Virus record (IMG/VR): IMGVR_UViG_3300036770_006038
Span: 1-29,531 of that record
DNA from: a virus
Reading direction: 5' to 3' (one strand)
DNA length: 29,531 nt
The notes beneath the pieces were generated by a model. The model was not told where the DNA came from and did not search any database. It saw only the letters and a list, made by a program, of their open reading frames with translations. Positions 1 through 29,531 of the stretch are shown piece after piece (positions within the stretch are counted from its first letter, which is position 1; each line of letters begins with the position of its first letter). The translations under genes were made by a program, and so were the position numbers.

Positions 1-3000
1 CAATGGTGTCGGACTGCATGCTGATCGATGCGCTGTAGTACTGCTGAGTCGGGCGCGGTACCGAGTTGTCGCTGCCGTTGGCCATGCCACTAAAACTGCG
101 ATATGCGGCCTGCACCTCTTTGAAAATTGCCGAGTATTCCGAGCTGCCGCTAGCATAGTAATTTTTAGCCACGTCCAGGTAGCTGGAGCCAGCGGATTGC
201 AAGTCACGCATGGCGTCCATATCGCCGCCTTTGGCGCGAACCAAGAGCTGGGTGAATTGTTTCTGTGCCTGGCTAAACTGCTCGCCCATTAAGGCTGGCG
301 AGTAGTCAGAGAGCAGCAACGCATCTGCCGCAGACAGCAGCTGGCGCGCTGCATCGCGAAGGGCGTTGTATGCGGCCAAATCCGCCTCATACCGGGACTC
401 TGCGGCTTGCTGCAGTTGCTGATTGGCCGCAAGCTCTGCGTTGTATCGGTCGACAATGGCTTGCTGCAGAGCGCCGACAACATTGATTTGCTCCAGCACG
501 CTGCCAACCCCGAGTTTGGCGCGCAGGTCACTGATATTGCCTTTCTGATAACCCACTTCATTCCAGCCGCTGCCCTGGCGGCGGATATCTAAAATCGCGG
601 CTGAAATGGAGCTGCGCACGCTGGCTAAGGATGATGTCAGCTCGCCCCAGCTCGCGTTCAGGCTATCGAGTGCCGTTTGCGCTTGCTGCATCAGCAGGTT
701 ATTGGCACTGATGTCCGCTTGATACCGGCTGACAATGGCACCCTGCAGGTTCTGAATGGCTTTGATTTGGGCGGTGATGTCGCCGGTGCCAAGTTGGCCG
801 CGTAGCTGTTTGACCTGGCCATTCTGATAGGCTGATTCATCCCAGCCCGCGCCCTGGCGACGAATGTCCAAAATCGCATTGCCAATGCCGGCACTGGCAG
901 CCTGGATACTATCAACCAGCTGTTTAAAGGTGTTGTTGATGTCTGCCGTTGCTTTTTCCAGCTCTGCGGCAATGAGTGCCGCCCGCTTACGGTCATAGAG
1001 AATTTCCAGCAGGCCAGTGTCTGCACCGAGTTCCGCAGCTTCTTTGATTTGCGCGTCGTACCAGGCTTTTAAATCAAACAGATTTTTTTCAAGGTCGGTC
1101 ATATCGAGTTTGGCCAACTCATCACCGACGGATTTGCTGAAACTGGCCAGCTCCCGCGCCTGGCGCTCTTGCTGGTCATAGTACTGGTCCATCGCCGGTA
1201 CCAACGCCATCAGCGCAGCAAACATACGCTGCCCGGCTTCGGTCGTTAAATCCAAACTATCGACCAAGTCTTTAAAACCATCGCGGCTGGTAGGCATTGC
1301 AATGCCGAGGCTTGCAAACTGTGCCGCTGCAGATTTGGTGATGGCAGCAAGCTGCTCCTGCTCGGAGTAAAACTCGGCAAAGTATTCCGCTGTTGCTGAT
1401 TGGAACTGTTCAATGCCACCCATCAGTTCAATGATGGATTGGGCTACTTCCAGCTCGATGGCTTTGGTGACGCCAGCGAACCGGCTTAACTGCAGGCCCA
1501 GATTATCGAGTGCCGAGTTAAATACAGCTTGTTCCTGAGCGACGCGGATCAAGGTGTCATACAAGCCTTCGCCGATTTTTTGAAATTCGGCAATACCTGG
1601 CACCAGGTACTGCACCATCAAATCGCCTTGCTGGCTGAACATGGCCTGCAGTTCTTTTTCGATTTCATCGCCCTTGAGGTCTTTAAACGACAGCGCCGGC
1701 AGGTTGATAACAAACGATTCCAGCGTCTTATTGGTCTCTAAGCCGAGCAAGTTCACCGCTTCAGTGACTGATTTACCCATATGGCTAAAGATGCGGGCAA
1801 ACTCTGTGCGCAGCGCATTGTCGATGGCGCGATATTCGGTGCTTTCCGAGCTGGATTTACTCAGGCCAAACAGCTTTTTCTTAGTCGTTTTAATGACGTC
1901 GTAAACCGAGGCATTCATCAAGCCGCTGCTGATGATGTCGCCCAGTTCCTGTGCCGCAAAGCTCAGTCCACTGTCGACCAGTTCAGTCTTTTTACTGCCG
2001 AAGAGGCCGCCAAGTAGTTTATTGGTAAGGCCGCCGACCAAACCGCCGAGCAGCTTGTCCGCCACCAGGCCAATCACGCCACCACCGACCACAGAGGCCA
2101 AGCCGCTGCCGAGCTGCAGGTTGTATTCTTTGCCGAGTTCGCCAGGGTAATTTGATTCGTTGAATTTGCCGTAACTGGCCACCAGATTCACTGCCAGATT
2201 TTTGATGCCGGCAGAGAGTTCCCGGATGCTGCCGTTGATTGAGCGCAGCTCAGCGTACTGGTCCAGCTCTAAGTCTTCGATGCGACCAAGGGCATTGGCG
2301 ATGGATCCAGATTTGGCGCTGTCATCACCAAGCACTGTGCCAGTGCCTTGGGTCTTCTGACGGTCTTCTGCACTCACGCCACCAGCGGCACTGCCGCTGA
2401 AAATACCGAGGCCGGCCATAATGGCCGCCATGGCCGCAATGCGGGCAAAGGCTGAATATGGATCACCACCCCCCTGGTTACTGATGGCGGTCAACGCATT
2501 GGCCGCCGCTTTCTTCAGTGCCAACGCCGTTTCAATCGCAGCAAAAGTCACTTCCAGCTTGTGCAGTACCTGGCGGCCTTTACTCTGCTCAGAAAACATC
2601 TTGCTGGCTGCGCCGGTCAGTGAGGCAAAATGCCCCATCTGGCTTTGGTAGTAGTCGTTTTTTAGCTTGGCTTCTTTCTCGTCAACGGCCGCTTTGCCCT
2701 TGGCATATACCGCACTGTTTTTATCGAGAATGTTTAACTTGGCCTTTTCGCCCGCCAGTTCTTTTACTTTTTCGTTGTACTGCAGCTGGCTTTCGGTCAT
2801 CGCATCCAGCTGCTGCGCCACCGAGCCGAACGCCTGTACCAGCACATCGCCAATGTTGGTGGCCGTGCCGTTCATGGCGGTCATGTCGTCCAGCATTTTG
2901 TCAAAGGCGCCACTACTGATTTGCTCTGTTAGTGCGATCTGGTCTTTCAGTTTTTGCTGGGCGCGGATCTGATTTTCAATCTCGGCAATAACGGCCGGAT

Positions 3001-5170
3001 CACCACCTTTGAGCTGATACAGTGCTTTTTGCACTTCATATTCTTTTTCACCTTTTGCCAGGCGAATTTGCAAAAGCTCAGTTTCTTTTTTCAGGCTATC
3101 GAGGGATTCTTTGTCTGTAACCAGTGCCTGTTTCTTTTCAATCAGCTGCAGTTCACGCTGCAGCGCTGCAAGGGCAGCAGGATTGGCACCGGTAAACTGC
3201 AGCAGTTTCTTTTGCATATCCGCAGTTTGCTGGCCTTTACTCAGGCGCAGGTCCAGCAGCTTCAGTTCTTCCTTCAGCTGCGTCAGGTAAGTGTCGGCAT
3301 TTAAATTGGCGGCGGCCGTTTTGGCATCGATTGCAAATTGTTTAATGGCTGCAGCGGCATTCGCCGGTAGGGTTGTGGCATCCACGAACTGGGCTTTAAA
3401 CAGTTCCAGGTCAATGCCATTCAGGGCACGGCCCTGGGCGTCGACGGCCTGAGCTGACAACATTTGGGTGTTGTAAAGCTTAAGCATTTCTTCAGCTAAT
3501 TTATTGGTGCTGGCCGAGTTATCTATTAGCTTAGAGCTATACGCATCAAGGCCAGGCAATCCGGCGTCAAAATTCTTGTTCAGCCCCTCGATAACCGCGT
3601 TGAGTTCAGCTGTGCGACTTTTTAATTCTTCTTGACGTTTTTTTAGATCGGCCAGCTGCTGTGTGTCAGCAATTGGCATTGAAGCGCCCACAGTACCAAC
3701 ACCAAAGACTGGTCTATTTCTGGCATTTTTAAGTTTTGCTTCAACTTCGGCTACTTGTGCGGCAACCTGCTGCAGTTCTGTAACAGTATCTTGATATAAG
3801 CCAGCTTTGCGTTTGGCGCTCATACGTTCGAATGATGCTGTCAATTCATCACTCTTCACTTTGGCTTTTTCTGCGGCCTCTTCATACGCAAACCATGCGC
3901 CTGTTAAGACCCCTGCAACGCCAATGACTAAACCGATTGGGCCTAATAAAGCTCGTTGTGCGATCGCCAGAGCGTTAGATGCCACTGTGGCAGTGCCCGC
4001 AGTAGTTGTTACAAGGCCAAGTGCTGAGACCTGCCGCACGGCCGCGGTGTTGACCAGCAGCATTTCAATCAGCACTATCGCTTGTTTCTTTGCAAATCCA
4101 GCAAAGGCCGCGACACCAATAACTCCGATCGCATAAGCCAGCAGTTGGGCTGTCTTTATCGAAGCCTGAAGAGCTGGACTTAGTTCCTCAATACTTCCAG
4201 TTCTAAAACTATCAAGGATCTGAGACACGCTTACTAAGGATTCAGCCCATGCTTTGGATAGCTCAAGAGTTTTGTCGAGGTGTGCCACAGTTGCAGCAAA
4301 ACTGTTTTCGACCATGACATTAGCTCGTGCCATATTGACTGGAAGCTCGCCGAACTGTGCTCGGATCTCAGGCAGTTGTACTAAAATCGACTTCAGTACA
4401 TCTTCCGATAGCAGCTTGCCTTCCAGTACCAAGGCCCGCATTTCGCCAAAACCCAGCTCTTTGGTTGATTTGCCAATATCGTCCATACCGCGACCAATGC
4501 GTGACGCAAGCTCGGGGATATTCTCAAGGATAGAGTTCCACTCTTCAGCCCGGATTATGCCGCCAGATAAGCCCTGGCTGAGCTGCATCAAACCGTTATC
4601 CATGGCCTGCATGGACGATCCACCGATAACCCCCAGCATTTGCACCGCATCGGTGAGGCCCAGCATTTCGGCATTGGTGGCTTTGAGGTCTTTACGGCTG
4701 GTTGCCATGCGCTGGAACAAGTCAACAGATGCGCTGAGTGCTACCCCGTTTTTCTGTGAGATGTCGAACATTTCAGCCGACACCTGGTTGTAGTCACGGG
4801 TTTCGCGGGTTGCCGTTTTAATACGTTGCTGCAGGCCATCGAATTCTGACGCGACAGTGGCAAAGCCTTTCACAGCATTGAATGTTTCAAACGCAGCATA
4901 AAGAGCAGCTGTTACCCCTATCATCGAGCGTAGAGAGCCAGCAAGGCTTACAGCAGAACTTTCGTTTTCCTGCAAAGCGGTGCTGAGCTGTTTGCTGCTA
5001 TTGGCAGCTTTGTTCATGCCTTTGGCTGATTCGTTGCCAGCGGTATCGAGCTGCTTTAACGACTTGGTAGCCGTTGTTGTACTTTGAGTAATGCCATTGA
5101 TGTCTTTGACAACGACTTGACCACCGGCAACGGCAAAGCGGATGGCAATGTTCATATCGTTGTTATTCAT
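1..5170 (-). CDS. Phage tail tape measure protein (C-terminus beyond left edge)
   Basis: About 1,723 codons are open from the ATG at 5170 to the window edge, so the gene is partial at its 3' end. The product sets tail length and is threaded inside the tail tube. Residues ~1-270 look like the conserved tape-measure N-terminal domain (TIGR02675-type). Hydrophobic stretches follow at ~330-430 and in a Gly/Ala-rich central region. The rest is largely helical and repetitive: a ~61-residue unit occurs twice around residues 630-745 and a 93-residue unit occurs twice around 1430-1530. AGGAG lies 12 nt before the ATG, overlapping the end of the upstream chaperone ORF; an in-frame ATG at 5155 is an alternative start. 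Position directly after the chaperone pair, together with size, makes the assignment secure. Confidence 0.93.
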   Translation of the reverse strand, partial: MNNNDMNIAIRFAVAGGQVVVKDINGITQSTTTATKSLKQLDTAGNESAKGMNKAANSSKQLSTALQENESSAVSLAGSLRSMIGVTAALYAAFETFNAVKGFATVASEFDGLQQRIKTATRETRDYNQVSAEMFDISQKNGVALSASVDLFQRMATSRKDLKATNAEMLGLTDAVQMLGVIGGSSMQAMDNGLMQLSQGLSGGIIRAEEWNSILENIPELASRIGRGMDDIGKSTKELGFGEMRALVLEGKLLSEDVLKSILVQLPEIRAQFGELPVNMARANVMVENSFAATVAHLDKTLELSKAWAESLVSVSQILDSFRTGSIEELSPALQASIKTAQLLAYAIGVIGVAAFAGFAKKQAIVLIEMLLVNTAAVRQVSALGLVTTTAGTATVASNALAIAQRALLGPIGLVIGVAGVLTGAWFAYEEAAEKAKVKSDELTASFERMSAKRKAGLYQDTVTELQQVAAQVAEVEAKLKNARNRPVFGVGTVGASMPIADTQQLADLKKRQEELKSRTAELNAVIEGLNKNFDAGLPGLDAYSSKLIDNSASTNKLAEEMLKLYNTQMLSAQAVDAQGRALNGIDLELFKAQFVDATTLPANAAAAIKQFAIDAKTAAANLNADTYLTQLKEELKLLDLRLSKGQQTADMQKKLLQFTGANPAALAALQRELQLIEKKQALVTDKESLDSLKKETELLQIRLAKGEKEYEVQKALYQLKGGDPAVIAEIENQIRAQQKLKDQIALTEQISSGAFDKMLDDMTAMNGTATNIGDVLVQAFGSVAQQLDAMTESQLQYNEKVKELAGEKAKLNILDKNSAVYAKGKAAVDEKEAKLKNDYYQSQMGHFASLTGAASKMFSEQSKGRQVLHKLEVTFAAIETALALKKAAANALTAISNQGGGDPYSAFARIAAMAAIMAGLGIFSGSAAGGVSAEDRQKTQGTGTVLGDDSAKSGSIANALGRIEDLELDQYAELRSINGSIRELSAGIKNLAVNLVASYGKFNESNYPGELGKEYNLQLGSGLASVVGGGVIGLVADKLLGGLVGGLTNKLLGGLFGSKKTELVDSGLSFAAQELGDIISSGLMNASVYDVIKTTKKKLFGLSKSSSESTEYRAIDNALRTEFARIFSHMGKSVTEAVNLLGLETNKTLESFVINLPALSFKDLKGDEIEKELQAMFSQQGDLMVQYLVPGIAEFQKIGEGLYDTLIRVAQEQAVFNSALDNLGLQLSRFAGVTKAIELEVAQSIIELMGGIEQFQSATAEYFAEFYSEQEQLAAITKSAAAQFASLGIAMPTSRDGFKDLVDSLDLTTEAGQRMFAALMALVPAMDQYYDQQERQARELASFSKSVGDELAKLDMTDLEKNLFDLKAWYDAQIKEAAELGADTGLLEILYDRKRAALIAAELEKATADINNTFKQLVDSIQAASAGIGNAILDIRRQGAGWDESAYQNGQVKQLRGQLGTGDITAQIKAIQNLQGAIVSRYQADISANNLLMQQAQTALDSLNASWGELTSSLASVRSSISAAILDIRRQGSGWNEVGYQKGNISDLRAKLGVGSVLEQINVVGALQQAIVDRYNAELAANQQLQQAAESRYEADLAAYNALRDAARQLLSAADALLLSDYSPALMGEQFSQAQKQFTQLLVRAKGGDMDAMRDLQSAGSSYLDVAKNYYASGSSEYSAIFKEVQAAYRSFSGMANGSDNSVPRPTQQYYSASISMQSDTI

Positions 5171-5178
5171 AAATGGCG

Positions 5179-5547
5179 TTAACTCCTGTTTTGCTCTGCC
5201 TGGTAATTCAGTACTGTCTTTTCGATAACCTGCAGGCCGTTCCAGATCCGGTCTTTTAGTTCGACCGCTAAGCCCTGATAACCAGGCATCTGATTGGCTC
5301 TGACTTCAATGGCCGGATAGTTCAGGCCGACTCTGCAACCTGCCATGCCGGCATACACCCACTGGGTTTGCACCCGGAAAAACAACTCCACGATGTACTG
5401 ATTGCAGGGTTGAACTTCCGGTGCCTGGGCTTTTTGTGCTGCGTAGAGCTGCACAACTTCAGGAGGGGCGCCGGCTGCTTCCAGCGATTCCGCCAGGCGT
5501 TTGGGGCTGGCGCTGCCTCCCGAAACCCACCAATGGGCTATTTCTTC
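5179..5547 (-). CDS. Tail assembly chaperone, -1 frameshift extension (T domain)
   Basis: This frame has no good start codon of its own; only a GTG at 5454 without a clear Shine-Dalgarno sequence is available. It stays open back through the slippery site at 5547-5553. Read as a -1 frameshift product it adds 122 residues after residue 137 of the upstream chaperone, giving a 259-residue fusion. It corresponds to the lambda G-T arrangement, in which the rarer fusion links the tape measure protein to tail tube subunits during assembly. The joined sequence continues smoothly (…KNL then EEIAHWWVSGG…). It ends just before the tape measure gene. Independent initiation at 5454 would give a 91-residue protein and is the alternative. 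Confidence 0.8.
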   Translation of the reverse strand, partial: EEIAHWWVSGGSASPKRLAESLEAAGAPPEVVQLYAAQKAQAPEVQPCNQYIVELFFRVQTQWVYAGMAGCRVGLNYPAIEVRANQMPGYQGLAVELKDRIWNGLQVIEKTVLNYQAEQNRS

Positions 5548-5553
5548 AAATTT
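5524..5553 (-). promoter_or_regulatory. Programmed -1 ribosomal frameshift site with downstream hairpin
   Basis: In the frame of the upstream chaperone the RNA reads A AAU UUG (5553-5547), a canonical X XXY YYZ heptamer, two codons before that gene's stop (5540-5538). Seven nt downstream is a hairpin of up to 6 bp with loop UUGG (5539-5524). A GC-rich inverted repeat, CGCCAG…CTGGCG (5512-5491), lies beyond it. Slipping back one base enters the 122-codon frame exactly. Tail-chaperone frameshifts are conserved across tailed phages. Confidence 0.82.
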
Positions 5554-5957
5554 TTGTCGGCAACCCCGCCGGTCCGGGCTTCGTTGTAGGCTTTACGAAC
5601 CGCTTCAACCACTTCTTTGCTATTCAGCAACAGAGCAACGGCTTCTGGTGATGACTGTACGTCCACGTCGCCATTTTTGAATGGGAACGGGTGTTTCGGG
5701 TGTTTCTCAAAGCCAATGAACACAGCGCGGGTTTGTTCTTTCAGTAACTTGCTGACACGGGCTAAATCCGATTCGTTAACGCCATTCAGCTGACCCACCA
5801 GGGCTTCGGATTCTTCTTCCGAGACGGACTGAAAGGTGGCAATAAAATGCGCTTCAGCTTTCACGGTCTCGCCGTTTTCATCGATTTTGTCTGTCGGGAT
5901 CACGGCACATACCGCGGCTTTGAAAACGTTTTTGGCTAAGGCATTAATTTGAAACAT
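5538..5957 (-). CDS. Tail assembly chaperone (G-like)
   Basis: This 139-residue protein lies between the tail tube and tape measure genes, the standard place for the tail assembly chaperone. It would coat the tape measure protein and recruit tube subunits. A longer open frame begins at 6005, but the ATG at 5957 (MFQINALAKN) is preceded by GGAG at a good distance, so I chose it. The pattern, with an N-terminal beta-rich part, a SEEESEALVGQL helix and the PFPFKNGD segment, resembles phage tail assembly chaperone families. The stop falls just after the slippery heptamer, so a minority of ribosomes should make the longer fusion. Confidence 0.85.
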   Translation of the reverse strand: MFQINALAKNVFKAAVCAVIPTDKIDENGETVKAEAHFIATFQSVSEEESEALVGQLNGVNESDLARVSKLLKEQTRAVFIGFEKHPKHPFPFKNGDVDVQSSPEAVALLLNSKEVVEAVRKAYNEARTGGVADKNLKK

Positions 5958-6033
5958 CGGTCTAACTCCTGAATTAAAAGGGAGGCATCCTTGCCTTACT
6001 TTCATCCTTGGCTTCGGCTTGGGGTTTATTCGG

Positions 6034-6975
6034 TTAACGGAAAATCATTTCAAAATCGTTGTCCCGTGCGGTCGGTACCACATCAAGTACACAGCGCAGG
6101 TGACTGATCCCGTCAATGATGGTTGGCGCGATACTGTTGAGCTGCAGGTTCGGCACCAGCAATTCAAAAATACGGCCAATGTCGGTGACGTCTTCACCCA
6201 GCTGGTAAGCCATCGCGCCAAAGGTGCTGATTTTGTTCCACCAGTTGAAGTCGTTCAGTAACGGCTCTTCAAAAACGATTTCTACTTGCGGCCGTCGGCC
6301 GGTGATTTGCACGCTTTCGTCGTTGGTCACAGATCGGTAGGTCACTGTGTTGCCCAAACGGAACGTCAGCTGAGCCATGTTCACTTCCTGACCGAACAGC
6401 TGCATTTTGGTGATACTGACGGGATCAGTGACCAGCGGGTTTTTGAACTGGGTAAAGTCACAGTTTTGGAAATCAGCAACCTGTGCCGGGTTGACATACA
6501 AACCCATCAAGCTGTTGAACGTGAATTTTGGTAATGCGTCGGTACCCAGGCTCACTTCCAGGTTGCAGCGTGCGCCCACACAGGGATGCTTCACTTTGCC
6601 GCGAAACACATGCAGTGTGACGCTGTCATGGTTAGTTGAAACCGGCTTGTAAGTGACTTTTGTTGCCGCGGTCACAGTTGGTTTCAAGCCCGCAGCTTGC
6701 AGCAACGGGGCAATGGCCGGCGCGGTGCCTGCAGCAGACACACCCGCCACATAGCCGGTTAACGTCCCGGAGATTTTCTTGTTGCGCTGGATGGAGCCTT
6801 TACTGCCGCCACGGCCAGCATCGAATTCAATCGCTTCCTGATCACCATCAAGCAGCGTCATGTCCGCTTTAACCCGCATCGCATTTGCGGCTGCAGTTGG
6901 CGCTTTGTCGGTACCGTAAACGGTTTCGACGGCCGCAAGTACGCAGGTATCCTGCTCTAAAATGCGTTCACCCAT
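6034..6975 (-). CDS. Major tail tube protein
   Basis: A 313-residue protein placed upstream of the tail chaperone. Its composition (beta-rich, Gly/Thr-rich, GTLTGYV and EVSLGTDALP segments) fits a siphophage tail tube subunit rather than a Mu-type tube, and no sheath gene precedes it. The start ATG at 6975 overlaps the stop of the small upstream gene by one base (TAATG). GAGGTG lies a few bases before it. The family is recognised from overall pattern and gene order, not from a catalytic motif. Confidence 0.82.
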   Translation of the reverse strand: MGERILEQDTCVLAAVETVYGTDKAPTAAANAMRVKADMTLLDGDQEAIEFDAGRGGSKGSIQRNKKISGTLTGYVAGVSAAGTAPAIAPLLQAAGLKPTVTAATKVTYKPVSTNHDSVTLHVFRGKVKHPCVGARCNLEVSLGTDALPKFTFNSLMGLYVNPAQVADFQNCDFTQFKNPLVTDPVSITKMQLFGQEVNMAQLTFRLGNTVTYRSVTNDESVQITGRRPQVEIVFEEPLLNDFNWWNKISTFGAMAYQLGEDVTDIGRIFELLVPNLQLNSIAPTIIDGISHLRCVLDVVPTARDNDFEMIFR

Positions 6976-7139
6976 TATTGTTTCACCTCATTTCTGCGGG
7001 CGGCGCGTTGCGCTGCCAGGTAACCGTTTTTGCTGTTGTCAGTAGTGACTACAACTTCCGCTTCAGGCTTCGCTGCAGGCTTGGCCTGTTCAGCCATTGC
7101 CGGCTCTTTGCCTGGTGCCTGATTTGTTTTCTCTGTCAT
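6975..7139 (-). CDS. Small Ala/Lys-rich phage protein
   Basis: A 54-residue protein starting at the ATG at 7139. That ATG overlaps the upstream stop (ATGA) and has GGAG 9 nt before it. A longer in-frame opening to 7268 has no ribosome site and lies inside the upstream gene. The sequence is charged and low in complexity (AEQAKPAAKPEAEVVV), ending in a basic helix with AAQRAARRNEVKQ. No family is recognised. Tight coupling on both sides means it is translated with the tail genes; it could be a small tail-completion or linker protein, but this is only inferred from position. Confidence 0.7.
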   Translation of the reverse strand: MTEKTNQAPGKEPAMAEQAKPAAKPEAEVVVTTDNSKNGYLAAQRAARRNEVKQ

Positions 7140-7570
7140 GGATAAACTCCGTTGGTAAAATAGTTTGTCTGATACATGTCCACCCAAAGCAGGACGTTCT
7201 GGTCGTAGTCGAGTACTTCGCCACCTAACCAAACGCAGCCTTGAAACTCTCTGTTCTCTGGCCGCCACCCCACCAGAGCGGCACGGGTTTGGCCGATGAG
7301 TGCACGTGATTCGCGCATCAAATCCGAAGACCTGGCGCAGCGGGTGGCAACAACAATCCCAAAGCGTGCAAAGGTCTGGTTTGTATGGCGAGACACGTCT
7401 GCACTGTTTTTTTCACTGTCCAGCACCACAAAGGCGCTGGATTCGTTAATAAGCCGCAGCTCTTTAATTGCATCGAACCCGATAGCGTCACTGACAACCC
7501 GAAGCGCGGGCACTGCGTTTTGAAGCCGGCTGATCAGCAATTCCGTGTTTAAAGGCATATTCCCGGTCAT
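7136..7570 (-). CDS. Gp37-like (DUF1834) tail-completion protein
   Basis: A 144-residue protein following the gp36-like connector gene, as Mu gp37 follows gp36. The DUF1834/Gp37 family is thought to act at the head-tail joint or as a tail terminator. The ATG at 7570 overlaps the upstream stop by one base (TGATG); another ATG four codons later (7558) has no better ribosome site. It contains a central VVATRCARSSDLMRESRALIGQTRAALVGW segment, typical of small tail-terminator-like folds in appearance. Function is inferred from order and resemblance. Confidence 0.72.
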   Translation of the reverse strand: MTGNMPLNTELLISRLQNAVPALRVVSDAIGFDAIKELRLINESSAFVVLDSEKNSADVSRHTNQTFARFGIVVATRCARSSDLMRESRALIGQTRAALVGWRPENREFQGCVWLGGEVLDYDQNVLLWVDMYQTNYFTNGVYP

Positions 7571-8070
7571 CAGTAATCCCGCAGTGCATCGCGAAAGGTT
7601 GATTGCCCAGCAGTCCACTCTGGGGCATTGCTGCTGGTTGATACCGGATCAGCTGCGCCCAGGGAAAACTTACCGTCAGCGGTTAAGCGCAGTAGCTTCA
7701 GTGCGTCGTTGTAATCGCGGGTCACCGGGTCTTTGTCATCCGAGTTCAGCCGGTTGATATGCAGCTTGTAACGCACGATGGCACGGCACCAAACCACCAG
7801 AATGTCCGGCACCTGCTGCAGCGGCAGATAGCCCCGCACCGACAGGAACCCATCAATCAATCCTGCGGCATCGGTGATGGCCGCATTAATCCGGCTGACG
7901 GCCTGCTCACAAGCGTCCAGTTCTGCCGGTTGCCAGGTGGCGCGACTGGCGCCTGTCAGCCTGGCGTACATCAGTGCAGCATCGACAATGGGCAAATGCT
8001 CAGGCGTGGCGACTTCTGCCAGCTCTTTGGCGCCGGGGTTCACGGCTAGTTGGTCCAAGGTGATGTACAT
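7570..8070 (-). CDS. Gp36-like head-tail connector (DUF1320)
   Basis: 166 residues beginning MYITLDQLAVN, the characteristic start of the DUF1320 (Mu gp36) family. It continues with the family's helical core: INAAITDAAGLIDGFL, the YLPLQQVPDILVVWCRAIVRYKLH segment, and DYNDALKLLRLTADGKFSLG near the end. Proteins of this type form the connector ring between portal and tail. AGGAG precedes the ATG at 8070. The gene overlaps the gp37-like gene by one base. Confidence in the family is high. Confidence 0.9.
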   Translation of the reverse strand: MYITLDQLAVNPGAKELAEVATPEHLPIVDAALMYARLTGASRATWQPAELDACEQAVSRINAAITDAAGLIDGFLSVRGYLPLQQVPDILVVWCRAIVRYKLHINRLNSDDKDPVTRDYNDALKLLRLTADGKFSLGAADPVSTSSNAPEWTAGQSTFRDALRDY

Positions 8071-8169
8071 GCTGCACTCCTGAAAAACTTAAATCGGTCC
8101 GGTTAGAAAGGTTGGCGCCCGCTATCAACCGGCAACTTCACAGGCAAGGGATCCGTCCCGGCCAATGAC

Positions 8170-8757
8170 TCAGCTTTGTGCTGCGTCCCCTTTGGCTTTT
8201 TTCTTATTGTCCTTTTGCTCTTGTGCCAGGCGGGCTGCTTCGTCAGCTTTACGCTGATCTTCAGCCAGGCGAGCTTCTTCGTCGGCTTTGCGCTTTTCTT
8301 CAGCCAGGCGGGCTTCTTCGTCGGCTTTTTGCTGCTCTTCAGCCAGCTCGGCCTGGCGCATGATTTCCGCCAGTTGGTCGATAGTGATCACATCACCAAG
8401 CTCAATCAGCGGTGCCGCGTCTTCAGCGGCCAGCAACATAAACTGACGTTCGGTAAAGCTCTTGCCGTTGTGCTCAACAGTTCGGCCTTCAGCGACGATA
8501 TAAACGCATTTACCTGCAGCCACTGAGTCGACAACTAACGTATGCAGCTCACTGGCTAAAACTGGCGTCATTTCCCCGGTTACCTCGTCCAGGGTAAACA
8601 GCTGGTCAGAATCAGACAGCTCAAGGCCATCAACTACCGGTACCAGGCTGCCGGAACAAACCATGGGTTCGGCTTCTTCAGCTGTCAGGGTGATAAGCCC
8701 CTTTTGCTTGATTTCGCCGTTCCACTTGAATGGGCTGACAATTAGAAATTCAGGCAT
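8170..8757 (-). CDS. Gp35-like protein with charged 13-residue repeats
   Basis: 195 residues lying between the capsid and gp36-like genes, the place of Mu gp35. Residues ~1-130 are a mixed alpha/beta region with no recognised motif. Residues ~138-177 are three imperfect 13-residue repeats (AEEKRKADEEARL type) followed by a Lys-rich tail, which would form a charged helix. The repeats show as ~39-nt repeats in the DNA at about 8230-8350 and may vary in number between related phages. AGGAG precedes the ATG. A role at the head-tail junction is inferred from position. Confidence 0.8.
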   Translation of the reverse strand: MPEFLIVSPFKWNGEIKQKGLITLTAEEAEPMVCSGSLVPVVDGLELSDSDQLFTLDEVTGEMTPVLASELHTLVVDSVAAGKCVYIVAEGRTVEHNGKSFTERQFMLLAAEDAAPLIELGDVITIDQLAEIMRQAELAEEQQKADEEARLAEEKRKADEEARLAEDQRKADEAARLAQEQKDNKKKAKGDAAQS

Positions 8758-8802
8758 TGTTTTCTCCTAGACCCGGCCGAAACCGGGTCGCTGATCAGCT
8801 GG

Positions 8803-9732
8803 TTACGCGACGTTTTGCAGCAAGTAGCCAGCAGTGATACCGCTGAGGACCGGTGCGCGTTCGTAGGTCACTGGATAGACCCAGCTCTTGGCTGAGTTGT
8901 CGTAATAGGCTTCTTCAACCAGCGGGTTACCATCGAGTGTGTAGGTGTAACCAAATGACGGCTGCTCAGCGTTAACATCGCCACTAACATCGGCCGAATA
9001 GGCCATCACCACATCAGTACCCCAGACGTCACTGAAAACACCCTGAGCATCTGCTACCACGGCTTTACCCACTTCCACGGTTTCGAGATCCCAAAGTGCA
9101 GCCAGCATTTCGGCAGTGACTGATTGAGCACTGGTGTATTTAAAATGCTCTTTGATGTTCGGGTTGTTTTTAGCCGCAGCAAAGGCTTTGGCTGACAACA
9201 CAACGCGGTTTGGATACATCCCGATGCTGGCGCGGACCGCTTCTTTACCTGTTTCGATGTCCGTCGTCGGGTTGTTAGCTGCGTTAGTCCATTTGGCGGC
9301 GGTCAAATCCACCTTTTGGCTAGCCGGATACAGTGCTGGGTCGCGGGCCAGCTTGGCCTGCTCATATTCGACAGACAACAGCATTGAACTCATGACGTTA
9401 TTCACGGCGCGCTGGCCGAGTTTCACGCCAGGTACCGCAGCTTCGCCGACATGCTCACGCGGAACCACACCTTCCAGGCTGTGGCTGGCCAGTGCATATG
9501 GCTTACCAAGGTAGCCAAATTGAACCCGTTTGGTGTTCGTGCCTGGTGCGCGCTGGCTGTTGTATAAAATGAAAGACTCTTTGCCGAATTCAATCACCTG
9601 GCCGCCACGTTGTGGCACACCTACACGCGGGAACAGCAGGTGCCCAACCAACTTTTGCTGACTGTAGCCTTGGGCGTGGGTTGATAAGACCGGGTCAATA
9701 ACCCGGACAGCTGCATTGTTCATCTGAGACAT
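8803..9732 (-). CDS. Major capsid protein
   Basis: 309 residues located directly after the protease/scaffold and decoration genes. The sequence has the look of an HK97-fold capsid subunit: an early GKESFILYNSQRAPGTNTKR segment, a helix with LSVEYEQAKLARDPALYP, and a C-terminal region with NPLVEEAYYDNSAKSWVYPV. It is not close to Mu gpT by eye and looks more like the capsid type of B3/D3112-like siphophages. AAGGA precedes the ATG at 9732. Gene order makes the role nearly certain. Confidence 0.9.
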   Translation of the reverse strand: MSQMNNAAVRVIDPVLSTHAQGYSQQKLVGHLLFPRVGVPQRGGQVIEFGKESFILYNSQRAPGTNTKRVQFGYLGKPYALASHSLEGVVPREHVGEAAVPGVKLGQRAVNNVMSSMLLSVEYEQAKLARDPALYPASQKVDLTAAKWTNAANNPTTDIETGKEAVRASIGMYPNRVVLSAKAFAAAKNNPNIKEHFKYTSAQSVTAEMLAALWDLETVEVGKAVVADAQGVFSDVWGTDVVMAYSADVSGDVNAEQPSFGYTYTLDGNPLVEEAYYDNSAKSWVYPVTYERAPVLSGITAGYLLQNVA

Positions 9733-9741
9733 GGTGGATCC

Positions 9742-10074
9742 TTAGTTTGAAATTAACAGAACTTCGATACGGCTACCGGCACCCACTGCCGCTTGCATAG
9801 CACGGGCAACGACTTTACCGGCCGACTTAGTGACTGCTTGACCGGCTGCACCGACTTCAATATCGGCGCCGTCAGCAATTGCTGCGGCAGCGACCACAAT
9901 GGCCGTACCTAAAACATCCACCGGAAAGGTTTCACCCACAACGGCATTGGATCGGGCCACCCCGAATGCATTGCCTGCAGCAGTTGCCACAGCACCTGTT
10001 GGCGATACAAAGCGCTCAGCAGTGATAACTGTGGTGGCTTTGCGTGGCAGGGTCAAAATTGGAATATTTTGCAT
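9742..10074 (-). CDS. DUF2190 capsid decoration-like protein
   Basis: 110 residues of small, Ala/Val/Gly-rich sequence without charge clusters, between protease and capsid. The ERFVSPTGAVATAAGNAFGVA start and the repeated short beta segments match DUF2190 proteins, which occupy this position in many phages and are considered head decoration or stabilisation proteins. AAGGA lies upstream of the ATG at 10074. It is tightly spaced with both neighbours (about 10 nt), suggesting production in step with capsid protein. Confidence 0.85.
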   Translation of the reverse strand: MQNIPILTLPRKATTVITAERFVSPTGAVATAAGNAFGVARSNAVVGETFPVDVLGTAIVVAAAAIADGADIEVGAAGQAVTKSAGKVVARAMQAAVGAGSRIEVLLISN

Positions 10075-10083
10075 AACTGTTCC

Positions 10084-11256
10084 TTATGAACTGACCGCTG
10101 AAACGGCGGTGCTGTAATCGCATTTATGCTGGGCCTGATAGGCCAGCACTTTGTTGTGTAACTCCAGACGGTCTGGATTTACGGTGTAACCGGCAGGGGC
10201 AGCAAAGGATGCTGTGGCTTCTGGCTCAGCTGCGCCGCGTTCACCAAATGGCACTCTGGCCGGCAGTGCTTGCATAAAGCCACGGAACCAGTCATTGGTT
10301 TTTGGTGTTGCGGTGGAACCATCTTCGGCGGCAAAAGACACCACGCTGTCATCTGGGATATGCGCCATAAACGACATAAAGGCGTCTTTTTCCCGAGGCA
10401 GCAACTGGCCTGTGGTAATGAGTTGTTCGGCAAAGCTGGCGCAGTCAGTGAGACGGGCAGCGGCCTGGGCTTGTTGTTCACGGGTTGCTGTTTGCTGTTC
10501 GCGTGCCTGCAGCAATGCTTCACGGGCAGCCAAATCATTTTCGCGGGCAGCAAAATCTGCAGATTGCTGTTGGGCGGCGGCCTTGTCAGCATCTGCTGAA
10601 CTGTCGGGGGCTGCAAAGCCTGGCATCACTGCAGAACTGGACATGGCCTGTGTGTGTGCAGTTTCGACATCACGCACCAGGTAATCCGGGATCACCTGAT
10701 CGGCTTCTTCCAGGCTAAATTTGCCAATCATCCAATCCCGCATCGAGCGGGCCAACCGGCTGATAGACCACAGCGCGTTGTCGGCATGTGAGGCAGCAAA
10801 GTCGAAGGTCACCACGTCTTTATCATCTGATGCAAAACTGGCTGGCTTTAAGCCTGGCAGCGCTGGTGCTGCAGCTCCCAGAAAACCGACATGACGCAGA
10901 TACCAACCTTCTGGTTTAGGGTTTGCCGAATGGCCGGGCGGAAACCAGGACGCACTCATTTTAGGAAAGCGCCCTTCATTAACCAGGGCAGCAAACTGCG
11001 CTTCCACGTCTTTGGGTTCTGCGGTGATCAGGCCGTCTTTGATTTCCAGTTTGTTGACCCAGCCGTATGCCGGGTCATTCAGTGTCGGGTGGCCAACAAC
11101 CAGCGGTGCCGCAAACAGGGCTGGGTCATAGGCAGCAACCGCCGCTTGCATGTCCGCTTCGGTAAAATTCCAGGTGCGGCCGCTCACGTCGGTTTGTTGG
11201 CCGGTTCGGAAAATCTCAAGCAGTTTTGGCTCTGGGCTTGATGCAGGTTTTGGCAT
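10084..11256 (-). CDS. Mu I-like prohead protease/scaffold
   Basis: 390 residues from the ATG at 11256, which has GAGG 5 nt upstream; an in-frame GTG at 11271 is less likely. The N-terminal ~150 residues match the Mu-like I protease family (PF10123): VGHP (His56), the KMSASW segment (Ser101/Ser103) and LRHVGFLGA (His122), a plausible Ser/His/His set. Residues ~215-290 are Ala/Gln/Glu-rich (AAREQQTATREQQAQ) and should form the coiled-coil scaffold. In Mu the scaffold is also made separately from an internal start of the same frame, which is possible here. It is the first gene after a terminator and a 170-bp gap. Confidence 0.9.
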   Translation of the reverse strand: MPKPASSPEPKLLEIFRTGQQTDVSGRTWNFTEADMQAAVAAYDPALFAAPLVVGHPTLNDPAYGWVNKLEIKDGLITAEPKDVEAQFAALVNEGRFPKMSASWFPPGHSANPKPEGWYLRHVGFLGAAAPALPGLKPASFASDDKDVVTFDFAASHADNALWSISRLARSMRDWMIGKFSLEEADQVIPDYLVRDVETAHTQAMSSSAVMPGFAAPDSSADADKAAAQQQSADFAARENDLAAREALLQAREQQTATREQQAQAAARLTDCASFAEQLITTGQLLPREKDAFMSFMAHIPDDSVVSFAAEDGSTATPKTNDWFRGFMQALPARVPFGERGAAEPEATASFAAPAGYTVNPDRLELHNKVLAYQAQHKCDYSTAVSAVSS

Positions 11257-11271
11257 GGTGTCCTCAGTCAC

Positions 11272-11436
11272 AGAATTCGATTTGGGATCAGAAAGTGACT
11301 TCAGAATGCCGAGTCAGGCGGGAAAGGTCTTTTGAACTCGGTCAAAATGTTCGGCAGGGGTAAAACAAGGTGTTTATAAACGTTTATGAGCAGGGGAAAG
11401 CCCCAAGCCCGTCCACTGGTGGCGACTGAGGGGCTT
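11272..11436. promoter_or_regulatory. Intergenic gap with overlapping AT-rich palindromes
   Basis: About 170 bp between the I-like and G-like genes, the longest break inside the head operon. It holds GTTTATAAAC (11372-11381) overlapping ATAAACGTTTAT (11376-11387), two perfect palindromes sharing six bases, and an inverted pair AAGCCCC/GGGGCTT (11398-11404, 11430-11436). This could be a protein-binding site or promoter for the protease-capsid genes, downstream of the terminator. No convincing sigma70 promoter is visible. Confidence 0.4.
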
Positions 11437-11458
11437 AAAACGCGCTATAGCGCGTTTT
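11437..11458 (-). terminator. Rho-independent terminator overlapping a stop codon
   Basis: A perfect 22-nt palindrome, AAAACGCGCTA followed by its complement, ending in TTTT. It forms a stem of up to 11 bp (the central bases would form the loop) with A-tract and T-tract on either side, so it could work in both directions. The TAG of the G-like gene lies at its centre (11447-11445). It should limit read-through from the terminase-portal genes into protease and capsid. Confidence 0.75.
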
Positions 11459-12017
11459 GAGACTGGGCAGTGTTATTGAGATAACGAATAGTTAAACGGG
11501 CGATAAACTGACGGTCATCGACACTGAGGCCCAAAAATGGCCGGGCTGGCATATCAAACTCGTAGTCGCTCACCGATACAGTCTGCACAAAGTTAGACTT
11601 TTTCTTTTTGACAAACCGGTTGCCAACAGTGCCGTCTTTATTCTGGCGGAAGTAAAGGTCTTTCTCTCCGCCTGACCGTTTGATGATGCCCCCGAACTGA
11701 TGGATGCTGGCATATTGGATGTTGGTACCAAACGCCAGGCCTGTATCATCAAACTGGCCCCGCAAAGTGCCCTGCAGGTAGCCGCGCAAGGTCAGCACTT
11801 TGTCCTTGTTTTTGTGCTTACGCTTCAAATAGCGAGCCGACAATGGTTGCCAGGCCGCACCATCAGGGCCGGTTTGAGTCTTAAAGCGCGCCCTGGTTGA
11901 GCGCATCATGTATTCGTTGATGCGGGCAAACAGGGGCGCCGGGTGCTCCAGCTGTTGCTCCAGCTGTGCCAGCCGGGCTGCCACGTCTGATGTTATGTCG
12001 ACCTTTACGCCTGTCAT
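11445..12017 (-). CDS. Mu G-like virion morphogenesis protein
   Basis: 190 residues of the Mu gpG / P2 S-type virion morphogenesis family (PF05069). Recognisable parts are MRSTRARFKTQTGPDGAAWQPLS, the YLKRKHK basic patch, and YASIHQFGGIIKR, then a C-terminal MPARPFLGLS segment, which is characteristic. The family acts at the head-tail joining or tail-completion stage. It follows the F-like gene as in Mu. The ATG at 12017 has only a weak ribosome site (TAGGT). The last codons sit inside a terminator hairpin. Confidence 0.88.
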   Translation of the reverse strand: MTGVKVDITSDVAARLAQLEQQLEHPAPLFARINEYMMRSTRARFKTQTGPDGAAWQPLSARYLKRKHKNKDKVLTLRGYLQGTLRGQFDDTGLAFGTNIQYASIHQFGGIIKRSGGEKDLYFRQNKDGTVGNRFVKKKKSNFVQTVSVSDYEFDMPARPFLGLSVDDRQFIARLTIRYLNNTAQSQNAL

Positions 12018-12109
12018 CTGATTACCTATAATTGTTGGTAGCTATGGTGGATAGGCTCCCGGCAAATAGAGCCGCCAAACACCATGGTTCCCCTGGTGCC
12101 GGCTGGGGG

Positions 12110-13366
12110 TCATTCTTCCCGACGATAAATCCTTACACCAATCCGTAAATCTTCGATGTCCTGATCGCTTTTATATGTTGTGATCCCAGACCAGCCATCC
12201 TGACTCCATTCAAAGACTGCCAGCGCCGGAATGTCTTCACCTGGCACAGAGAACCTTGCCAGATAGCGCCGCCGGACCACCGGTTTTTTCTGGGCTTCGT
12301 GGTATTCCATCCGCACCCAGATTTCGTCTGGCTCCATCAAGCCTTTGGCTAACAGTGCCATGTATGGGCCACGACCATTTTTGTCAGCCTTGAGTTTGCC
12401 GGTTTTGCGGGTGATAAACAGGTCCGCCCCTATCGCCAGAGCGTCGCCGTTCACATCCCGCCAAATCACTGGCTGCTCAAGTGTCGCGCCGAACGGTTCC
12501 AGAAAAGCTCGGGCGTATTGCTCATCCGGCAAGCCGGGTTTCAAAATCTGACGGGCTGATACCTTGCGCGGTAATGGCAATGGGCTTTGCGAGCGCTGGT
12601 TTGGTAAACCGTACCCACCGGCGCTGCCGCTGATAGGTGGCTCTGGCCGTTCCGGCGGCACCATACTTTCAAGCCGGCTGCGGCCTGGTGCATGCTCAAA
12701 GCCGGGGTCAATGCCTTCCGGTACCATCACAGTGCGCGGGCCATCCGGGTGACGCACGCCAACAAGCTGCTCTTGCAGATTAAGAGGTGGTGCTTTGTCA
12801 GGTTCCTTGCCTTCGTCGTTGAGGTCATCTTCGGTGATACCTTCGACATAACACTGGCAACCCCAGCCGTTTGGCGGATAGTGGGTTTTCCACCACGGAT
12901 CTGATGCTGGCAGTGTCATGCCATCCCAGGCTAAATGTTCATGGCGCGGGTTCTCGACCGCATCACTGTGGCGGTACCGCCAGTATGGGATGTCTTTTGT
13001 ATACTGGCTTAACTGCTCCTGGCGGCCGGCGTTGTAGCTGCTGAACAAGTTCGTCTCATAAATGACACGACTGCGCCATTCGCGACCGCCTTTATAGTCC
13101 CAACCATGGCTGGCGACGATGCTGTCAAAGTCCCGCCGGAATTGCTCCAGGGTGCCACCTTCGGCGATGACTTTTTCAATCGCACTGCGAAAGTCCCCAA
13201 GTAGTGCATCCCGATTGGCCCCAGCCACCATAAAGGCCCAGTCATGCTCTTTGCTGTAAATGTCTGCCCAGTGGTTTGTGGGCACGTTGAGCTTACGGCG
13301 AAAGAACGCGATTTGCTGGGCGAACGGGACCGAGCCGTAATTGACGTTGGTATTACTGCTGGCCAT
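12110..13366 (-). CDS. MuF-like head morphogenesis protein with C-terminal PBECR-like nuclease domain
   Basis: 418 residues from the ATG at 13366, overlapping the portal gene by 14 nt. A longer frame to 13384 starts in the portal coding end and lacks a ribosome site. Residues ~85-180 form the MuF/SPP1 gp7 domain (PF04233) with ETNLFSSYNAGR, RHEHLAWDGM and the PPNGWGCQC end. After a Pro-rich linker (~230-265) there is a ~130-residue C-terminal domain. Its LFITRKTGKLKADK, GLMEPDEIWVRMEYH and VVRRRYLARF segments resemble the phage Barnase-EndoU-ColicinE5-RelE-like nucleases (PBECR) fused to MuF proteins. The MuF part acts at the portal in head assembly. The toxin-like role of the tail is inferred. 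Confidence 0.87.
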   Translation of the reverse strand: MASSNTNVNYGSVPFAQQIAFFRRKLNVPTNHWADIYSKEHDWAFMVAGANRDALLGDFRSAIEKVIAEGGTLEQFRRDFDSIVASHGWDYKGGREWRSRVIYETNLFSSYNAGRQEQLSQYTKDIPYWRYRHSDAVENPRHEHLAWDGMTLPASDPWWKTHYPPNGWGCQCYVEGITEDDLNDEGKEPDKAPPLNLQEQLVGVRHPDGPRTVMVPEGIDPGFEHAPGRSRLESMVPPERPEPPISGSAGGYGLPNQRSQSPLPLPRKVSARQILKPGLPDEQYARAFLEPFGATLEQPVIWRDVNGDALAIGADLFITRKTGKLKADKNGRGPYMALLAKGLMEPDEIWVRMEYHEAQKKPVVRRRYLARFSVPGEDIPALAVFEWSQDGWSGITTYKSDQDIEDLRIGVRIYRREE

Positions 13367-14843
13367 GTTGTTCCCGCACCTCATTACGGCCGGCTAAATG
13401 CGCAGCACTGTTTGCCTGGGCCATCGCTGCAGCAAAGCCATCGAGTGACAGGTCCGGGTATAACTCCAGCAACTGGTCCTGCAGCTGCTCTAACGACTCA
13501 GCTTTGTCAGCCAGCGCCTTTACCTGGTTAATCCATTCTGTAAGTACTGGCTCTGTATTGTTGCGGGCCTGCTCCAGCATTTGGCTGGGTGGCTGGCCAC
13601 CGGTCGTGATAGCTGCAGCAAAGCTGGCTGGCTCATTGGAAGGTTGGCCTAGCTGTGCCGGTACCGGCTCGGGCTGCTTTTCTTCAAAGCCATCGCCATA
13701 GGTCTGCTGGATATATTGCAGGGTTGGTTTGTAGCCCAGTGAAAGGATTTTGGTATCCCTCTCAGCACGACTGCCCAAATCTTCGGGCGGCTCGATATTG
13801 CGGTAAACCCTTGGCAGTTCAGCGTCTGGGAAATTCCACTGCACCAACCATTTCACAATGCTGCGGTTAAATGACTCACAGACCAGATCCGCGTCGGCCT
13901 TTATCAGGTCCAGCCGGACGTCGCCCTGCAGGTCATCATTGCCAAGCCGGCCCGGTGTGCCTTGTGTACTGGCAGTCTGGCCCAGTATTACTTTGGCAAT
14001 GGCTGCATCCATCCGGTCATACAGCGCCACATAATCGGCGGTACCAGAGCGCGCCGCTTCAATCAGTTCAATTTCCATCCCCTGCGGGATAGAAATGCCG
14101 CTGTCCGTTGCGATCGCAGACAGAGCCTGCAGCAACTTATTGCGTTCGTCCGCTGTGGCATTAGGGCCATAGGTTCCCTTCGCGGTGGGTTGGCCGAATT
14201 TTTCCAGAAACAGCAGCCAGTACTTCAGGCCATTGCGCTTGAAGAAAGCCGGCCAGTACAACCAGTGACCAAGGCCGGTTCCGTATGGGTCATCGTCGTG
14301 ATCCGAACCGGTTGCAAAGGCCCAAAATTTTTGGTCGGGCATCAGTTCGCCCAGTGGCTGTTGTGGGGTTTTCATCCGAAGCCGGCCAAGGCCATCAAAG
14401 CCAAAGCGGCGACGGTCCCGGACTTTAATATTGTCGAGCGCAATATAAGCGCCATCGCGGACATACATGGCTTCACTGACAGCAAAGCCATAGTAGACGC
14501 CATATAACATCCGGTCTGTGACGCGGTCCCAGCCAACATTGTTTAACTGATCACGGATAAACTCAGCCGCCTTTTTATCCCGGCGACTGGTACCGCCGGC
14601 GTCTACCTGCCAGTTTTTGCCAATAACCGCTAAGCGGCGCTGACCAAAACAGGCAGCAACCTGATCATCGCGCAGGACTTCGGAATACACCCTGTAGTCA
14701 CCGCCACCCCGAATTTTCAGCACCGGATCACGGACAGGCTGCACAGCCAAAGGGTCGACATAGCCAATGGTGATGTCGCGACCATCGGCGGTAGTCGCCA
14801 CTTCTTGCATGAGCGGGGCTGTTTTATTGGTCGTGTCTGCCAT
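13353..14843 (-). CDS. Portal protein (DUF935, Mu gp29-like)
   Basis: 496 residues. The DUF935/gp29 family forms the dodecameric portal ring through which DNA is packaged. Visible family features are the early LKIRGGGDYRVYSEVLRDDQVAACFGQRR segment, the NVGWDRVTDRMLYGVYYGFAVSEAMY region, FWAFATGSDHDDDPYGTGLGHWLYWPAFFKRNGLKYWLLFLEKFGQP, and VILGQTASTQGTPG. The ATG at 14843 overlaps the terminase stop (TAATG), with AGAGG upstream. Gene order (terminase, portal, F, G) is as in Mu. Confidence 0.95.
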   Translation of the reverse strand: MADTTNKTAPLMQEVATTADGRDITIGYVDPLAVQPVRDPVLKIRGGGDYRVYSEVLRDDQVAACFGQRRLAVIGKNWQVDAGGTSRRDKKAAEFIRDQLNNVGWDRVTDRMLYGVYYGFAVSEAMYVRDGAYIALDNIKVRDRRRFGFDGLGRLRMKTPQQPLGELMPDQKFWAFATGSDHDDDPYGTGLGHWLYWPAFFKRNGLKYWLLFLEKFGQPTAKGTYGPNATADERNKLLQALSAIATDSGISIPQGMEIELIEAARSGTADYVALYDRMDAAIAKVILGQTASTQGTPGRLGNDDLQGDVRLDLIKADADLVCESFNRSIVKWLVQWNFPDAELPRVYRNIEPPEDLGSRAERDTKILSLGYKPTLQYIQQTYGDGFEEKQPEPVPAQLGQPSNEPASFAAAITTGGQPPSQMLEQARNNTEPVLTEWINQVKALADKAESLEQLQDQLLELYPDLSLDGFAAAMAQANSAAHLAGRNEVREQHGQQ

Positions 14844-16303
14844 TAGAAACCTCTGAAGTCGTTGCGGCCGGCGATAGTTCCAAAGCCGGTGTCGGTGATA
14901 ATTACACTGTTGTTCTCACCCAGGGCGCTGAGGGATGGGCGGCGGCCAGTAGATTGAAAGTCGAGTGGCGAAGCTGGTGAGGATGCCGCATGCACAGCAA
15001 GACCCAATGCCCAAAAATGGTCGGCGTGGCCATCGACTGTGCGCTCTGCCGCAAAGCGGATATTGCCGGCTGCGGTTACTTGCTTGGTCACCTGGCGAAG
15101 GTCAGCGCGGATCTTGGGGTCATGAGGAATACGCAGCAAGCGGTCTTCCATTTTGCCGCGTATTGGGTAAGCCAGCGCTTCCTTCACTTTTGGTGTGAAG
15201 GTCACAGCCTCAACCCGGTCTTTGCCAAAGTAGTCTTGGGCATCATCGGCCCAGCCAATCCCTAAGCCTGTGGCATCAATGCAGATGCGGTCGCAGCGCT
15301 GCAGCCAGGGCCACATGATGGCCTCCTGCTCTGACTTACGCATATTCTGCATCCGCTCAATGTGGCGGGTGTACAGCACATCCCCCAGCAGCTCGACAAC
15401 CCACAGCACGGTTAAGTCTTTTTTGCGGCCGATGTCGATACCGGCGTACAGCCGGCCACCTTCTAGCGCAGTCCAGTTCGCTGTGGATGGATATTCAGCA
15501 GAGGCGATGAGGTCGTATTCCAGGAACGCGACGTCATCATCCGCCGGATTGCACATAAACTCTTGCTGAAAACTTTCCTCGTCAGCGCAGCCAGCCCGAA
15601 CGTAATCAAAATAGCGGGCTTCATCCATGTCCTGGCGTTCATCGTCAGCTGGCAACATCTGCTGCAGCTTGAACAAAAAGCCCTGATCCAGCGCATCTTG
15701 CAAGGTGACACGATGCAGGCTGATGCCTTTGGGGTTGCCGTGTTCGCGTACCTCACGGATAAGCTGATTAAAAAAATTATGACTGCCCCGGTGGGTTGAT
15801 ATTAATTCGAGGCTACCGCCCCAGGTGATCCCCGGATAAGCAATGGCCCATAACTGCCGGTTGTCTTTGTTGAGGGCAAATTCATCGAGTATCCGGCCGC
15901 CACGCTTACCAGCTTGCGCATCCGGGTTAGAACTCATGGAATGGATACGCCGGCCACTGGCAAACTCCAGCACATAGGCAGAGATTTTGTTTTTGGCGTC
16001 AATAACGATTTCGCCCAAATCCCTGGCGGCCATATTCATAATGCCCGCCCACATCTTGCAGTCTTCAATAAAAAGCTTGGCCTGCAAATCGTCCCGGCTG
16101 CTGACCCATTGGTCATGCCGCGCGCCTTGCGCTGCAGTGCGTTCATCTGCGGCATAAGCGGTCGACCACGACAGGCCGATTTGGCGGGCTTTTTCCATTC
16201 CCTTCAGACGGCTGTTATCCATGATCCATTTAGACTGGTACGGCAGAAAAATACCTTCCGGGTCTGCAGGGATGCAGCGGGCATTGCCTTTGAATCTGCT
16301 CAT
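14843..16303 (-). CDS. Terminase large subunit (Mu gp28-like)
   Basis: 486 residues. The N-terminal ATPase has a divergent Walker A at KARQIGLSWS (about residues 38-47) and an acidic Walker B-like ILDEFAL. The C-terminal RNase H-type nuclease has YAGIDIGRKKD, ICIDATGLGIG and DGHADHFWALGLA, supplying the metal-binding acids. It cuts and packages phage DNA; in Mu-like phages packaging starts at the phage end and takes host DNA at the far end. The start overlaps the end of the small subunit gene (ATGA). Confidence 0.95.
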   Translation of the reverse strand: MSRFKGNARCIPADPEGIFLPYQSKWIMDNSRLKGMEKARQIGLSWSTAYAADERTAAQGARHDQWVSSRDDLQAKLFIEDCKMWAGIMNMAARDLGEIVIDAKNKISAYVLEFASGRRIHSMSSNPDAQAGKRGGRILDEFALNKDNRQLWAIAYPGITWGGSLELISTHRGSHNFFNQLIREVREHGNPKGISLHRVTLQDALDQGFLFKLQQMLPADDERQDMDEARYFDYVRAGCADEESFQQEFMCNPADDDVAFLEYDLIASAEYPSTANWTALEGGRLYAGIDIGRKKDLTVLWVVELLGDVLYTRHIERMQNMRKSEQEAIMWPWLQRCDRICIDATGLGIGWADDAQDYFGKDRVEAVTFTPKVKEALAYPIRGKMEDRLLRIPHDPKIRADLRQVTKQVTAAGNIRFAAERTVDGHADHFWALGLAVHAASSPASPLDFQSTGRRPSLSALGENNSVIITDTGFGTIAGRNDFRGF

Positions 16304-16875
16304 GAGCGGATCCCCAGCGCTTCGCGGATAGCATTGCGGGTTTCTTCGGTCACGCCACCCTTTGTTTCCATCGCTGCCAGGCGGGCTTTTTGCTCTTCGA
16401 GCAATTGCTTGCGCCCGCGTTCTTCCGCTTCAGCCTGGTACTTTTTCAACGTGACCGAACTGCGGGTTAAGGTTGCGATATTTTTGGCCGCATCAGCAAG
16501 TAATCCAACACGCTCAGCTGGCGACATTTCTTCGTTCCCAGCCTCTTGCAGCGCCATTATTGATTCAAACAGCTCTGACTGGATCATTGCGGTCAAGGCT
16601 TCAGAGCGTGCATCTTCTTTGTCACCGGCCTGATCACGAATGATTTTGGCTGCTTCGGTACTGGCGCGGATGGCAGCCAGGCGCCGTTCTAGCTTTTGAC
16701 CATAACGCCCAACAGCACTGCGGCTTGGCAAGTCGCCAGACGCAGCTTCGTCAGGAAAGCTCTTTTGCAAGTCTGAGATCAGTTCATCCAGAGTCATCGT
16801 GCCTTTGGCAAGCTGACCCTGAATGTACGATTTAATGACGTCTGGCAGACGGTCCAACGAAGATTTGCGGCCCAT
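16300..16875 (-). CDS. Terminase small subunit (DUF3486, Mu gp27-like)
   Basis: 191 residues from the ATG at 16875, with GGAG 7 nt upstream; the frame opens further, to 16950, but without a ribosome site. The start MGRKSSLDRLPDVIKSYIQGQL with the following MTLDELISDLQ and SRSAVGRYGQKLE is the DUF3486 signature, a helix-turn-helix DNA-binding part followed by long helices. It would recognise the phage end and recruit the large subunit. It overlaps the large subunit gene by 4 nt. Confidence 0.9.
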   Translation of the reverse strand: MGRKSSLDRLPDVIKSYIQGQLAKGTMTLDELISDLQKSFPDEAASGDLPSRSAVGRYGQKLERRLAAIRASTEAAKIIRDQAGDKEDARSEALTAMIQSELFESIMALQEAGNEEMSPAERVGLLADAAKNIATLTRSSVTLKKYQAEAEERGRKQLLEEQKARLAAMETKGGVTEETRNAIREALGIRS

Positions 16876-16876
16876 T

Positions 16877-17191
16877 TCAGCTCCAGTACTTAACTGGCCG
16901 GGCAATGCCTGGCGCGCAATCGACAGTGTATTCCGCAATATCTGTACCATAGCGGGTCAGCTCTGCGAACCATTTCCCAGACGGCTCCTTTCTCACCGCA
17001 ACGAGTTTGCGGTCATCGAGGTAGTCCAGTTGTAAGCGGATCTCCAATGGTGTTGCATCCGGATATTCAGACTGTGCGACGGACAAGATCGGTCCTTCGT
17101 ACGCACCTACAGGCCGGGCGTTGTTTAATGTCAGCAGGATGAGCCAGCGTAGGCTTTCGCGACGGATCTTTGCAGTGTCAATGTGAGACAT
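16877..17191 (-). CDS. Gp26-like phage protein, winged-helix type
   Basis: 104 residues. The order of helices, LEIRLQLDYLDDRKLVAVRKEPSGKWFAELTRYGTDIAE, is that of a small winged helix with a beta wing, and the protein resembles the VpaChn25_0724 family found just before DUF3486 in Mu-like phages. It may bind DNA at the packaging end or assist the terminase; no experimental role is known to me. GGAGGTAAGA is a strong ribosome site before the ATG at 17191. Confidence 0.8.
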   Translation of the reverse strand: MSHIDTAKIRRESLRWLILLTLNNARPVGAYEGPILSVAQSEYPDATPLEIRLQLDYLDDRKLVAVRKEPSGKWFAELTRYGTDIAEYTVDCAPGIARPVKYWS

Positions 17192-17212
17192 TCTTACCTC
17201 CGATGTCTGGGT

Positions 17213-17563
17213 TTACTTGTGAATAGTGTTGAGCGCACGCAACTGTTGGTTCTCAATTTTCATAGCAAGGCCATCAAGCTTGGCTTCAATCACTGACTGT
17301 CCACGGATGTAGTCCTCTCGGCGGACATAGTTAATCGGGAGCTGAGACTTCAGGTCCATCAGATCACGTTCCACCCGCTGCCACTGGGCTACTTCCTCTT
17401 TGTTAGTGGCTTCGATGCTCATCAGCCGGTTATCAATTCCTTTGAGCGTGGCGTCGAAATGCTTTTGCAGCAGCCCCATGACATACCGAAACGTTGCTGC
17501 ACAGGCGCCCAAAAACGCCACCAGGAGCAGCACCAGCTGCCAAAAATCAACTTGTACCGTCAT
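17213..17563 (-). CDS. Gp25-like membrane-anchored coiled-coil protein
   Basis: 116 residues. One N-terminal membrane helix at ~8-30 (FWQLVLLLVAFLGACAATF) is followed by a charged helical domain with heptad character to the C-terminus. It resembles the small DUF2730-like proteins at the Mu gp25 position. The ATG overlaps the Rz stop (ATGA). Its role is unknown; lying between spanin and terminase genes, it may assist lysis or exclusion. Confidence 0.7.
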   Translation of the reverse strand: MTVQVDFWQLVLLLVAFLGACAATFRYVMGLLQKHFDATLKGIDNRLMSIEATNKEEVAQWQRVERDLMDLKSQLPINYVRREDYIRGQSVIEAKLDGLAMKIENQQLRALNTIHK

Positions 17564-18192
17564 CCATTTGTTCCCTGTGTTGGTTGTTGTTTTTCCAAAT
17601 AGTCCAGCAACTGATTCAGCTGGCTTTCGATGTCATTGCAGCGGGCGCCGTATTGAGTGACGTGCTGCAGGATGTCGGATTGTCGGACATTGCTGGGCTG
17701 CAGGCTGGGATCAATAGCGGGGGTGGTTTCGGCCGTTCCCGCAACTCCACTGGGATATGCAATGGCGGGCAAATTGGGGGAACTAAGGGTAATGGCCTGG
17801 TTGTACACGCGGACAAAACCATTGGTATACACGCAATGAGGTAACGGCTCAGGCACCGCTTTGCCAGGCGGGATCCAAGTGCTGGTGACATATTTAATTT
17901 CTCCCTGCAGCTGTTTTAGCTGCTTATCGGTTGCTGCTTTTTGCTGGCGTAAAGTGGCTACTGCGTCGTCGGCATCTTTGAGCTGCTTCTGCACGGTGGC
18001 CAGTGACTGCTGGGTGGTAAGTAACAAGGCGGAATTGGTGTCGGCGACACATTGGGCTTTGGCTACGGTGATGCCGTCGGATTTGGCAGTGTCCAGTTGC
18101 TGGTTATATTCGCGTAGGAAAGCCAGCAGTATTGCCAGGACTACAAAACCTGCGGCTGCGCCGAGTACCCACTTGGGTTGGTTAGAAGGCAT
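17560..18192 (-). CDS. Rz-like inner membrane spanin
   Basis: 210 residues from the ATG at 18192, overlapping the lytic enzyme gene by 11 nt; the larger open frame to 18372 is internal to that gene. It has one N-terminal membrane helix (~8-25, VLGAAAGFVVLAILLAFL) and a periplasmic coiled coil rich in Gln/Lys/Asp (~60-115). This is the plan of an i-spanin, which together with Rz1 fuses inner and outer membranes at the last step of lysis. The Rz1 gene is embedded in another frame, which supports the call. Confidence 0.85.
   Translation of the reverse strand: MPSNQPKWVLGAAAGFVVLAILLAFLREYNQQLDTAKSDGITVAKAQCVADTNSALLLTTQQSLATVQKQLKDADDAVATLRQQKAATDKQLKQLQGEIKYVTSTWIPPGKAVPEPLPHCVYTNGFVRVYNQAITLSSPNLPAIAYPSGVAGTAETTPAIDPSLQPSNVRQSDILQHVTQYGARCNDIESQLNQLLDYLEKQQPTQGTNG
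17616..17891 (-). CDS. Rz1-like outer membrane lipoprotein spanin, embedded in Rz
   Basis: 91 residues in a different frame wholly inside the Rz-like gene. The N-terminus has basic residues (KRCLSRY), a short hydrophobic run and a lipobox ending LSAC, giving lipidation at Cys29. The mature part is very Pro-rich (PLPLVPPICPP, RPKPPPLLIP), the hallmark of Rz1. GGGAG lies 9 nt before the ATG at 17891. Embedded Rz1 genes are known from lambda. The C-terminal ~30 residues are less typical. Confidence 0.85.
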   Translation of the reverse strand: MSPALGSRLAKRCLSRYLIACIPMVLSACTTRPLPLVPPICPPLHIPVELRERPKPPPLLIPACSPAMSDNPTSCSTSLNTAPAAMTSKAS

Positions 18193-18826
18193 AACACACC
18201 CCCAAACCCCAACCTTGGCTTGCATACAGTGATTGCCAGCGCTTAATGATGACCCGCGGATAATGCCGGTTCTCACTGAATGCGGCTTTTGAGCGGCCAG
18301 CATTAAACTGTTCGACTTGTTCAAACCAAATCGCGGGGTCAGCTCCGGCCGCAGCGGCAACCTGCTGGTCACGCTTTACCCAGGCTAAACCACCGTTGTA
18401 TGCGGACAATGTAAAGGCCCAGCGTTCGCAAGGGCTGGATGCATCGACCCGTTTATATAACCAGGCGTCAAACAAAACCATGGCCCGCAGCGCCCAAGCA
18501 GGATTAAACGGCTGCGCTGGTGTCAGGTCACGATTCACCTCTGTCATCCACAAGGCTGTGCGGGGCATGAACTGCGCCAGGCCTTCAGCGCCGGCTGGTG
18601 ACCGGGCATCAAAGCGCCAGCGGGATTCCTGATGCACTTGAGCAGCAAATAACGCAACCGGGGCATCCAGCCCCCAACTGTAATTGGCTGTGCGGACCAG
18701 CAGGCGTTGGTGCACTTTGGCTTCGCGGGGAACTTCCGAAGCGAATGCCGATGGCCAGCAGCAAGCCAACGCAACCAACAGCCCCAACACCGGCATGGCA
18801 AAACCACGTGTTTTGAATTTGCCCAT
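18182..18826 (-). CDS. Lytic transglycosylase endolysin (SLT type, Mu gp22-like)
   Basis: 214 residues. A signal or signal-arrest segment covers ~10-29 (cleavable after AFA). The SLT domain follows: QESRW with catalytic Glu67, GAEGLAQFMPRTA, and TLSAYNGGLAWV. It would cleave peptidoglycan between MurNAc and GlcNAc to form anhydro ends. The N-terminal export signal implies Sec-dependent release, perhaps held until the holin acts. The ATG at 18826 has a weak ribosome site; an in-frame ATG at 18796 exists but would remove the basic start of the signal. Confidence 0.92.
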   Translation of the reverse strand: MGKFKTRGFAMPVLGLLVALACCWPSAFASEVPREAKVHQRLLVRTANYSWGLDAPVALFAAQVHQESRWRFDARSPAGAEGLAQFMPRTALWMTEVNRDLTPAQPFNPAWALRAMVLFDAWLYKRVDASSPCERWAFTLSAYNGGLAWVKRDQQVAAAAGADPAIWFEQVEQFNAGRSKAAFSENRHYPRVIIKRWQSLYASQGWGLGVCYAF

Positions 18827-18828
18827 AG

Positions 18829-19113
18829 TTACAGCCCCAGAGTCAGGCCCAGCACACAGGCAATAACAACCAGGGCGCGCCTGAGCATTGCAAGGCCGCG
18901 GGGGATTAAATCCTCGCCTGATTCCAAATAGGAATGGGGACGGTCATAGGGGAATAGAGCGCGGTCAATCCAGTAACCAACCACTGAACCCGTGGTTACC
19001 ATAGACAATTTGTACAAGATAACAGGCAGTTCTTTCGGGCTGATAAAGCTGACGAAAACCAGAAGCAAGATGCTGATCAGCATCCAGGTAAAACAGCGGG
19101 GTAACAGTTGCAT
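18829..19113 (-). CDS. Holin (Mu-type)
   Basis: 94 residues with three hydrophobic segments at about 8-25, 33-49 and 76-94. The central LPVILYKLSMVTTGSVVGYWIDRALFPYDRP run is typical of the holin family found first in Mu-like lysis cassettes. It would form the inner membrane lesion that triggers lysis. GAGG stands 8 nt before the ATG at 19113. It is the first gene of the late operon, directly after the long non-coding gap. Confidence 0.85.
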   Translation of the reverse strand: MQLLPRCFTWMLISILLLVFVSFISPKELPVILYKLSMVTTGSVVGYWIDRALFPYDRPHSYLESGEDLIPRGLAMLRRALVVIACVLGLTLGL

Positions 19114-19184
19114 TTTGCATCCTCAGAGGTGATGGAAAGATCACTACCGAAGATGCCTTTTATTTGGCTTTTAGTAATTTGAAC

Positions 19185-19274
19185 GGGGGCAAAATATCTC
19201 GCCGCTTTAAGCTACTAAGATGCGGTTCAGGCTGCCGCTGGAGACAACGGAAGTTCGCATGCAGACCTGCCCCC
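19185..19274 (-). ncRNA. Candidate structured RNA in the gap before the holin gene
   Basis: The gap between holin and the Cys-rich protein (19114-19296) contains a 90-nt foldable block. A GGGGGCA/TGCCCCC closing pair spans 19274-19268 and 19191-19185. Inside are a stem CAGG-CTGC / GCAG-CCTG with one bulged base (19269-19261 with 19235-19228), a nested hairpin CCGTT/AGCGG (19250-19246 with 19239-19235), and a CCGC/GCGG arm (19225-19222 with 19205-19202). The nested hairpin pairs through U·G only on the minus strand, so I assign that strand. It could be a late-operon leader or small RNA. No family is recognised. Confidence 0.42.
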
Positions 19275-19296
19275 GCGCGAGGGTAAGAGCGCATTA

Positions 19297-19815
19297 TTAA
19301 AAAGCACTGAAGTCCCTTCGCTGACCTGTCGTCATGACCGAGAACTTATCATGATCATCAGGGTGACGAAACTTCACACTGGAGCTGCACGCATGACAAC
19401 AAAAGACCCGTTCGACACCAATGTAACCATTCGATTGCAAGATCGACTTGACGTTATCCTTATAGCAATTTGCACAAAGGTAATGGACTGGTTCGCCCGG
19501 CCGCTGATGAGCTTGGGCGTTACGATAGACAAAAATGCCAGACGAAAGCTCACAAAGTTCGTAGCGCTTCTTTTCTTCGCCCCAGGCGATAAGTTGTTTG
19601 TTTTCTGCTGCGAGCGTATTCAGAGTGCTTTGGACCGACGCCAACGCAGACTGGAGCAATATCACATCGTGTTGCACCGAAATAATACTGTTAAATAGCT
19701 CCATTGCTTGCTGCCTGGTTTGAATGTTTTCTTGCAGATCAGCTAATTCCTTTACGCCCTTGGCAACAGTTTTAATCGTTTCAATGGCACCACTTAGTGT
19801 AGGGAATTCCATCAT
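19297..19815 (-). CDS. Coiled-coil protein with Cys-rich zinc-ribbon-like end
   Basis: 172 residues in the repressor transcript. Residues ~1-80 are predicted long helices (KELADLQENIQTRQQAMELF, then a second heptad-like stretch). The second half has CANC and CHAC pairs about 25 residues apart, likely a zinc ribbon. Similar proteins occur as orphan genes in prophages, but I know no function. The ATG overlaps the upstream stop. Being co-transcribed with the repressor it is probably expressed in the lysogen, so an exclusion, defence or regulatory role is possible but not shown. Confidence 0.75.
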   Translation of the reverse strand: MMEFPTLSGAIETIKTVAKGVKELADLQENIQTRQQAMELFNSIISVQHDVILLQSALASVQSTLNTLAAENKQLIAWGEEKKRYELCELSSGIFVYRNAQAHQRPGEPVHYLCANCYKDNVKSILQSNGYIGVERVFCCHACSSSVKFRHPDDHDKFSVMTTGQRRDFSAF

Positions 19816-20123
19816 TCCTTCTCACTTGTTGTCGAAGTTCTTAAGGTGTTTTGGGCAATAGTCCTGATGTTCGAATTGATCGCAGCAAGCACTTGGCAAA
19901 ATGCCATAAAAATCAGGCCTGAGAAGATAATACCGATACCCCAATTAATCATTACTTGGTTTGGCTCAGAACCATAATCTCCGCGATCAGCAGACCCCGA
20001 TACAATAAAATTCAATCCGCCAAGAATACTGACCACCAGATAAATCCATGCGACCATTTTTAAAAATTCACTTGAACCTTCGCCTGGCAAATCTATTTGT
20101 TTTTTTTCGATTGGTTCTGACAT
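19812..20123 (-). CDS. Small two-helix membrane protein in the repressor operon
   Basis: 103 residues with two membrane helices at about 23-42 (MVAWIYLVVSILGGLNFIVSG) and 60-82 (GIGIIFSGLIFMAFCQVLAAI), separated by a charged loop. The N- and C-terminal tails are polar, both probably cytoplasmic. AAGGAATC precedes the ATG at 20123, and the gene follows the repressor after 12 nt. No family is recognised. A two-TM protein co-expressed with a prophage repressor fits superinfection exclusion or lysogenic conversion, inferred from context alone. Confidence 0.75.
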   Translation of the reverse strand: MSEPIEKKQIDLPGEGSSEFLKMVAWIYLVVSILGGLNFIVSGSADRGDYGSEPNQVMINWGIGIIFSGLIFMAFCQVLAAINSNIRTIAQNTLRTSTTSEKE

Positions 20124-20135
20124 TTTTGATTCCTT

Positions 20136-20591
20136 TTACTCGTCGCCACTTACTTTTTGAGTGGTTGCCTGTTGCGCGAACGCAGCGCTCGTTGTGCTGA
20201 TAGCCCTTTTCCCTTCAGGCAGGCTATTGCGGTAGTTGTCCAGCAGCGCTGCTTCATCGGGTTTTAAGATGCTTTGCGAGACGATCGATTCCTGAACGGC
20301 TAAAGCATCTTCACGATTGCCGGTGATAGCCTCGACCGCCATACCAGCCTCTGTTGCTGTTTTAACAGCAGCCAAAGCCAGATGGACTTTTGTTCGAGTT
20401 CCCGTGACAAGATAAAGAATATCTACGCCATGGTTGGCAATTGCGGAGATGTATGCCGAATCAGGATTCCTCTCGCCTTTTTCATAGTTCAATTGAGCTT
20501 GTTTTTTAACTCCGCCCAACGCTCCGAAATCGGTCTGGTTAAACCCCAAACGTTCCCTTTCTTCTTTTAATCGATCACCAAAGGTACTCAT
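20136..20591 (-). CDS. XRE-family phage repressor
   Basis: 151 residues from the ATG at 20591; the frame opens to a TTG at 20621, which lies inside the operator. Residues ~4-65 are a helix-turn-helix (FGDRLKEERERLGFNQTDFG, GGVKKQAQLNYEKGERNPDS). The rest is helical with no LexA-type Ser-Lys peptidase, so induction is unlikely to be by self-cleavage. It faces Ner across a palindromic operator. Another copy of the half-site overlaps its own start region (20584-20590), suggesting autoregulation. Confidence 0.87.
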   Translation of the reverse strand: MSTFGDRLKEERERLGFNQTDFGALGGVKKQAQLNYEKGERNPDSAYISAIANHGVDILYLVTGTRTKVHLALAAVKTATEAGMAVEAITGNREDALAVQESIVSQSILKPDEAALLDNYRNSLPEGKRAISTTSAAFAQQATTQKVSGDE

Positions 20592-20605
20592 TTGTAAAAT
20601 TCCAT

Positions 20606-20638
20606 TTGACAAGGTACTCAATTGAGTACTATCTTATC
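20606..20638. promoter_or_regulatory. Divergent early/repressor promoters with central operator
   Basis: Plus strand: TTGACA (20606-20611), 18 bp, then TATCTT (20630-20635), driving ner and the transposition genes. Between them is the perfect 16-bp palindrome 20614-20629 (GTACTCAATTGAGTAC). A further half-site GTACTCA is at 20584-20590. Minus strand: TTGCGG (20661-20656), 17 bp, GATAAG (20638-20633), a weaker candidate for the repressor. The two -10 elements overlap, so binding at the palindrome should block the early promoter directly. Confidence 0.8.
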
Positions 20639-20703
20639 ACCTAAAGCAGCGCCAACCGCAATAAGTATTAAATAACGCAATCATTATCGGAGGATAGCAG
20701 AAC

Positions 20704-20955
20704 ATGCACCCGGAAGAAATCAAAGCCGCATTGCGCATCAAAGGCTTTACCCAAGCCGTTTTAGCCGACGAGCTGGGTGTAGCGTCGTCATCCATCCATC
20801 AGGCCATTACCGGCTATATCCGCAGTGATCGCATTCAAAAGCGCATCAGCGAAATTATTGGCAAACCAGTGAAGGCGATCTGGCCTGATCAGGTGCGGTT
20901 ACGCCGCAGCAAAGCAGAAATGGCAGAGCAACGTTCAAGAGGGGCTGCAGCATGA
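20704..20955 (+). CDS. ner: Ner-like early transcriptional regulator
   Basis: 83 residues. MHPEEIKAALRIKGFTQAVLADELGVASSSIHQAITGY and IGKPVKAIWPDQVRLRR are the Ner/Nlp family pattern, a single helix-turn-helix domain that turns down early and repressor transcription. GGAGG lies about 7 nt upstream of the ATG at 20704. It is the first gene rightward of the operator, as in Mu. It overlaps the next gene by 4 nt. Confidence 0.92.
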   Translation: MHPEEIKAALRIKGFTQAVLADELGVASSSIHQAITGYIRSDRIQKRISEIIGKPVKAIWPDQVRLRRSKAEMAEQRSRGAAA

Positions 20956-21260
20956 GTGATCAAACCCGGATCATCAGCAGCGCCCTGACGGTACTGAACG
21001 TGATGAAAGCCCTGAAGGGCCACAGCCTGGCGGGCCTGAGCAATGGGGAGCTGGCCAAGGCGCTGAATGAAAAGCCACCAACGATCAATCGCTGCCTTAA
21101 TACCCTGATTGAAGCTGGCATTGCTACCAAGCTGGACACCGGTCGGTTTGCGCTCGGCGTTGGCATGCTGCAGATAGCACAGGCCCATGCCAATGAAATG
21201 AACCGTGCCAGTAATCGAATTCATGAACTGACTCAGCGCGTCAACGCTGGCAGCCTGTAA
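20952..21260 (+). CDS. IclR-type winged-helix protein
   Basis: 102 residues. The sequence IISSALTVLNVMKALKGHSLAGLSNGELAKALNEKPPTINRCLNTLIEAGIATKLDTGRFALG has the winged helix of IclR regulators without their effector-binding domain. Such truncated proteins occur next to ner in several Mu-like phages. It probably binds DNA and tunes early transcription or transposition. Start ATG at 20952 overlaps the ner stop (ATGA). Confidence 0.83.
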   Translation: MSDQTRIISSALTVLNVMKALKGHSLAGLSNGELAKALNEKPPTINRCLNTLIEAGIATKLDTGRFALGVGMLQIAQAHANEMNRASNRIHELTQRVNAGSL

Positions 21261-21276
21261 GTAAGAGGAAAAAACG

Positions 21277-22263
21277 ATGGTGCAGCAAGTAGGAACTCAA
21301 GAAGAACAACTGGACATGGAACTGGATACAGGAAAAGTACTAAGCCTGCAAAACACAGCGGCACTGCTGGCACAGCAGAACGAAGAGCGAGACCTGGCGA
21401 ACCAAATTTTAGGCCAAGTGCAAATGGCTAACGCCTTAGCAAAATTCTCCGACGTCGTAAGTTTAACAAAACTCAAATATATCAAAGAAACCAAGCTGTA
21501 TCGGGCTTTGAAGGGCAAAAAGGGGTATGCGCCGGACGGTACAGAAATCTCCGACGTCGGAACTTTTGAAGGATTCTGCCAGGCGCTGGGGATGTCGTAC
21601 AGCAAAGTCAACGAAGACTTGGTCAACTTGGAAAGTTTCGGCGAAGCGGCACTGAACAATTTGACCGCTATGGGCATTGGTTATCGCGAAATGCGCCAGT
21701 ACCGCAAACTGCCGGAAGACCAGAAACAAGCCCTGATTGAAGTCGCCAAAGCCGGTGACAAAGAAGGCTTTGTCGAACTGGCCGAAGAAATTATCAGCAA
21801 GCACAGCAAGGAAAAAGAACAGCTCAAAGCTGAACGCGATGAAGCTATTGCGGATTACGACGCCCAAGGCGAGCTACTGAGTAAAACCCGTACCGAACTA
21901 GACCGCACCAAACTGGATTTGGAAAAGGCCCGGCGACGCATTGAGATGCAAACACCAGATGAAGCCGAGTTGCAACTGCGCACCGAAGCATCAGCGACTG
22001 TTGTGGAACTGGACAGCCTGATTAAAACCAAACTGCAAGCCGCGGCGCTGGCGTTGGTTGAGCATGGTGAAAAAACAGTGACGGACCAGCGCTCATATTT
22101 GGCCAACATGGTGACTTACATTGAGCGGCAGTTGGCGCTGTTTAAAGAGCAACACGCGCTGGATGACATTTATACCGGCACAGAACCCGACTGGATGTCG
22201 CCAGAAGCCTTGGCTGAGGCTGAAGCATTGGTGGCCTTACAAAAAGCCCAGCGGGAGCAGTAA
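21277..22263 (+). CDS. Coiled-coil phage protein upstream of transposase
   Basis: 328 residues. Residues ~45-165 form a helical region (FSDVVSLTKLKYIKETKLYRALKG, GTFEGFCQALGMSYSKVNEDL) that looks like a DNA-binding or DUF3102-like fold. Residues ~175-235 are a strong coiled coil (KEKEQLKAERDEAIADYDAQ, then further heptads), and the end is acidic. I do not recognise a named family. It sits directly before transposase in one operon (2-nt gap), as similar proteins do in related phages, so a part in transposition or its control is likely. AGAGG precedes the ATG. Confidence 0.8.
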   Translation: MVQQVGTQEEQLDMELDTGKVLSLQNTAALLAQQNEERDLANQILGQVQMANALAKFSDVVSLTKLKYIKETKLYRALKGKKGYAPDGTEISDVGTFEGFCQALGMSYSKVNEDLVNLESFGEAALNNLTAMGIGYREMRQYRKLPEDQKQALIEVAKAGDKEGFVELAEEIISKHSKEKEQLKAERDEAIADYDAQGELLSKTRTELDRTKLDLEKARRRIEMQTPDEAELQLRTEASATVVELDSLIKTKLQAAALALVEHGEKTVTDQRSYLANMVTYIERQLALFKEQHALDDIYTGTEPDWMSPEALAEAEALVALQKAQREQ

Positions 22264-22265
22264 CC

Positions 22266-24029
22266 ATGAGCCCGGTTGTCGTGGAGCGCATTGCCGCGCT
22301 GGCCAGAGCAGTTCGCCTGGCTGGCCACGGCCAAAAACAGCCCTTGGTGCAAGCAGCGGCGATGGAGCTGAATTTGTCAACACAGACCATTTACCGCCAT
22401 TTGGACAAGTTAACAGTGAAGGCTGAGCCTCGCAAACGCCGGGCGGATGCCGGCCAGCACAGCCTGACCCGCGAAGAAGCACTGGTGATTTCAGGGGTGA
22501 TCATGGAAACGGATCGTCGGCACGGCAAGCTTTTGTACAGCCTGACCGATGTGGTGGCGCACTTACGCCAGAACGGGCTGATTCGGGCTGAGCGCATCGA
22601 TACAAATACCGGTGAAGTGACACTGCTCAGTGATGACGCCATTGCCCGTGCCATGCGCTTTTACGGCGTACACCCAGGCCAGTTAATGCAGCCGGATCCG
22701 CATGTGGAAATGGCCAGTTTGCATCCGAACCATGTGTGGCAAATCGATGCCAGCTTGTGCGTGTTGTATTACCTCAAACCTGGCAAAGGGCCGAACGGCC
22801 TGCATGTGATGGACCAAAAAGAGTTTTACAAAAACAAGCCAGCCAACGTCGCACGCGTGATGGCTGACCGGGTCTGGTCGTATGAAATTACTGACCATGC
22901 CAGCGGCTGGATTTACGTGGAATACGTGATGGGCGCTGAAAGCGGTGAAAACCTGTGCAGCGTGCTGATCAATGCCATGCAGGAACGCGGCGGTGCCGAC
23001 CTAATGCACGGTGTGCCGAAGATTTTGTATATGGACCCCGGCAGCGCCAACACCAGTTACATGACTAAAAACCTGTGTCGCGCCCTGGGCATAAAGGCCA
23101 TCGCCCACGAAGCCGGTAACGCGCAAGCGACAGGTCAGGTAGAGAACGCCCGGAACATTATTGAACGGAAGTTTGAAAGCGGCCTGCGCTTTCGGCCAGT
23201 CGCAGATTTGGCAGCACTAAATGCGTTGGCCGCTCAATGGCGTGGCGTGTTTAACGCCAAGGCCGAACATAGCCGCACCAAAGAAAGCCGGACGACTGTG
23301 TGGTTGAAGATTAATGAAGCGCAGCTCATTAAAGCGCCGCCGCTGGAGGTTTGCCGCGAGCTGGCCGTGTCGGCACCGGTAGAGCGCAAAGTCACACCAA
23401 AGCTGCGCGTCAATTTTGGTGGAGTGGAATATGACGTCAGCCAAGTTCCGGGTTTGTTGGTTGGCCAGCAAGTGTTGATCACGCGCAATCCTTGGCGCTC
23501 GGAAGCGGCGCAACTGGTTAGCCAGGATATTGACGGACGCGAGGTGTATCACGTGATCCCGCAAGTCATTAAAGGCGAGTTTGGGTTCTCTGTGGGGGCG
23601 CAGGTTTTTGGCGAAGGGTTCAGCCAACATGCAGCCACGCCAGCGCAGCAAACCAAAGCTGAGATTGAGCGGCTAATGACCGGCACCAGCACAGCGACTG
23701 AAGCCGAAGCGGCCCGCAAGGCCAAACAGTTGCCATTGGGTGGCAAGTTCAACCCTTATAAAGCGCTGGAAGATGCCGAACTGCCAACATTTATGCCGCG
23801 CCGCGGTACCGCGCACAACCTGCAGGCGCCACAAGTGGAACACCTGCAGCTCAGCACGGTTGAGCTGGCAATGCGCCTGCACAAGGTGATGGGGTCCAGC
23901 TGGACGCCTGAGCATTTTGCCTGGCTGCAACAACGTTATCCGGAAGGAACCACCGAAGATCAGCTGGATGCTATCGCCCAACAACTGACTAAACCTGTGG
24001 CCAAGCTGCGGGTTGTGGGGAACGAATAA
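22266..24029 (+). CDS. DDE transposase (MuA/TnsB-like)
   Basis: 587 residues. An N-terminal helix-turn-helix (LSTQTIYRHLDKL, about 37-50) and further DNA-binding segments precede an RNase H-fold integrase core with Asp161 (VWQIDASL), Asp257 (YMDPGS) and Glu293 (GQVENARNIIE). A beta-barrel (~365-430) and a C-terminal region that would contact the ATPase follow. It cuts and joins phage ends during replication and integration. GGAG lies before the ATG at 22266. It is shorter than MuA (663 residues) and closer to the B3/TnsB branch by eye. The stop overlaps the ATPase start (TAATG). Confidence 0.95.
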   Translation: MSPVVVERIAALARAVRLAGHGQKQPLVQAAAMELNLSTQTIYRHLDKLTVKAEPRKRRADAGQHSLTREEALVISGVIMETDRRHGKLLYSLTDVVAHLRQNGLIRAERIDTNTGEVTLLSDDAIARAMRFYGVHPGQLMQPDPHVEMASLHPNHVWQIDASLCVLYYLKPGKGPNGLHVMDQKEFYKNKPANVARVMADRVWSYEITDHASGWIYVEYVMGAESGENLCSVLINAMQERGGADLMHGVPKILYMDPGSANTSYMTKNLCRALGIKAIAHEAGNAQATGQVENARNIIERKFESGLRFRPVADLAALNALAAQWRGVFNAKAEHSRTKESRTTVWLKINEAQLIKAPPLEVCRELAVSAPVERKVTPKLRVNFGGVEYDVSQVPGLLVGQQVLITRNPWRSEAAQLVSQDIDGREVYHVIPQVIKGEFGFSVGAQVFGEGFSQHAATPAQQTKAEIERLMTGTSTATEAEAARKAKQLPLGGKFNPYKALEDAELPTFMPRRGTAHNLQAPQVEHLQLSTVELAMRLHKVMGSSWTPEHFAWLQQRYPEGTTEDQLDAIAQQLTKPVAKLRVVGNE

Positions 24030-25177
24030 TGCTGAAGCTGAAACGAATTTTGCTGGACAACAAAGCCAGCCAAGCCGAGCTGGCCAGACACTTGGATTTA
24101 AGCCCGGCCGCCGTGGCGCAACTGATTAACCACCATCAGTTTCCACGCAGCATGGTTCAGGAAGAAATTAAAACAAGCATTACAACATGGCTGGTCAGCC
24201 TGGGAATTGCCCGGAACGACATTGACCAGGCATTTGAGGAAGAGACCGGAGCTGCTGCGAACAGCCCCGGCCAGTCAACGCAAACGTCCTTGGAGGACCA
24301 ACTAATGTTACTACGCAAACACCAATTAACGCCAGCTGCTAAAAAAGTCTTCAAATTGCCACGCAACCCGTTTGACGAAGTGCGCAGCAGCGATGAAGTG
24401 TTTTTAACCCAGGAGATCCGTTATGTGCGTGAAGCCATGCGGATGACGGCACGCCATGGAGGATTTATGGCAGTGGTCGGGGAATCAGGCTCAGGCAAAA
24501 GCACACTGCGCCGCGACCTGATTGAATGGATTAAAAACGAGAGCCAGCCGGTACTGGTGATTGAACCTTACGTGCTGGGAATGGAAGACAACGACACCCA
24601 AGGTAAAACCTTGAAAGCCGGCCATATTGCCGAAGCCATAATGGCCACGGTGGCACCGGGTGTTACACCCAAACGCAGCCCGGAGGCGCGGTTTCGCCAG
24701 GTGCACAATACGCTGAAGGAATCCTTCCGCGCTGGTAACCGCCACATCTTAATTATCGAAGAAGCGCATGGCCTGCCTGTCCCGACACTGAAACACCTGA
24801 AACGGTTTTTTGAACTGGAAGATGGCTTCAGCAAGCTGCTAGGCATCGTGCTGGTTGGCCAGAGCGAATTGGGCCAGAAGCTGGACGAACGTAACCCTGC
24901 AGTACGTGAAGTGGTTCAGCGCTGCGAGGTGGTCAATCTGTTGCCATTGGACAACGAACTGGAAGGCTACCTGAGCCACCGTTTCCGCCTGGTTGGTAAA
25001 CCGCTGCAGGAAGTCATGAACAGCAAAGCGATTGAAGCACTGCAGCACAAACTGACGGGCCAGAACTTCAGCGTGCTGTATCCGCTGGCTATTCACAACG
25101 TGCTGACCGCTGCAATGAACCATGCAGCTGTGATTGGCGCGCCACTGGTAACACCAGAACTGATTATGGGGGTGTGA
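24029..25177 (+). CDS. MuB/TnsC-like AAA+ transposition ATPase
   Basis: 382 residues. An N-terminal helix-turn-helix (NKASQAELARHLDLSPAAVA, 11-30) is followed by AAA+ motifs: Walker A GESGSGKST (151-159), Walker B ILIIEEAH (240-247), a sensor-type VLVGQSELG, and an arginine-bearing VREVVQRCEVV. It binds target DNA, activates the transposase and gives target immunity. This is an ExeA/TnsC-like layout, longer than Mu B (312). It overlaps the transposase by one base. Confidence 0.94.
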   Translation: MLKLKRILLDNKASQAELARHLDLSPAAVAQLINHHQFPRSMVQEEIKTSITTWLVSLGIARNDIDQAFEEETGAAANSPGQSTQTSLEDQLMLLRKHQLTPAAKKVFKLPRNPFDEVRSSDEVFLTQEIRYVREAMRMTARHGGFMAVVGESGSGKSTLRRDLIEWIKNESQPVLVIEPYVLGMEDNDTQGKTLKAGHIAEAIMATVAPGVTPKRSPEARFRQVHNTLKESFRAGNRHILIIEEAHGLPVPTLKHLKRFFELEDGFSKLLGIVLVGQSELGQKLDERNPAVREVVQRCEVVNLLPLDNELEGYLSHRFRLVGKPLQEVMNSKAIEALQHKLTGQNFSVLYPLAIHNVLTAAMNHAAVIGAPLVTPELIMGV

Positions 25178-25178
25178 A

Positions 25179-25466
25179 GTGAAAACACATAAACAGATTA
25201 TTCAAGAGTTAAGCGCCGCCCAGGTGGCAGTGCAGAAGTTGGGTGAATACGGCTTTAAGGTGCTGAGTGTAGCCATGGGCAACCTGCATCCAATCATCAC
25301 CATTCAGCCGCCAGTTCAGTCGCTGATTAATAAAAAGCTGCAAGACGCACAACCGATCAGCGTGCGTTGCCGCTCAAGCAATCCAGAACGCATTTATGCA
25401 GCCCGCTTTCACGATTGTATGGTGACCTGGGCCGCTGAGTTCTCAAACGTCAAGGGGGCAGCATGA
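25179..25466 (+). CDS. Small conserved phage protein after the ATPase
   Basis: 95 residues starting at GTG 25179, just after the ATPase stop, with a G-rich GGGGGTG site before it. It begins with a helix (HKQIIQELSAAQVAVQKLG), then beta-rich sequence (GFKVLSVAMGNLHPIITIQPP). No recognised family and no catalytic motif. It overlaps the next gene by 4 nt, so it belongs to the early operon. Similar short proteins are common in this position in Mu-like phages. Confidence 0.72.
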   Translation: MKTHKQIIQELSAAQVAVQKLGEYGFKVLSVAMGNLHPIITIQPPVQSLINKKLQDAQPISVRCRSSNPERIYAARFHDCMVTWAAEFSNVKGAA

Positions 25467-25696
25467 GCATGTTTCCGACGACTGAACGCATCCAGATTGA
25501 GATTGCGGTGGCAATGAGTATTCGCGAGCAGTACGGCACCAATCAGCCTGGCAAAACTTATGAGGATGGTATTGCTGAGGCTCTGCTTTGGGTGCTGGGT
25601 GGTGAAGAGCCACAGAATCATGGCGAAGCCAGCATGGACATCAATTTATCGAATATTTCTAACTTGGGAGAAAACCATGAAAAACAATATTCCTGA
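25463..25696 (+). CDS. Short hypothetical protein
   Basis: 77 residues. It starts with MSMFPTTERIQIEIAVAMSIREQYG, a helix, then an acidic, Asn-rich end. The C-terminal 20 nt overlap the start of the DUF3164 gene in another frame. ATGA coupling to the previous gene and a normal codon pattern support reality. No family is recognised. Confidence 0.65.
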   Translation: MSMFPTTERIQIEIAVAMSIREQYGTNQPGKTYEDGIAEALLWVLGGEEPQNHGEASMDINLSNISNLGENHEKQYS

Positions 25697-26297
25697 AGGT
25701 TATTGGAAGGATGCCCGCGGCTCGCTGGTACCAGTTGACCTGATCAAACCAATCGACAAACAGCGCGACCAGCTGGTGCGCGAAATTGTTGAAAACGCAA
25801 AACAGTTAAACGAGCTGATGACGAAATTTAAAGCCAACACCTTTGGCGACATCGAGGCATTTGTTGACCTGTCATTGCAAGAATACAACACCAAGCTTGG
25901 CGGAAAAAAAGGCAATGTCAGCCTTGCCACCTTTGATGGCCAATTCAAAGTTGTGCGAGTCAATGCAGACAACATCAACTTTGACGAGCGAATCCAGGCT
26001 GCCAAAGAGCTGATAGACGAATGTGTCGCTGAATGGAGCGTTGGTGCACGGCCGGAGATTAAAGCCATCATCGACAATGCATTTGCGGTCGACAAGCAAG
26101 GCAAAATTTCTATCGGCCGGGTGTTAAACCTGCGCCGGCTCGACATCAAAGACCCACGTTGGATAAAGGCGATGGATGCGATCAGTGATTCACTGCAGGT
26201 TATCGGCAGCACCTCTTACATCCGCGTCTATGAGCGTGTCGGTGACACCGACAACTACATGCACATTCCACTGGATATGGCGGCGGTGCGGTTATGA
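25677..26297 (+). CDS. DUF3164 phage protein
   Basis: 206 residues from the ATG at 25677 with GGGAG upstream; the frame opens earlier but runs through the previous gene. The start IPEGYWKDARGSLVPVDLIKP, the DGQFKVVRV segment and ARPEIKAIIDNAFAVDKQGKI are DUF3164 hallmarks. This family is almost confined to the early regions of Mu-like phages and has no established function to my knowledge. It overlaps the next small gene by 4 nt. Confidence 0.9.
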   Translation: MKNNIPEGYWKDARGSLVPVDLIKPIDKQRDQLVREIVENAKQLNELMTKFKANTFGDIEAFVDLSLQEYNTKLGGKKGNVSLATFDGQFKVVRVNADNINFDERIQAAKELIDECVAEWSVGARPEIKAIIDNAFAVDKQGKISIGRVLNLRRLDIKDPRWIKAMDAISDSLQVIGSTSYIRVYERVGDTDNYMHIPLDMAAVRL

Positions 26298-26449
26298 CAG
26301 CAGACGACTTTAAAGCGAAAGCAGCTGAGTGCGCTGGTGACTGTGATGTGTACGAACTGTGCCTGACCTACCTGCGCCACCAGGCAAAATCTGATAAGCA
26401 ACCCGTTGCGTTAAAGGCGATGGATATTTACGAAGAGGTGATGGCATGA
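26294..26449 (+). CDS. 51-residue early-operon protein
   Basis: A short gene linked by ATGA overlaps to both DUF3164 and the following gene, which argues it is translated. It encodes 51 residues, beginning MTADDFKAKAAECAGDCD, with three cysteines (13, 17, 23) and a helical C-terminus (VALKAMDIYEEVMA). It may be a small helical protein. No family is recognised. Confidence 0.65.
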   Translation: MTADDFKAKAAECAGDCDVYELCLTYLRHQAKSDKQPVALKAMDIYEEVMA

Positions 26450-26766
26450 GCGAAAACTACACCACGATCACGATATCCATTCCTGAAGGCGTTGATTTAA
26501 AGCTTGGTCCAAAAATCAATGTCCAGGGAATTGAAGTGGATTGTCATGCAATCGCTTGGGAGGAAAACAGTATCGGCCGCACGTTTGCCTTAGAGCAGCG
26601 TTTAGAAGTTGCACTGGAACTGTTGGAAGACGGCAGTTATTCCGAAAAGGATATTGAAGGCTACCGCGCACGGCTTGAAGAACTGAAAAACAGTGGCGAG
26701 TTGATTGGGGTTGAGCAGTCTGACGAAACAGAAGAACTGGCTGAGTTTGACGAAATCATTAACTGA
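26446..26766 (+). CDS. Acidic hypothetical protein
   Basis: 106 residues. The first half is beta-like (YTTITISIPEGVDLKLGPKINVQG), the second a charged helix ending in an acidic tail (DETEELAEFDEII). Strongly negative overall, which could suggest a DNA-mimic, but that is only a composition-based thought. Start overlaps the previous stop (ATGA). No recognised family. Confidence 0.68.
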   Translation: MSENYTTITISIPEGVDLKLGPKINVQGIEVDCHAIAWEENSIGRTFALEQRLEVALELLEDGSYSEKDIEGYRARLEELKNSGELIGVEQSDETEELAEFDEIIN

Positions 26767-26779
26767 GGAAATGCATGGC

Positions 26780-26938
26780 ATGAACTGTAAAAAATGCGAA
26801 GCCGATTTAAGTTGCGAACAAATCCTGTCGGAGCAATCGGCTCATGATGACGAAGTTTTGGATGTCCTGGTGATTTGTTCGGAATGCGGAGCTAAACACA
26901 ACGCCTTTATTAACTGGGACGATTTCATCGTTCTTTAA
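26780..26938 (+). CDS. Small double-CxxC zinc-ribbon protein
   Basis: 52 residues with CKKC (3-6) and CSEC (33-36), a typical zinc ribbon with a 26-residue acidic insert, then an aromatic C-terminus (FINWDDFIVL). I chose the ATG at 26780, with GAGG 11 nt upstream; an ATG at 26771 is too close to that site. No specific family; it could bind nucleic acid or protein. Confidence 0.65.
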   Translation: MNCKKCEADLSCEQILSEQSAHDDEVLDVLVICSECGAKHNAFINWDDFIVL

Positions 26939-26951
26939 AGAGAAACCAATT

Positions 26952-27332
26952 ATGTCAGATCTGAAGAAATACAAAATTTTCGACCTCAGTGGGTGCTATG
27001 AAGTTGTCCTTGAAGTTGACCACGCAATTTTGACCCCGGCCGTAGCTGAGCAAATAAACAAATTTTTTAGCTTTTGGGAAGACCGAGTGGAAGAACAAAA
27101 CGGCAATCACAGTAGTTGTGTAATTCGTTTGGCTGGGGAGTTCTTCATAAATGCCATGTTGAAATATGGCGGTGTGCAGTTCGGATCAGGATGTATCGAA
27201 GCCGGTGCATCATGGACCAGCGATTTGTCTGGCGAAGAAGGCTGGCCGAGGGAGCACGGCATTCGTGTGGTGTCGGCTATTGTAGAGGCCCCCGAATACG
27301 ATTCACTAACGGTCGTTGGCTACAACAGGTAA
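26952..27332 (+). CDS. DUF2528 protein
   Basis: 126 residues. It resembles the DUF2528 family: YKIFDLSGCYEVVLEVDHAILTPAVAEQINKFFSFWEDR at the start and EEGWPREHGIRVVSAIVEAPEYDSLTV at the end. Function unknown. AAAGAG stands upstream of the ATG. Its TAA stop is directly followed by the first hammerhead ribozyme, so ribosomes reaching the stop would cover the ribozyme's 5' strand. Confidence 0.8.
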   Translation: MSDLKKYKIFDLSGCYEVVLEVDHAILTPAVAEQINKFFSFWEDRVEEQNGNHSSCVIRLAGEFFINAMLKYGGVQFGSGCIEAGASWTSDLSGEEGWPREHGIRVVSAIVEAPEYDSLTVVGYNR

Positions 27333-27389
27333 GCGAAACGCCGCAAGGCGTCTGCCGGTGGTGGTTCACCGGTACTGACGAGCAGCCAT
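27332..27389 (+). ncRNA. Hammerhead ribozyme, type II, copy 1
   Basis: All parts of the hammerhead core are present in the order of a type II (open stem II) ribozyme. GAAA is at 27336-27339. Stem III ACGCC/GGCGT has a GCAA loop (27339-27352). The cleavage triplet GUC is at 27351-27353, so cutting is expected between 27353 and 27354. Stem I is 8 bp with loop GUGGUU (27354-27375), then CUGACGA at 27376-27382. Stem II is only GC/GC (34-35 with 83-84 of 273xx). Loop I UGGUU can pair with AGCCA (27385-27389) as a pseudoknot, and the repeat identity ends exactly there. Type II hammerheads of this kind (Rfam Hammerhead_II/HH10) are known from phages. Confidence 0.9.
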
Positions 27390-27405
27390 AGAGCAAGGTA
27401 CACAA

Positions 27406-27744
27406 ATGGAAAATCAACACAGACATATCAAAGGTTATCGCGAGCTTTTACCCGAAGAAATCAACCTGATGAACCGCATAAAAGAAAAAGGTTCGGAACT
27501 GTTAGCGCTACAGGCCGAATTGACTGGCCGGTTATCAACTGATCGTGAAGTAAAACTGGCTGCTGCCAATGCAGCGGAAGCCGGTACCGGGTTCGGTGTG
27601 CATCAAGGTGCATCGCCAGAAGCTATCGAGTACCGCCGGTTTAATGATGCCGAACCACTTCGTTGGGCTGCAATTGCAAAAACGGATATTCAAACTGCAT
27701 TGATGGCGTTGACACGGGCTATCGCGCAGCCAACAAACGCCTAA
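27406..27744 (+). CDS. Acb2-like anti-CBASS cyclic-nucleotide sponge
   Basis: 112 residues. The start IKGYRELLPEEINLMNRIKEKG and the end WAAIAKTDIQTALMALTRAIAQP fit the Acb2/Tad1 hairpin family. In the studied Acb2 (phage PaMx33) Tyr11 and Lys26 bind cyclic dinucleotides, as I recall; here Tyr and Lys also fall at exactly 11 and 26. Acb2 hexamers soak up CBASS signal molecules so the host effector is not triggered. The family is common in Mu-like Pseudomonas phages. AAGG precedes the ATG. The gene is enclosed by two hammerhead ribozymes; its TAA stop touches the second. Confidence 0.83.
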   Translation: MENQHRHIKGYRELLPEEINLMNRIKEKGSELLALQAELTGRLSTDREVKLAAANAAEAGTGFGVHQGASPEAIEYRRFNDAEPLRWAAIAKTDIQTALMALTRAIAQPTNA

Positions 27745-27801
27745 AGCGAAACGCCGAAAGGCGTCTGCCGGTGGTGGTTCACCGGTACTGACGAGCAGCC
27801 A
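27744..27801 (+). ncRNA. Hammerhead ribozyme, type II, copy 2
   Basis: Identical to the first copy over 58 nt except one base, which changes the stem III loop from GCAA to GAAA; both are GNRA tetraloops. All positions are +412 relative to copy 1: GAAA 27748-27751, GUC 27763-27765 (expected cut 27765/27766), stem I 27766-27787, CUGACGA 27788-27794, pseudoknot strand AGCCA 27797-27801. It starts at the stop of the Acb2-like gene and lies 23 nt before a small membrane-protein gene. Confidence 0.9.
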
Positions 27802-27824
27802 ATTAATAGAACAGGTGGTAGCAG

Positions 27825-28001
27825 ATGGACTGGGAATCGCTTTTTATCAACATGAAATACGGCGGTCTCTGCGGTTGTTTGGTGGCAGGTCTAATTATTG
27901 GCGTTGGTCTCATGCTTTTTTCAGAACCCGCTATGCAATGCGGTTTCTATTTGTTGGTTCCCTCGCTTGCGAGTGCTTTTATTGGGGAGATGCTGGCGTG
28001 A
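27825..28001 (+). CDS. 58-residue two-helix membrane protein
   Basis: Too short for most gene finders, but with AGGTGG before its ATG and a GTGA overlap with gemA. Two hydrophobic segments, ~13-32 (GGLCGCLVAGLIIGVGLMLF) and ~38-56, suggest a small inner membrane protein. It is the first gene downstream of the second ribozyme. Function unknown. Confidence 0.7.
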   Translation: MDWESLFINMKYGGLCGCLVAGLIIGVGLMLFSEPAMQCGFYLLVPSLASAFIGEMLA

Positions 28002-28573
28002 ACAATACTGGCAAAAAAGTTTCAAATCGGAGTCGTTTGATTCAACTGATCCATGTCGGGAAAAGTCAACTGACAATGGCTGACGATAGCTATCGGGCGC
28101 TACTGGCCTATCATGCTGGCGGCAAAGTAAGCAGCTCTCAGTTGACCGAAGTGGAGCTGCAGGCTGTACTCGATAACATGGCCAAACTCGGGTTTAAGGT
28201 AACTTCCAACAAGCCAAAGCGGACTGAGAAACGCCTGAGTCCAAAAACGCCTGAGCAGGGTGCAGACGAACGCAGTGTGATCAGAGCTATCTGGATTTTC
28301 ATGTTCAATGCCGGCTTTATCAGAGACGGTTCTGAGACGGCATTAAACCGCTGGGTGCAGCGCCAGACAGCCGAAACAAATAATGGGGCTGGGATTGGTC
28401 AAGTTGAATGGCTTACGCCTGCTAGTGCGTTAATGGTACTGGAGTCACTGAAAAAGTGGTGCCGCCGATTAATGTTCAATGCACTGCAAAAGGATGGACA
28501 CTCAGTGTTTCCGCAGATGAGTTACAACCAGCTGCTGGCTAAGTGGAAAAAAGTCCACGGAGCTGATGCATGA
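27998..28573 (+). CDS. gemA: GemA-like regulatory protein (DUF1018, Mu gp16-like)
   Basis: 191 residues from GTG 27998 with GGGGAG upstream; a longer frame to 27815 covers the membrane protein gene in another frame and is not used. LIQLIHVGKSQLTMADDSYRALLAYHAGGKVSSSQLTEVELQAVLDNMAKLGFK is the GemA/DUF1018 signature. In Mu, GemA affects host gene expression and DNA topology in the early stage. It overlaps its neighbours at both ends (4 nt each). Confidence 0.92.
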   Translation: MNNTGKKVSNRSRLIQLIHVGKSQLTMADDSYRALLAYHAGGKVSSSQLTEVELQAVLDNMAKLGFKVTSNKPKRTEKRLSPKTPEQGADERSVIRAIWIFMFNAGFIRDGSETALNRWVQRQTAETNNGAGIGQVEWLTPASALMVLESLKKWCRRLMFNALQKDGHSVFPQMSYNQLLAKWKKVHGADA

Positions 28574-29058
28574 AGCTTGGCCGCTGTCCGATTTGCCATT
28601 CTAACATCCATCTTGATCAGCTGGTTGCTGATGAAAGCGGCAGGCAGTTGCTCGGCCTAATTTCAAAGCTCGGGTATAGAATGGGACCAGCGCTGGTTGC
28701 TTACCTGGCGCTATTCCGACCAGCCAAACAAGACCTCAGCAATCCAAAAGCCCTGGCGCTGGTCACTGAAACTCTGGAGCTTTGCAACAACCACGCAGTG
28801 TTATCTGAAGCGCTGCAGGATACTGTCAGCTCGATTCATTCAAGCCGGATCAATGGCCAGGTAAAGCAGCTGGCTAATCACAACTATCTGAAAAAAGTAC
28901 TGGCAGCCAAGCTGGCGACAGCCACAGTGGCAGCAACCAGTAGTTCCATCGAGCTGAAACATGAGCGCCCTGAATCTAAGGGTGAAGCCATGGCAGCATT
29001 TAATGAACGGATGCGCTCTTATGGCGGAAGAACGGTGGCAACTGATGACAGAAACTAA
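28570..29058 (+). CDS. Phage protein with N-terminal CPICH zinc motif
   Basis: 162 residues. It begins MKLGRCPICHSN, then a helical region (RQLLGLISKLGYRMGPALVAYLALFRP) and a basic C-terminus. Similar proteins stand between gemA and mor in related phages. The type of helix-rich body is reminiscent of helicase-loader-like phage proteins, but I cannot assign a function. ATGA overlap with gemA. Confidence 0.7.
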   Translation: MKLGRCPICHSNIHLDQLVADESGRQLLGLISKLGYRMGPALVAYLALFRPAKQDLSNPKALALVTETLELCNNHAVLSEALQDTVSSIHSSRINGQVKQLANHNYLKKVLAAKLATATVAATSSSIELKHERPESKGEAMAAFNERMRSYGGRTVATDDRN

Positions 29059-29416
29059 AACAGAAAAAGTGGTCGGAATGGCGGCATTGCGCCATGAACT
29101 TTTGGATGATGTTGTGGAACAGGCAAAGAACGTACTTGTCGACCACGGCGTTGACACTGATGTATCAGAGCAGGCAGCAACTGCTATCGCAGAACACCTG
29201 GCTGACCACTGGGGAGGTCAGCTAATTAATTTCCCTAAGAACTTTCTGTACAAACTAGCCCAACGCGATCGGGTCATATATGATGAATTCAACGGTCGTA
29301 ACATTGCAGAGCTGGCTCGCAAGTTTAATATGTCCGTTCGGGGAATCTATAAGGTGATTAACCGGGCACAGAAGCGTGCAGTGAAAGAAAAACAACCTGA
29401 TTTATTTGGCGATTAA
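29045..29416 (+). CDS. mor: Mor-like middle transcription activator
   Basis: 123 residues from the ATG at 29045 (Mu Mor is 129); an in-frame ATG at 29021 is possible. HWGGQLINFPKNF is the dimer region and RNIAELARKFNMSVRGIYKVINRAQKR the helix-turn-helix, as in the Mor family (PF08765). It binds upstream of a promoter lacking a good -35 and recruits RNA polymerase. It is the last gene of the early operon; the genes it controls are on the other arm, so it must act in trans over ~10 kb. It overlaps the previous gene by 14 nt. Confidence 0.93.
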   Translation: MTETKTEKVVGMAALRHELLDDVVEQAKNVLVDHGVDTDVSEQAATAIAEHLADHWGGQLINFPKNFLYKLAQRDRVIYDEFNGRNIAELARKFNMSVRGIYKVINRAQKRAVKEKQPDLFGD

Positions 29417-29531
29417 TTTTTTGCTTATTTTGAAACTGTTTTTCTTTTTTTGTTTCGTTTAATCCCTTTCTATCTCGTTTGATCCCTTAATTATCTCAGT
29501 TTCTCTGGTCTATTTATCTCACTCTCTCTCA
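29417..29531. repeat. Pyrimidine-rich phage end with iterated 21-23 bp repeats
   Basis: No gene here. TATCTC occurs at 29471-29476, 29492-29497 and 29515-29520, i.e. every 21-23 bp. The blocks CGTTTAATCCCTTT and CGTTTGATCCCTTA (around 29456-29490) repeat at the same period. The opposite strand at the window edge begins TGAGAGAGAGTGAGATAA. Arrays of ~22-bp transposase sites mark the ends of Mu, Tn7 and relatives. A GAAAC/GTTTC inverted pair (29432-29436, 29452-29456) around a T-run could also end early transcription. Confidence 0.6.

What the first reader, a model, noticed from the sequence alone, without database searches (positions are those of the whole stretch)
19297..20123. Two unknown genes co-transcribed with the repressor
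A two-TM protein and a coiled-coil protein with paired Cys motifs follow the repressor with coupled starts. Genes in this position are expressed in the lysogen and often give superinfection exclusion or anti-phage defence. A membrane partner plus a zinc/coiled-coil partner looks like a sensor-effector pair.
Basis: inference. Interest (0 to 1): 0.66.

Follow-up and report, generated by a model that had tools for sequence, protein, structure and literature searches.

The report
Prophage Rip1-like anti-phage gene beside repressor
A B3-like transposable phage carries, just behind its repressor gene, a relative of the recently described Rip1 protein, which caps the ring-shaped small terminase of invading phages and is proposed to open a membrane pore, so a bacterium carrying this dormant phage is probably protected from other phages.

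Summary
In detail: a 103-aa two-TM gene (19812-20123, -) and a 172-aa helical/four-Cys gene (19297-19815, -) follow the repressor with a 12-bp gap and a 4-bp overlap. The 172-aa protein is not an unknown. It is a homologue of Rip1 ('ring interacting pore 1') of phage HK446, whose cryo-EM structure with the T6 small terminase is PDB 9oox. Evidence: phmmer E 6.8e-18, family profile E 1.9e-28, fold match Z 12.0, four invariant cysteines, amphipathic N-terminal helix. Homologues include D3112 orf25, DMS3 gp25, LPB1 ORF25 and HK620 hkaP. In related Mu-like phages the gene usually lies antisense between the terminase genes (16 of 65 loci); here it lies in the repressor unit, in a slot shown by RNA-seq in phage Fc02 to be transcribed in the lysogen. 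The defence reading is therefore well supported. The 'membrane sensor + zinc effector pair' is not: most Rip1 genes have no membrane partner, two relatives carry the two-TM gene without Rip1, and 13 of 14 sampled slots hold some membrane or signal-peptide ORF. Best reading: a lysogen-expressed Rip1-type ring sensor and pore, plus an independent two-TM cargo gene of unknown role.

The parts
19297..19815 (-). orf172: Rip1 ('ring interacting pore 1') homologue, PHROG 1244, HkaP / D3112 orf25 family
   Evidence: PHROG 1244 E 1.7e-31; phmmer to PDB 9oox_L E 6.8e-18; profile E 1.9e-28; Foldseek 9oox_M prob 1.00, TMt 0.85; VIA Z 12.0
19735..19803 (-). N-terminal amphipathic helix of orf172 (residues 5-27), proposed membrane/pore part
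   Evidence: AlphaFold helix 5-27; hydrophobic moment 0.54, not reached in 300 shuffles; the aligned 9oox chain starts at residue 41, so the corresponding part is probably unresolved
19570..19725 (-). long second helix of orf172 (residues 31-82)
   Evidence: AlphaFold model; within the part matching 9oox residues 41-163
19369..19563 (-). C-terminal beta / four-Cys (predicted zinc) domain of orf172 (residues 85-149; C114, C117, C140, C143)
   Evidence: strands in the model; the four Cys are identical in all 30 aligned homologues
19812..20123 (-). orf103: small two-TM protein of unknown function, coupled to orf172 by a 4-bp overlap
   Evidence: TM segments 23-41 and 63-81; helices 15-45 and 56-102; Ka/Ks about 0.12 against L015; no clear family
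20136..20591 (-). phage repressor (HTH_3), ATG start at 20591 (a TTG start at 20621 is also possible)
   Evidence: Pfam HTH_3 E 3.2e-6 and PHROG regulators
20614..20629 (.). 16-bp palindrome GTACTCAATTGAGTAC over the early promoter-like site; candidate repressor operator
   Evidence: promoter-like TTGACA-18-TATCTT at 20606-20635 +
19198..19848 (-). approximate extent of the orf172 cassette absent from relative L015
   Evidence: blastn homology to L015 stops at 19849 and resumes at 19197
19114..19197 (-). shared leader in front of the holin (...TTTTGCCCCCGTTCAAATTACT...), probable late-operon start
   Evidence: conserved in L018, L020, L022
18829..19113 (-). holin, first gene of the lysis/packaging cluster; right-hand border of the cargo slot
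   Evidence: Pfam Holin_2-3 E 1.8e-24
14843..16950 (-). small and large terminase genes (16300-16950, 14843-16303) overlapping by 4 bp: the alternative Rip1/Tab insertion site, empty in this phage
   Evidence: PHROG 426 terminase small subunit E 2.7e-46 and large-subunit PHROGs; Mu Gp27 E 1e-34

Best explanation
orf172 is a Rip1-type prophage defence protein. Proposed mechanism: (1) the repressor transcription unit keeps it made in the lysogen; (2) it is harmless until another phage expresses late genes and builds a ring-shaped oligomer (small terminase in 9oox, possibly other rings); (3) Rip1 subunits line up on that ring through their helical and four-Cys parts; (4) the clustered N-terminal amphipathic helices insert in the inner membrane as a pore, ending the infection before progeny are made. 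On induction the repressor unit is shut off before this phage makes its own rings, which would avoid self-targeting. orf103 is a separate small membrane protein carried in the same cargo slot; its role is unknown and it is not needed for the Rip1 mechanism in general. Shown here: homology, fold, invariant cysteines, amphipathic helix, slot and operon layout. Taken from published work on relatives: small-terminase binding by HK446 Rip1, and lysogen transcription of this slot in Fc02. Inferred: steps 2-4 and self-avoidance for this protein.
For: phmmer of orf172 against PDB 9oox_L, 'ring interacting pore 1 (Rip1)': E 6.8e-18 over residues 7-149; 18-member profile E 1.9e-28. AlphaFold model of orf172 against 9oox_M: Foldseek E 3.7e-8, prob 1.00, TMt 0.85; VIA Z 12.0 over residues 28-156, next row 8.4. 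9oox is titled as HK446 Rip1 with the T6 small terminase; the HK446 gene is a PHROG 1244 member at a sieB-like position. A conference report describes prophage-encoded RIP1 blocking incoming phages, with 12 RIP1 capping an 11-subunit terminase and a suggested pore mechanism (PMC12908700). Four Cys invariant in 30 homologues. Amphipathic N-terminal helix. Homologues lie in lysogeny/moron positions: HK620 hkaP, annotated 'putative superinfection exclusion protein', and the antisense terminase site in D3112, DMS3, LPB1 and 16 of 65 Mu-like loci. That is the site used by the defence gene tab in JBD26 (PMC10884400). In B3-like Fc02 the repressor and the accessory gene e4 between it and the holin are on the lysogen transcript (PMC9936078); the window phage is B3-like (MuA 58.8% to B3; same gene order).
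Against: Identity to HK446 Rip1 is only about 30%, and the C-terminal tail is unrelated. Ring binding, pore formation and protection were not tested for this protein. The primary Rip1 paper was not in the library, so the mechanism rests on a PDB title, the depositors' name and a conference summary. No intrinsic terminator was found between orf172 and the holin. The presence of orf103 in the same unit is not explained by this model.
Confidence: 0.76

Rival explanations
1. A true two-gene system: the two-TM protein orf103 anchors, restrains or completes the pore of the Rip1-like protein, as a Rex-like membrane/sensor pair expressed beside the repressor.
For: Translational coupling with a 4-bp overlap; both genes stay together, nearly unchanged, in L014/L022 although the repressor's DNA-binding domain differs; an unrelated two-TM gene precedes the Rip1 homologue behind the repressor of L112.
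Against: orf103 occurs without orf172 in L015/L016; most Rip1-family genes examined have no coupled membrane gene; 13 of 14 sampled slots hold some membrane or signal-peptide ORF, so the pairing is expected from the slot; the L112 two-TM protein shows no significant similarity to orf103 (E 0.32).
Confidence: 0.12
2. The Rip1-like protein binds the small terminase (or another ring) and simply blocks packaging, without forming a pore; a packaging inhibitor in the sense of the Listeria TerI report.
For: Direct capping of a small terminase by the homologue (9oox); many copies are encoded beside the small terminase gene; TerI is reported to disable the small terminase (PMC12908700).
Against: The depositors call the protein a pore; the N-terminal helix is amphipathic and well conserved among close relatives, and the part of 9oox corresponding to it is not in the aligned chain, as expected for a membrane-inserting part.
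Confidence: 0.12
3. Both genes are unrelated cargo: orf103 is a separate superinfection-exclusion membrane protein acting at the cell surface or on DNA entry, and orf172 is a degenerate or repurposed Rip1.
For: Superinfection-exclusion proteins are often small membrane proteins (general knowledge); orf103 is under purifying selection on its own.
Against: orf172 keeps all family-invariant residues and full length.
Confidence: 0.1

Closest known systems
Rip1 of Escherichia phage HK446 (PDB 9oox; gene HK446_037)
   Same: Homologous over residues 7-149 (E 6.8e-18), same predicted fold (Z 12.0), same four Cys, prophage-encoded in the lysogeny region.
   Different: About 30% identity; here the gene is in the repressor transcription unit, coupled to a two-TM gene; HK446 Rip1 is a lone gene opposing its neighbours next to N.
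HK620 HkaP; D3112 orf25, DMS3 gp25, LPB1 ORF25; VW-6B_25
   Same: Same PHROG 1244 / Rip1 family, with the same motif CxxC[YF]-x5-[ST][IV]LQ...CxxC.
   Different: hkaP lies at the sieB position of a lambdoid phage; the D3112 group and VW-6B carry it antisense just before the large terminase.
Tab of Pseudomonas phage JBD26 (PMC10884400)
   Same: Prophage-expressed anti-phage cargo in Mu-like phages, at the small/large terminase junction that Rip1 homologues use.
   Different: 83 aa, described as without similarity to proteins of known function, blocks tail assembly through the tape measure protein and has an anti-Tab partner; this window's junction is empty.
Fc02 accessory gene e4 and B3 ORF20-22 (B3-like cargo slot)
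   Same: Same slot: repressor - accessory gene(s) - holin; transcribed in the Fc02 lysogen.
   Different: Different genes; the function of e4 is unassigned.
Lambda RexAB
   Same: Genes downstream of the repressor on its transcript, membrane protein plus partner (analogy from general knowledge).
   Different: No Rex model appeared for either protein in Pfam, NCBIfam, PHROGs or PADLOC searches.

Membership tests
Rip1 (ring interacting pore 1) / PHROG 1244 | Sequence homology to HK446 Rip1 | tested here: met
   phmmer E 6.8e-18, profile E 1.9e-28; PHROG 1244 E 1.7e-31
Rip1 (ring interacting pore 1) / PHROG 1244 | Same fold: helical N part and beta/four-Cys C domain | tested here: met
   Foldseek prob 1.00, TMt 0.85; VIA Z 12.0, 122 residues, rmsd 3.2
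Rip1 (ring interacting pore 1) / PHROG 1244 | Two CxxC pairs, the metal site of the C-terminal domain | tested here: met
   C114, C117, C140, C143 invariant in 30 homologues; metal binding itself not testable
Rip1 (ring interacting pore 1) / PHROG 1244 | Amphipathic N-terminal helix able to form a pore | tested here: inconclusive
   Helix 5-27 strongly amphipathic (moment 0.54, 0 of 300 shuffles); pore formation not testable
Rip1 (ring interacting pore 1) / PHROG 1244 | Binds ring oligomers such as the small terminase of other phages | not testable with these tools
   Needs biochemistry; shown for HK446 Rip1 with T6 small terminase (9oox)
Rip1 (ring interacting pore 1) / PHROG 1244 | Expressed from the prophage and protective | not testable with these tools
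   Indirect: the same slot is transcribed in the Fc02 lysogen
Tab | About 83-aa protein at the small/large terminase junction with an anti-Tab neighbour | tested here: not met
   172 aa, in the repressor unit; terminase genes overlap by 4 bp
SieB / RexA-RexB | Match to the family profile | tested here: inconclusive
   No such model among matches to Pfam, PHROGs, NCBIfam or PADLOC for orf172 or orf103; absence of a profile match does not exclude remote kinship
Two-component membrane sensor + effector defence pair | Both genes conserved together | tested here: not met
   orf103 without orf172 in L015/L016; most Rip1 genes without a coupled membrane gene

The most novel reading that the evidence does not exclude
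In B3-like phages Rip1 has been built into the repressor operon together with a dedicated two-TM protein that anchors or gates it, a two-component version of the ring-sensing pore; the L112 phage, with an unrelated two-TM protein at the same position, would be an independent case.
Probability: 0.12. Interest if true: 0.65.

Novelty: new member of a known kind. Interest (0 to 1): 0.45.

Why it matters
It turns two 'unknown' genes into one testable defence gene, and it ties hypothetical proteins of well-used model phages (D3112 orf25, DMS3 gp25, LPB1 ORF25, HK620 hkaP) to the new Rip1 mechanism. It also shows two genomic solutions for carrying such a gene: antisense beside the small terminase, or inside the repressor unit. 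In both, lytic growth could silence the gene before the phage makes its own rings (inference). Among close relatives the N-terminal part is more conserved than the four-Cys domain (mean identity 75% against 55%), as would be expected if the latter adapts to changing targets.

Tried and rejected
Profile searches of Pfam, NCBIfam and PADLOC gave no informative match for either protein. orf103 had no match in the phage or plasmid collections, none in the genome collection, only a weak PHROG hit (phrog_4839, E 0.002) and no significant viral fold match; its function stays open. The full family alignment was too divergent for the locus scan, so a four-member alignment was used; the genome-collection scan with it confirmed nothing. 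Literature searches for the primary Rip1 paper, phrog_1244 and hkaP function found only the conference report. I considered that the pair might be Rex-like because of position; rejected as the leading view after the L015/L016 comparison and the slot base rate. The helix-rich VIA rows below 9oox (Z 8.4 and less) are generic long-helix matches and were ignored. Comparing small terminases of Rip1-bearing and Rip1-less relatives gave no sign of a self-protection signature: L022, which carries Rip1, has a terminase closer to the Rip1-less L018/L020 than to the window.

Full report
What is there. On the - strand the window reads repressor (20136-20591/20621), orf103 (19812-20123), orf172 (19297-19815), then holin (18829-19113), lytic transglycosylase and the packaging genes; Ner, an IclR-like regulator and a MuA transposase run the other way. 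MuA is 58.8% identical to that of Pseudomonas phage B3, and the gene order is that of B3: a B3-like transposable phage. The repressor-orf103 gap is 12 bp and orf103/orf172 overlap by 4 bp, each with a Shine-Dalgarno-like sequence. Both are real genes: orf172 by homology and orf103 by purifying selection, Ka 0.106 and Ks 0.855 against L015.

What orf172 is. It matches PHROG 1244 (E 1.7e-31). Relatives are D3112 orf25, DMS3 gp25, LPB1 ORF25, VW-6B_25, HK446_037, HK620 hkaP and HK630_040. hkaP is annotated 'putative superinfection exclusion protein'. A profile of 18 family members against PDB sequences finds one strong hit, 9oox_L, 'ring interacting pore 1 (Rip1)', E 1.9e-28; orf172 alone gives E 6.8e-18 over residues 7-149. 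The AlphaFold model (pLDDT 75.8) matches 9oox by Foldseek (prob 1.00, TMt 0.85) and by VIA-align (Z 12.0, next row 8.4). 9oox is the cryo-EM structure of HK446 Rip1 with the T6 small terminase. [quoted passage not shown] The primary paper is not in the library.

Anatomy. Residues 5-27 form an amphipathic helix (moment 0.54, not reached in 300 shuffles; most family members also exceed their shuffles). Residues 31-82 form a long helix, and 85-149 a beta domain with C114, C117, C140 and C143, invariant in 30 aligned homologues. The 9oox chain aligned here runs from residue 41 to 163, so the part corresponding to the amphipathic helix is probably not resolved (inference), as expected of a flexible membrane-inserting segment. 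In 45 closely related pairs the first 84 residues average 75% identity and the four-Cys domain 55%, with the latter lower in 42 pairs. The pairs are not independent, but this fits a conserved pore part and an adapting recognition part.

Where such genes lie. In 65 related Mu-like loci with both terminase genes, a Rip1 homologue lies antisense between small and large terminase in 16; the two genes abut or overlap in 35; 14 have another gap. The same site holds the defence gene tab in JBD26, on the minus strand with its own promoter and active from the prophage (PMC10884400). In lambdoid phages the gene opposes its neighbours near N and cIII; in L125 it directly follows a CI-like repressor. The window and L014/L022 carry it in the repressor unit, and so does L112, behind an unrelated two-TM gene.

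Expression. In phage Fc02, a B3 relative, the only lysogen transcription seen was a forward transcript of about 1.9 kb containing the repressor and the accessory gene e4, which lies between repressor and holin; the holin cluster comes on late after induction (PMC9936078). orf103 and orf172 occupy that slot, so transcription in the lysogen is likely. A conserved leader in front of the holin probably starts the late operon. No intrinsic terminator was recognised between orf172 and the holin.

Is it a pair? Homology between the window and L015 breaks at 19849 and resumes at 19197, so orf172 is a cassette of about 650 bp absent from L015, where an 80%-identical orf103 runs straight to the holin behind a different repressor and a TPR-like gene. 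L020 carries yet another gene (167 aa, zinc-ribbon-like start and one TM) in the slot. Among the distinct Rip1-family genes surveyed, a coupled upstream two-TM gene appears only in the window group and in L112; L116 has a 134-aa ORF with one predicted hydrophobic segment, and one further hit (L036) is an ORF antisense to the large terminase and probably spurious. Thirteen of 14 sampled slots contain at least one ORF with a predicted membrane or signal segment, so a membrane neighbour is the base rate. ORF calls in that survey are mechanical. A functional partnership is therefore not supported, though not excluded.

Verdict. The defence interpretation is right in kind and can now be made specific: a Rip1-type ring-sensing protein. 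What is shown here is homology, fold, conserved residues and context. Ring binding, pore formation and protection by this protein are inferred from the HK446 relative. orf103 remains an unknown, conserved two-TM cargo gene. It is a new member of a recently described kind, in a genomic setting (repressor unit) that differs from its usual antisense or stand-alone positions.

Noticed in passing
20405-20591 and L014:3533-3720: The repressors of the window and of L014 share their C-terminal part almost exactly but have different N-terminal HTH domains, while orf103 and orf172 downstream are about 99% identical: an apparent swap of immunity specificity with the cargo kept.
   Followed up: partly
L020:5395-5898: A 167-aa protein with an N-terminal CxxC...CxxC zinc-ribbon-like start and one TM segment occupies the repressor-holin slot in a close relative; another candidate lysogen-expressed cargo gene.
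   Followed up: no
L127:3407-3994 (B3 ORF20), L112:4415-4936, L079:4895-5296, L060:2968-3309: Genes directly behind the repressor in several B3-like phages start with similar short G/N-rich motifs (TGSNNIVAGRD, TGNGNTQV, GQVAGGDIVN, GQVAGGNIIN); the B3, L112 and L079 ones also have membrane segments. Possibly a shared cargo type.
   Followed up: no
L085:5923-6180 (-): An 85-aa ORF carries only the four-Cys C-terminal domain of the Rip1 family, without the helical part.
   Followed up: no
L124:3577-3759 and 4989-5333: Two separate partial Rip1-family ORFs in one HK446-like contig; the gene looks interrupted.
   Followed up: no
L003:5004-5510 (MF975721, VW6B_25): The Rip1 homologue of Pseudomonas phage VW-6B is annotated as 'ATP-dependent chaperone ClpB', which its sequence does not support.
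   Followed up: partly
L022:3586-4155 (-): Between the Ner and IclR-like genes of this relative lies an ORF whose best match among window proteins is MuA, absent from the window: perhaps an extra MuA-like end-binding domain.
   Followed up: no
L088, between small and large terminase (about 8866-9288): A gap of 423 bp at the terminase junction without a Rip1 homologue; 13 other loci have gaps of 97-271 bp. Possible other defence cargo at this site.
   Followed up: no
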